From the NCBI GenBank assembly GCA_951640195.1, contig OX621163.1:3906001-3970000 (forward strand): a stretch of DNA of 64,000 nucleotides. Reading direction: 5' to 3'. Origin of the DNA: Porpolomopsis calyptriformis. Taxonomy: Eukaryota > Basidiomycota > Agaricomycetes > Agaricales > Hygrophoraceae. Of this stretch, positions 1 through 64,000 are shown in pieces (the first letter of the stretch is position 1; every line of letters begins with the position of its first letter). The notes beneath the pieces were generated by a model, which searched no databases, was not told the origin of the DNA, and saw only the letters and a program-made list of their open reading frames with translations. The position numbers and the translations under genes were made by a program.

Positions 1-1911
1 TACAGCCGACCCCCCTAACCTACAGCACCAGCACAACGTGGAAACAATCGACTACAGTGGTGAAGCCATTTCTGCTCCTCGGGCCAGGAGTATGAGGAGA
101 ACTTAACCCATTCCGTCTTTGCTTTCCCTCCTTAACGAATACCCATGAAACTGCCTTAATTTGATGAGCGTTGCTTGAGAATAAACAAACGATTCAATCG
201 CCGTGTGTGCTAATCGATACGTACCATTTCAGCTTATTATTAATAAGGATTTTGCGGATGTTTTTTCCTGCACTAATCGGACCGGACATCTCATCCCTCT
301 TGTTACGTTACAGGGAGGTCAGAGATCCAGAGCTGTTCACCGCAATGTATAATTTCTTCCGTTGTAGCGCATTGCTGATCTATCCTCCTGCATCAAAAAT
401 GATGAGTTCTCAATCACGCAATCGTAAATGACACTCCTCACCCTGAACCTGCACTGGCTCCTCTCTAAGCACCTCAAGCTGATAGACTAAGAAACGCGAT
501 ATGTTAATCTCACCTTTCCTCATGACGTGAAGTGGATCTTCACCACTGGGAGCAACTGTACCCAGCCACTCTATTTGTTGGTGGGCTAAGTTGTGTGTAC
601 GAAATTAGGTGGATGTGTAGGCACGGGGTGGTTTGCCGTGATAATCCCGAGTCTACCGACCAAAACGGATGTCAGTTATGCGGACTCAGTAGAAATAGGA
701 GCACTGGCTAATTGAGTTCTGCACAGGGAAGATTGTTTGTCTTCTCCAAATGGTACACTCAATCGGAGATGATGTCTATGAGTTTCCCAGTCTGAAACCA
801 CGCGTTATATCACACACGCTCCAATCGGCACACATCTCTGGTAATTTAATTAGTTGTCGGGTCCAAAAATGCATGATAAAATGGAATTTGGGAAAAGCAC
901 AGTATCGAACCTGGTTCTAGCCATACAGTAAGTTTTGCACTAATTGAGGTACCGATCAGCTCGAAGATAAATTCCAGAAACCGAACGGAAATGATGGCTG
1001 TGGTGGTAGCCTGAGCGGATTTCTTTTGATTTACGTTTCATAGCCAGACAATCGGTGTTTGCAACCATTTGCTCCCGTCGAACTTCGACTGGCTTGGACT
1101 CGTGGTTCTCGCTTGGACTCGTGGTTCTATCGGAGATCTCTTATTCTGAACAAGATCAACCCTGGGGAACCCAGTATACCGGAAAGCAAGTACTCATCCT
1201 TATAGTATTTTTTCGTTTGCGTTAAAAGTTCTGACACCACATAGGTTGGCCACTCGACCAATTTATTGTAACAAAGTCGTACTCACTAACGGTGATTCAA
1301 GAGACATCACATTTCCCCAAATTGCTCAGACTCTGCCCCATCTGTCCACTTATAAGCACCCCATGAAGTTGCGTCGATTCCAATCAGACCGCGATAACTG
1401 ATTGATCAATCCTACAACAGATGAAGTGGGGGATGCCACTTTATATTCCCTCCCACCCTAAAAACACCATCAATGGCCATGCAAACTATCATGTCTCACC
1501 TCAAACTTGCGCCGCCTTCTCCCATTAGAAGGCAGGTACGAAAAAGTGGTGCGCTGCTGGCCGTGGGTACAATATCGGAGTTTACTATGGATGGCGAGTC
1601 AAGCAGGCTATCCCACAGATGGATTCAACCACCGGTTTAGGCCACTTAAGGGTGGTGAAGCCTTGTTCCGGAGAGCGAGAAATACGGAAGAAATGGAAGC
1701 CTTCAAGATTTTTAATCGATGGGAATCTCGGGGCTGACGGCGCTAATTCGTCTGGATTGAATGTATTTGTTCTTCCTCCATTCTTCTCGTGTTCACCTGA
1801 TAATGGCGACGCCAAAAGATCCCGCCGTGACAAGGTAAGTGCGCAGGGACTTTAACATTATTGCGCATTGATATAAGACCACTCTGCCAGCACTATTCAC
1901 TATTGCACCTT
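1..1911. other. No confident gene; short direct repeat
   Basis: I see no reading frame here that resembles a known protein. The longest open stretch (171-431 on +) has no ATG start and no recognisable domain. An 18-bp unit (GCTTGGACTCGTGGTTCT) occurs twice in direct order at 1092-1109 and 1111-1128. The last ~200 bases before 1912 probably contain the promoter and 5' leader of the next gene, but no clear TATA box was identified. Confidence 0.5.
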
Positions 1912-3548
1912 ATGTCGTCTCCTTCACAGAGGCAGGCTGAAACACCTCGTCGCAGTTCTCGTCCAAGAACTCTCCGCACCAGAGACGATCATATCTCCCC
2001 CTTAACTTCTCGCTCGTCGAATAGATTAAACTCAAGGCGCCAACAGCAATCACGCCATTCCGAGCAGGAACCAGTATCCCCTGCGAACGGAAGTGCGTAC
2101 TTTTTGCCCTTTACTTCTGTTTTCACTTATACTATCGTTAGATCCTCCATCGTCGCCAGATTCGTGCATCCAGCCAATTCAATATAGCGTGCCGTCTCCT
2201 TCTCCAGATGAGGAGGAAGATCACTTTTCGCTCCCTTGTTCCCAACCGGCAAGCATACTTTTGCCAGCCGTCAAATATGAACAAACTGTTTTTGAAGACA
2301 TTCTTGGTTGTCTCGTGGCCATCCAGGGTCCGTTCGATGTTTCTGTTGTGGACATCGCATTGTCTCTTGCCCAACCGTCTGAATTACCTCCTTTTTCTGC
2401 TGCCATCTCACCTCCCCACCCTTCCTTTATATCGCCTCCTGCCACTCCTGCTACTCCTGGTTCATCACTGCCTCCGGTTACTTTGACTCCTAGCGCAGTC
2501 TTCCTTGGACTGGATCGAAGTGCCATCAATCTCCGGGCATCTTTCTTAGTTGATGGCATACAGTTGGAACATACCCCAACCATTGGGGATCTCCTTCAAA
2601 CGGTTATTGCTCGAGAACAGTCAACACCCTCGAGGGTGCTTGCAAAGTTACCTTCTGATGACAAAACATGGGTCGCTACCTCCAAAGTCCCCATTGACAT
2701 CAAGAATGACGATTACCGTGATCCATCTACCCATTTCCGTGATGTAGGGAGTTTTAGAGTCATTTTTGATGACGTCAAGGATTCCCCTCGAATCGCACCG
2801 GCACCATTATCAGCTACCCTTCGCAGTTACCTCAGATCTGTGGAGTTACCCGAGGATAAACCACTTTTTGTCGTTTATGTCTACTGCGATGTCTGTAGGA
2901 TTTATATCGATCTCGTGCGTGCTTTACTGACTACCTCTCATAGAACTCGTCACCCTGTCCGGAAGCAGGCCCTGGGATGGCTTTATTGCCAACATCGCAA
3001 CATCCCACCAGGTACGTTGTCATCCATTCATCTGGAGTATCGAAATCTAACAAAATCAAAGGGCTACTTGGCTTACTCGGTTGTACCCCCAGTACGATGC
3101 TATCCTGGACGGACTCAAGCTTTCAAAATACGGGAAAGCGTATGTGCATTGCCAAAAATATCGAATCATCGACGCTATGGAGAAGGGCCAAGGAGAGGCA
3201 TACCACGATACAATCGTCCTGTGGGCACATGAAGTACCTAAGACATGGAAGAACACCATGGCTCGGTGCAAGCGGGCAGCCGCTGCATTAGCAAAGCTCG
3301 GCGAGCATTCCTCCAAGCAACCGTTGATGCCGGATCAGGATCATGTATTTCAATTATTCAAAGTCCTCCTCGGCGGTCCCATTCAGCTACTCGCATTTTC
3401 GCAGTTCATCCCCACTGAGGGTGTCACCAATCGCTCTTGGTTAGAGTGGCAAAAGCTGAAGGTAGAGAGCGAGGCCCTCAACATGACATCAAAGAAGCTC
3501 GAGGACTTGAGCAAAATGGTAGAGGCGTGGTTTCCGTCAAGCATCTAA
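1912..3548 (+). CDS. Unrecognised multi-exon protein upstream of integrase gene
   Basis: I do not recognise this protein. The start is the ATG at 1912. Exon 1 encodes a Ser/Arg/Gln-rich, probably disordered N-terminus and joins exon 2 through a clear intron at 2093-2141 (GTGCGT...TAG), which keeps the frame. Exon 2 has a Pro/Ser-rich stretch, then a compact region with alternating hydrophobic strands (about 2500-2890). A last intron at 3012-3092 (GTACGT...CAG) links a segment ending IATSHQ to YDAILDG. The final exon is Lys/Glu-rich and helical and ends at TAA 3546-3548. To connect exon 2 with the short exon before 3012, a further intron or a frame change is needed near 2890-2965; the best GT/AG pair (2895-2943) creates a stop, so this part is unresolved or mutated. 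The gene lies 433 bp upstream of, and on the same strand as, the integrase-core gene, so the two may be functionally linked, but that is inference only. Confidence 0.55.
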
Positions 3549-3981
3549 GTAGTTGAGCAAATGCGACATGTAGCCGCAATCAAAAGCTTGATGTTTCATA
3601 TTTTCTGTTGCGTAGTCTGAATAGACCGATTTTTGTTCTACTCATGATAATATCCTCTCAAACACCAATCACAACCAGCCCCGCAAACAGAGAAGCGAAA
3701 GCTCAATCATTCATCTCCATCATTTTGGGTGAAACAGCGTGAAGTTCTTCACCAGATAATGGTGGGGTGGCATATACGGACAGAACCCGCATCGCTTAGG
3801 CTTTATGTTGGTTTGTTCAATAACCAGTTATTCCAGAAGTATGGAATTCGGCTTATTACCTCAATGACTTTCTTACCGGAAATTATTTATTAATAATGGA
3901 TCAAACCGGGTTATAAAAAAAACGGCTTCATTACCCAAGGCCGTATCAAGCAAGGTAACAAGGTAAAACATCTTTGCACTT
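3549..3981. other. Intergenic spacer between two co-oriented genes
   Basis: No reading frame of note. The spacer is moderately AT-rich and should hold the terminator of the preceding gene and the promoter of the integrase-core gene. No inverted repeat or target duplication was recognised here that would mark a transposon edge. Confidence 0.4.
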
Positions 3982-5806
3982 ATGGACCAACGACTCTCGA
4001 ACTTTCGGGCTGCATATCACCTAGCGGAACGAGTGAGGATTTCTATCCAAAGTCATGCCGGAGACATTGCCCTTCTACGGTCTCAATCGGAATTTGCTCA
4101 AAGATTCTTGAGCGCTGCAGAAAGAGTCATCTCATCTCTTTTAATCTTCACCAGTTTCAACTAACATCGACCCTCAGAACATTCAGATATTTTCCAACGC
4201 CGAGTACGAGACTCTCCGTAAAAGTATTGCCACAATGGTTGAGGCTCTGGGATTGGCGTTTAATCAAGTTAGAGATCCTGTCGATGACCCTGCACTGAGG
4301 GTTCTGGAGCAGAGACGCTCCGGGGGACGAGGTCGACCTTACTGGGACTTTGATCCAAGGTTTTTGGAGTTTGCCCTACAGCTCCGTGGGCCGGCACAGC
4401 TTGCGAACTTCTTTGGGTGCAGTGCTCGAACTGTACGCCAAAGAGCTTTGGAGTATGGCCTTAGTGAACCGGGAGAACCGCTATATCAGGACTTGCCCCA
4501 GGATGATGGAACTGTGAGACGATTTTGGCCTGGTACTACCAGACACACCCATATGTCTCGAATCTCTGATGATGAATTGGACCGAGAAATGGCACAACTT
4601 CTTCAACGCTTCCCATCTTTTGGCCGCCGGCTGATCAAGGGGTACTTCCAAGCTAAAGGCCTGCATATTTCTCGTCGTAGGATAACGGAGTCATATCTGC
4701 GAGTCCACGGTCCCCCTTCTATCTTCAGTCGCCGGCCGATTGAACGAAGGTCATATTATGTTCCCGGACCTAACTCCCTCTGGCACCATGATGGCCAGCA
4801 CGGTTTGTCTTTCCACTTCCCATTGTTGGCTGAGCTTATTACGATTCTAGGGCTCATCCGGTACAAGCTTGTCACCCATCTTTTCATCGACGGGAAAAGC
4901 AGGTTTATCACAGGCGCTCAAACACATAACAACAATCGCGCAGCTACAGTTCTGAATCTGTTCCAAGATGCAATGCGTCACGGCGTCCCTAGGCGAGTGC
5001 GAGGTGACCACGGAACAGAAAATATTGAAGTTGCGAAGTGGATGGAGGCTAAGAACGGGGTAGGATCTTACATTTGGGGACGGTAAGTCTTTCGATGTCA
5101 AACCATGACTTGTCTCACCTGGATGTGCAGAAGCGTCCACAATACTCGGGTAGAACGCGTTTGGTTTGACTTCACTCAAGGTGTCGGTGCTAAGTGGAAG
5201 ACATTTTTCGAAGATCTCGAGTTGTATCATGGCCTTGACCCACATCTTCCTGGGCATATCTGGCTGATACATTGGTTGTTTTATGACTCTATCAACGACG
5301 ATCTTTCCCTCTGGGTGGATTCCTGGAACAGCCACAAGGTCACCCTCAAAGGAGAGGCAGACCGATCACCACGCGATATGTATCTTTTTGGAATGATCGA
5401 AAACGGTCCCCGTGGAATCCAACATTTACTCGGCTCTCCAACAGATATCAACGAAGACGATATAGATAGTCCCATGGGTGGCTATGGTGTCGATTGGGAA
5501 ATTGCAGAGAACCCTGCTTTACTTCGTCATTTTCTTGAACATAATGGTGACGACTGGGATGAACGAGAGAATCCTTTCGATATCAATCGACTTCCTGTCC
5601 GTATGTCGGAAGTCATTTGTGAAGTGGATGATCCACACCTTCCAGATCGCTTTGTGCGGGAATTACAAGCAGGGTTACAGGGGTATCTGGGCGTCTCCTT
5701 TACACCTCAGGACATGAATACCCGGTGCTCATTATGGCAGAATGCCTTGCAGTTTTGTACGAGTTTATTTAGCGAGATATGTAGAGTACATCGAAATGAA
5801 TCATAG
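3982..5806 (+). CDS. Integrase-core (DDE, rve-like) domain protein
   Basis: This is a member of the eukaryotic integrase-core family whose catalytic domain resembles retroviral/Ginger-type integrases but which occurs as a free-standing gene in many Agaricomycetes and in fish and corals. Proposed exons are 3982-4125, 4178-4802, 4851-5082 and 5131-5806, giving about 558 residues. The 48-nt piece 4803-4850 is open in frame but has GT...CTAG ends; removing it joins DGQHG to LIRYKLV, which matches the family, so I treat it as an intron. An N-terminal helical region is followed by an HTH-like segment (NFFGCSARTVRQRA). The likely triad is Asp in WHHDGQHG (about residue 253), Asp in RGDHGTEN (about 309) and Glu in HNTRVERVW (about 342), all present. 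The first donor (GTCATCT) is weak, so the exon 1 junction is less certain. No flanking terminal repeats were found, so whether the gene is mobile or domesticated is open. Confidence 0.8.
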
Positions 5807-6014
5807 AGTCATTGAGTGACCCCACAACATGGGTTTCGTAACGAGGCCCTGTTCAGTAACATAGCAATGCCAGCTTTTTGGCGCTAGGCTGGCAGGCCTG
5901 GATTCAGTCGGTTCATCCTGGTTCACAGATATGTATGATGAAAACGGCGAGTAATATACTGTTTTACAGTCAAGTTGACTTTCCGACAGTCACGGGCTTG
6001 ACGCAGGCTTATTC
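5807..6014. promoter_or_regulatory. Short spacer upstream of kinase gene
   Basis: These 208 bases separate the integrase-core stop from the kinase start and must contain the kinase promoter. No defined element was recognised. Confidence 0.3.
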
Positions 6015-8532
6015 ATGTCTCACCAAGAGATTCCTCCCGAAAGATTCTATTCCTCTCCGATAAAACCCCTCCCCAGTCGTGCCCAAACACCCCCTGCTCG
6101 ACCACCCAGAGCGCACAGCACACCCATAAAAGCAAGGTCAGCGGGTTTTCGGTCGTTCTCCTCCAATGCCGTCAGACGCCATCAGGCTTTCCTTCAACTG
6201 GCCCGAGAAACCGATGGTCGATTCCTTGGCCCCATGCCGCTTCACGATTTCATGGCTCATTACTTGCCTCCATCGAAGCCAATGCCAGCAGACCTCATCC
6301 CTCACGACTTGTTCGCGATTTTGACTAAAACCGAACCTCAAATGTACGAGAAAATTGTAAGTAATTAACGAAGAAGTCCTTTAACTGACCACTCATGCGG
6401 TATCGTTTAGATTGATGCCTTTCAACTGCTCTCATCCATCAAATTCGTGAAGACTTCGGAAAATCCTGACAACTCCTGCGATGAAATGCGACCCGACATT
6501 GCTGCGTATCCCAAAGGAATGCACAACCCAGATCAAATAACCGACTTCTCAATGATGGATATGTGGATCGAAGTCAAGCCAACCCCAGCATACGATCCTT
6601 TCACAGATGCTGCCCCCTGTAACGAGAAGCCACACAAGACCCACAAGACCTCTCAATCCCACAAAGAGAAATCGCGCCAAGTTCATGGTCTCCCCTCGGC
6701 TTCTGGTCCTAGCGTCATCCATAAACAACGTCCATGGTTTCATCGCAAGTCCATATACGCGCAACAAACGCAAGGACAACTTGTCGCCTATGCCAATGCA
6801 GTATTTGCAAGACAATTCAGAACACGATTGTTTTCGGTGCTGATCTGTCGTCACTATGCGCGTATTATCCTATGGGATCACTCGTGTGCGGTCGTGACGG
6901 AGAGTTTCAATTACATTCAGCATCCCACAAAACTTGCCGAATTCTTTTGGCGATATAACTTGCTTTCGTCGGATATGCGTGGCTACGACCCATCCATCAC
7001 AACTCCCAATACCGACGAAGTAAATGATGCCAAGGGAGCCCTGCACATCGAAGACACCGATGCCACCTTTGTCAAACTCTCAGTTCCTGAAGACACAGAA
7101 GCGGGTGCGTTCTATATTGCCCAGACACCCTCGTATACGCGGCGGTCGCCCATGGGAAGATGTACACGAGGCTTCACTGCTTATGATGTAGCGAACGACA
7201 AAGTTGTCTGGATCAAAGACTACTGGCGGATCAACAGACCAGGTATGGAAAAGGAGGGGGATATTTATAGGGATCTCCACCGCCATCATGTCCCACATAT
7301 TCCCAAGTTTGAAAGAGGAGGCGACATCACGAGCAGTGTGCTCTGCACGACATCTAATCACCAGTGGATGAACCAACCCTGGGCTTGTCGTATGCAGGAT
7401 ATAACGACGTACTCACTTTACAGGCTGGTACTAGGTGAAGTTGGCATAAGCCTGACGTTGTTTGAATCATCTTGGGAATACGTCAATGCTATCGCCGATG
7501 CTGTTGAAGGTAAATAAGTGTGCTCCTTCTCTGTACAAAAATTGTTTGATTTATCACACCGTAGCTCACTGGGTGGCGTACGATCGAGCCAAAATACTCC
7601 ACTGTGACATCAGCGTCGGCAATGTCCTCCTCACGGCTGATCGAAAGAATGGCTTGTTAATCGACTGGGAACTCTGCAAGCGAGTACCACCTTCTCGTAC
7701 ACCGATGCCTCCCCTAGAGGACAGAAGCCATGGAGAAGTTGGAACAAGCTCGCGGGCAACTCACACTGACCAGCAAGCAGATGCTTCTGTCCTACCTGCA
7801 CTTGGTTCCGGGATAGATATCGCGACACAGACAATCATCAGACAACCTGATCGCACTGCAAGTTCTTCTGCTCCTTCTTTATCCTCATACTCATCCGCTA
7901 TGCAGGGCACTTGGCAGTTTATCTCCGTGCGCTTACTCATGGAACCAGGAGGAGAGCACCAACTGCAGGACGACTTGGAGTCGTTCTTCTGGGTGCTGCT
8001 ATGGGTCTCTTTGCGGTATACTCGCCACAACCAGTCGCCCGAGAAACTTGACAATCTTCTGGCGGCTTTCGATGAAGTATTCTATGAGTCAAACGAGGGT
8101 GGAGTGAGGAAGCGTAATATGCTCCTTGCACGGGAAGTTCCTGAATATGTGCACTTTCTCAACAAGGTGCTCGACAAGTCCTTCGCCGAGCTCAATGATA
8201 TGTTTGCTGTCCGTTACAAGAAGCCGCCCGGTGATGTTGAGAAGGCTGCTTATGACGTCTTGATCACCTCATTTTCACAAGACCATGCTGTCATCCAGAC
8301 GCACCCCATCTATCTTTACGAACGGTACAAGGGACTCCTGGGCTCATCGCTCTTCATGCTCGAACTGCTCAAGGGGGTTGTCCAAGACCGGTCATCTTGG
8401 CCCAGAGATGACAAAGCGACGAGGCAGGTGTTTGGCAGCAGTCTCCTCACAGAAAGGAAGTGCAAGAGTGATTTGGATAGGATCGAAAGCGCCCAAACAT
8501 TTCAGTCGAAAAAGTATGGCGGAAGAGGATGA
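6015..8532 (+). CDS. FunK1-type fungal protein kinase
   Basis: This is a protein of the FunK1 kinase family, which is strongly expanded in Agaricomycetes; substrates are generally unknown. Exons are 6015-6356, 6411-7509 and 7565-8532. Both introns (54 and 55 nt, GTAAGT...TTTAG and GTAAAT...GTAG) fit the frame and give 802 residues. The N-terminus is Pro/Ser-rich. The nucleotide-binding lobe includes VVWIKDYWRI with the probable ATP-binding Lys near residue 383 and a following Glu in EGDIYRDL. The catalytic loop is HCDISVGN (Asp about 495), with Cys replacing the usual Arg of HRD. The metal-binding motif is IDWELC (Asp about 514), the usual FunK1 variant of DFG. A Ser/Pro/Gln-rich insert separates this from GTWQFISVRLL in the activation-segment region. 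The C-lobe ends with a long helical tail. Stop is TGA at 8530-8532. It looks intact and is the most ordinary host gene in the window. Confidence 0.9.
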
Positions 8533-9269
8533 GAACCAACGCGGCGATTATGATCGTGAAGACGACGAAGAAATGTGAAATAGTTTCGGGTATAGAATGG
8601 GTGGTGTTGTTGCATAAATTGCCAGTAGTATGAGTCGATACAGTAGATGGCAGCTCTAGTCCGATACGAATTCACAAGTAAAGAAGTAGAGCTAAGGCTT
8701 TGTAAACAATACACAAAAATTTGTTACTTCTTTTACACATCAGCAAACCACTGTGGGAAGTAATTTCATTCAAAATCAGTGTCTAATATCACTGCTTTTT
8801 AGTACAGTAACACTCTGAAAACCAGTGAATGACTGAAAAATATTAGTGATATTTGTCACTGAATAGGTCATTTTCATGTCTGAAAAACAGTGACATTGGT
8901 ACTGAATTATAGCACTTTAACAAATGATTTTATTAATAAGTGTTGTGTGCACTAATGTTAAATGTTGAGTGCACTGATTTCAAATGTCAAGTGCACTGAG
9001 TTTTCAGACTTATTAATAAAAAACATCTACATCAGTAAAACCATGTGTTGTTCATGTTTGGCTCATAGATGTAAGTGAAAATCCATAGATGTCATAGCTA
9101 GCCATAGCCAGCTATAGTGATGGCCTTGTCATACAGCACATCAAAGCACTTCATAGACTTCTGCCCTCCATATAGCAAGCTGCTGAATTACATGGGCATG
9201 TAAAGTAGTACTACTATTTAATAGGTCAACAGGTTAACTTCGGTTCACAAATTGCCAAACAGCTATTCA
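8533..9269. repeat. AT-rich flank of Plavaka element with 22-bp repeats
   Basis: No gene. The stretch is AT-rich and dense in CACTG/CAGTG words. Three copies of a unit containing GTGCACT are spaced exactly 22 bp apart (GTGCACT at 8947, 8969 and 8991). Such short repeats are common just inside the ends of CACTA-like transposons, so this may be the subterminal region of the decayed Plavaka element whose coding part ends at about 9270. The exact terminus was not located. Confidence 0.4.
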
Positions 9270-12200
9270 TTGTTTAAGGAATAATATAATGCTTTACTAA
9301 AATATTTGTTCATATAAAACTCTGCACTATATTCCAGACTGCTTTCCTTCATCAATCGTGGGTCAGCAGTATGAAAAAAATGAGGAATAAGATCAGCTTG
9401 CACCCTCAAATAAGTCAGAGGAATCACATCACCCATGCATGTACCATCAGTGTGATTACTTCATTTCAGGACATACATTTGTGTGGTGTGCTCAGGGCAA
9501 CAGTTACGTCAGTACTCTGATATAAGTTGTGGCACAATATTAAAGCATTGTACATATATAAGAAAGGAGTCAAATGGGGTATGAAACTGAGATTTGGTGG
9601 GGGAAACGGGATGCATGATGAGTTGGATCTGTACCACAGAATGCCCTTTGTCCAATTGTCTGAGTCAATTTGAGAACTGTTCTCAAGAGAGTGGCAGCCT
9701 TACCAGACATTCCACTTTGTGGCCATATTATACTGGGATTAGCATTTGCAATCACAGCATCATAGTAACCAAGGGGCCAGTTGGGTGAGGGCAGGTTAGC
9801 ATTCAGCATTTCCAGTAGTAATATAATGTCTAGGCAGTGGTGATCTTTCCCCTGCATCCTTACACTTGACCACACATCTAGTTCACAGAAAGGGAGAGGA
9901 AGGTTGGTTACTGAACAATGGCCTCCAATGGCATGGAAAGATTGTCTATCATGCTTAAGATGCATAAGAAAGTGAGAAAGGGCAGATGCAAGATTGGGGA
10001 TTCCAAATTTGATGGAGACATCACTTATCAACATTTTTTTGAATGTTGGATCCCAGGTTAAATGGAATGCGGTTGAGTTAGTATGGAAGGTTCAAGGGGG
10101 GAAAGGAGTGGTTGCAGAAGGGTGAGAGGGCAATTGGAAATAGTTTGTAGAAACTTGATGGGATTTGATGACACTTGAGACAGCAGTTGGAAGTGAGGAT
10201 ATCATGTCGATAGTGTGAAGATCTGGTGGATCCCTGCTCCCATCAAAGCAGGCATCTGGCCCATTACACATCCCCAGAGTCATCCCAATGTTGCTTTGTG
10301 AATCACAGATAGAAGTTGCAAGATCGAATTGTCAGCACTTATCTTCCCAATCAAGGGTATGGCATATAGTGTCCTCATGATGCTAATTGTTGCCAGATTG
10401 ACCTAGATCTTTGATGACAGCAATGTGTGCATGTTCTGTAACATCAGCACTCCACTGGACAGTGACGCTGTTAGCCTTGATGTTTGGGGTGGTACTCTGC
10501 ATAAACTCTAGCTTCAGTATGTGCCAGTTCTCTATCAGCTTTTTACCTTTCCCTATACAAGCACCAGACTCAAGGATTGCATGCTTGTGGCTATGAAACT
10601 CGTGTAAAGCGGACTGAATTTTAGTGCAAATATGATCATTGACCACAGGCACTTGAGCAAGATATTGGAAGTCCATTAGTGCATGAATAGTGGTGACAAA
10701 ATCATTTGGCACTTTGCCAGCTATAACACCCATGATGTATCATTGGATGTTTCGATGATCCCATCCTGTCACTTGCTTCATCTTCAAGATCCCTTCTTTG
10801 AAGTGCCTGAAGCCAGTGTGTGGTTGGAGAATGGAAAACCGAAAGTCAATTTCATGTTCACCAAGGACATGGATACACCACTTCACATCATGGTCCCAGA
10901 ATTGTTTGTGCCAGTGATGAAGCAGTTCAGGGGGGGAAAAGATCAATGGATCAGCCAATGCCCAGTCTCTCCAAAACAGAAGATGTATGCCATTGAGTTG
11001 GACTTTCTTTGCCACACAGATGTAACCTTTAATATCTTCAGTTGGGTTAATCGATGAAGTCAGGGTGTGAAGTTTTATTAGCATGTTGGATGCTATTCAG
11101 GGGAGATGTTGGTACAGGTCACTAAACTCCTTGTATATGACCAGTGTAAGATATGAGGTTTTCCCACTAACCCTAGCAAGCATTGCTACTTGGGGGTATT
11201 GGCAATATAAGCTGTGAGAGGGGTGAAACAAAATCAGGAAAAGCCACAAGTGTTGTCCATCATGATGCCTAATTTTGCAGCAGCCTTCAGAGGTGATAGA
11301 ATAAAGTCAAGGCATTCATGGATGAGGTGGTTTTCTAAAACACCTTAGAGCACCTTATCCTTCTCAATGAACTTAGGGATAGGGAGAAGGGCAAGGAGTT
11401 GGAAAGCGTGGTGTGAACCCTTGGAATGATATTCCATTTTGATGTTAGCCAGACTGATCAAAAGTAGGTGTGCAAGCCGATCACCTGTCATGACTGATAT
11501 ATTGGTTTTATCTGATGACAAGATTGTTCCAAGAAGGGTGGCTCCAGGTGGGAGTTGTTCTTTTGAAATTGAAGATGAGTGGAACAACCAAATAATACAT
11601 AAGAAAATATATCACCTGCATTTTCTAAGTAGCATCGCCTGACATCCATTCACTGTAGATCTGCACTAGTCTCTCAGGTGTTGTGAATTGATGATATAGG
11701 GAGAACTCTATATCATCAGCAGAGAGTGGAGAGTTGAGCAATGATTCTAAACACTCAATGGGATCACAGTAGTAGAGCTGGATTGGTGACTTTGTTGGAT
11801 GAGTCATCTTCCATGGTTTAGCTTGCCATTTTGGACCTGCCAGAAGGAGCTCAGCTTGGCCCCTCAATTCCTTGGCTGTTTGAAAAGAGAGCAGTAACTC
11901 AGAGATCTGAAAATAATGTTTGCAATGTGGATAGTGGTTAGAAATAACAATTTACATACTAGCTCAAGCAATAAGAACTTGTCAATTTGTACCATGCTCA
12001 TTCCCGAAGAAAGCAGGAATAATGACAATTTCCATTCTTTCTGTGATGCAAATGGGTAATAGACATTATTGTGCCATTTGTCAGAGTGCTGATCATGGTC
12101 AAACTTATCCATGAATGTGAGGCTGGAAGTAAATGTAACTGCTGCCCCAGGGAAGTCATCACATACTGGTGTTATGGGATAGGGATTTTCAACAGGACCA

Positions 12201-12406
12201 CTCTCAAAAGACCCTTCAAATGGTCCCTCAAATGCTTGGAAGTCAGTGCAATCATTGCTCATTGCATTTGCAGAAGAATGATTGATGGTTGATGGAATAG
12301 ATATCAACAGTGGAAGATGTTGCAGATCTGTAAATAGGTTGCTGGAGAGGTTTCCACAAAGCAATAACAGTTGGCTGAGATGGCAAGTGACATTAGAGTG
12401 AGATGT
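9270..12406 (-). pseudogene. Plavaka (CACTA-like) transposase, main part, degenerate
   Basis: This is a relic of a Plavaka-family DNA transposase, typical of Agaricomycetes. Read on -, conserved blocks appear in the correct order: a DNA-binding and linker region (12400-11870), GATLLGTILSSDKT (about 11530), a block matching LDFILSPLKAAAKLGIM (about 11300), VQLNGIHLLFWRDWALADP (about 11000), HHWHKQFWDHDVKWC, DFRFSILQPHTGFRHF (about 10820), FVTTIHALMDFQYLAQVP (about 10680), NWHILKLEFMQS (about 10520), VQWSADVTEHAHI, then the C-terminal DUF6830-like part with HAIGGH (about 9920) and GDVIPLTYLRVQADLIPHF to NKYFSKALYYSL (about 9440-9280). Several stops and frame changes break it, so it is inactive. 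The first codons lie at 19102-19139, on the far side of gypsy element A, which split the gene. The last five bases of this segment (12402-12406, GATGT) are the target-site copy. Confidence 0.88.
12402..12406. repeat. Target-site duplication, element A, left copy
   Basis: GATGT directly abuts the TGTTATG end of the left LTR and is identical to the five bases after the right LTR (19102-19106). Confidence 0.95.
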
Positions 12407-12773
12407 TGTTATGATTCGGTAGTCGAAGGCTTTACTTCTCACGTTGGAGGGGCTGATGAGGAAATGGAATTCAACTAAAGAGTGAGGGAGCTAACTAGGA
12501 ATCGAACTTAACCTACTGACTAGAGGTCAGGCTTTATATACTAACTACCTGAGTCGGCATGAGTCAGTCGTATAGATGATTACAAAGCGCAAAACGGAAT
12601 GTGACTAGTGAAGAGTCACGAAAAGAATAACGGAAACAGAATGTGACTCGTGAAGAGTCAGAAAGAAGGTACATGTGACTAGTCTCTATATATAAAGCAG
12701 TAAAGCGGAAGGGTAAACGGAATAAAGATTAATCAAGTATGACTAAAAGAAAAAGGAAAAAGTATCCGTGACA
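12407..12773 (-). repeat. Element A 3' LTR
   Basis: 367 bp, with ends TGTTATG... and ...GTGACA as read on + (TGTCAC...CATAACA on -). It aligns over its whole length without gaps to 18735-19101. The minus-strand sequence just before it (12774 onward, GGTGTA) is the putative polypurine tract region, GATGTGGGTGTA. Confidence 0.95.
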
Positions 12774-12854
12774 TACACCCACATCAAAAGGAATTTCGTC
12801 CCAAAATTCGAGGTGGCCTTCGAAAGTGTCGATGGGTGCGGAGGAGGGGAAGGA

Positions 12855-13433
12855 CTAGGATAAGTCCTTATCGGAGATGGTGGTCGACAGGGAAATAATG
12901 TCGGCCGGGGAAGTATTGTCATTGTCAGGAATGGTGATGGGGTTCGACGATGAACTGGGGGGAACGATGAGCGGACCTGGGAAAACAAGGGGAGCGGGGG
13001 AATTGAGATGGGGAAGTACCTTTGTGACTTCCTCGTGTTTCGTCTTCCAATACTTGGCCTGTTCTCACCAATACTTGCTCGTTCTTCTTTCTCCATCTAG
13101 ACTCAACCACTGACTGTACAGTTCTTCATTCAACCTCGCGATCTCACTCTTATAGTAATCAACGTCCTTCTTCAACGACTCAATGATCTGCTTGGGTGGG
13201 ATGGGTGGTGCAACTATTTCTTTGGGCCATATGGCGAGGTCCCGGTTTTGTGCGCATCAGTTGTGTTGCCAGAGTTGTCCAGCGAGCTCAGCTTCACCAT
13301 AAGTGGATGAGGTGGAAGTGAGAGGAGGGGGAGCGCGAGGAGGGGGTTGTCCTCCTGTGGACATACGGGGAGCATGGGGTGGACGACCACCAGTAGACTT
13401 GCGAGCAGTTTGGTGAGAGCATTCGGCGGGCAT
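12855..13433 (-). pseudogene. Accessory ORF of element A, between pol and 3' LTR
   Basis: This is a same-strand reading frame of 193 codons lying between the pol stop and the 3' LTR. It starts MPAECSHQ at 13433 and ends TAG at 12855-12857, interrupted by only two in-frame TGA codons, each where Arg is plausible (QHN*CAQN and KYW*EQAK). The N-terminus is Pro/Ser/Gly-rich, the middle (IIESLKKDVDYYKSEIARL...) is strongly coiled-coil-like, and the C-terminus is Ser/Pro/Asp-rich. It has no envelope-like signal peptide or membrane segment. Elements C and D carry a comparable MPA/MPT-starting ORF in the same place, which argues for a shared function. The function is unknown. Confidence 0.65.
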
Positions 13434-13557
13434 AGTGGTGTTGACTTTTGAGGGGAAAAACGGAGGCGAAAGAGGTTATAAGGATGAGTCGGAGTTTGGA
13501 AAAGGTGATGAAAGTGAAAAGTTTCAAAAGAGGGGAGTTGATACTGTGAAAGAGTGG

Positions 13558-16500
13558 TTAAGTCGCCATTTGAATTGATTGTTCATATTCTAGAATTCGT
13601 TCTTTCGCATGAGAAAGGTTCTTCTTTGGCTCCCAAGTTGCTTCTTCAATGGGATAGCCAACCCATTTGACCAAATACGTGCGACATCGGGTGGATCCAT
13701 AATGCTGAAGGATTTGTTCAACCTTGTATTCTTCTTTTTCTTGAATGACATCTGGAGGTGGGCAGAGATTATCATCCACTTCTTCTGGATGGAGATTGGA
13801 GTTAATGTTAGTGGATCTTAGGAGTGAAACGTGAAAGACGTCATGTATTTTCCATGATAAGGGGAGGGCCAGGCGATAAGAGACTCTTCTGATTTTTTCT
13901 AGAACTTTGAATGGTCCAGTGCATCGGACATTGAGTTTGAGGGTTGGACAACCTGTTTTTAAGTTACGGGTATCAAGATAAACGAATTGACCTATTTGGA
14001 ACTGGGTATCTTTCCGTTTGCGATCTGCGAAGTGCTTCATGGTTTCTGCCGTGGTTTCTAGGGCTTTCGCGGCTTTCTCATGGGCTTCTGTGAGGTGATC
14101 GTGGAAGGCGTCTGCTGCAGGATTAGAGGTAGAAGTCATGGGGATGGATGGGATGAAGGGATGTTGGCCAGTATCAAGGTAAAAGGGAGTGTGTTTCATC
14201 AAGGAGTGTTGTTGGTTGTTGTACGCGAATTCAGCTGGAGATAGCCAGTTGGCCCAATCGTCTTGCATAAAGTTGGTATATAAGCGAAGGTATTGTTCAA
14301 GTTCTTGATTGGTGCGTTCCGTTTGACCATCGGTTTGGGGATGATAAGTGGTAGACAAACCGGAGATGATTCCCAAATGAGTGTTGAGAGCTTTCGCGAA
14401 TTTGGAAGCGAATTGAGTTCCTTGATCGGTTATGATCTTCTTTGGCCAGCCGTGATGTTTCCATATGTTGTCCCTAAAGAGTTTTGCAACTCCTTCTGCT
14501 GAAATGTTTGAAGTCGTCAGGATGAAGTGAGCGCGTTTGGTAAAACGATCGACAACAACTAAAACAGCATCGTAACCAGATGATTGGGGGAGTTCTACGA
14601 TCAGATTGGTGGTGATTTCTTCCCAAGGTCGAGACGAAGGGGGAATGGGTTCTAGAAGACCTGCAGGCTTTGAGGGGTAAAGCTTGACTTGTTGACAGGT
14701 CGGACAAGATGATATGAATACATGGATATCAGGGGCAGCACTACTCCAGGTGTAGTTCCGCAACACAAGCTCACATGTCTTCTCAATTCTGGGATGGCCT
14801 CCATGGGGTAGGGAGTGGGTCAATTGAATTATCTCTGTGCATAGCGATACGTCCGCTGGTACAACAATACGATCTCCTGCATCTCTCACAATTCTGTCAG
14901 TGAAGGAGTAGCTGGAAGAGGAATCAGATAATTTGATGCGAATGTCCTCTGGGATTTGATTGAAGTTGGGGAAATGAAATCTTGACATGAAAGAGGGTTC
15001 GGACATGGAAATGATAGCATTGATGAAACATTCGGGAGGAAGAAGGGCTTGACCTTCTAGTTCTTCTTTATCTGTTCGGCGGTGATTGGGTCAGTGAGAG
15101 AGTCTATCAGCTTTGTTTTTGGCTCCAGGGGAATACTTAATATTGAAATCGAATCTGCCTAAGAATTCCATCCAACGTGCTTGTCATCTGGAGAGGGATC
15201 TGTTCTGCATGAAATACTTGAGCGCTAAATTGTCCGTTTTTATCAACACAGTATCCCTTGCGCCTTCTAAAAGATAGCGCCAGTACTTGAGGGAAGTGAC
15301 AATTGCAAGCATCTCCAGATTGTGGGTAGGATAGTTATACTCGGCAGGGAGTAAGGACTTTGAGAAAAAGCCGACAGGGTGCCAACCATTGTTGTGTTTC
15401 TGGGATAAGACCGCGCCAATACTGAAATCAGAGGCATTGGTCTCCAAAAGATAAGAAAGGTCTGGTCGGGGAGTAAGAAGGACAGGGGCTGTGGTGACGA
15501 GGTGTTTGAGCTGTTCAAAGGCTTTTTGACACAAGGGAGACCAATCCCAAGGTTGGTCTTTCCGTAAAAGGCCACAGAGAGGACGAACCACTGAGGAGAA
15601 ACTCTTGATATAGTGGCGCCAAAAGTTGGTGGTGCCAAGGAATGATTGGAGATCTTGCAACTTTTGAGGTGTTAGCCAATTGATGATGGCGTCCACCTTC
15701 TTTGGGTTGATAGCGAGTTGACCTTTGCTGATAATCGTTCCAAGGTAGGTAACAGAGGTCTTCTCCATTTGACACTTGACGGGTTTGGCAGATAATTGAT
15801 TCTTCTCCATGAGTTCAAGGGTTTCGTCAGTCCAGTGGCGAATTTCTTCAGGGGTGTCGCCCATGATTAGAATGTCGTCGATGTAGATGTGAACACAGCC
15901 AGAGTCCAAAACGGGTTTGAAGAGAACATCTATCATTCGTTGAAAGGATGCTGGGGAATTCCGTAGTCCAAAGAACATAACAGTTGGTTCGAAGAGTCCT
16001 CGATTGGTGATGAAAGCTGCTTTCCATTCATCGCCTTCCTTGAGTCATATGTTATTAAATCCCCATCAGATGTCGATAACTGTGAAAAGAGAAGCAGTAG
16101 CAAGCTTCAGTACTTGGAGGATTTCTGACAAAAGGGGAAGGGGGTAGCGATCAGGAATAGTCTTTGAGTTGATGTAGCGATAGTCTTGGATGGGACGTAG
16201 ACCAGCACTGAGACCTTTAGCGTTGATCTCTTCGGCCTTTTTTGCAAAGAAGAAAGGGGCAGCTTGAGGTGATTTCAATGGACGTATCCGACCTGTTCGG
16301 AGATTTTCATCAATAAACTTGTTGAGTTCCACCTGTTCATAGGGAGAAAGGGGATAGAGTTTTCCGACTTGAAATTTGGTATTTGGGTAGAGGTTGATCG
16401 CATGATCAAAGGGACATCGAGGAGGGAGTTTGTCGAATTCTGTGGTATGGAAAACACGCCAGAAATTGTGATAACAACTGGGAATGAAGGATTTAATATC

Positions 16501-17121
16501 CTCCTTGATGGAAACTGGTTGGGAGTGGTCGACTCCAACCAAGTGAATAAAGGAGTCATGTTTCAGACTCGAATTGAAGATGTAGAGTTCTTCCTGTGGG
16601 GGCAACACTCCGACTCGCATACTACTGAACAGCGTGTCACCAGATGCAAAAGTTAAGGTGCCTTTTGTCCAGTTGATGGTGGGGTTGTGTCGTAAGAGCC
16701 ATAGGAAGCTGAGGATGACCTGTTGTTTTCTTCCTAAGTTGGTGACCTCCAACCGGATTCATTCTCGAAAAGATAAATCTGGTGCCTCAATAAACAGGTC
16801 TGTATCGTGCGTGATGGGACCTCCTCAGTTCTCGGAACCATCAGCATTTTGTACCAGTATAACCTCATCCAATGGATAGGTCGATATCTCCATTTGATGA
16901 ACGAATGCTTCATCAATAAAATTCCCTGAGGCGCCAGAGTCAATGAGTGCTATGATAGCCACTCGTTGAAGATTGTTGGCACTCGTAATCCAAAGATAAA
17001 ATTTGAGAGCGCCTTTGCCCTGTTCAAGTGTGCCAAGAAAACGAAAACTTTTCATAGATGATGGTACACATACATGGGACACAGCCAAAGTGCTTGGGCT
17101 TTCAGCACTTGGCCGGACTAA
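13558..17121 (-). pseudogene. Element A pol (PR-RT-RH-IN-chromodomain), stop-interrupted
   Basis: This is a continuous minus-strand pol frame reached from gag by a -1 shift. In order it has the retropepsin motif LIDSGASGNF (about 16960), RT with DYRYINSKTIPDRYPLPLL (about 16160), MFFGLRNSPASFQ and the catalytic YIDDILI (about 15880), RNase H with ETNASDFSIGAVL (about 15430), integrase with HH-CC zinc finger (CPTCQQ about 14700), LIVELP, DQGTQF and DGQTERTNQ, and a C-terminal chromodomain with YLVKWVGYPIEEATWEP (about 13640). In-frame TGA codons break it at SEN*GG, RE*IRLEV, VIDI*WGF, NNI*LKEG, LSR*QAR and LSH*PN; family comparison with D gives Arg at the first sites. No net indel occurs in ~3.5 kb. 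It is inactive as it stands. Confidence 0.9.
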
Positions 17122-18559
17122 AAACCCTTTTGCTCTTTTAACGCTTGAGCTAGCGCAGCCTGTCTCTCCTTGTCCCAATTCGCGATTCCCATATCCTTCA
17201 AGTTGTCCTTTGCCGTTCTTTTTTCTTTCTCGTTGTCCTCCAGTACTTCCTCTATCCACGCTTCCGATTCTTCTGTATCGACCTGATTGATCATTTGGAC
17301 ATTTCGTCCTTTGCCTTGACCACAATTTCCTCCTTTTCCTTGAGTAGAAGTTGAGGTCTCTTGATGTGCCAGAATGTCTTCAGCGCGTGGGCTTCGACAT
17401 TCGTTGGCGTAGTGTCCTTTTTTGCCACAGTTGTAGCAGGTAATGGAGGAGTTGTCTCGTTTTGCTGTCTTGAGAGAAGCTTCTCTCGATTCTTGTTTGA
17501 TCGGGGATGAAGTGGTGGTGGTGGAGCGGGAAGGGTTTCCTTGGGGATTTGACTTGGCTTCAGACTTTTTCCTTTTTGATCCCGACTTGACCACAATGCT
17601 TGTTCAGCTCATTGTTCCTGATACTGTTCTTTGAATTGGGCCGCTTTCGCCATCCAGTCCAGCAAAGTTGATGGCATGTTATCCATTGAGTAAATCCATG
17701 TTTGGATTGGCTGGGGGAGTCCAGCTTTGTAAAACCAAAGTAGGGTGGCCTCGTTGTACTCAGTTCTTGTTGCATGCTGCATGAACCGAAGGTTGTAGTC
17801 TTCTATCGTTCCTGTCATCTTTACTTTCTCTAGCTCAATCCACGCCTTCGCCGCTGGATTGATCCTTCCGAAAGCCTCTCGAAAGTCATCCAAAAATGTC
17901 GCATAATTCCATACGTAGTTCCTCAATTTGTCAACCGTTTCAGTAAACAGTCATCCCCAAGCCCGTGGGTTGCCATCACCAAGATAGGAGAGCATATAGA
18001 TGATCTTCTGTTTGTCATTGTAGTCCTTGACCACAAAGTTGAGTCAACATTGGTGAATGAAGTCCTCTAGCTTCTCCAGGGTTCCATTGTATTCGGTTGG
18101 ATCAGCAATTTTGATTTTGGAAGGGGTAGGAAGTACAGGGGGAGCAGTCGTCTGGGTAGTTGGTTGAGGTTGAGGTTGGATAGGAAAAGATGGTTGAAAA
18201 GGGGGTTGGACAGATTGAGTTCTTCTTGGGGTGTAAACGAAAGGGTTTGATGGGGAAAGCCCAGGTCCCCGAAGCATAGATTGTCATCGTGTGATGGGAG
18301 GGGTGGCTGGTTCAGATTCTTCTTGTCGACCTTCTTTGAGGGCTTTCAGCTCTTTTTGAAGTTCATCGTTAACGTCAACCTCATTATAGTACCAGCCACG
18401 GAACTGGTCGATTTGTGCTCTCAGATCTTTGAGCTCTTGTTCCATGTTGAATAGGACAACATCTTCTTCTTCTTCTTGAATAGTGGGGGGAATGTTGCTG
18501 GGTCCAGGTGCGGGAACAGATTGTTCGGCTTCATACTCTTGTTGAGATGTTTGAGACAT
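17118..18559 (-). pseudogene. Element A gag
   Basis: Gag starts at MSQTSQQEYEAEQS (18559). An acidic and coiled-coil N-terminus leads to a Pro/Gln-rich linker, a capsid-like helical domain (KIKIADPTEYNGTLEKLEDF near 18110, then FGRINPAAKAWIELEKV and IEDYNLRFMQHA), and a CCHC zinc knuckle CYNCGKKGHYANEC near 17430. TGA codons interrupt at ITR*QSM, HQC*LNF, AWG*LFT and QEQ*AEQ. A single frame change near 17600 separates the capsid part from the knuckle part. The frame ends in KGF-TAG directly after the slippery heptamer at 17121-17127. Confidence 0.85.
17121..17127 (-). promoter_or_regulatory. Putative -1 frameshift site (G GGT TTT), element A gag/pol
   Basis: On the minus strand the heptamer G GGT TTT is read in the gag frame and is immediately followed by the gag stop TAG (17118-17120). 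A -1 slip leads into the pol frame. The heptamer fits the X XXY YYZ rule, and the same heptamer and context occur in elements C and D. Confidence 0.7.
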
Positions 18560-18722
18560 TGAGGTTAGTGATGATGATGAGGGGGAAAGAGGGATGATGG
18601 ATTGTGCAGGGGTTTAGAATACTATTGGTTGAAAGGGAGTATCTGAATCCGCAGATGAAAAGATTGACCTTGTTAAGTCTTCAGTGGGATCCAGAGTGAG
18701 AGTGATTTGTTGCACAAGAAGG

Positions 18723-18733
18723 AAGTTCAATTC
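18723..18733 (-). promoter_or_regulatory. Putative self-primer binding site, element A
   Basis: The 11 bases lie one base inside the 5' LTR (GAATTGAACTT on -). They are complementary to the LTR 11-mer at 18827-18837 (AAGTTCGATTC on -) except for one C-to-T change at a CpG. Complementarity stops after exactly 11 nt. There is no TGG-start tRNA primer site. Confidence 0.7.
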
Positions 18734-18734
18734 T

Positions 18735-19101
18735 TGTTATGATTCGGTAGTCGAAGGCTTTACTTCTCGCATTGGAGGGGCTGATGAGGAAATGGAATTC
18801 GACTAAAGAGTGAGGGAGCTAACTAGGAATCGAACTTAACCTACTGACTAGAGGTCAGGCTTTATATACTAACTACCTGAGTCAGCATGAGTCAGTCATA
18901 TAGACGATTACAAAGCAGAAAATGGAATGTGACTAGTGAAGAGTCACGAAAAGAATAACGGAAACGGAATGTGACTCGTGAAGAGTCGGAAAGAAGGTAC
19001 ATGTGACTAGTCTCTATATATAAAGCGGTAAAGCGGAAGGGTAAACGGAATAAAGATTAATCAAGTATGACTAAAAGAAAAAGGAAAAAGTATCCATGAC
19101 A
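18735..19101 (-). repeat. Element A 5' LTR with TATA box
   Basis: 367 bp, gapless against the 3' LTR. On the minus strand TATATAA lies at 18868-18862, and the predicted transcript start AAGTTCGATTC begins at 18837, 31 nt downstream. The following five bases, 19102-19106 (GATGT), are the right target-site copy. Confidence 0.93.
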
Positions 19102-19139
19102 GATGTGAATTTCTTTCCACAGTGTGGACAAAGCGGCAT
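19102..19139 (-). pseudogene. Plavaka transposase, N-terminal fragment (C2H2 finger half)
   Basis: Read on -, the ATG at 19139-19137 starts MPLCPHCGKKFTS, the first half of the C2H2 zinc finger with which Plavaka transposases usually begin. The second half (SHSNVTCHLSQ) continues at 12406 once gypsy element A and one copy of the GATGT target site are removed. The frame is continuous across the join, which shows that this fragment and the 9270-12406 segment were one gene. Confidence 0.85.
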
Positions 19140-21559
19140 GGTTGTTAAATGATCCAAATTAGTCTTCAAATCAAACCATCAACAATGCCATTCACAGATG
19201 ATCCCCTAGCCTCTTTGCATTCAACTTCTAGCCCTGAAGGAAGCCCAACTCCCATTATTCCAAATGCCATAAATGCAGATATTGGCCACCTCAAGAATAT
19301 TTCAGAGGAGTCAGACACCAAATCATTTGCATCCATACTCAACTCCACAACTGTGAAATCTTCAAGTCACTCTTCCAGTGTACTATCCTAATGCTTACTA
19401 TCAGACTATTCCTATTCCCAAATCTCAGGAGGATGCTGTCTAGTTACTAGATGCTGCAGCTACCAAACAAGAGGTCACTCAGCTGCAAACAGAACTTGCA
19501 ATTTCCTGTTTGCAAGAGGCAATACTGCAGACTAAACTCTGTCACATGAAGGCAAAGCATGCAGAATGGAAGAGACAAGCTGCTGATCTCCATGTCTCTC
19601 ATATCCATTGGGCTATCAAGAAGGGCAGGTATACAAACCTCCTGGTACAACCACCTTTGCAGAAGCATATCATCATAAAGTCAGATAAATGTGAGTTTCT
19701 GCAACATATTGATTATGCAAGTCTTATTGACAGTTTCTTTCAGTGTTATACTTTGCAGATATGCACTGTGGATCACTTGCTATATGTTTGGATTGAATTG
19801 TGCTTTAACATCCTCTCTGTATGCTGTAGTCAGTAAAATGTACTAATTAATCCCTTTGAAGCCCAAAGCCCATATGTGATCCTGTGCCCCTGAAGCTTGC
19901 CCCATTGCTCCGCTGGACTCAACCACAGGCTCAAATCTTTTTGTTTTGCTGTGGTAAATTGCATTCTCACACTCACACCTTTTTATGTTGCAGTGATACA
20001 GCAGTTTCTCACGCCTTACATCTTTGTTTCATACCACCATGTTGCACATTGTCTTTATCATTTTCTGGGACTCTACTCTCTAGTCCGCTGGGAGGGATAT
20101 TAACAATCTTGATTGTACCCACCACTGCTGCATATGTCATCTTGTTGACATTGCCACTACCTTTTACAAGTTTTTGGGAGGGGGAGTACTCATAGTCTCT
20201 AAATTATCTTATCAGTATGTTATTCTGCCCTATTTCATTATTTGCTAATACTTTCCCAAGGTTCCTACTTTGGGTTTTCAGGAATTGCAAGACCCTTTCT
20301 ACATCAGTTGCTTGAATATTCACTGCAGTGAGTGTCTCTTTGTCTTAGTTGAATGATTTAACATTTGAATACAAGTAGGAAAGTTCCTCCAGACATTCAA
20401 TCATGAATAGTTAACAAGATAGTGATTTTTTGTAAATTTACAGATAGTATGCTAGTGTAGACAAATCCCTGTGCACGTGCACCACTGCCACTGCATCTAG
20501 TGCACCACAGAACATACCACGATGTGGTAGTCACATAGGAGGATAGGACAACAAACCTTTTTGTCTCCAGGTATGCATTCCATTTATTCTTTATGTGACA
20601 CAACTATACACAACAATGACAATGGCGCAGGCATGGGACTAGGGTCTCAGGTGAGTTATCATGTCTGATATCATGCTATCAATGCTCATCATCCATCTCA
20701 TTCACATGCTATGGCTGCATCTACATGTGAATGTAGCAATAACATAGGGGTGTCTGAGGGTAAGGGCCTCAGGTAAAGTTTTGTTTTGTATATATTTTTG
20801 CTCATTTATCATTCACAGTAATACTCAAAATTACAATCTGGAATTCAGCTTATGGGGCTACATCCTCAATCTGAAGTAACTTTAGGAGTGAGAGGTATCC
20901 TGGGGCAAGTTTTTAGGTTCTGGACAAACTTCTAGTTGTTCACCAAAGCAAAGCTGTATACAACAGCATAGAGAAGACAGACAGCTTTCAGCCCAGGGTA
21001 AGCTTCCATCTTGAAATCCACAGGTACCTGCATCACTCACAACCACTGTTACTACTGTGCCAAACACCAATGAAGCCTTGGTGCAGGAGAACAGCTGACA
21101 GATTACCAACTACATGCTTATAGCACTACCTACCTGCATGGTTTACAGGCTAAGAGCATTGTCAGATGAGGGGGGGATCGCAATCTCAGGTGTGTATTTT
21201 ATCACATACTTATTTTTTCATCTCACATAACCCCCACAAAAACTATGGCACCTAGTTTCTGCAATCACCATCTCTACCACTGTGAGCAACCCAACCAGAG
21301 GAGGGTGCAGGCAAGGTATGTGTTTGGCACATTACTTTTTTTTTCACCATTGCACCTGACCTCATGTGTACCCTTTCTACCCTCCCAAACACTCAATATC
21401 TCTGGATTAACCCAAACCTACTCAGGCACCGAGTTAGGCATGCAAGTATTCTGGAATGTTCTTTCAGTTTCCTAATATGCACTAGCTGGAAATGAGGCAT
21501 TTTTTTTTTTTTCTAAGTTAAACTTTGTTTCTTATGTGCTTTCTACTAGGTAAACCGCC
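19140..21559. other. AT-rich region with decayed coding-like traces
   Basis: No protein family was recognised. On +, two broken open stretches (19149-19391, Ser/Pro-rich; about 19440-19690, helical and rich in Glu/Gln/Lys/His, containing LQTELAISCLQEAILQTKL) look like remnants of one coding sequence with a coiled-coil part, lying divergently from the Plavaka start. They could be a second gene of that transposon. The remainder to 21559 is AT-rich with no convincing frame. Confidence 0.35.
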
Positions 21560-24022
21560 AGGACACTACCGCGATGGGTTCTGGTGTGCAAAAATGGGCA
21601 TCTGAAGGAGGTGGCAATCAACTTGACTCTCAAAGGAAGAAAGGCCACACTGCCAAGGGAACAAATGACATAGTATCAAAGCCCCCATCAATGGAAGGTG
21701 CATTGGATAAAGGTAGATGTCTACATTACATTTTGTGATCCTAGATTGACAGCCGTATAGAAAACAATCCATCTCTTCATTGCTCTGGTCATTCTACAAA
21801 AGGCATGGGTGGTGCCCTTAAACAACTTCTAGATGTTTCTGTAGTAGTAGATTTCACTAGCGGAGCTAGAGGGCTCAAGAAGCAGCAAGTGCGCCATATC
21901 CTGGGGTCAACTGCAGAAAACCCAATGGCCCCTCAACCCCCTAAGCCCAGGAAGTCTCGTCCTGCAGATGTGAGTGCTGTGATCTAACGTATATCCTTCT
22001 AGTAAACTCACTCTACTTTATTCCAAAGAGAGGTATTATGCAACCAATGCAAGACACCTTTGTTATAGTTCCAACCCCTGCTCAAATAGTTATGCACCTT
22101 GTACCCCCTGGAACAGAGCCCAACATCTCTCACAATTATCACCATTTTGGATTCCAATCTGCACCACATCAGCCTAAATTGCATGACACAAATCAGCCTT
22201 GTCAGGTGCAATCAGACTCTTATAATATGCATATCAGGAGGGAACTAGCCAAGTGATTTCCCCTCACTATCGTTTTTTCTGCCATTTTGATGCCAACCTG
22301 ATACAGCCAGGTAGACATGCTTGATCCTCATATTTTGAATGCATCTGGTACAGTTTTTAGACTGGTTAACCTCTGTTGACTGACTGATCTTCTATTCCAC
22401 TTGGCTAGTGCTAGTTCATCAACCCAAAGGCCCCTTAGAGTGAGGCATAGTAAATCACCAAAAGATCCAGAGACCCAATCCACACAGTCCCTCTGTGGAC
22501 ACAGAGAATTAGGAATCCTCAGATCATGATTCTGAGTTGGACACTACATCACAACACCAAGCTGCTGGTTCTGATGATAATGACAATGAGCTACATGGAC
22601 CTCTCAAGGATATATGTGAAGATGATGAATACAACCTTTATTGCACCTCCAACAAAATTTATGATTATACGACTTAGACCTCTAATAACAGATATGCCCA
22701 TAATGATGGCTCCGATGATACAGACCTGCTTTTCAGGTCAGTTTTCAACATCGACATATCCCATTTTTCTACAATCATACCTTCAATCAGAACCTGGATT
22801 TGATCGATCACCATCTGAGGATGAGCGCATTACTCTACAGGCACTCCAAACGCCCAAGGGAAAAGGTGAGATTTCCTGTTTTGCAATGGATAATATATAT
22901 TTAACCATCTTAAACAGTGATACTGGCAAGTGACAAGGGTTTGTGGCCATCTCTATTCAGATGGATCACCCCGCTAATGGCTGGCCTGACTATTCTTGCA
23001 GATATTGTGGAAGATGCTTGGATACAACACAATGACCAATACCTAAGCGCTGTGTGATTCATTCAGATATTTGATGTATCAGACTAATGTCTCTCTCAGA
23101 CAGTGGACAATTCATATGACATTGTTACCAACCACCACAGAAGGAACTGCACTCCAAAAGTTCCTGACCCTGCAAGGCTTCAGTATGATAATAGCAATAA
23201 CAAGTTGTACAAGTCTGATTCTGAAAGTGACAGTGGGTCACTTCGCAGCCCTCTAAGAACCAAATGACACTCTGGTAAAGTATATACAGCCAATACCATT
23301 GACCCAAGGAGGTTAGGCTTTTACCCCCCCTAGTGGAAACAGGTTATAGAAAGTGCAAAATTCAAGTTTCATTTGTGGATGGCCACAGAGTATGCATTCC
23401 CAATCCCAACAAAGAAAGAGCACCACCAGATAGTAACCTGGTGCCTCACAGATGCTTTGGCAGAATATCAAGACAATGGGGGCTGTGTTGAAGATGGTAT
23501 GTACAATTATCATATTTCTATGTTAATGCTGACTTCACATTAGGATATTACCCTAAGTACCAGTTGTCAATGATTGCCTATGTGCGTATAGTTCAAATGT
23601 GCGATAATCTAATGTAACTTGCACACTTACAGATATTTACCAACCACTCTACATTCCATGCTGACCTCAAGTCAAAAGCAAAAGCCATTGTCAATGCTCA
23701 CTATTCTATTGAACTAACAGAAATAATTTTGGGCCAGAGGGAATACATGGCCACTATCAAGGACAACATCAAGAAGCTTCTCAAAAATGGCAAGTTCCTC
23801 TAGGATGAAAAGAAAGATGATCAGGTATGATTCATCAAAGATGCAGAGAATCAACTCTCCCATGTTTTTGTAGGGTCAGACCAATAACTTTATGCATCAA
23901 GCTATTTCGGAGCTTTGCCAATTGCTATTCTATAGCCCATTGAAACTGGCATTGCAATTCCCTAATAAATTCGAAGACAAAGTCCCAGTGGGCATCGTTG
24001 TTCTTAGTCATATTTCCTCATA
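21560..24022 (+). pseudogene. DUF6532-like gene relic
   Basis: Broken plus-strand coding resembles the long Ser/Asp-rich proteins ending in a DUF6532 domain that are abundant in Agaricomycetes. Recognisable blocks are an acidic low-complexity part near 22530-22700 (another frame reads DDNDNELHGPLKDICEDDEYN), NTIDPRRLGFYPP near 23300, FHLWMATEYAFPIPTKKEHH near 23365, EYQDNGGCVEDG before an intron donor near 23497, YYPKYQ near 23550, then HADLKSKAKAIVNAHYSIEL near 23660 and NNFMHQAISELCQLLFYSPL with VPVGIVVL near 23885-24000. Multiple stops and frame changes are present. The function of the family is unknown. The family match is from memory of typical sequences and should be confirmed by a profile search. 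Confidence 0.5.
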
Positions 24023-25114
24023 GTGCCATAGTAGGTTATAGCGACAAAGCTATGTCCCAATTTTATATCAATATATAGTTCCTTATGTCAATTCTATAGC
24101 ACTACATACCTCACTGTGCCTATCTATAGTGCACTGTAGAGAATACACAACTATATATCATTGTGTAGCTCAGCTAAGAATCAGTTAGGCCCAGTATTTA
24201 TTCTGCATTACTCACTCAATTAAATTATGTTGGTTGCAAAAAAGAGAAATGTCATTGCAACAAGACAGCTAGTTACTAGCTACTATCCCAGTAAACCATT
24301 CAGTCGAGAACCAGATCCATGTTGAAATTGCTGTCATGCTTCTTCACTCCTGATCAGAGCCTGGGTCAAATCCATTAGAAATGCATATCGAACTGAGATC
24401 AATGCACCTACCATGCATTTGCAGCCCATCCTTTGTGGGCAGTGCAGAGCTTTCCCGAATAATAATCATTGCCCTTCATTGCATCAACAAGCTTCCACAA
24501 TGCATCATATATCACAGAGTAACTCTCAGTATTGAAGACATGCTTGTCATTCCAGGACCCAGATTGGTAGGCATCCAAGCAACACCAGATCTGTTATGGT
24601 TGATGTAAGTGTGCAAATTGGGAGGGATATTGAGTATACCACAGTTGCCACAAGCTATATATTACTACATAGCTAACTGGGTTTTACTGATGTACAGTGT
24701 AATACACCTCCTTCACACATGACACCTCATTTGCACAAACTTTTGTCATGGCCACAATTCTTTGCCTACTGACAGGATAATTTAGTGACATGTTTGTCCA
24801 TGAAAGATACATCTTGAGGAAAAATTTGGTCTGAATTGATAGGATATTGCATGATATGTGCCCATAAATATATGTTTGTATACTACAAATAGTGCCTTGT
24901 TACTTTTTGAGGCTCATTTGTGCAATATTGGCTTTGCTAAAAAATCTAGAAAAAGTCTGAGTATAAAGCTAAGCCTTTTCTCCACAAAAGCTTCCTATAC
25001 ATGGTAACAATCTAAGCACAAACTGAGGAAGGGAGATGTGTTTTTGTTGAGCATCTCTGCGCGTGACATGTGCTTTCAGTTCCCACACTATTCCCTTGAT
25101 CCTGATATTCTGCT
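24023..25114. other. No gene seen
   Basis: AT-rich sequence with no supported reading frame, RNA gene or clear repeat. It contains many TATAG and TAGTGC words near 24010-24160 but no inverted repeat that I could delimit. It may contain the 5' terminal part of the following pogo-like transposon. Confidence 0.35.
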
Positions 25115-27351
25115 ATGGTCAAGCATACTATCTCTGACCATGTCAAGAAGCTTATTCAGGCTGAGAAGAAGGACCAAAGACTCCAGGAGGCTGTGGCAGC
25201 ATATATAGAGCAGAAGCAGTGTGGTGGGTGCAGAAGTGGATGTGCTATTGCTGAAGAATTTGCTGTCCCTCACAGAACAATGATGGACCACATCAATTCT
25301 ATTCAAAAGGGTCAAGAATGCGATACAATGAGGTCATTCAATTCAAAGAAGCAGAAAATCAAACCACACGAGGAACGTATACTGGTACACTTCATCAAAG
25401 AATTAGCGGACTGGGGATTCCCTCCTAATCATCAGACGATCGAATCATAAGCTAATGCCCTCCTTCAGGCTCATTGAGCACGCAAAGATGGATCACCCAG
25501 TTTTTGTGAAATTAACTTCAAAGCTGTAGGGAAGCAATGGGTGTTTAATTTTCTAGGGTGCTTCCATCAAGAACTGTCTACTCACTGGAGTAAACCATGC
25601 AAAGTCCTTGAACCCTGAGGTTGTGAGAGGATGGTACGAGTTGGTGGAGAAGTTTATCGTTAAACTGGAGACCTCACCTGATTGTATCTATGGGATGGAT
25701 GAGAGTGGATTCCCACCAGCCAATCAAGGAACACAATGAGTTTTTGGCTCACGAGGAACCAAGACTCAACACAAGCAGGGCAGGGGGGATCGTGACAATG
25801 TTACAGCACTTGTTACAATTTGTGCAGATGGCACGACACTTACTCCTATGATTATCTACAAAGGACAAAACATAATGAGCAAATGGTGTCAAGACAATGT
25901 TGCAAATGCTATGTGAGTACTCACCTTACCTGTACTTGTCTTTATATCTCATTATATCCATCAGTATCTCTCGATCGGAAAATGGTTGGACTAATGGTGC
26001 CCATGCACGCAAGTGGATCAAAAAGGTCTTTGATGCACAAACAAAGGAGAAGGCTGCAGGGCAGCCACGAATACTATTACTAGATGGCCACAATTCCCAC
26101 TATACACTGGATGTTGTTGACTTTGTGCGGACCAATAATATTGTATTGCTTGCATACCCACCTCATTGCACCCATGCCCTCCAAGGGCTTGATGTTGTAT
26201 GCTTTGCAAAGATGAAGGAGAAATGGAAGGAGGGGATTAATCATTTTGAAGAGAAGAATAGGCAGAAAGTGGGAAAAGGGGACTTTACTGGCATCTTTGG
26301 TTATGCATATCTCAAGGCATTTGACCCAGAGACTGTCAAGGCAGCCTTTCGCGCCACTGGTATCTATCCATTCAATCTGAGTGTCATATCTGAATGACAG
26401 CTCAAGCCAAGTGTTGCACACTCAACAAGAGGTACCTTTCCATTGCCTCAAACAAGTCCTGTCCACTGCATCATGGCAGCATTTCATACTCACCCTCCGA
26501 CACCATTTGATAAACACAATGAGACTCACCAGCAGGCTCAACTACCCTCGAATATCACTCCCATGTGCCGCCAAACACTTGATGCTATGATCAACCCCAC
26601 CCTATTTACTCCTTTGAAATGCATGAGGATGATAGAGATTTCTCTAGCATCAACTTCATCAGGATCATTTCTTGTCTTGAAAGCAAGAATGAACTCACTA
26701 TCAAATATTCCGGCACCTGTACTGGAGACACCCCCTGCCCTTTGCCAACCTGATTGGACACTTTTGGACAAGCCTAGCCCATCCTCTTCAAGTGACCTTG
26801 CTGCACTACATGACCATATTACTCACTTGACACAAAGTCTCCGATATGCTTAGCAAAACCTTGTAGCCTGCGAACACATCGAAGAGGGTCTAACAGCACA
26901 ACTGGTTGTCCAAAATCTGACACTCAGCAAGCTCAACGAAGCATTGAACTCTGAAGAAAATCAAAAAAAAGATGACCACACCTTGCTTTTTGATGGGAAG
27001 GGACTCTGCCTCACTTCTGACGAAATTCATGAGTGATTAGTGACCATGGCACAGCGAAAGCAGGATGAGGCAGCTAATAAGGAGCAGAAGGTGGCCAAGA
27101 GGACCACAAAGCGGGATGCTAAAGCAGCAGTTGCAGCTGAGTGGGAAGAGATCAAACGAGTTTATGATATCCAGGTAAAAGAATGGGAGGCCAAATGCGA
27201 GCAGTTGGGGTCTGAGGGTGTTCCAAAGAGGGAGTGGCCCAAGAAACCAGCTTGGCAGAAGAAACCGCAGCTTTCTGACCTGTCTGGAGCTGCAGGAGAG
27301 GTTGTAGTGGGTGTTGATATGGATGCGGTGGTTATCAATTGCAACATGTGA
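25115..27351 (+). pseudogene. pogo/Tigger-like transposase (DDE_1), degenerate
   Basis: This is a Tc1/mariner-superfamily pogo-type transposase. It starts MVKHTISDHVKKL at 25115. The N-terminus carries the Psq-like helix-turn-helix (YIEQKQCGGCRSGCAIAEEF) and a CENP-B-like second DNA-binding region. The catalytic domain includes YGMDESGFPP (first Asp), LLDGHNSH (second Asp, about 26080) and ALQGLDVVCFAKMKEKW (third acidic position, about 26190). An intron at 25913-25964 (GTGAGT...CAG) fits the frame and joins VANA to SRSENGWTNG. The C-terminal tail (26400-27351) is rich in Lys/Glu and coiled-coil-like, as in fungal pogo elements. In-frame stops occur at IES*, AH*AR, GTQ*VFG, SE*QLK, YA*QN and HE*LV, mostly TGA at likely Arg codons, so it is dead. 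Terminal inverted repeats were not delimited. Confidence 0.85.
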
Positions 27352-27952
27352 CAGATGGTCACAGTTGTGCAAAGGATATGTTAATTGTGACAGCTTCAAG
27401 AATCCTATGTTTCTTTTGTCAGGACTTCCACCTACTATTAAAAAATGTATCAATCATGTTGGTAAATAGTTCTGACACTCTTTCATGCAATACCAACAAA
27501 TATTCACAGAAAATGAGGCTGAGGTGATGTTGAGACACAAGTTAAAAGTCATGTGCGAAGGAGGTGTATTACACTGTATATTGCATTTATTGTTGCAACA
27601 AAACCTAGTCCCACATGAAATCAATGAGGCAACAACAAGTGGAATAGTGATAATAAAAAGCAATGAGGCAACAATAACAAGCTGAATACAGAAGGGTGAT
27701 AAGAAAAAATGAGGTTGTTGAGACAAGTGGAACAATAGCAAGAGGCATGCACTGAGGCCAGGAATTAGAGAAGCCAGACAAGGTATTGGATTAGCATTCT
27801 ACTAAGCAGAAGGGCACACTGGGTTAGCTAGTGTAGGGGTATGGGGGTGTTGAGGATAGGCAATCACTCATTGGTACATCTACATCTTGTCTGTATTATG
27901 TAATCTCAGTATTTCATCCCAACATGACTTTTACCAGAAGATTATCTCAATA
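27352..27952 (+). other. Flank and probable 5' LTR end of copia element
   Basis: No gene. The sequence at 27953-27965 (GGTTATCAAGCCC) resembles the initiator-Met-tRNA primer site usual for copia elements (TGGTATCAGAGCC), so the end of the copia 5' LTR probably lies just before it, at or near TCTCA. The start of the LTR could not be set because no second copy is visible downstream. Confidence 0.35.
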
Positions 27953-30900
27953 GGTTATCAAGCCCTAGTAGTTATGTCAGACTCTTTACTCACTTCCAAC
28001 TCTCAATTGCTTGTCATCCTGAAACTTTGAGATGATGGAACTAACTGGGCTGATTATGAACTATGAGCCAAACAAGCAATAGGCTCAAAGGGTCTCATAG
28101 CCCATTTAGAGGGTTATGCTAAGAAGCCCACCTCTTACCCAGAAACTGGAGGAGTTCCCCATGCTGATAGGAAACCCACAATAGAAGACTAAATAGAAGC
28201 GAAAGAAAAGAGAATCATGGATTTTGAACAGCAAGAGTATCTTGCTCAGCATCTTATTGCTCAGCATCTTATCTTGCTGTCCACATCCCCACACTTATCA
28301 CAGAAAATCATGCAGCTCACCACTACAAAAGAGATGTGGGATACAGTTAAAGCTGATGCAACCATGACAAGCATCTTATATTAAATTGACATTCTCAATG
28401 CACTCCAAAGTATGAAATGTGCATCATCCCCTGACCCAAAAACCAATCTTGTGGAGCTCAAGGCCCACCTTGCAATGATGACTGAATGGGTTGAATACTT
28501 AAGAGTGACGAGCTCACCTGTCTTAGAGCCAACACACATTAGCATCATGATATCATCCATGCCCAAGATATACCAGCCAACAATCCAAACCATTGAGACT
28601 ACTATGAAGGTCACTGGATTGTCAATCAAACCAGATAGTCTAGCATCTGTATTTATCCAGGAAGTGGAGCATCACTTGATTGCTAGCAGCCAAAGGAAAA
28701 TGGCTGAGGCTGCGATGTTTGCTTCACAGAGTTGGGATGGGGCCTCAGGCTCTAAATGAAATGAGAAGCAGACAACTAAGAAATACTATAACTGCTAAAG
28801 GACTAGCCATTTCAAGGCAACTTGCTATGCACCTAGAGGCAGGATGGAAGGGCAAGGCCTGCATTAACTGAAAGCAAAGAAAAAGGCTGAGGTAGCCAAT
28901 GTGGCCAAGGCACCTGAGACTCACACCCTTTTTGCCTTCATGTGCACATCAGACTTTAGAGCCTTCATCTCCAAGGCCCACCTGGCATCTGAAGTCATCC
29001 TTGGCAGTGGCATGAATCATCACTTGGGTCCAAATAAAGAAAGGTTCAAAAAGTATTCACTAATCAACCAGGAAATCAAAACTGCAGATGGGAGGACCTT
29101 CAAAGCAATCAGTATAGGTGATGTTACAATTAACCTGCCTAACAGAGATTCATCTTCATCAGTCATACTAAGGGACTGTGTGTATGCTCCTGACCTAGCA
29201 TTTACCCTCATCTCAGTTAGCTGCCTAGCGCAGGCTGCCAAATATGTAGTCTTTGAGAAAGACTATGCCATTGTTACCCACCCACTTGGCCATGTAATAG
29301 CCAGAATACTGTGTTCCCAGGATTTGTATAGGATCATGACTGGGATGGAAACCCAGTGTGATCAGGCAAATGCCATAGTTATAAAAATGACCCTCATGCA
29401 GGCTCACTGGAAGCTTGGCCATGTAACAGTACCTGCAGTCAAACACATGGTAACCAATGGAACAATACTGGGAATCAAGATTGACCCACTCTCAAAGGAA
29501 GAGTTTTGTGAGCTATGTGTGAATGCAAAAGCCTCATAAAAACCATTCCCAAAAGAGTCACTCACCCGAGTGACATGATATGGTGAATGCATCCACTGGG
29601 ACCTCTGGGGCCCTGCATCAGTGCAGAGCCTTGCCAGAAAACACTATGCGGCCTTCTGCAAAGATGACTACTCCCAGGAAACAAAGGTTTACTTCCTTGG
29701 GAAGAAAAGCGAAACATTTGAGGCCTACAAAAGGGATGAAGCTGCCATTCATACCCAATATGATGGTGCACTTACCAAATTCCTCTGATGCGATTGAGGG
29801 GGAGAATTCCTAAGTAGCAAATTCAATCACCATCTTAGAATAAAAGGAACAAAATGAGAACTCACTGTTCATGATTCCCCTCAACAAGATAGAGTCTCTG
29901 AGCAGGGTATGTGTACTCATGCTGAGCATGCCTGTGCCCTACTTATTGCATCTGGACTACCTCATTTTCTCTGGGCCAAAGCCATACACTACTGCATCTG
30001 GCTAGAAAACAGAATAGAGACCTGAGCACTGAACAGTAAGACACTATATGAAATAGTGTAGGATAGGAAGCTATTCCTGGGTGGAATCCATGAGTTTGGT
30101 GCTGCAGCCTATGTAAAGGACCTGCAAGCTAGCAAACTGGATGAACATGCATGAAAAGGCTGCTTTGTTGGATACAACTCAGAAAGCAAAGGCTTCTGAA
30201 TTTACTGGCCTGGAAAACAATCTGTCAGTGTGGAAAGAGACATTGTCTTCAATTCTGAAGAGTCATGAACCATTGGGGATGAAAATCTTGTCATCCCTGG
30301 TGATATCTTGGATGACGAGGAGATGGAGAAGGTCTTACAACCCCCTCCCAACCAGCTTGAGGAACCTACCGATAATGAAAAGCCTGAGCACAAACCACTG
30401 AAACCCCCCAAGCCTACTACCCCACCTGCTGATGGAATCCCTGATGCTGAACCTACATATGGATGAGGAATGCATGCACGCCTACCACCTGGATTATATT
30501 GCAACATGCAGAAAGGCATATATAAGCCAGCTGCTACAATGTATGCCAAAGCATTCATCTGTGAAATAGACCTTGACCTCAATGAACAAGATGGAGGATG
30601 TAGTTCTACTTACACCCAATGATGAATGCCTAGACCCATTATATGCCATTGCTGGATCCATGGGAACTGAACCATCCTCAATGACTGAGGCTCTTGAAGG
30701 CCCTCATAGTCAAGCATGGAATAACACACTTATGTATGAAATAGGCTAGCTACAGAAACTCCACACTTGGAAAATTGTTGACTTACCACCAGGAAAACCA
30801 GTAATCCCACACTCTGAAGTCTTGAGAGAAAAATGAAATGCTGATGACATTGTTAAATCCCACCATGTACGAATCATAGTAGGTAGTCACTATCAAACAT

Positions 30901-31059
30901 ATGGCATCAACTACACTGAAACATTCTCCTCCACTGCCAAAATGCTATCCATCTAAGTCATACTTGCCCTAGCAGCCCAATTAGACTGGGAGATCCACCA
31001 GGTTGATATCAAAAGTGCTTACCTCAATACTCCCCTCAAGGAAGAAGTATACATGAAGC
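27953..31059 (+). pseudogene. Ty1/copia retrotransposon, gag and 5' part of pol, degenerate
   Basis: This is a decayed copia polyprotein on +. Gag: WADYELCAKQAIGSKGLIAHL (about 28030), EMWDTVKAD, then MMTEWVEYLRVTSSPV and VFIQEVEHHLIASSQRKM to about 28750, followed by a spoiled zinc knuckle (YYNC...HFKATCY). Pol: protease region with LGSGMNHHLGPNKERF (the catalytic DSG degraded to GSG, about 29010), GAG-pre-integrase domain with MQAHWKLGHV (about 29400) and LCVNAKAS, integrase remnants (about 29580-29990), and the start of the RVT_2 reverse transcriptase (LAAQLDWEIHQVDIKSAYL, about 30970-31030). Many stops. Element B interrupts it after VYMK; the last bases 31055-31059 are the GAAGC target copy. 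Confidence 0.85.
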
Positions 31060-31315
31060 TGTTACATCCCAGTTCCGGCAAACTCCGATGAATTCTGATG
31101 AACTCCGATTACTCCAACAACTCCGAACACTCCGTACTTTTCACATGTTTCCTACTTATGACGTGCTCTGTTATTACTATGTCTCAGATATAATTATCTA
31201 GCAGGTATATAAGTACTGCATTTTTTCCCTGTATCTGTAGACAGAATATCAACTAAGTCTCGTCGTTTATCCAACTCCAATCTCTGAAATCAACTCTGAA
31301 ACTTCAGACCTAACA
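31060..31315 (+). repeat. Element B 5' LTR with TATA box
   Basis: 256 bp from TGTTACATCC to CCTAACA. TATATAA at 31206-31212 lies 33 nt before the predicted transcript start AGACAGAATAT (31239-31249). It aligns without gaps to 37203-37458 with about a dozen differences, mostly transitions. Confidence 0.95.
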
Positions 31316-31317
31316 GT

Positions 31318-31328
31318 ATATTCTGTCT
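31318..31328 (+). promoter_or_regulatory. Putative self-primer binding site, element B
   Basis: ATATTCTGTCT begins two bases after the 5' LTR and is the exact reverse complement of the LTR 11-mer AGACAGAATAT at 31239-31249. The match ends on both sides after exactly 11 nt. No tRNA-type TGG primer site is present. Confidence 0.75.
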
Positions 31329-31350
31329 CTAGCTCGGGTTTTTATTTACG

Positions 31351-32577
31351 ATGACACAACGCACTCTTGAAGGTTTTATGGGATTTTCAACTAGAAGTCG
31401 ATTATCTCTGACCAACTCCGAAACAAGTCCTGTGTCTCCGACTACGCATATATCTGAAAGGCTTCCTACTGCTTTTCATGATCGAGAAAATCCATTATGA
31501 CCTATAACTCCGCGGACTACTCAAGGTCAAGCATCAACTTCAGTTGAAGAAACACCTCAAGTCCAGCCAACTCAAGAAGCTCCGGAACAGGAGACAGCTG
31601 AAGAGAGATTGATCATGGCTTTTCAAAATATTGCCACTATCGTTCAAGCTTGTTCTGGAGCCAAACCCACAAAATCCAAAGTCCAAGAGCCTGATCCTTT
31701 TGACGGCTCTGATCCGATGAAACTCCGACCTTTCCTGGTTCAACTTCAATTGAATTTCAAGGATAGGCCTTCTGCGTTTACTTCTGATGAAGCTAAGGTC
31801 AATTACGCTATGTCATTTCTGAAGGGAATGGCGTTATCTTTATTTGAACCTTACCTTTTGGAGACTATTCCTAACCCTCCGTTGTTTCTCTCGGACTTCT
31901 CGGAGTTCTGCTCCGAGTTACAGGACCAATTCGGACCTTTGGACCCAATAGGAACTGCCAAAGCGGAATTGGAATCCTTGAAGATGTTTGATAATCAACG
32001 GATCACCAAATATATTGTGCACTTCAATAGGCTAGTGGTTCAAGTCCAATGGGACATTGGAGCACTGCGGCATATCTTTTACCATGGTCTTCCAGATTGA
32101 ATCAAGGATCAAATGTCTCAAGTTGGAAAACCAGCCACGTTGGTAACTATGAAGGAGTTAGCTCAAATGATTGATGCTAGGTATTGGGAACGTAAAGGAG
32201 AGCTTAAGTGGGACTCCGGTCGTACTCCTGCACCTCCGATGAATGCTCCTAAACTGCCTTCAACTCCAACAACACCTTCTACTTTCAAGAAAACTCCTAT
32301 GAAATCCACTCTGACTACCTCAACTCCAAAGCGTCCTGACCTCTCCAATAAGCTCGGAAAAGATGGAAAGCTTACTCCTGCCAAATGAAAACGTTGTTTG
32401 GATAACAACTTGTGTATGTTTTGTGGATCCCCAGGTCATATGGCAAAGGAATGTCCAAAGTCTGGTTCCTCTACTTCAAAGAAGGCTTCTGGACGTGCCA
32501 CTACTGTCGCCGAACCACCCACTCAGGAATCCCCTACTCCTATTCCGAGCGCCCCTCCAGCCACTCCGGAAAAATAG
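31351..32577 (+). pseudogene. Element B gag
   Basis: The 409-codon gag frame starts at ATG 31351 (MTQRTLEGFMGF). It contains a helical capsid region (LIMAFQNIATIVQACSG near 31609; FDGSDPMKLRPFLVQLQLNF near 31700; YAMSFLKGMALSLFEPYL), a basic Thr/Pro/Ser/Lys-rich linker and a CCHC knuckle CMFCGSPGHMAKEC (about 32413-32454). TGA codons at 31498, 32098 and 32386 each fall where Arg is plausible (NPL*PIT, LPD*IKD, PAK*KRC). The frame ends at TAG 32575-32577, directly after GGAAAAA (32568-32574), where a -1 slip would enter pol. Confidence 0.87.
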
Positions 32578-35500
32578 GAGGCAGTCCACATGAGATGTGG
32601 AATGTGGACTGCATTGAAACCGTTCCTGTGTCTTCTATTGTAAAGCTCAATGCTTCCGTTCCTTGCTCTGATTCCTTTTTGATCACTTTATTTATCGATT
32701 CGTTATCTATTCCGACTCTTATCGATTCAGGATCCACACATTGTTTCTTGGACTTTGACTTTGTCCATCGAAACAAGCTCAAAACATCTCCGCTTCCTCC
32801 AAAGCAACTCCGATTATTTGATGGATCTCAAGGGAGAACCATTGATATGGGAGTTATGCTCCCCATCTGATTTCCATCTGGAGAAACTCTAGATATTGGG
32901 TTTTTGGTCACTCCATTGGATGCATCATGTTCTGCTGTTCTTGGATTCAACTGGCTTACCCGCTACAATCCATTGATTGACTGGGTTACAAGCAGTATTT
33001 CATTCGGGACACCAAAACCGATGTATTCGTTTTCATTGTCGACACCTATGCCCTCTGAGGCAACTCCGCTTGACCCTCCAGCTCCGACTCCAACTCTGAC
33101 TCCGACTTCACTTCCTCCAGTGTTCATTATTTCGGCAGCCACCTTTGTACATGCTAGCAAGCAAGAAGGATCTCAGTCCTTTGTTCTTCAAGCTGCTGAT
33201 ATTTCAAAAGCGCATTCTGTCGACATCTCCAATGTTCCTCCGGACCCTATGTTTTACGCAAAAGTTCCTCCGGAATATCATGACTATGCTGATGTTTTCG
33301 GTGAAGGGAAATCTAAACATCTTCCTCCTCATCGTTATAGCAATCACCATATTGATCTGGAGGAGGGTACGACACCTCCACTGGGATGCATCTATTCTCT
33401 TTCTGTTGCAGAACAAGAAGCCCTTTGTATATTCTTGGATGAACACCTTAGAAAAGGTTGGATACGTTCCTCTGGATCTCCGGGTGGTGCTCCAATCGTT
33501 TTCATCCGCAAGAAAGATGGTTCCTTACATTTATGTGTGGACTATCGAGGCATCAATAAAATCACCAAGAAAGATCGTTACCCACTTCCGCTCATCTCCA
33601 ATCTCTTGGACTGTGCCAGCAAAGGTCATATCTACACCAAAATTGATTTGTGAATTGGATACTTCAATGTACGAATCGCGGAAGGGGATGAATGGAAAAC
33701 CACTTTCTATACCAGGTATGGTGCTTTCGAATTCTTGGTTATGCCCTTAGGTCTATGCAATGCCCCATCAACATTTCAATGTTTCATGAACGAGATTTTC
33801 TCCAACCTCTCCGATATCTCCGTTGTAGTATCTCTTGACGATATCCTTATCTACTCGGATAATGTTGCGGATTATCGGAGACATGTCCGCAAGGTACTCT
33901 GAAGACTCCGACTTAACAGTCTTTTCAGAAAACTGGAGAAATGTTTCTTCCATCAAGATACAATTGAATACCTTGGATTTATCCTTTCCCCTGGTGGAAT
34001 TACCATGGACCCTGCCAAAGTTCAAATTATCCTGGATTGGCCAGAACCACAGAAAATCAAGGATGTCCAGTTGTTCTTAGGTTTTGGGAATTTCTATAGA
34101 CGTTTTATCAACAACTACTCGGGATTGGTATCTCCGCTTATGTGACTGACCCGGAAAAATGTTCCGTGGAATTTTGATACTCAATGCAAATTCGCATTTG
34201 AATCTCTGGAGCAGGCCTTCACTTCCGCTCCTGTTCTTGTCAATTTCACTCCGGGATCACGTCTGGTGGTAGAAACAGATACCTCCGATTACACTATAGC
34301 GGGCATCTTATCAACTTACACTGAGGATGAATCATTACATCCCATCGCATTCTACTCTCGGACTTTAACTCCGCCGGAGTTGAACTATGATATCCATGAC
34401 AAGGAGCTATTAGCCATTCATGATAGTTTTCGCAACTAGCGTCATTACCTTGAAGGCTCTTCTGACCCAGTCGACGTTGTCACTGATCACAAGAATTTGG
34501 TATACTTTTCTACGACCAAACTCCTGTCACGGCGTCAGGCTTGTTGGTCTGAATTTTTATCAGGCTTTAATCTCATCATTTGTTTTCGCCCCAGAAAACT
34601 CGGAGCAAAACCAGACTTCTTAACTCATCGATATGACATAAATCCTAAAGAGGGAGATAGCGACTACGCCAGTATCAATCCTCAGAACCTCTGACCGGTT
34701 TTTACCTCAGAGCAACTGGCTTTGTCCCTACGAGCTTTATCCTTATTGGATCCAGTGTTAAAGGCTGCATTCATTATGGATGTAGACTCCCTCCACTCGA
34801 AAATTCGGAATTCACTTTGTGATGATCCAGTGGCTATAGAGCACCTAAAGGTTGCGGAATCCAACTCCAATGCCAACTCCGATGCCAACTCTGATCTCCG
34901 ATGGACTATCAACACCTCTGGTTTCCTTTGTCATGATGGTCGTATCTATGTGCCCGATGTAGATGACTTACAACTTCAAATTTTGCGTATGAAACATGAT
35001 TATCCAATTGCTGGTCATTTCGGTCAAAACAAAATGCTTGAATTGATCCAATGAGAATACACTTGGCTGGAACTCCAGACCTTTGTAAAGGACTACTGTA
35101 ACTCCTGTACTATGTGCGCTAGGTCTAAAGTCCCTCGCCATCGGCCTTATGGTTTGCTCAAGCAACTCCCGATTCCGGAGAAGCCTTGGAATTCCATTTC
35201 CATGGATTTCATCAAGCAACTCCCTAACTCTGATGAATTCTCCACTATTCTTGTTGTTGTTGATCGATTCTCCAAACAAGCTATTTTCATACCAACCTTC
35301 GACACTATCACTGCTCCTCAGCTTGCTCAACTTTTCCTTGTCCATGTATTCTCCAAACATGGAGTTCCCTCACATGTCACCTGTGACCGAGGTTCGGAAT
35401 TCGTCTCCCGCTTTTTCCAGTCATTGGGTAAAGTCCTTGACATGTGTCTCCATTTTACCTCCGGGTACTATCCCAAAGGTGACGGACAAACTGAATGAGT

Positions 35501-36278
35501 TAATCAAACCTTGGAGCAATACCTACAGATGTATTGTAACTATCAACAGGACAACTGGTCCCATCTCCTGGCTATTGCGGAATTCGCATATAACAACGCT
35601 CCAAATGATACTACTGGGATATCCCCTTTTTTCGCCAACAAGGGTTATCATCCAAATATTTCAGTACACCCTGAGCGTGATCTTACTTCCATTCGAGCCA
35701 GAGAACTAGCTGTTGATTTGGATGAACTCCACTCCAAACTCTGAAATACCATCTCCGAAGCTCAAAAGCATTATCAGCACTATGCTGACTTAAAGCGCAT
35801 TCCAGCCCCTGATTTCGAAATAGGAACTCAAGCCTTCATAAAAGCCAAGTTTTTCCGAACTACCAGACCCTCCAAGAAACTCTCGGAGAAGAACTTAGGT
35901 CCTTTCGAGGTTATTGCCCAAGTTGGAACCCATTCCTATACTCTCCGTTTGCCTAGTTCTATGAAAGCTATCCATCCTGTCTTTCATGTATCACAGTTGG
36001 AACCAGCCTCACCAAATACGATTCCGAACTGAGTACAACCTCCGCCTCCTCCAGTAATCATAGACAGAGAACCAGAGTTTGAGATCTCCGAAATCCTAGA
36101 CTCGAAAATTGATAATAGGCGTTGCTTATGCAAATTATTGTATTTGGTTCATTGGGAAGGCTATGAAGGTACCGATGAAGAAACTTCATGGATCCTCGCT
36201 ACTGAGCTAGGACATGCTTCGGAACTCGTCTCGGAGTTCCACTCCGCTTATCTGGAGAAACCCGGACCTGACTATTGA
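32568..36278 (+). pseudogene. Element B pol (PR-RT-RH-IN-chromodomain), stop-interrupted
   Basis: A single plus-strand frame of ~1,235 codons without indels, in the -1 frame relative to gag. In order: protease LIDSGSTHCF (about 32720), RT with VDYRGINKITKKDRYPLPLI (about 33538), the box SLDDILIYS (about 33830, with Ser at the usual Tyr), RNase H with ETDTSDYTIAGIL (about 34275), integrase HHCC finger (CNSCTMC about 35100), catalytic Asp in SMDFIKQLP and TCDRGSEF and Glu in DGDGQTE-type context (KGDGQTE), and a C-terminal chromodomain (EFEISEILDSKI... YLVHWEGYEGTDEETSW, about 36070-36190). Nine TGA (32868, 33651, 33900, 34143, 34692, 35052, 35496, 35742, 36030) and one TAG (34437, at the Trp of the RNRHYLEGS-type motif) interrupt it. 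It is inactive unless the stops are recent or suppressed. Confidence 0.92.
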
Positions 36279-36357
36279 TTTCTTTCACTCTTATTTATCC
36301 TTTCCTTCGATTCAAAAAACATTATCTATTCCATTAAAGGGACTATTTCTACATCCC

Positions 36358-37032
36358 TTATAGCAGCTCCTCAGTCCTCTCCATGGACTCCCTCATTCTC
36401 TTCATCTCCATCCTCATCTTCCTCATCTCCCCCCGAACCCCTTGCAACTCCTCCCTCAAATTTGCCTTCTCCGATGACTCCGCATTCCCTCGTCGCCTCT
36501 TTCCTCCGTGTTCTGGTTCCTCCGTGGTACTCTGGATGCGTTTCCTTTTTGCTAGTTCTTCCCCAACCCAGCATTTGGCCTTTACCTGTTGGCAGGTGGT
36601 ACAACTCTGGGCCTTCCCCTGTCCGGTCAGCCACATGCATTCTTCTGTGCTCCCTTTCCTGATGCAAGGCTTGCACGGAGCCCTCCTAATGAATTCCGGT
36701 CAACTTCGGAATAAAGCGGATAAAAAAGAAAGTACTTACGGCCTTCTGATCAAGGCCTCTTGCCACCCTGATCTTTCCTCCGCCATCATCTCCATCATCT
36801 CCGCTTGCTCCGCTGTTCGAGCCGCCTCCTTCGCCCTCCTTGCTGCCTCCCTTTTTGCAGCTTTGGCCGCCTTTCTAGCCGCCCATCGCTCCTCTGCCAA
36901 CTGGCGCTCTTCCTCCATCCTCCAGGCCTCCTCCGCTTCTTTCTCTGCTTCCTTGCGTTCTCGTTGTTCTTCATTTTTGAGCAGGACTTGGAGCTGTGCG
37001 AGTTGAGCTTGGATTTTATTGTGAGTGGGCAT
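36358..37032 (-). CDS. Antisense accessory gene in element B: coiled coil plus Cys cluster
   Basis: This gene runs opposite to gag-pol, between the pol stop and the 3' LTR. Exon 1 is 37032-36740 (MPTHNKIQAQLAQLQVLL...), nearly all Glu/Arg/Ala/Lys heptads, so a strong coiled coil. A textbook intron, 36739-36686 (GTAAGT...TTAG, 54 nt), joins it to exon 2, 36685-36358; total 206 residues. Exon 2 begins with a cysteine cluster, C-x2-C-x8-C-x11-C-x2-C-x6-C (CKPC...CTTCQQVKAKC), close to the fungal Zn2Cys6 spacing, then a basic stretch (KRRR) and a second coiled coil (LREELQGVRGEMRKMRMEM). It contains no stop codon, unlike pol. I do not know its function; a DNA- or RNA-binding regulator is one possibility. 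The gene associated with element E at 50395-51937 has the same plan and orientation. Confidence 0.7.
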
Positions 37033-37202
37033 TGTTAATGAAGAAGAGTGATCCACTGGACCTCATTATATATGTTCCGATTTCAAACTCCGATGATTCT
37101 CCGAAATCCGCCACATTCCGAAACTCCAATTTCTTGGTTATTACCAAATATGGTCAAGTCCAATATGCGGTCTTGAGGGCTCGCCCATTAAGAGGGAGAT
37201 AC

Positions 37203-37458
37203 TATTACATCCCAGTTCCGGCAAACTCCGATGAATTCCGATGAACGCCGATTACTCCAACAACTCCGAACACTCCGTACTTTTCACATGTTTCCTACTT
37301 ATGACGTCCTCTGTCGTCACTATGTCTCAGATATAATTATCTAGCAGGTATATAAGTACTGCATTTTTTCCCTGTATCTGTAAACAGAATATCAACTAAG
37401 TCCCGTCGTTTATCTAACTCCAATCTCTGAAATCAACTCCAAAACTTCAGACCTAACA
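37203..37458 (+). repeat. Element B 3' LTR
   Basis: 256 bp, starting TATTACATCC (the usual TG mutated to TA) and ending CCTAACA. It is preceded by a polypurine tract, AAGAGGGAGATAC (37190-37202). The target copy GAAGC follows at 37459-37463. Confidence 0.94.
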
Positions 37459-37829
37459 GAAGCTGCCAAAAGGAGTCTTGAAACCTGGGGAAGAAGGGAA
37501 GTTTGTTGATTCCTCAAAGCCATGTATAGGCTGAAGCAGGCCAGACATGAATAGTATAAGACCCTCGCTGCAGCATTCTATGTGATGGGATACTGCCAGT
37601 CAAGCATTGACTACTCCGTATTCTTCAAATGCAAACTCAGTAGCAAGGTTATTGTTACAGTAGCCACAGACAACATGGCCATAGCTGGATCATCCACCCT
37701 GGCAGTAAACGAATTCAAGCAAGGCCTTAGTGGCCACTTCAAACTTGTAGACATGGGTGAGATCCACTGGTTCCTAGGGTTCAAAATCAAATGGGACAGA
37801 ATAACAAGGTCCATCTCCATCAATGTAAG
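37459..37829 (+). pseudogene. Ty1/copia RT, continuation after element B
   Basis: The same copia RT resumes after element B: LPKGVLKPGEEGKF, then AAFYVMGYCQSSIDYSVFF (about 37572), the catalytic region degraded to VTVATDNMAIAG in place of YVDD (about 37660), FKQGLSGHFKLVDMGEIHWFLG (about 37710) and IKWDRITRSISIN to about 37829. Similarity ends abruptly there, so the RNase H part and 3' LTR of the copia element are missing. Confidence 0.8.
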
Positions 37830-37979
37830 GGTTGGGGTTAAGTTATCACACTTTGCTCAATACCAGGATATGCATAGAACCAATGTATTAGGGCAATCTG
37901 GTATAAGCAGGAGTGGGATGTAAACTTATTGTTTACCTAAGCATAACCAGTAAGCTTTATCTACTTCTGTGACTCCACC

Positions 37980-39601
37980 TTGATTGATTCTTTTTTGTCC
38001 AGCTGGCATGGGAAAAACAATCCTTGCATAAAGCATTGCCCATATCACTTGTTTATTCAAGGCTAATTGTGACCCTTTAGATCAATTGTTGTTGACAATC
38101 TCCAGACACTCTTCAAAGATAGTAATGTTGGGATAGCATGCATATACTGCAATTACAAAGAACAGATGATACAGATAGCTATAAACCTTATGACAAGTCT
38201 ACTCAAGCAGTTTGTCCAAGACTATCCTTCCGCATCTGACAACATCAAGTCATTTTATTATTGTTTCAAAGCTCGAAACCCTTCACCCATGCTTGATGAG
38301 CTTGTCAAAGTGTTGGAGCTGGAACTCAAGACATACACCAAGGTATTCATTGTAGTGGATGCCCTGGATGAATGTTCCAAGGATGATTGAGTAAAACTGT
38401 TAAAGACTCTTTGGTCTCTCTCTGGATCCATTAATTTGATAGTGACATCTCACAATCTCCCTTCCATTGAACCATACTTTTGTAATACACAGCAGATCCA
38501 AATTCATGCAGCTGATGCAGATGTAGCAAAATATGTCCAAAGCCAGCTTGCTGACTATCTAGCCCTTGCTAAGCTGCAAAACATTGCTATGAAAAGAATT
38601 GTTGAAAGTGCCAGGGGCATGTGAGCATCTCCAAAACATTTTATACCATTTTGTATTAACTTCTAGCAAGGTTTTTACTAGTGCACTTGCATATAAATGC
38701 ATTGTTGGAACAGGGCAATGAAAAAGCTGTCCTTTGTACCCTGGATAATCCTCTGGATGAGATAGATCAAATTTATAATGAAGCTATGGAACAAATTAAA
38801 CAGCAAGCTAATACAAGAGACTTGGTGATGCGGGTTCTGTTGTGGATTGTATACACATCTTGACCATTGTCTGTTGAGGAACTTCAACATGCTCTTGCTG
38901 TTTCATCCAAGATGACTAAGATAAATTGTCTCGCTCTCATCTTCAAACAGAAGCTAACCTCTGTGTGTGCTGGTCTGGTTGTGATTGATGAGGAACAGCA
39001 CATTGTGTGCCTTGCTCATGAGTAGAATGTCCACTTATGTGATGGTATATTGAGCATAAATCTGTACAGACTACATGACTCAGCAATATTTTGAGGGTTG
39101 GGGTAAATTCCTCTTTCCAAATGCTAAGGTTGCTATTGCAACAACATGTCTCACCTATCTTTCATTTGATGTATTTGCCTGTGGCTATTGCAATAGTAAT
39201 GTGGAGTTCAAGTCCCTGTTGCATGACAACCCTTTCCTTTGTTATGCAGCCTGGAACTGGGGCCTTCATGCATGTCGACACCAAAACAGTATCTTAAACT
39301 TGGCAATGGATTTCCTTGGAGATGAATCTAAAGTTGCATGTGCTAGCTAAGTTATGTTGGTGTCTGGTGACAGTTAAGATTTTGCAAGGAATTTTTCAGG
39401 AGTCCATATTGCTGCTTACTGGGGATTAGATGAGGTTGTCCATACCAAGCTTAATGGTGGGGCCAATCCAGACAAAGCTGACAGTGATGGTTGAGCACCC
39501 CTTTCATATGCAGCCTCAAATGGGTATGATGCCATCGTGAAGCTGCTGCTTGCTTGGGTTGATGTTTGCGTGGACTCAAAGGACTTGAATTGTCAGACAC
39601 C
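37980..39601 (+). pseudogene. NACHT-ankyrin (NLR-like) gene relic, 5' part
   Basis: A decayed fungal NLR-type gene on +. A Walker A motif, PAGMGKTIL (37999-38025), is followed by a Walker B-like VFIVVDALDECSKDD (about 38345) and VTSHNLPSIEPYF (about 38438), then the helical region after NACHT (NPLDEIDQIYNEAMEQIKQQ about 38750; SVEELQHALAV about 38870). Ankyrin repeats begin near 39400 (IAAYWGLDEVVHTKL, then PLSYAASNGYDAIVKLLLA). Several stops and shifts are present. NLRs of this class act in fungal self/non-self recognition. Gypsy element C breaks the gene inside an ankyrin repeat; the last five bases, 39597-39601 (ACACC), are the target copy. Confidence 0.75.
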
Positions 39602-39999
39602 TGTTATAAACCGGTTGTTTAGAATGCATTTTACTTCAGGTGTTCTGTCCCAAGAGATGAAGGTATTGTTCTAAGTCCTTGTTATGAGTAGCTAATGAGG
39701 AATCAGACTTAAGGTCTGATACATACAAAGGTACCCTTTATATACTGACTACTTATCTGCGTGAGTCAGTGCGACATAACATATGTAAGAGATAAGGGAT
39801 GAGTCATCGTGATCAATGACGAATCATAAGGGGTTGAGACATAACAGAAATGAAAAGTGTCTGCATATGGATAGAGTAATGGGGAATCCTGGAGAAAGGC
39901 AATGGGGAATCCCAATGAAAGAATGTGGGGATTCCCAAGATAAGATACAGGTTTGCATACGATAAGATAAAGGAAAGAAGAAAAATTACAACCATGACA
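39602..39999 (-). repeat. Element C 3' LTR
   Basis: 398 bp, TGTTATAAACCGG...ATGACA as read on +. Relative to the 5' LTR it has one 22-bp extra piece near 39946-39967 (containing ACAGGTTTGCATACG), next to a repeated GATAAGATA. Confidence 0.93.
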
Positions 40000-40034
40000 T
40001 ACACCTCGGCTTCAAAGGAAATTCATCCTGAATT

Positions 40035-40772
40035 TCAAACTTGGGTGGTGTCGGTTGTTTCGTTCTCTGAGGCCTGGGTCAGGATTTCCTCAGTGGCGGG
40101 GGCCTCGACAGCCACTGAGGGGGAAGCGATGAGTTCGGCTTCTGAAGTTGCTTCGACTGGGGAGGGGGCTCGGACTGTCGCGACGTTATTGTTGTCATCC
40201 GGGTATTCCAAATCAAGGTCGATGGGGTGTTTGACTGATTTTCCATATTCGATCAGCGTCTCTATCATTGCGAGATCTCACTGAGACCAGAGGAAATCTT
40301 CCCTGGTGAGCTGTTCAGCTTGATAACTCTCTTCCATGAGCTTGACAATGATGGCGCAGGTGGTGATATCGTAACAGTCTACCCACATTTGCTTCTTCTG
40401 TTGCTGGAGCTCCCAAAGTTTGAGTTCACCTTCATCCCAATGGTTCTTCCAGTATGCGATTCTTTCTCATAATGACTTGTTCTCAGCTTGCAGGGCATTG
40501 CGCTCCTGACAAAGTTCTTGGTTCCAGTTGCTGACACTGTTGCTGTGAACCGTGAGATGGGAGATAGTGACAGTGGGATCTTCAGGAGGAGGGGTTTATC
40601 CTTTGAAGAAGTCTTCCACATGGGGGTGAGCCTGTCGACGCAGTTGTCGAGGAGAAGAAACAATGGTGGAGGGACCAGGAGTGGGGGATCGGAGGTGGGA
40701 TGGAGAGATTTGTCCTGCATATCAGATAGCAACTTGAGGGGAGGGGGATTGTGTGGATCATGTAGTAGGCAT
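40035..40772 (-). pseudogene. Accessory ORF of element C
   Basis: A 738-nt (246-codon) minus-strand frame between pol and the 3' LTR. It starts MPTT at 40772 and ends at 40035-40037, with stops at MPTT*S, VAI*YAG, FKG*TPP and SQ*DL among others, but no indel relative to the homologous ORF of element D, which is also exactly 738 nt. Shared blocks: SPTPGPST, RQLRRQA, EDFF, PPPEDP, HLTVHSNS, a central coiled coil, and LDLEYPDD near the C-terminus. No membrane segment or known domain was recognised. Function unknown. Confidence 0.65.
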
Positions 40773-40933
40773 GATGAAGTTATTGCAACGTTTTAGTTGA
40801 GTGGTCTTGACCATTGCAACAAAGTTATTGAATCGTGAAGGAAAGTGGAGACGTCTTGTAGTTTATAAGGAGTGATTCTAAAAATAGAGGTCAATTCTTG
40901 GCAGATGGTATGATGACAAATGAATGAATAGAA

Positions 40934-43900
40934 TCAAGTCGCCGTTTGAATTGAGTCTTCATACATCTTCACAATTTCCTTGGTGTGTCGTAAAATGTTT
41001 GATCGATCTTCCCAAGTGGCTTCTTTAATTGGATAACCTTTCCATTTGACTAGGTATTTTCGTTGTTGTTTAGCTCCGGAATGTTGCAATATGGATTTGA
41101 CCTTGTATTCTTCTTCATTTTCGATCAGATCAGGAGGAGGCCATGATGTGTTGATGACATCAGGGTGGAGTGATTTATTTCCAACATTGGGTCTTAGGAG
41201 TGAAACGTGAAAGACTGGGTGTAGTCTCCATGTTCCAGGGATGTTGATCAGATAGGCAAGGTCCAATATCTTTTTCAAGACCTTGAATGGTCTGGTCCAT
41301 CGATTGTCAAGCTTCTTTGAGGGTCGTGTCATCTTGATATTCTTGGTGTCCAACCAGACTAGGTCTCCTTTTTCATAGGAGGGTGAGAGTTTCCATTTGC
41401 GATTGGCGTATTTCTTCATCGATTCCGTTGTCTTCAATAGAGATTGTTCAGTGTTTTGCTGTGCGCATGTGAGGCATTCATGAAAGGTGTTGGCTGCTGG
41501 GACATTGCTTTGATCTGGAATAGTTGTGGGGAGGTGGGGGTGACATCCGTATTCCATATAGAATGGTGATTGTGAAGTTGCAGAATGTTGTCAATTGTTG
41601 TAGGCAAATTCCGCAGAAGTGAGCCATTCTGACCAGTTATCCTGCATGAAGTTGGTGTAGAAACATAGATAGACTTCGAGTTCTTGATTGGTATGTTCCA
41701 TTTGGCTATCTGTTTGGGGATAATATGCAGTGGAGAGACCGGAGATGATTCCTAGAGAGTTGTTGAGGGCTTCTGTGAATTTCGACGCAAATTGCACTCC
41801 ACGATCGGATATAACCTTTTGGGGCCATCCATGATGTTTCCAGATGTGATTCTGAAAAAGTTTCACAGCACCTTCTGATGAGAGATTGGAAGTTGTTGGA
41901 ATGAAGTGAGCATGTTTAGTAAAGTGATTGACAATGACCATTACAGCATCATAGCCTTGTGACTTGGGGAGTTCGACAATAAGATCAATGGTGATTTCTT
42001 TCCATGGTTCCATAGAAGGGGGTATGGGTTGGAGTAATCCTGATGGTTTTGAAGGGAAATTCTTGTTTTGTTGACAAGCTGGACAGGATCGAATGTAGTT
42101 GGTGATGTCTTGTGGGGCACCATCCCAGGTAAAGTTACAAAGAACGAGTTCCTTCGTCTTCTCAATGCCAGGGTGGCCAGTGTGGGGGTAGGCATAGGAC
42201 AGTTATATAATGTCTGTGCGCAAAGATACTTCCTCCAGCACTACTATTCGACCTTCAACATTGTGTACAAGCCCATCTGCTTGGGTCCAAGCGAGTGAGG
42301 CATCCTCGAGTTTATCTTGGATCTTCTGTGGGAGTGGGATTTTGAAGCATAACCTAGAAAGAAAACTTGGATTCGACAACTTGACAATTGAATTAATCCA
42401 TCAGTTGCGGACTATCAGAACTTCATTCTCCACATTGGCTTCGACGCTGGGTAAGTAATCAGGGCGTCTGGACGGGCCATCAGCCTTGTTCTTCCTTCCT
42501 GGAACATACTCAATTTTGAACCTGAACCTGGACAGATATTCAGCCCAACAAGTCTGGCGATTCGACAAGCGAAGATTCTTGGAGAAATATTGTAAAGCCA
42601 GACTGTCTGTTTTGATGAGGATATCATGTCTTGCTCCTTCGAGGAGGTAGCACCATTGTTTGAAAGAGTCAATGATCGCTAGGAGCTCTAGATCATGGGT
42701 TGGGTAGTTCTTTTCAGTAGGGGAGGTAGATCTTGAGTGGTAGCCAACAGGTTTCCAGTGTCCGTTGTGAAGCTGGGAGAATATTCCTACAATTCCGATG
42801 ATGGAGGCATCAGTTTCTAGACAATAAGGGAGATTGCGATCAGGAATATGAAGGACGGGTGCATTCGTCAAAAGGGATTTGATGTTGTTGAAAGCTTCTT
42901 ATCTTCAAGGGGTCCATTCCCACACAGTTTCATTGTGCAAGAGTTCATAGAGAGGGGTAGCAACTTTGGAAAAACCCTTGATGTATCTTTGCCAAAAGTT
43001 CGCACTGCCCAAGAACGATTGGAGTTGTTTCACTGTTTCAGGGATAGGCCAAGACATGATAGCATTGACCTTTTTCGGATTAGTGGTAATTTGTCCCTTG
43101 GACAGGATGACTCCGAGATAAATAACTTCTTCCTTCTCGAACTAGCACTTGACAGGTTTACACAAGAGTCCGTATCTCTTCATGATATCTAGAGTTTTGA
43201 AGGTCCAGTATCGCAGTTCTTGTAGATCGTCTCCACAAACAAGCACATCATCAATATAGATGAAAACATTTCCAGAATCTAGGACTTCTTTGAATCTTGT
43301 GTCAATTATCCATTGAAAGGTGGCTGGAGAATTTCGCAAACCAAAGAACATTACAGTGGGTTCGAAGGCGCCTGCTTCAGTGATGAAAGCGGCTTTCCAT
43401 TTATCGCCTTCCTTGATCCTGACATTGTTGAATCCCCATTGGATATCCATGACCGTAAACAGAGATGCTGTCAAAAGCTTTGGTTATTGGAGTATCTGGT
43501 GAAGAAGGGGGAGGGGATAGTGGTCGGGAACCATGTGTTCATTGAGGTAGCAATAGTTCTCGATAGGGCGTAAACCAGCGCTTTTACCTTTAGCATTCAC
43601 TTCTTCAGCTTTCTTTCCAAAGAAGAATGGAGAGACTTGTTTCAACTTGGAAGTTCGTATTCGTCCAGTAGATAGGTTTTCATCAATGAACTTGTATAAG
43701 TGATCCATCTCAAGAGGGGACATTGCGTATTTCGCACCTTTGACTGGTTTGAAGGTTTCATCCAGTTCTATGGCATGGTCGAATTCCAAATGTGGTGGAA
43801 GGTGGTTGAAGGATTCTTTGGCAAAGATGCTAGAATAGTCTTTCTAGTATACCTCCGGTACAAACTTTTGCATATCTTCTTCCACCGTGCTGGCTCGGGA

Positions 43901-44476
43901 TTCATCCAACTTTGATACACGTCGATTCATGGCCAGCATGACCGATTCCATTCCCGGTGACTCTGCATCACTGACTATCCATCGATGGAGGATCTCTTTG
44001 CTATCTAGAGCCAGTGTTGCCTCTTTCCAATCGATGTTGGGATTGTGCTTTTTGAGCCACAGGAAGCCAAGGATAATATCTATCTTAGATCTGAGATTGG
44101 TCACTTCCAATATGATCCATTCATTGTGTCCTCCAGGAGCCTCTAACCAAATATCAATATTGTTCTCAATGGGTCCACCTCAGTTTTCAGATCCATCGGC
44201 ATTCCATACAGGGATTGGGGTTTCCAATTGTATTAAAGTAAAATTGTGGCGAGTTGCGAAGGATTCATCCATGAAATTTCCAGAGGCTCTGCTATCAACC
44301 AGAGCAGTGGCCGGAACATGTCAACCAGTGTCGGTAGCTTCAATCCAAACATCCAAGATGAGTCCAAGATTGCCTTCTTCAAGAGTACCAAGAATTCGAA
44401 ATAGATTGCATAGGGTGATGATACATTCTTGAGTAGATATGTCCATAATGGCAGGCAAAATGTTCGGACTCTCTAA
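40934..44476 (-). pseudogene. Element C pol (PR-RT-RH-IN-chromodomain), stop-interrupted
   Basis: The pol frame on - is constant from 44476 to 40934 with no net indel. Blocks: protease region about 44310 (GASGNF-type motif corrupted), PWLKKHNPNIDWKEATLAL-type segment about 44040, RT with LRPIENYCYLNEHMVPDHYP (about 43560), MFFGLRNSPATFQ and the catalytic YIDDVLVC (about 43250), RNase H with ETDASIIGIVGIF (about 42800), integrase with LIVELP, SDRGVQF (about 41810) and the DSQMEHTNQELE version of the terminal motif (expected DGQTERTNQ; catalytic Glu kept as E of ME, about 41705), and a chromodomain YLVKWKGYPIKEATWED (about 41040). Stops include many TGA. Inactive. Confidence 0.88.
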
Positions 44477-45690
44477 AAACCCTGTTCTTTCAGTTCCTTG
44501 ATGAGCTGAGCTTTTCTCTCTTTCGGCCAGCGATCAATCCCGTAGTTGTCCACTACTTGAATAGTTTCCTCCGTAGTAGCTGGGGAAACCATCTTGTTAA
44601 CTCATTCCATCTCAATACCTCATATGTTTCTTCCTTGACCTCACCCTGTGTTTGGTCTTGCTCATCGTCTGGCAGGGGCACTACTTGATGGGTGCGCTGA
44701 CAAAGAAGAGGCGAGAGGGGGATTTGGACACTTGTTCACCCAATGACCTGGTTCTCCGCAGCGATAGCAGTTGCCTCACGGAATGCGCGATATTGATGAA
44801 GAGGAAGTTGTCTCCTGTTTGATAGGAGCAGAGGAGGGAGTTTGGGTTGCTGGTCAAGCCATAGTCTCCCTGGGAGCATAGTAGTTACTCCAGGGAGCAG
44901 CATGACGCTCAAGTGTGAGTTCAAGATGTTGTTGGTTGAAGATGGAAGCTTTTCTCTTCCAAGTGTTAAGGGTGGCAGGGATGGGATCAAGGGCATAGAT
45001 CTTTTCGAGGATCCTAGGATTGAGGCCATTTCGGTAGAAAACTTTGAGCACATTGTTGTTGAATCCAGTTTCGTCCGCAAGAGCTCCAAATCATACATTA
45101 TAATTGTCCACAGTTGAAAGTCCTTAAGTTACCTTTTGAATCTTGACCTGCACTGTCACCTTGGCATCAACATCTCCAAAGCTTTCCTCAATCAACTCCA
45201 TAAAATCCTCGTAGTCAGCTCCGATCCATTGGTTGCGATTGAAATCTTGAGTCTGCTGTTGAGCCCATGATTGGGTGACACTGATCTTCATAAATGACAA
45301 GATGTAGGTAATCTTTTGTCTGTCAGACCACTGGCTGTTGTCAAGAACTAGATGACAAGCCTGGATGAAGTTGAGACATTTGGCTGCAGACCTGTCATAT
45401 TTATCGGGTTTTGCAATCTTGATGGGGGGAGGAGTGGGTTGTTGAGGCAAAGGAGGTTGTTGGGGTGGTTGAGGGGGTTGAGGAGGCTGAGGCTGTTGTT
45501 GTTGTTGAAGCTGAGTGATCAGCTGAGTTTGTTGAGCAATGGTTTGCTTGAGTTGGCAAATGGTGGCTATTAAGGTCGTGATATCAATGGCAGGGGGGTT
45601 GGTGGGGGCATTGGTGGATGTTCCTGACATGTTGGTAGATGTCATGGGTAGTGGGGTTGTTGGAGCTGTTGGTGTTGGTGTTGATGTCAC
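44473..45690 (-). pseudogene. Element C gag
   Basis: Gag is read from about MTSTPTPTAP (45690), with possible N-terminal extension toward 46060. It has a Thr/Pro-rich start, a coiled-coil/Gln-rich stretch (QLKQTIAQQTQLITQL then poly-Gln/Pro), a capsid-like domain (IKIAKPDKYDRSAAKCLNFI; AWAQQQTQDF-type helices), NVLKVFYRNGLNP (about 45050) and a CCHC knuckle CYRCGEPGHWVNKC (about 44765). Stops interrupt, e.g. NYNV*FGAL where D has R. The frame closes with GF-TAG directly after the slippery heptamer at 44476-44482. Confidence 0.82.
44476..44482 (-). promoter_or_regulatory. Putative -1 frameshift site, element C gag/pol
   Basis: The heptamer G GGT TTT on - is followed directly by the gag stop TAG (44473-44475). 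A -1 slip gives GGG TTT TTA and the pol frame. Same site as in elements A and D. Confidence 0.7.
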
Positions 45691-46064
45691 AGAGGAAAGT
45701 TGGGAGTAAAGGGAACCATATTGTCCTGGTGGGGTAGCAGTCCATTGATGAACTGGTCTGGTTACTGGGGCTGAAGATGAAGAGAAGAGTCCTCTTGTTC
45801 TTGATTGGGTTCGCAGTCCTAGGGGAGTAGGAGCAGGGGCAGGAGTGGGAGCAGCTAGTGTTTCCTCAAGATCAGAGGAAAAGGAGGGTTCTTGATCTCA
45901 GATGATAGTTGAGAAAGTTGATCTCGAAAGAGGCTCTTCGTATTGTTCAGCGTCTGAGTTATCGGTGGTGGCCAGGATGGAAATGGGTAAGGATAAGAGG
46001 AGTGATGTCGATGATTACAGTGACAAAAAGTGTTTGGATAAGCAAGTGGGAGAGAACCAGAAGG

Positions 46065-46075
46065 AAGTCTGAGTC
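46065..46075 (-). promoter_or_regulatory. Putative self-primer binding site, element C
   Basis: GACTCAGACTT (on -), one base inside the 5' LTR, is complementary at 10 of 11 positions to the LTR 11-mer AAGTCTGATTC at 46175-46185. The mismatch is a single A-to-C change relative to element D. Confidence 0.65.
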
Positions 46076-46076
46076 T

Positions 46077-46452
46077 TGTTATAAACCGGTTGTTTAGAAT
46101 GTGTTTTACTTCAGGTGTTCTGTCCCAAGAGATGAAGGTATTGTTCTAAGTCCTTATTATGAGTAGCTAACGAGGAATCAGACTTAAGGTCTGATATGTA
46201 CAAAGGTACCCTTTATATACTGACTACTTATCTGTGTGAGTCAGTGCAACATAACATGTGTAAGAGATAAGGGATGAGTCATCATGATTGATGATGAATC
46301 ATAAGGGGTTGAGACATAACGGAAATGAAAAGTGTCTGCATATGGATAGAGTAATGGGGAATCCCAGAGAAAGGCAATGGGGAATCCCAATGAAAGAATG
46401 TGGGGATTCCCAAGATAAGATAAAGGAAAGAAGAAGAATTACAACTGTGACA
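46077..46452 (-). repeat. Element C 5' LTR with TATA box
   Basis: 376 bp. On - the TATATAA box is at 46219-46213 and the predicted transcript start AAGTCTGATTC begins at 46185, 34 nt downstream. The target copy ACACC follows at 46453-46457. Confidence 0.92.
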
Positions 46453-47650
46453 ACACCCCTTTCATATGCAGCTAATAACAGGCATAATGCCATTGTGAAG
46501 CTGCTACTTGCTCAGGATAACATTCAAGTGGACTTGGAGGACCAGGATTGTCAAACACCCCTTTCATATGTAGCTAAGCATCAGCAAATTCACATGAACT
46601 TGGCCTTTTTCAGTGAACTTGGCCTTTTTCAAATGAACTTGGCCTTTTTCTACCCTTTTTTCAAAGTTTTCAGCTTCTTTAGTGAACTTATATTTACTTT
46701 TATTTTTAACTTTTCTATCAGTTTTATAAGTAGGTGGACAGTTTTATAAGTAAGTAGACTGGTCTTATAAAAGGTGGATCTACTTTTCAAGTTTTACCCT
46801 TTTTACTCCTTTTTACTCCTTTTCATTGTTGTACAAGGGGGAAAAGGGCTCAAAAAAGAGGATGTGAATTTGCTGATGAAGAACAGGCATGATGCTGTTG
46901 TAACACTGCTACATGCTTGGGCTGATATACATGCAGACTCGAAGGGTTGAACACCCCATTCATATGCAGCTGACAATGGGCATGACAAAGACCTTCACAC
47001 CCCTGACACACCCCAACCAATGATATCCCCAGCCATGCCATGGCAAACACCTGTGGAACCACATGGAGTAAATACCACATCAATCAATGTTCCTCCTCCA
47101 CCAGCTCCCACTGTTTGCTCTCTTGACAATGCCCCTTAGTCTCATGACAGGACCACACTGTATTTAGACAGTTCCCAGCCAATGAACAGTCTCATCCCAG
47201 AGGTACCACCTGAGCCTATAGCTCACTGGATAGGCCTATATCCCCTCAATGAGATAGTGGGGCCAATACCTGAGCATTCACTGCAACTGGAATCACTGTT
47301 TCTAGACCTTCACCCCCCTGTTATGCTGAAAATGACAGTATCCCCAGCTGCATCACAGAAAATGCCAGTGACACCACATGGTGTGAATACTGTATCAATC
47401 AATGTTCCTCTACCATCCCCTGATATGTGCTCTCCTGAAAATTCTCCTCAGTCTCATGACAGGACCACACTGTATTTGCACAGCTCCCAGTCAATGAACA
47501 GTCTCATTCCAGAGGTCCCACCAGAGCCTATGGCTCACTGGATAGATCTATTTCCCCTTGACGAGCTAGTTGAGCAGATACCTGAATTTTCACCACAACC
47601 CCAGTCACTGTTCCTCAACCTTCACACTTCTGATGAGCCCAACAGATGAT
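46453..47650 (+). pseudogene. NLR-like gene relic, ankyrin 3' part and duplicated C-terminal domain
   Basis: This continues the ankyrin region after element C: PLSYAANNRHNAIVKLLLA, then TPLSYVAKHQQIH (to about 46590), and after a non-coding insert-like piece another ankyrin (about 46865-46985, RHDAVVTLLHAWADIHADS). The C-terminal part consists of two imperfect direct repeats of about 105 codons, 46992-47306 and 47307-47618, each containing PHGVNT-SINVP, SHDRTTLYL-SSQ-MNSLIPEVPPEP-AHWI and L-LESLFL-LH-type blocks, followed by the start of a third copy. The second repeat is open without a stop from 47182 to 47649. I do not recognise the repeated domain. Near 46596-46650 the non-coding insert carries GAACTTGGCCTTTTTC three times. 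Confidence 0.65.
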
Positions 47651-48643
47651 TGATGAAACCTTGCTCTTTCTACCCCCAATTTAGCTTTGTAGATGTCCTC
47701 TGTGTTTCCACATATCCACCCATCATGGACACCATAGTTATAACCTCCATGTTGTACTGATTCTGCAAAATGTGGAGACTGGAGGGACTATCAGTATAAT
47801 GAATGGCAGAGGAAAGATTGTGCAATGGATAAAATGGATTTCATATGGGTTAGCCCTGACAAAGCTCATTTTGCAAAGGGTAGACCTTGACGAATGCCAT
47901 AGGTAAATAAACTGGCTCATCACCTTCCTCTTTAGTTCCTACTCGCTTCCACAGAGAAACTGTGTATCAGTCTGATACCACTGCCATCTGCCAATCATTC
48001 AGCTCAAGTCTCTGAAATTCAAGGTGGTGCAAATTATCAAAATTGCTTCAAAGGATTATCAAGTCTAGCAGTCATCATGGGAAGACAGCTTGGCCAGCCA
48101 TTCTCTCAAAATACAAATTGCAGGTCCAATCACATACATTGTCTAGCAGATACAGCAAGCCACCTCTCACTGCTCCTCCAACTAGTGCTCCAATATCTTT
48201 TCCCCACTTCAGCAGTACAACAGCATGCCCCCAGTACCGCGACAATGTATTACCAATGGACTAGTTGAGCTTGGTGGGGTGGAAGTAGGTAGGAGAAAAA
48301 GATGGACCATAGGAGAAGTATGAGGAGGTGAAGAGGGAGCATGATACACATGTGGAGAGAGTGGCAAGGGTTGCACTATTGATGGAATAGTTTGATTCAA
48401 ATCAGAGAGTGGAGGGCAAGGTTGAGGAACTGGAGAGTTGGAGTGGAATCCAAGGATAGGTGTGAAGTAATATAGATGGTGGTATTTTGTCTAGACAGTG
48501 ATAAGGACAAGTTGGTAAAGTAACTGAAAAAATGCATTTTATTTTTTGACTATGGGTATTTGATAAAGAACACCTCAAGGCTGTGCTGATTATCACTCTC
48601 TTCCCTTTCATCTCCATGGCCAGCACTCAACTTTGTGGGACAT
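47651..48643. other. No supported gene
   Basis: No frame here resembles a known protein on either strand. It lies between the end of the NLR-like relic and an LTR, and is probably an eroded downstream flank. Confidence 0.35.
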
Positions 48644-49245
48644 TGATATGACCCCTCTGTCCCCTGACCACTGTATATTCAACTATACAAATACTAGATG
48701 CCTATCAAGTCCTTCGAAAATGAACATGAACCCTTCAAATGCACCCGATAGCTCCCAAATGTTCCGAATGAGTTCAAGAATCATCAAACTCTCCGAACAC
48801 AATCAAAGCTTTCCAAACACAAATGAAAGTTTGTATATCAAAGGGAAGACACTTTTCAAAGGCATCATCTCTCTTCTAATTCTCCCTTTTCATTTGACTT
48901 CTTCATTTACTACTTTCCCCTTAGATTATTAGAGAGGCTCCCCTTTTATCATATACATTCAAAGGGATCCTTGTACTAGAAGATATATATACTGTATGTT
49001 GTAGCTAGTGATTCAACAAGTTAGATATTCACTTCTCTCTTGCTCTCAAGTCTAGATCTTCTAAGACTTCCTCTCAACTTCCTCTTTTGATCTTCCAATT
49101 CTTCCAATCCCCCAATTGATCACGTTCGTGAATGATCAAAGACTTCCTTTCCACAATCATCAATCATAGACTGTGTCGAGACTCTTTATAGTCATCCTTG
49201 CACCTTGTTCTGTGTTCAGTTCTCATACATGAAGCAGACATATCA
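48644..49245 (+). repeat. LTR of the E family, plus orientation
   Basis: 602 bp from TGATATGACCCCTC to CAGACATATCA. It is the inverted counterpart of 49571-50180: the two share the whole order of motifs, such as CATACATGAAGCAGAC, the CCTTGTACTAGAAGATATATA region and the ends TGATAYGACCCC/GACRTATCA. The flanking 5-mers (GACAT, ATCAC) do not match, so it is not a simple solo LTR insertion. Confidence 0.75.
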
Positions 49246-49570
49246 ATCACATAGAATAGATCAATTTTAGCATCACCAACCTTGGCAAAGGACAAATCTT
49301 CCTCAGACACAATTGGCTCAAGACCCATAACCCTTCTGTAGACTGGAAGGCCAGTACTCTCAACTTCAATTGATGCCTATCCAATTGTCACCCTTCTGTC
49401 AGCCCCTTTGACATCAACAACCTTACTCTGGAAGACAATGATCATTTGCTCATGATTGATCTTGCTCCCACCATCTAGATCAGGTTGATGACCACCAAAT
49501 CACAACAGCTTGCAATCAAAGCTACTGAGACTCAGAAGAAGGATCACGATTGGAAAGACATTGTCCCTGA
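49246..49570 (+). pseudogene. Fragment of another gypsy pol (protease-RT linker) between inverted LTRs
   Basis: On + a short frame reads ITNLGKGQIFLRHNWLKTHN then PSVDWKASTLNF, the end of a gypsy protease domain (usual GHDWL-KHNP-VDW). Further on, LTLEDNDHLLMIDLAP, TTKSQQLAIKATE and DWKDIVPDD match the linker leading to RT. It is interrupted by stops. The element E LTR inserted directly after it (flank CCTGA at 49566-49570). Confidence 0.65.
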
Positions 49571-50180
49571 TGATACGTCTGCTTCATGTATGAGAACTGA
49601 ACACAGAACAAGGTGCAAGGATGACTATAAAGAGTCTTGACACAGTCTATGATCAATGATCATGGAAAGGAAGTCTTTGATCATTCACAAATGTGATCAA
49701 TTGGGGAATCGGAAGGATTGGAAGGGTGGAAGGGGGAGTCGAGGAGGAGTCTTAGGGGGGGTCTAGACTTAAGAGCAAGAGAGAAGCAAATATCTAACTT
49801 GTTGGATCACTAGCTACAACATACAGTATATATATCTTCTAGTACAAGGATCCCTTTGAATGTGTATGATAAAAGGGGAGCCTCTCTAATGATCTAAGGG
49901 GAAAGTAGTGAATGGGAATGAAGAAGTCAAATGAAAAGGGAGAAATAGAAGAGAACTGATACCTTTGAATAGTGTCTTCCCTTTGATATACAAACTTTCA
50001 TTCGCATTTGGAAAGCTTTGATTGCGTTCAGAGAGTTTAATGAATCTTGAACTCATTCAGGATGTTTGGGAGCTTTCAGGGGCATTTGGAGGGTTTGAGT
50101 TCATATTTGAAGGACTTGATAGGTGTCTAGTATTCATATAGTTGAATATATGGTGCTCAGAGGATAGAGGGGTCGTATCA
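49571..50180 (-). repeat. Element E 3' LTR
   Basis: 610 bp, TGATACGTCTGC...GGTCGTATCA as read on +. It is adjacent to a polypurine tract in minus orientation and is the inverted partner of 48644-49245. Confidence 0.8.
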
Positions 50181-50394
50181 TCTCCTCCTCACTGAAATAT
50201 TGACTGTCCTCAGTCAATCATGTGATTTGCTGGTAATTGCCGAGGCATGTTTATAAGTGTGACAAGTGTGTCACATTCATCTTCAGATACAACCATCTTT
50301 AAATTGTATACCACGATGTCAAGAATCCGCATCAAGTCACTCAAAAATGTCAAAGAACATGATAACCATCGCGAAATAGAAGATTTGTGACCAG

Positions 50395-51937
50395 ATGAGG
50401 TCGCTCCTGGATGGAGTTGCTGAACCTGAAGACTATAAAGTCTGGGGGCAACAATTTTGCAAATTGCTGGTAAGTTTTTTTGTTTTTCTAATCATTTTCT
50501 TTCACTAATCTATCTCTTAGATTGCGTATAATCAGGTTGTGAAGGCCCTGCAAGAAACCTTGATGGACGACAAAGTCGTCGCATGGCAAAAGGAGGCCCA
50601 CAAGACTTTCAATGTTTTTGAAGAATGGGAATGGTTGGGGTGGGCTGGGGAGCTGCTAATGCCAAGATTAGCAGAGGTGGTGCATCGAGAGGTCAAGGAG
50701 AAAGCGGAGGTGGAGAGGGTCAAGTGGGAATGAAGGGCAGAAGAAGAACGTGAGGCGAGGGAGAGGGCAGAGGCCTCTGCATGGGAGGAACAAGAGAGGG
50801 TCAAGCGCAAGGAATGAGAGGAATGAGAGTGAGCAGAGCGCGAAGAATGAGAGAAGCGAGAGGAGCATGAGTGGGTTGAGAGGGTGGAACAGGAGGTGCG
50901 AGAGAAGCAGGAGTGAGAGGTATGGGAGGAACAGGATGCGGAGGGCCAGAAGCAGGTAGAGGAAGCCTATGAGACGCTCCTCCAGTTACTTATGGATGGA
51001 AAGATCGACAAGGAGGAGTTCTGTCGAGAGACAGAAAAGGCAGCAGGTGAAGGTGGAACAAAGGCAGCGGAGGTGTCAGCAGACATGCCAGACATGACGG
51101 GGGCGATGACGGAGATAACAGAGGATGGGCATTAGCCCCTGGATGGTGAAGAAGAGTTGGTGGCAGTAGCGCAATTGCTAACTGCAGAAGATGAGGTCGA
51201 GAGGTAGAAGGTGGCATATCAGGAGAGGATAGTGGAGAAGGGACGTTCCCTTCTGGTGATGATGATGTGGGAGTACTACAAGAGAAAGGCGATAGAGGAA
51301 ACTTTGCGCCTGGTTGAGGGCAAAGTAAGTTTCTCTTTTTCTATTTTTTTATTTTTGTTTTACTAATGGACTTCTTTATTTTGCAGTGTGATTTTTGCAA
51401 AAAGGTCAGTGCAGAATGTGAAATCGACCCTGCCGATCCGTTATGCGCCAAGTGCGTAATGGATAAGCATGGAAGGGGGAGACTCATCTGGGGAAGAAGT
51501 ACAAACCGCAGCCCAAGGCAGAGTTGAAGGGTGCGAACAAGTCGGCGATGGCAGGAGAATCATCGAAGGGGGTTCAGAAATCAGCGATGGCGGGAGAATC
51601 ATTGAAGGGGGTTTGGAAATTGGCAAGGGCTGTGTCTCATAAGTAAATTCTTTTTCTTTTCTAATCTTCTCTCTCTATAGGTCTGGTAGTCTATATCAAT
51701 GAGATGCCACCTTTCGAGGAGGAGACAGCAGGCGAGAGTTTGAAGGAAACAATGTGGCTGATTGTGGGTCAGAAAGGGAAGGTGAAGGTGAAGGTGGCCA
51801 ATGAAGAGAAATCGCGAGAGGTGTTGGCGGCAATCATGGAGGAGAAAGCGCATGTAAAGGCGCGGATTGTCATTCTCAAAGAGATATACAGGGGGTTGGA
51901 AGAAAAGGAAGAGGAAATGGTCTTAGACCAATTGTAG
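50395..51937 (+). pseudogene. Antisense accessory gene in element E: coiled coil plus Cys cluster
   Basis: Opposite strand to E pol, between the pol end and the 3' LTR. The ATG at 50395 opens MRSLLDGVAEPEDYKVW. Introns 50470-50520 (GTAAGT...TTAG) and 51325-51386 (GTAAGT...GCAG) both keep frame, and a third ends near 51680 (CTATAG). Exon 2 is a long Glu/Arg-rich coiled coil with repeated TGA (all where Arg fits, e.g. KWE*RAEEE, RKE*EE*E) and two TAG. Exon 3 begins with C-x2-C-x6-C-x8-C-x2-C (CDFC...CAKC), a Zn2Cys6-like spacing lacking the sixth Cys; a TGA follows soon after. The last exon (about 51681-51937) is helical: ETMWLIVGQKGKVKVKV then ILKEIYRGLEEKEEEM. Position, orientation and domain order match the antisense gene of element B at 36358-37032. 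Function unknown. Confidence 0.6.
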
Positions 51938-52079
51938 ATTTTACTTTGTCTTGTATAATTTTGTAGCCTCTAGTCTTCTCCTCTAAAAAATTGTATTTTT
52001 GTTTCTAAAAAAATGAAAGAAAGACTTGAAATGAAAAAGATTGCATAGAGTTTCATTACGGCAGGTTACAAGTCCTCAA

Positions 52080-52957
52080 TCGCAACACTGTCAAGTGGTT
52101 TGCTAGCTAGCGAATGTTCCATCTCTCTAAGTCGTGAAGTCAATATATCAAGGAATCATTTGGGAATTGCGATCGATCTTTGGGCGAAGTATGGGATGAC
52201 TCTAAATGCAGCAATTGGGTGATGTAAGATGGATCCGTCAAGTTCTGTGATGATATAAGCTTTTCCTAGGTTTCGGGATATAATGACTAGGGGTCCTAGG
52301 TATTGAGGATGCATCTTCCGATTGAGAGACTTCTCGATTTTCGTGTTCCAAATGAGTATGAGATTGCCAGTTTTGAAGTTGTAGTTGCAAATGGTTTTCT
52401 CATGTCTTTTCTCGAATCGAACAGCGGACTGTAGGTGAGCAGTGGAACCTTCGATCGAAGTTGCTCTAAGTCAGCATCTCATTTCTGTACAGCAATCGTG
52501 CATTGTGAAATTAGATCAGTCATTGAGAGAACCGAATCTGGAGCGGGAAGGAGATATGTCACTTTGGAAATATCTAAAGGTAGCAATGGCTGAGATCCAG
52601 TGATAGCGAAGTAGGGTGAGTATCCCAATCGCTTTTGGGTAGTGATATGCTCAGCCCAAAATACAGAGTAGGCTCTGATTGACCATTGCTTCTGATTGCC
52701 ATCGACAGCTTTGAATAGCAATTGTCATACGTCGAAGTGAGATTGTTTGACTATCCCATTTGCGCAAGAGTTGTATCTGCTGATACAAATGTGGTTGATC
52801 CAATAGCGCTTGGCGAGGTGATCTACAGCTCCTAAGAAGGCTGTTCCATTGTCCATGATGATTTCTCGAAGAGAGCCCCAGCGACAGATTATATCCTCGA
52901 AGATCCATTTGCCAATCGATTTCGCTGTTTCCAAATGAAGCATTTGAAATTTGGGAT
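52080..52957 (-). pseudogene. Element E integrase, C-terminal part
   Basis: On - after the D insertion the integrase continues: KFQMLHLETAKSIGKWIFED, IICRWGSLREIIMDNGTAF (second catalytic Asp, about 52855), YNSCANGIVKQSHFDVRQLL (usual YNSQANG-VERGH; the catalytic Glu is replaced by Lys or Gln here), then AEHITTQKRLGYSPYFAITG and LPLDI (about 52580). Stops accumulate after about 52480. The loss of the Glu and the stops make it inactive. Confidence 0.75.
52953..52957. repeat. Target-site duplication, element D, left copy
   Basis: GGGAT directly before the left LTR of D, identical to 59993-59997. Joining the two sides through one copy gives a continuous E integrase reading THYPKFQMLHLETAKS. Confidence 0.95.
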
Positions 52958-53369
52958 TGTTATAAACTGGTTATCGATGAGATGGTTTTACTTCGGAGAG
53001 CTCTGTCCCAAGACGATGATAATGTCTCAAGTCCTAGTTATTGGGTTGCTAACGAGGAATCAGACTTAAAGTCTGAGTACGACTAACTAGGGGTTTATAT
53101 ACTAACTACGCTACTGCGGATGAGTCAGTATAAACACGAGGAGTACATGAAGAGTACATGAGGACTACATGCGACGAGTAAAGATAAACATGATAAAGGA
53201 CTTGGAGCATGTGAAGAGACGAAACATGATTGTCGGAAATGAAATGTGTCCTATCTCGGGTATATGAAAAGATACGGAATTGTGGGGAATCCCAAGTAGA
53301 GATAAGACCTGTCTGACTAAGCAGTAATGACTGATCATAGAGAGGAAATGAAAATTTACGTCCGTGACA
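52958..53369 (-). repeat. Element D 3' LTR
   Basis: 412 bp, TGTTATAAACTGG...CGTGACA as read on +. Gapless against 59581-59992. The minus-strand sequence before it, AAACGAGGTGTA, is the polypurine-tract region shared with C. Confidence 0.95.
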
Positions 53370-53403
53370 TACACCTCGTTTTTCGGGAAATTCGACCCGA
53401 ATT

Positions 53404-54141
53404 TCAAATCTGGGCGGTGTCAGGCGTTTCGTCCTCTAAGGCCTGAGTCTGGATTTCCTCACCAGTGGGGGCCTCGATGACCACTGAGAGGGAAGCGATG
53501 GGGACAGCTTTCGAAGCCGCTTCGATGGGGGAAGGGGCTCGGATTGTCTTGACGTCGTCGTCGTCCGGGTATTCTAAGTCGAGGTTGATGGGGTACTCAA
53601 CTGACGCACCGTAATTGATTATGGTCTCTGTCGTCGCAAGGTCTTGCTGAGCTCAGAGAAAATCTTCTCGGGAGAGTCGTTCAGCTTGACGACTCTCCTC
53701 TACGAGCTTGACGATGATGGCGCGGGTGGTGACGTCGTAGCAATCGACCCATGTATGCTTCTTCTGTCGTTGGAGCTCCCAAACTTTGAGCTCACTTTCA
53801 TCCCAGCGGTTCTTCCAATATAGGGCACTCCTCTCTGATGCTTTGAGCTCGGCTTTCAAGACATCGCACTCTTGTCGAAGTTCTCGGTTCCAGTTGCTGA
53901 CGCTATTACTGTGAACCGTGAGGCGCGAGATGGTGACGGCGGGATCTTCAGGAGGAGGAGTCTCCGTAGGGTATTCCTTGAAGAAGTCTTCTGCGTGCGC
54001 GCGAGCTTGTCGACGTAGTTGTCGAGTGGAGGAGGAAGAGGTGGAGGGACCGGGGGTAGGGGAACGGATGGCGGCGGACGAGGGGATTCGTCCAGTGCGT
54101 CTGATGGCAACTTGAGGAGAGGGAGATCGAGTGGCGGGCAT
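53404..54141 (-). pseudogene. Accessory ORF of element D
   Basis: 738 nt on - from ATG 54141 (MPATRSPSPQVAIRR) to TGA 53404-53406, with one internal TGA at 53653-53655 where element C has Trp. Domain plan: Ser/Pro/Arg-rich N-terminus (RSPTPGPSTSSSS, RQLRRQARAHAEDFF), a coiled-coil middle (NRELRQECDVLKAELKASER, WKNRWDESELKVWEL), a segment VDCYDVTTRAIIVKLVEESR, and an acidic Pro/Ala/Glu-rich C-terminus with LDLEYPDDDD. It begins 170 nt after the pol stop. It is not envelope-like (no signal or membrane segment). The exact length match to the C copy argues that it is a genuine protein of the family. Confidence 0.7.
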
Positions 54142-54310
54142 TATGAACGATGATTCAGCAATGTTAGTGTTAGGAACAATGGTATTGGGTAGGTTCGTCA
54201 AAAGTGGGGAAAGACTGGATGGAATCGTATCGACAATTCTGAGTTTATAAATGCCTACTCGACCTAAAAATAGAATTCAAAAATGGACAGCTGAAATGAT
54301 GACAAACGAG

Positions 54311-57300
54311 TCAAGTCGTTGTTTGAATTGAGTCTTCGTAAGTCTTCACAATTTCTTTAGCGTGTCGTAAGACGTTCGATCGTTCTTCCCAAGTAGCTTC
54401 TTCGATTGGATAACCTTTCCATTTGACCAAATACTTTCGTCGGGGTTGAGCTCCGGAGTGTTGAAGAATAGATTCAACTTCGTATTCTTCTTTGTTCTCG
54501 ATCAGATCTGGTGGAGGTCAAGATGTATCAGTAATATCAGGGTGGAGCAACTTATCTTCGACATTTGGTCTCAGGATTGATACGTGAAAAACTGGGTGGA
54601 GTTTCCAGGTTCCGGGGATATCGATAAGATACGCAAGATCCGATATTTGTTTCAGGATCTTGAATGGTCCAGTTCTTCGGTTATCCAATTTCTTGGCAGG
54701 TTGAGTCGTCTTGATGTTCTTGGTGTCCAACCAAACCAAATCTCCGATTTTGAAGGAGGGAGAGAGTTTCCGTTTTCAGTCGGCATATTTCTTCATTGAT
54801 TCTGCGGCGTGTGAAAGTGATTCGCCAGCACTCTTCTGAGTACACGTGAGACGTTCATGAAAGGTGTTTGCTGCGGGGACATTACTCAGGGACTCGATTG
54901 TGATCGGTAAATGAGGGTGACCGCCATATTCTAAATAGAAGGGTGATTGTGATGTGGAGGAGTGTTGTCGATTATTGTAAGTGAATTCAGCAGAAGCCAG
55001 CCATTCGGACCAGTCGTCTTGCATGAAATTGGTATAGAACCGTAGGTAGACTTCGAGTTCTTGATTCGTTCGTTCGGTCTGACCATCGGTCTCAGGATGA
55101 TAAGCAGTAGATAGTCCAGAAATGGTTCCTAGGAGTTTATTGAGGGCTTCAGTGAATTTTGATGCAAACTGAACTCCACGATCAGAAATAATCTTCTTTG
55201 GCCATCCATGATGTTTCCAGATATGATCACGGAAAAGTCGGGCAGCGCCTTCTGATGAGAGATTGGAAGTCGTTGGAATAAAGTGGGCTCGTTTTGTGAA
55301 ACGATCGATGACTACCATCACGGCGTCGTATCCAAGCAAGTCAGGTAGTTGAACAATGAGATCGACGGTTATCTCAGTCCATGGTTCGGTAGCGGGGGGT
55401 ATAGGTTGTAGGAGTCCTGTCGGCTTCGAAGGATAATTCTTGTTTTGTTGGCAAGCAGGACAGGATCGTACGTAGTTGATAACGTCTTGAGAGACGCCAT
55501 CCCAAACAAAGTTTCGGAGCACCAGCTCCTTCGTCTTCTCAATGCCAGGGTGTCCAGTGTGGGGGTAGGCGTGGGACAGTTGTATTATGTCTGTGCGCAA
55601 AGATACTTCCTCCGGCACCACAATTCGACCTTCAACATTGCGAACCAACCCATCGGCTTGGTCCCAAAACAGTGAGGCATCCTCGATTTTCTGTGAGATC
55701 TTGTTCGGTATTGGTAGCTTGAAGCGTAATCTTGCGAAAAAGTCCGGTTCTGAAAGTTTGATGATTGAATTGATCCAATGTTCATCTGCGATTAAAATCT
55801 CGTCTTCCACCTCGCCTTTACCCTTGTCAAAATAATCCGGGCGCCTGGATAACCCATTGGCCTTGTTCTTCCTCCCTGGGACGTACTCAATTTTATACTC
55901 GTTTCTTGATAGGATTTCTGACCAATGAGCACGTCGTCCAAATAATACGCGAGCAGTACTGAAATACTTGAGGGCAAGACTATCGGTACGAATCAGAAGG
56001 TCGTGTCGCGAACCTTCCAAAAGATGTTGCCATGCTTTAAGACAGTCTATTATCGCTAGAAGCTCGGCGTCGTGAGTCGGATATTTCTTTTCAGCGGGAG
56101 TTAGAGATCTTGAATGAAAGCCTATGGGTTTCCATTCGTTTTCGTGCAGTTGAGACAGTATTCCTCCTAAAGCAAAACCAGAGGCGTCAGTCTCTAAGCA
56201 GTACGGCAGGTCTTGGTCCGGCACTTCGAGGACAGGGGCATTTGTGAGGGAGTGTTTTAATTGGTCAAAGGCGTGTTGTCGTCTGGGGGTCCATTCCCAT
56301 ACGGTATCTTTGCGGAGTAATTGGTTGAGCGGTTGGGCGATCTTTGAGAAGTCCTTGATATATTTCCTCCAGAAATTCACGCTTCCGAGAAAGGATTGGA
56401 GTTGTTTCACGGTTCGAGGTTCAGGCCATTCAGCTATGGCCTTGATCTTTTTGGGATTGGTTCCAATATAACCTTTCGTCAAAGTCATCCCTAGATAGAT
56501 CACCTCTTCTTTCTCGAATTGGCATTTGACAGGTTTGCAGGAGAGTTTGTTCTTCTTCATGACATCAAGGGTCTTGAACGTCCAGTAACGCAATTCTTCT
56601 AGATCATCTCCGCAGATGAGAATGTCATCGATATAGATAAAAACACAACCTGATTTTAACACTTCAGCAAATCGCATGTTGATTATCCGTTGGAACGTAG
56701 CTGGGGAATTCCGTAGACCAAAGAACATCACTCTTGGAACATAGAGTCCCTTGACCGTTGATACGACCCATTGGTCCTTTGGACTCCAATTCATGATTTG
56801 TATGTGTTGATGTTGATAGTGACTAGTTACAGTAGATGTGACATGTAACGACAGAAGAAGCCTTTGTATGCAACCACCACATTCCCTCTACTTGCACTTC
56901 TGGAGGGCTCAGGCCCAGCCCAGTCGTATCACCGTGTTGAAAGCAGCTTTCCATTCGTCGCCTTCTTTGATCCGAATGTTGTTAAATCCCCATCGGATAT
57001 CCACGACTGTGAATAGCGCAGCAGATCGTAATTTGGGTTGTTGAACGATTTGATGGAGAAGTGGTAGAGGATATCGGTCAGGAACGGTAAAGTGGTTCAG
57101 ATAGCGGTAGTCTTCGATTGGTCTATATCCAGCGTCTTGTCCTTTCGCGTTGACTTCTTCAGCTTTCTTGCTCAGGAAGAATGGAGCGGCTTGAGGTGAG
57201 GTACCTTTGAATATTCGTCCAGTGGCCACGTTTTCTTCCAGAAACTTCTCTAGGAAGTCCATCTCTCGAGGGGACATCGGATAAGTCTTGTCATTCTGAG

Positions 57301-58024
57301 GTACGAAGCTATCTTTGAGATCAATGACGTGATCAAATTCAGAATGAGGTGGAAGGCAATCAAAGGACTCCTTGGCAAAGACGCTAGCATAGTCTTTCCA
57401 ATAGACCTTCGGTACAAACTTTCGCATATCTTCCTCCACCGTGCTGGCTCTAGACTTGTCCGATTTTGAAATACTTGTTATCGCCAGTGAGACCGATTCT
57501 ACCACAGAGGGCTCTGCTTCGCCGCTACAATACCGACGGGAAATCTCTTTGCCTCTGAGAGCCAGTGTTGAACTCTCCCAGTCGATACTAGGGTTTTGAG
57601 CTCTGAGCCATGGGTAGCCGAGGATAATATCAAACTTGGATCCGAGGTCGGTCACTTCCAAACGGATCCTTTCAGTGTGTCCACCTGGAGCTTCTATCCA
57701 GACATCTGTGTCAAAAACGATCGGGCCTCCTCGGTTCTCTGACCCATCGGCATTCCGTACAGGGATTGGGGTTTCCAAATCCTGAAGGGTAAATTCGTGA
57801 CAAGTTGTGAAATTCTCGTCTATAAAGTTTCCAGAAGCTCCGCTATCAATTAGACACGTGGCGGGGACACGTCGGCCACTGTCTGAAGCTTTGATCCAAA
57901 CGTCCATCGTAAGTCCTGAATTGCCCTTTTTGATCGTACCAAGAGTCCGAAACAAATTGCATGGAGTAATGGTACATCGAGTCGTATGGTCCGCGACGTT
58001 GAGCGCAGTGTCCGAACCTTTCAA
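54311..58024 (-). pseudogene. Element D pol (PR-RT-RH-IN-chromodomain), nearly intact
   Basis: Pol is entered by a -1 shift at 58024-58030. Protease CLIDSGASGNFIDENF (about 57845); RT with GYRPIEDYRYLNHFTVPDRY (about 57110), VVDIRWGFNNIRIKEGDEW, then the 173-bp insert, MFFGLRNSPATFQ and catalytic YIDDILIC (about 56630); RNase H ETDASGFALGG (about 56190); integrase zinc finger (HAYPHTGHPG and CPACQQ, about 55560-55450), catalytic Asp in TVDLIVQLP (about 55360) and SDRGVQF (about 55175) and Glu in DGQTERTNQ (about 55075); a chromodomain KYLVKWKGYPIEEATWEE (about 54410). TGA at 54776-54778 (Arg in YAD*KRKLS) and at 54518-54520 (Trp in C: TS*PPPD). The insert plus its 4-bp duplication is 177 bp, so it keeps phase but introduces stops. 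Confidence 0.92.
56759..56931. mobile_element. 173-bp insert with TGATACGAC/GTCGTATCA ends inside element D RT
   Basis: The segment has inverted ends TGATACGAC...GTCGTATCA and is flanked by CCGT on both sides (56755-56758 and 56932-56935). Removing it and one CCGT restores the RT reading FNTVKGLYVPRVMFFG. No coding capacity. The ends TGATACGACCC also match the first bases of the element E LTR, so it may be either a very short LTR-derived (solo LTR/TRIM-like) piece or a MITE with a 4-bp target. Confidence 0.75.
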
Positions 58025-59220
58025 AAACCCTGGGCCTTCAAGTCCGCTGCCAACCTCTTCTTCCGATCATCCGACCAATTGCATATACCAGATTTCGCCA
58101 TGTCCGATGGAGTCTCGCTCGTTGCCAATGTAGCGGGCGAGCTGACATTCTCCACGTGGGGCTCAATGGTAATGACACGTATGTCTCTGCCTCGTCCTTG
58201 TCCTCGTCCTCTGTAACCTCCTCTACCTCGAAAGTATCCTCCTCGATGTGAGGAAGAGGTATCGGGTAAATTCTTTGCATCACCGGCGACGCAGTTTGGG
58301 CAGGTATTTGCGAAGTGGCCAGATTGGCCGCAGGAGTAACAATTCCCATATGGGATCGTATTGGCAGAAGAGGAAGGCTCCTCTCTCTTGATGGTGGGGG
58401 CTGCTGTCGTTTGACGGGTCGTCGTTGCAGCCACATACAATCCTCGTGTAGGAAAGGGATTGGAGTATTGGGATCGGGACGTGGAGGATTGTTTCTGTGA
58501 GGCGAGAATATCTTTCTGGTGTTGGTAACGTGTCGTGGCATCCTTCCACTCTTGAAGTGTGGCAGGGACGGCGGGGAGTCAGTAAACGTATTCAATGAAC
58601 TCGGAGTCGAGTCCAGCTTGGTAGAGATCGATGAGGGTGGCGTCGTTGAAACCGGTATCGACCTGTAAAGCGCCGAAGCGCAGGTTATAGTCTTCTATTT
58701 TCCTCTTCCCTTGACGGAGATTCTTGATGTCGTTACGAGCGCGGGACTGTCTGTCGATTCCTTCAAATGTTGATCGGAATCGAGTTACAAAGGCGGCCCA
58801 GGTAGCAGTCGGGCCAGTCCAGTTGACAGTCCTCATGTCGTTAGTCTCCTTTTCAGACCAAGTTTGAGCCATCATGCCCTTCATGAAGGAAAGGGCAAAG
58901 GGAATCTTGTGTTCGTCGCGGTATGGTTTCCCCATGAAATATAATTCGCAGCTGTTAATAAATTTGTCGACGTCTTGTTGTCGACCAGTGAACTCGTCTG
59001 GCTTGGCCATCTTTATCTCGATGGTGGGAGCGGCAGGAGGTTGAGGCTGAGGTCCCGGTGGGGGCTGAACTTGAGCGGCGAGTTGTTGGTGGAGATCTTG
59101 GATCTCTGCCGCTTGGATCACATTCGAGGCCTGAAGGGTGGCCATCTCCCTCCGTAAGTCGTTCATAACTGCGAGGATTTCGTTAAGGTTAGGAACAGGG
59201 GGGTTAGCGCGAGAACCCAT
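58021..59220 (-). pseudogene. Element D gag
   Basis: From ATG 59220 (MGSRANPPVPNLNEIL); the frame is open further upstream to about 59535 (LDDDEDFYDPSEQDNP), so the true start may be upstream or non-ATG. It contains a coiled-coil (MNDLRREMATLQAS), a Pro/Gln linker, a capsid-like domain (IKMAKPDEFTGRQQDVDKFI, FALSFMKGMMAQTWSE, FRSTFEGIDRQ, IEDYNLRFGALQ), a CCHC knuckle CYSCGQSGHFANTC (about 58335) and an Arg/Gly-rich RGRGGYRGRGQGRGR tail. One TGA at 58579-58581 (YVY*LPAVP, Arg expected). Ends AQGF-TGA at 58021-58023, right after the slippery heptamer. Confidence 0.88.
58024..58030 (-). promoter_or_regulatory. Putative -1 frameshift site, element D gag/pol
   Basis: G GGT TTT on - followed immediately by the gag stop TGA. 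The -1 frame continues as LKGSDT and all of pol. Identical heptamer in A and C. Confidence 0.72.
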
Positions 59221-59568
59221 TGGATCTGGTGATGGTGAAGGTGAAGGTGTTGTTAAGGGTGAAGAAGGTCGAGTCGGTTGTTGGAACGGGAAGGGTAGGT
59301 ACCTGACAGTAGGGGGAGTGATGGGACGTTGTGACTGGGCGGCGGCGAGTAAGCGAGTTGTTTCGCTTCGAGTTCTTCCTAGAACTTGTGTGATATTTGG
59401 TAAAGGAGAAGCTTGACTAGCTTCTTCATTCGGGTCTGGGAAGATTCGAGTCTGTGAGTAGAGTGATTGAGAAAGAGGATTGTCCTGCTCAGAGGGATCG
59501 TAAAAGTCTTCGTCGTCGTCCAGTGTTAAAGCAAGGGTGGATCAAATAAGGGGGAGAGAGCAAGAAGG

Positions 59569-59579
59569 AAGTCTGATTC
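59569..59579 (-). promoter_or_regulatory. Putative self-primer binding site, element D
   Basis: GAATCAGACTT (on -), one base inside the 5' LTR, is the exact reverse complement of the LTR 11-mer AAGTCTGATTC at 59680-59690. The match ends after exactly 11 nt. Confidence 0.78.
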
Positions 59580-59580
59580 T

Positions 59581-59992
59581 TGTTATAAACTGGTTATCAA
59601 TGAGATGGTTTTACTTCGGAGAGCTCTGTCCCAAGATGATGATAATGTCTCAAGTCCTAGTTATTGGGTTGCTAACGAGGAATCAGACTTAAAGTCTGAG
59701 TACGACTAACTAGGGGTTTATATACTAACTACGCTACTGCGGATGAGTCAGTATAAACATGAGGAGTACATGAAGAGTACATGAGGACTACATGTGACAA
59801 GTAAAGATAAACATGATAAAGGACTCGGAGCATGTGAAGAGACGAAACATGATTGTCGGAAATGAAATGTGTCCTATCTCGGGTATATGAAAAGATACGG
59901 AATTGTGGGGAATCCCAAGTAGAGATAAGACCTGTCCGACTAAGCAGTAATGACTGATCATAGAGAGGAAATGAAAATTTACGTCCGTGACA
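59581..59992 (-). repeat. Element D 5' LTR with TATA box
   Basis: 412 bp. On - the TATATAA box lies at 59724-59718 and the predicted transcript start AAGTCTGATTC begins at 59690, 34 nt downstream. The target copy GGGAT follows at 59993-59997. Confidence 0.95.
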
Positions 59993-61929
59993 GGGATAGT
60001 GTGTAAGGGAGCATCGCCCTTGGACTATATATTGAAATGGACTGGATCAGGGCATATGCATCATGTCGATGTAGATTTTGGTGAACAGGGGAGCTGGCGT
60101 GGAGACAGTCGGAGGGACAAGGGCTTGTGCGGTTTGATGGAGCTGACAGGTATGACACATCCAAATGAACCAGACTATGTTAGGGGCTATATGGGGCTAC
60201 TAGAAACATTCAGAAACGATTGATCAAGTAGCAAAGATAGCCTTGTGACCTGTTCAATCGTGAAGTTCTGTCATGATCACTAATTGGCAATCCGGATCAA
60301 TGACTAATTTGTGAGCACCTTGTCTATCTTTTCACCATAGTCAATGGTTGTTGATATAGAACTCTTCGCAGTATCATATGAAACTTGCGTAGTTGCTGTT
60401 GGACATGTTGCTTGGTCATTTGAGATCTGAGAGCCATTTTTGAATGAGGATAAGTTGTCAATCATCTTGCTGAGCTGCTTCTGATCATGGAATGATGTTG
60501 TAGGAATCAATACGTGGATGGATAGGGTCCTCCTCCTCCTTACTGAAATGTTTACTCTGTGAGTAAACAGAGGTGGGCAATTGGAGGGTTTTTGTTTGGG
60601 GTGCGGGTGAATCATTGATATGGTGCATTAATCCGTGAATGCGATCGATCCAATCATTGAAGTCTTTATCAATCGGTTCTTCATCATCTTAGTCATCGGG
60701 CTGTCAGGGATGTCGAGAGAGACTGTCAGGACCATGGTTTGAACCAGCGACATGTACCAAGGTAAAATGGAACATTAGGATCGCTACAATCCATCTGTTA
60801 ATACTAGCCTGGGGTGCAATGTCTGGGTTCGCTAGCATTCCTTTGATATAGCAAGCATCAACTTCTATGATAAGGTTCCGAACGCTGATGAGGTATAGTC
60901 AGAGCGATTGCAAGGCTCAATAGAGACTATAGATTTCAAGTTTCAGCTGAGAGAACCTTCTTTCTCAATCGTTCAATGTGATCAAACTGAAATGATTATA
61001 GTACCATTTCTTCGGGTTGTCAGGATTGCATTGGCAGAGATGAAAGCCAACAGTGATATAGGAGGTGTCAACGGTGAGTATGACAGGGGCATCAGAAGTA
61101 TAATTGAGAACTCATAGAGTAGGCGATTCTAGAAGGGCTTGTTTTAGGTCCTCTTGGGCAGCAAGCTGATCGGGACCAAATTCAAAGGGCATATCCTTCC
61201 TAGTGAGCTTGACTAGGTGGTGTGCTTGATGCGCAAAGTTGCAAATGAAAATCCAAATGATGCCAATAGTGCCAAGGAAGGCTCAAACTTTGGAGAGGTC
61301 TTTACAAGGACCCCAGTTTCAGATTGCTGAGACACGCAATTTGTTGGGTAGTCATCCTAAATGAGTACATTGATACCCAAGAATGGTGGTTTCTTCTGTG
61401 CATAAGAATGATTTATAGCCTGACATGGTTCCGCCGCAATATTTCATTCGCTGGACTATTCGATTGAGATTCCAGAAGTGTTCCCACATGAATCGTCGAA
61501 TTCCATCGTTCTCAGGAATCGTTTTGTAGGATCCATCAGGTAATACATATCAAGTCATGGGACCCTTCACAGGGATATCATCGATGTAGGGGATCATAAA
61601 CTCAGGAATCTCTAGTTAGAGGATATAGGTGACGTTGTCGTGAAAAACAGGCACAGAGTTGGTCCATCCCATGGGTAGGGTAACTAGTTGATAAGCCCAA
61701 TAGGGTGTTTGGAATGTGGTTAGATCGTGAGATGAAGGTGCAATCACTTGTTTGTCATATCCGATGTAAAGATCGAACATAGCACCGCAGGATCAACTGC
61801 CAAACTGTTTGGCCAAGTGTTCGGGAATTGGCATGACTCCTGAGTGTCGAATTGTAACTTGATTGAGTGGTTCGAGACTGTGAATGATTCTAAGTTCTTT
61901 CCCTCCTTTCTTTAGAATGGTGAACCATC
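59993..61929 (-). pseudogene. Element E RT, RNase H, linker and integrase N-terminal part
   Basis: Minus-strand pol with many stops. RT: SGWFTILKKGGKELRIIHSL (about 61900), MFDLYIGYDKQVIAPSSHDL, LVTLPMGWTNSVPVFHDNV (about 61660), the catalytic box as PYIDDIPVKGP (about 61580), YKSFLCTEETTILGYQC (about 61400); RT-RNase H junction with LTRKDMPFEFG (about 61205); RNase H with VDTSYITVGFHLCQ (about 61060); then PDSLSRHP, an acidic linker (SKEEEDPIHPRID), GAHKLVIDPDCQL, and the integrase start with LHQTAQA and YIDMMHMP (about 60060, first catalytic Asp), running into element D at THYP. Confidence 0.75.
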
Positions 61930-62553
61930 CACTGCGCGGAGACGCCAGATTACGGAAGTGGATTATTTGTTGAGAATATGTAAATAATTGTGAGAATATG
62001 ATGAAAAAATGGCAAGATTATGGATTTTTCATGTTCTTGTTGGAATCTATATATTCCGGTCATATTCTGGTCATATTCCAAACACATTCCCTGCCTGACC
62101 AGTGTTTCACTTGAAATATGACAAGCCCCAAATGGGCACATTTGGGCCAATATAATGAGCACAAATAGTTCAATGGTTATATTGTGAAACTAAGTTAAGC
62201 CTGAGAAGTCGTGAGTTCGAATGAGGATAAAAGTAAATTTAAGCACAATGTGAAAAAAAGGAAAACCACTTCTAGATTATATATACACCACACACCTGTG
62301 ATAGCTACCAATTATATTCAAATATAAATATAATTGGGTGAATTTCATTTTTTTTTGTCAAACATCCTATTGCAACAAGCGGTACTGATTACATAAGATT
62401 ACCGGAATATGTGTGTAATCTTGCTAAAACTTGATCATTCTATAAAGAACATGAAAAATCCATAATCTCTCCATTTTTTCATCATATTCTCACAATTATT
62501 TACATATTCTCAACAAATAATCCACTTCCATAATCTGGCGTCTCCATGCAGTG
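61930..62553. mobile_element. 624-bp CACTA-like miniature transposon with ~100-bp inverted repeats
   Basis: The outer ends are CACTGC...GCAGTG, flanked by a 3-bp duplication ATC (61927-61929 and 62554-62556). The inverted arms, about 61930-62035 and 62450-62553, share among others GGAGACGCCAGATTA, GTGGATTATTTGTTGAG and ATGTAAATAATTGTGAG. The core is AT-rich with no coding sequence. Removing it and one ATC restores the E RT reading SYQS(R)WFTILKK, with the Arg as TGA. CACTG-type ends and a 3-bp target fit the CACTA superfamily, so a non-autonomous element mobilised by a CACTA/Plavaka-type transposase is likely. Confidence 0.85.
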
Positions 62554-62912
62554 ATCACGATTGGTAGGAGGAGTTCAAGGGTTCGTAGACACCAGCGTCG
62601 ATTTTTCACTGGATAACTTTGCATACTTTGTGGTAGATACCTGGGGGAATTGGGATATTCTTTTGTACCCAAGGTATATGTGGTACTACTGGGAGATCGA
62701 CAGGAGGGAAAAAGTCGGATCTGAAACATCCTCATTCGGAGTCATTCCAGGTGAAGGCGAGATCTTGCTTTCTCATGAAATCATGAAGGAGAGCCCTTTC
62801 CTGAGGCCAAAGGAAATCTCTGGGGTGAGCTTTATCGAAAAGCTCCATTTGTTCAATCATATATCTTTCAGTTGGAGTAAATGTCAGGGGGTTCAGGTTG
62901 AGTGTTAGCATG
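62554..62912 (-). pseudogene. Element E RT N-terminal region
   Basis: On -: LTLNLNPLTFTPTERYMIEQ, MELFDKAHPRDFLWPQERAL then LLHDFMRKQDLAFTWND, FFPPVDLPVVPHIPWVQKN, IPIPPGIYHKVCKVIQ and KIDAGVYEPLNSSYQS, the usual run-up to the RT fingers in this family. A few TGA stops occur. It ends upstream at the LTR of element F. Confidence 0.75.
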
Positions 62913-63280
62913 TGTTATGTCGGCAGAGGGACTCAGGTCACTTGATGTAAATCACAGAGAGACCAGCGCATAAACTGGTGGTGACAACGTTAAAGGACAA
63001 ATCTAAGGGAGATACAAGCGTTCTGTACTCTACTTATATCTACCCAGGCCTGGGCTGTGATTGTGATAACCACAATGACGATCCATGGAACAGCTGATTA
63101 ATGCGCAGCACTACACAGCCTTGCGCAGCTACTGTGGAGCATGTCTTCATCAGCCAATGGCTTTATCACCTCTGATCTATGAGGAGATAAGATAAAAGAT
63201 TAGATAAGGAGAGATAAGATAAGATTAGATAAGACAAAAAAGGAAAGTTGGTGGGGCAACAAAACGAAGTGACCGTAACA
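62913..63280 (-). repeat. Putative 3' LTR of element F
   Basis: On + TGTTATGTCGG...GACCGTAACA (368 bp). On - it starts TGTTACGG and is preceded by the purine-rich GAGGAGAGGGTGA, as expected for a polypurine tract next to a 3' LTR. Ends TG...CA resemble element A. The second LTR lies beyond the window, so the limits rest on the terminal motifs and on the abrupt end of E coding sequence at 62912. Confidence 0.6.
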
Positions 63281-63346
63281 TCACCCTCTCCTCAAATTCG
63301 CGTCCACGCAACGTTAGAACAGGCATTGGAGATACCTTGAGCAGTC

Positions 63347-63679
63347 TCATAGTAACCACCGAGGTGCGTAGCAGGGAGAGGTTGGGAGGTGGTATTGGTA
63401 CCGTTGATGAATCCCTAGAGTGGACAAGGGAGAGACTAGTTGGTACATTCGGAGCATTTGACCTTGGTCATCCAGTCGCAGGACAGCAGTTACAGCGTTG
63501 ACGGGACTGGATTTGTAGATCCATGCTCGACGAGTGGATGGAGGCAAGCGGGGGAGGAAGACTGAACCATCGAAATCGCGTTCGAGTAATTGGTTGACTT
63601 CTGTTGGGTGGAGCAGGATGAGAACGTCGATGTTATCACTGACCTTTGGCGATTTGTAGTCCTCGCCAGTGGAGTCCAT
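63347..63679 (-). CDS. ASCH-like accessory ORF of element F
   Basis: A 110-residue minus-strand ORF starting MDSTGEDYKSPKVSD at 63679, located between the inferred polypurine tract/3' LTR and the rest of F beyond the window. The segment DVLILLHPTEVNQLLERDF...FLPRLPPSTRRAWIYKSSPVNAVTAVLRL has the layout of ASCH/PUA-like folds (usual I-L-SIHP-Y-E-IL-G-K--EFR-R-P...V-IY-T-PV-A-VG-F). ASCH domains are thought to bind nucleic acid. The C-terminal 35 residues do not fit the fold, so an intron or frame change after VLRLDD is possible. The assignment is from motif resemblance only. Confidence 0.45.
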   Translation of the reverse strand: MDSTGEDYKSPKVSDNIDVLILLHPTEVNQLLERDFDGSVFLPRLPPSTRRAWIYKSSPVNAVTAVLRLDDQGQMLRMYQLVSPLSTLGIHQRYQYHLPTSPCYAPRWLL

Positions 63680-64000
63680 GATTGGGTCGTTATCAGGTGA
63701 AATATAAATACTTCACTTCTAGAACTACTGGAGTTGTACATTAATCAAGTAAGTCCTAGTTGTTCGGGGGAGATGTGAATTGATTGAGTAATGGACACTT
63801 CCTCCTTTGATGGGGCTTGAGTAATCCTTGGCTAGGATGTACAGATGAACAGGCTATCCAAACTCAATGGATAGTATTGACTAGGAGAACAAGAATGAAG
63901 TCAACGGCTGACTTAGAAGAATATGTATCACAGTGAGGTCTCTCCAATAAGGACTGAGACTTAGAGAATGTGATGAATAAGCAGGGGCTGAGGTAAGATA
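63680..64000. other. Internal sequence of element F, no gene assigned
   Basis: No recognisable frame in the last 320 bases. Given the inferred orientation of F, this should be the stretch between F pol and its accessory ORF. Confidence 0.35.

Follow-up and report, generated by a model that had tools for sequence, protein, structure and literature searches.

Recurrent primer and primer binding site pairs consistent with Tf1-type self-priming in chromodomain LTR retrotransposons of Porpolomopsis calyptriformis

The Tf1 retrotransposon of Schizosaccharomyces pombe supplies its own primer for reverse transcription. The first 11 bases of its RNA pair with the primer binding site (PBS), and RNase H cuts between bases 11 and 12 (PMC7175516). 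The RNA around the Tf1 PBS is described as a three-duplex "pretzel" structure, and in the same account self-priming is given as a common feature of the Tf1/sushi group, which includes Tj1, sushi-ichi, MAGGY, marY1 and others (PMC10085805). The tree in that source places marY1, from the mushroom Tricholoma matsutake, and the source reports that a -1 frameshift predominates in the group outside the fission yeasts and that the Gag CCHC motif is absent only from the fission-yeast members it treats (PMC10085805). For Tj1, self-priming was likewise deduced (PMC4600332). Self-priming has been proposed for Tcn1 of Cryptococcus neoformans, and a possibly novel mode of priming for Tcn2-5 (PMC7175516). 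It is predicted for most plant Tcn1-clade elements (PMC6317226), and the account of SM-Tcn1 reports no evidence of it there (PMC2864245).

The elements described here were found in the mushroom Porpolomopsis calyptriformis. They resemble Tf1 in having an 11-nt primer at the mRNA 5' end (a predicted end here) and a PBS past the 5' LTR, and in being chromodomain Ty3/gypsy elements with an LTR that ends in CA (PMC7175516, PMC10085805). Unlike the single Tf1 case, the primer sequences vary among the families of this genome. Compared with SM-Tcn1 and Tcn2-5, a predicted self-primer is present in all 22 readable LTR pairs (with one locus, L013, taken at its true LTR end). Self-priming has been shown for Tf1 and is deduced here from sequence. 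We make no claim that it was undescribed in mushrooms; this genome is a clear, well-replicated case of a mechanism already known for the Tf1/sushi chromoviruses.

Four elements in the window

The window, a stretch of 64,000 nucleotides from contig OX621163.1 (assembly GCA_951640195.1), carries four LTR elements, A to D (Table 1). They belong to the chromodomain-bearing Ty3/gypsy LTR retrotransposons, the chromodomain itself being seen in A and C. Their LTRs end in CA and each element is flanked by a 5-bp target duplication. The layout of D is common to all four, and A and B use other 11-mers. The PBS lies one base past the LTR CA in A, C and D and two bases past it in B, as in the L014-, L015- and L049-type elements found elsewhere in the genome.

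Table 1. Features bearing on priming in the window elements, with two genomic loci of the 112-bp LTR family. Positions are those of the window except where a contig range is given.
Feature	Position	Strand	Details
5' LTR of A	18735..19101	-	367 bp; 3' LTR 12407-12773; target duplication ACATC
Predicted self-primer of A	18827..18837	-	AAGTTCGATTC; TATATAA at 18862-18868
PBS of A	18723..18733	-	GAATTGAACTT; ten Watson-Crick pairs and one G:T
5' LTR of B	31060..31316	+	257 bp; 3' LTR end at 37458; target duplication GAAGC
Predicted self-primer of B	31239..31249	+	AGACAGAATAT; TATATAA at 31206-31212
PBS of B	31318..31328	+	ATATTCTGTCT; exact, 11/11
5' LTR of C	46077..46452	-	Boundary by eye; duplication GGTGT on both sides
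3' LTR of C	39602..39999	-	Boundary by eye
Predicted self-primer of C	46175..46185	-	AAGTCTGATTC; TATATAA at 46213-46219
PBS of C	46065..46075	-	GACTCAGACTT; 10/11 paired, one mismatch
5' LTR of D	59581..59992	-	412 bp, TGTCAC...AACA; duplication ATCCC at 59993-59997
3' LTR of D	52958..53369	-	98.3% identity with 5' LTR; duplication ATCCC at 52953-52957
TATA box of D	59718..59724	-	TATATAA; primer begins 34 nt after the start of the box
Predicted self-primer of D	59680..59690	-	AAGTCTGATTC; predicted mRNA nt 1-11
PBS of D	59569..59579	-	GAATCAGACTT; exact primer complement; one-base spacer A at 59580
gag-pol region of D	54776..59220	-	Separate frames, each ATG-started
L049	G000:C2:3613900-3623800		4.9-kb chromovirus-like family, 112-bp LTR
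L051	G000:C11:1503300-1513200		Same 4.9-kb family as L049, 112-bp LTR

The original prediction paired an 11-mer inside the 5' LTR of D with its exact complement just past the LTR, 34 nt after the start of a TATATAA box. The coordinates and the exact complementarity hold, and the spacing measures 34 nt in both D and C; the same box starts 31 nt upstream of the primer in A and 33 nt upstream in B. The same pair with one mismatch had been claimed for C and is confirmed there, with the mismatch falling in the PBS. In none of the four elements does a TGG lie within the first 14 nt past the LTR, in line with the original statement that no TGG-start tRNA site exists. That pairing stops at exactly 11 nt is true of D, where the next bases are C and A, but fails as a general rule, with pairings of 11 to 14 nt in other families.

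Pfam scans of the gag-pol frames of D recognised gag (Retrotrans_gag and Ty3_capsid), protease, reverse transcriptase (RT), RNase H and the zinc and core domains of integrase, the core falling below the Pfam cut-off. The D frame scanned ends in this integrase core and gave no chromodomain. A chromodomain at the C terminus of integrase scored above the cut-off in A, C and the genomic locus L050, together with a Tf2-type SH3 domain in A and C. The one frame of B that was scanned by Pfam gave no domain. Two repeats stand between C and D in the interval 47058-50180: one is a tandem pair, 81% alike over about 255 bp, and the other is inverted, 88% alike over about 0.6 kb.

Recurrence and covariation of the two words

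The genome surveyed comprises 33.5 Mb in 17 contigs. An RT search listed 150 scored matches of 820 candidates, and 44 RT loci were sampled from it, with high-scoring RTs over-represented. Among these 44, a primer and PBS complement of at least 11 nt was found in 32 and a junction with a single mismatch in four (L009, L026, L034 and L037). In the other eight (L010, L021, L028, L029, L035/L050, L039, L045/L053 and L058) no LTR pair or LTR end belonging to the RT itself was recognised in the stretch fetched, and they were counted neither way; neighbouring junctions in L010, L021, L028, L039 and L053 are exact. The genome also contains 123 Copia-type RT matches.

A controlled comparison was made with 22 LTR-paired elements (18 loci and the four window elements) in which the LTR end was located independently of any complement. 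The script sought an ACA-ended LTR and then searched for the complement within the final 450 bases of the LTR. An ACA-type end was found in all 22, its placement being wrong in L013. An exact 11-nt complement lies 0-3 nt past the LTR CA in 17 of the 22, and 21 have at most one mismatch; the remaining element, L013, was scored at a misplaced ACA, and at its true LTR end the complement is exact over 12 nt. When the same LTRs were dinucleotide-shuffled, an exact complement arose in 5 of 4400 shuffles and one with at most one mismatch in 110 of 4400. The 11-nt complement in these elements is thus not due to chance, and the existence of the pairing rests on this shuffle-controlled test.

A similarity search for junctions over the fetched stretches, which is biased toward junctions resembling its queries, returned 61 rows, of which five were repeats, leaving 56 distinct primer and PBS junctions. 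Forty-nine are exact, six have one mismatch (A, C, L009, L026, L034 and L037) and none has more than one. The junction of L031 was gapped in the search alignment and is exact in a separate junction analysis.

Twelve families or subfamilies carry different pairs. The primer matches the PBS of its own family at 11 of 11 positions in eleven of them and at 10 of 11 in A. The 132 cross-family combinations average 5.1 matches with none at 11, and all 11 positions vary on both sides across the twelve pairs. None of 10,000 permutations attained the observed sum of own-family matches; because the twelve pairs were selected for matching, this permutation test speaks for the family specificity of the pairing and not for its existence. 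The RTs of eight families with a pair are 34-76% identical in amino acids, so the trait spans deep divergence.

Covariation can also be followed among close relatives. For the group formed by A, C and D, 472 PBS-like sites (at most two mismatches) and 494 primer-like sites, including those in 3' and solo LTRs, were found genome-wide; patterns read backwards gave no site in either case. Of the 472 PBS-like sites 100 were listed, and linkage was assessed for the 61 of these that lie on contigs 1 and 2. Thirty-nine of them are linked to a listed primer 103-112 nt upstream. All 24 copies with a CT primer have CAG in the PBS, and the 15 with a TC primer have CGA (11), TGA (2) or CAA (2). There are no crossed pairs in the 39 (Fisher p = 4e-11, with counts that are not independent since the copies are related). 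For the other 22 of the 61, no primer is listed at a distance of 80-140 nt; the primer pattern tolerated no mismatch, which may explain this, as may an LTR that is cut.

Four of the 39 linked copies, A among them, have imperfect pairs, and each imperfection is a transition at a CpG. The mismatches in L026 and L034 are also CpG transitions, while those in C, L009 and L037 are not. The CpG transitions are compatible with decay after insertion, which does not fit the mismatches of C, L009 and L037. Many copies across the genome have TGA stops inside pol, and some primer and PBS words have CpG transitions, which suggests that repeats in this genome undergo CpG-directed decay.

What is observed directly in this genome is the arrangement of the two words, their complementarity, and the recurrence and covariation of the pairing across families. 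Tf1-type self-priming is the best explanation for these observations in A, B, C and D, and a very probable one. On the model of Tf1, transcription would start about 30-35 nt after the TATA box, making the primer nucleotides 1-11 of the mRNA. This 5' end would pair back to the PBS, which lies 1-2 nt beyond the 5' LTR; the RNase H encoded by the element would cut after about nucleotide 11, and the released 11-mer would prime minus-strand DNA. We propose a further step, in which plus-strand synthesis would copy the primer into a new PBS and so keep the two words matched while families diverge. The expectation that the two 11-mers covary across copies was borne out on the subset examined, with twelve family-specific pairs and no crossed pair in the 39 linked copies. 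The proposal that this chromovirus family self-primes gains support at the level of sequence from that covariation and from the failed search for a tRNA primer described below.

Leader layout and other readings of the pairing

The length and position of the pairing vary somewhat among families. A complement of 12-14 nt, extending into the spacer bases or one base upstream of the start, is found in L013-, L031-, L042-, L044- and L057-type elements. The first primer base is A in 10 of the 12 pairs. In 14 of the 15 leaders examined, the primer is preceded by a TATA-like box whose start lies 28-36 nt away, judged by looser patterns that were written after the sequences had been seen; TATA(A/T)A itself occurs in seven of the 15 leaders, and a canonical TATA box is absent from the other eight. 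L051 has a weak TGATAG at 42 nt and no better TATA-like box.

The pairing could serve as a long-range RNA structure acting in translation, packaging or dimerisation, while something else primes. Covariation by itself establishes a dependence between the two words and not what they are used for, and extended leader folds are present in several families. For self-priming itself the predicted folds point both ways. The duplex between primer and PBS is part of the minimum-energy fold of 11 of 15 leaders, which favours it; the four window elements lack the duplex in their minimum-energy folds, which counts against it, and the energy penalty for imposing the duplex is 6.4 kcal/mol in D, 7.1 in C, 0.7 in A and 1.6 in B. 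With the duplex forced, a GTTA:TAAC helix directly upstream of the PBS appears in D, C and A, and a 9-bp helix directly downstream of the PBS is possible in A; in L013, L042, L044 and L057 a second helix stands beside the PBS in the minimum-energy fold. The GTTA:TAAC helix resembles one arm of the Tf1 "pretzel"; these short helices, scored without a control, are compatible with such a structure and no more. A purely structural role is nevertheless very unlikely. The downstream partner lies 1-2 nt past the LTR end in all 22 elements (L013 at its true end), which is where a minus-strand primer must sit for correct LTR ends, the upstream partner mostly begins near the predicted mRNA 5' end, and no other primer site was found.

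The PBS sequence recurs in D and C immediately before the predicted start (59683-59699 and 46178-46194, both on the minus strand; TCAGACTT, ATCAGAC), so that the predicted start sits inside an inverted repeat. Elsewhere this repeat amounts to 6 nt in L014, 5 nt in B and L032 and 2-3 nt in the other ten sequences. It was considered as a part of the mechanism (TCAGACTTTAAGTCTGA in D) and rejected, being clear only in C and D and weak or absent in the other families.

Less probable still is priming by a host tRNA, whole or as an internal fragment, in which case the copy of the 11-mer in the LTR would be incidental. One likeness points this way: the CpG form of the A-type primer AAGTTCGATTC (18827-18837, minus strand) has 10 nt in common with the T arm of nuclear tRNA L078. 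This likeness is possibly a chance one. The other 13 of 14 primer forms share longest runs of 5-7 nt with the 33 nuclear tRNAs plus CCA, a partial set drawn from 53 matches among 63 scored of 1144 candidates. A PBS that starts with TGG and complements a tRNA 3' end, as in tRNA-primed Ty3/gypsy elements, is present in none of the 22 LTR-paired elements within the first 14 nt past the LTR. A 15-mer complementary to the tRNA that we take to be initiator-Met has no exact occurrence in the genome and a single one-mismatch occurrence; the control pattern, read backwards, gave two. Scans of the window with ARAGORN (bacterial code) and Rfam found nothing. Full-length tRNA priming was therefore set aside as unsupported by the 33 tRNAs of the partial set, the TGG scans and the initiator-Met pattern, and tRNA priming in general leaves unexplained why the LTR of each family carries its own complement.

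That two unrelated words match by chance or through common ancestry is a reading that draws on the fact that many copies are close relatives whose counts are not independent, and it has a vanishingly small probability given the 17 exact elements of 22 against 5 of 4400 shuffles and the twelve different pairs changed on both sides at all 11 positions.

The Tf1/sushi group and a family with a minimal leader

Tf1-type self-priming, the preferred reading, can be set beside the other traits of the Tf1/sushi group. The likeness is judged from sequence features. The PBS is complementary to the element's own predicted mRNA start, as placed by TATA spacing, and no tRNA site accompanies it. Gag was recognised, by Pfam or by its CCHC motif, in seven of ten elements (A, D, L013, L015, L019, L049 and L051), and the long pol frame is -1 relative to gag in all seven, where Tf1 has a single gag-pol frame (PMC10085805). 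The same -1 relation appears in C and L014 by frame length only, and B is unreadable. Production of Gag-Pol by a -1 frameshift is predicted from this frame layout. The CCHC motif is present in D, A, L013, L015, L019 and L051; the frames of L014 and C that were scanned did not show it.

Named hits among the relatives include entries annotated as "tf2 155 kda protein type 1-like" (Lyophyllum shimeji) and "Tf2-7 polyprotein" (Rhizoctonia solani), which are annotation names. Few of the best 120 relatives listed in each search bear an organism name; mushroom-forming fungi or their kin account for three of the seven that are named for D and 11 of the 13 named for L051. The fungi named include Lyophyllum, Trametes, Rhizoctonia, Pleurotus, Amanita, Armillaria and others, and the remaining named relatives are an alga, a frog and metagenome bins.

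The family of L049 and L051, with its 112-bp LTR and 24-nt loop, is the least ordinary part of the finding. Its predicted 11-nt primer, TAGTTCTGCAA, is followed after 24 nt by an exact PBS, and the same junction is carried by L052 and L054. With only 24 nt between them, primer and PBS would form one short hairpin. The frames of L051 encode gag, protease, RT, RNase H, an integrase zinc domain and a Tf2-type SH3 domain recognised by Pfam; the integrase core and the chromodomain (20.6 against a cut-off of 25.1 bits) are below the cut-off. In L049 the Pfam scan covered gag only. If this family self-primes, it does so with scant space for the leader length and three-duplex structure that Tf1 needs. 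We suggest tentatively that it represents a minimal form of self-priming, and that self-priming may extend to every chromovirus of this genome, copying having kept at least twelve different primers in step with their PBS.

Self-priming has been demonstrated in Tf1 and proposed from sequence for other elements. Here a single genome offers at least twelve different primer and PBS pairs in hundreds of copies, and with them strong comparative evidence for the mutual dependence of the two words. These families make up a natural test set for what fixes the length of the primer, how new primers originate and whether self-priming requires the complete Tf1 leader structure.
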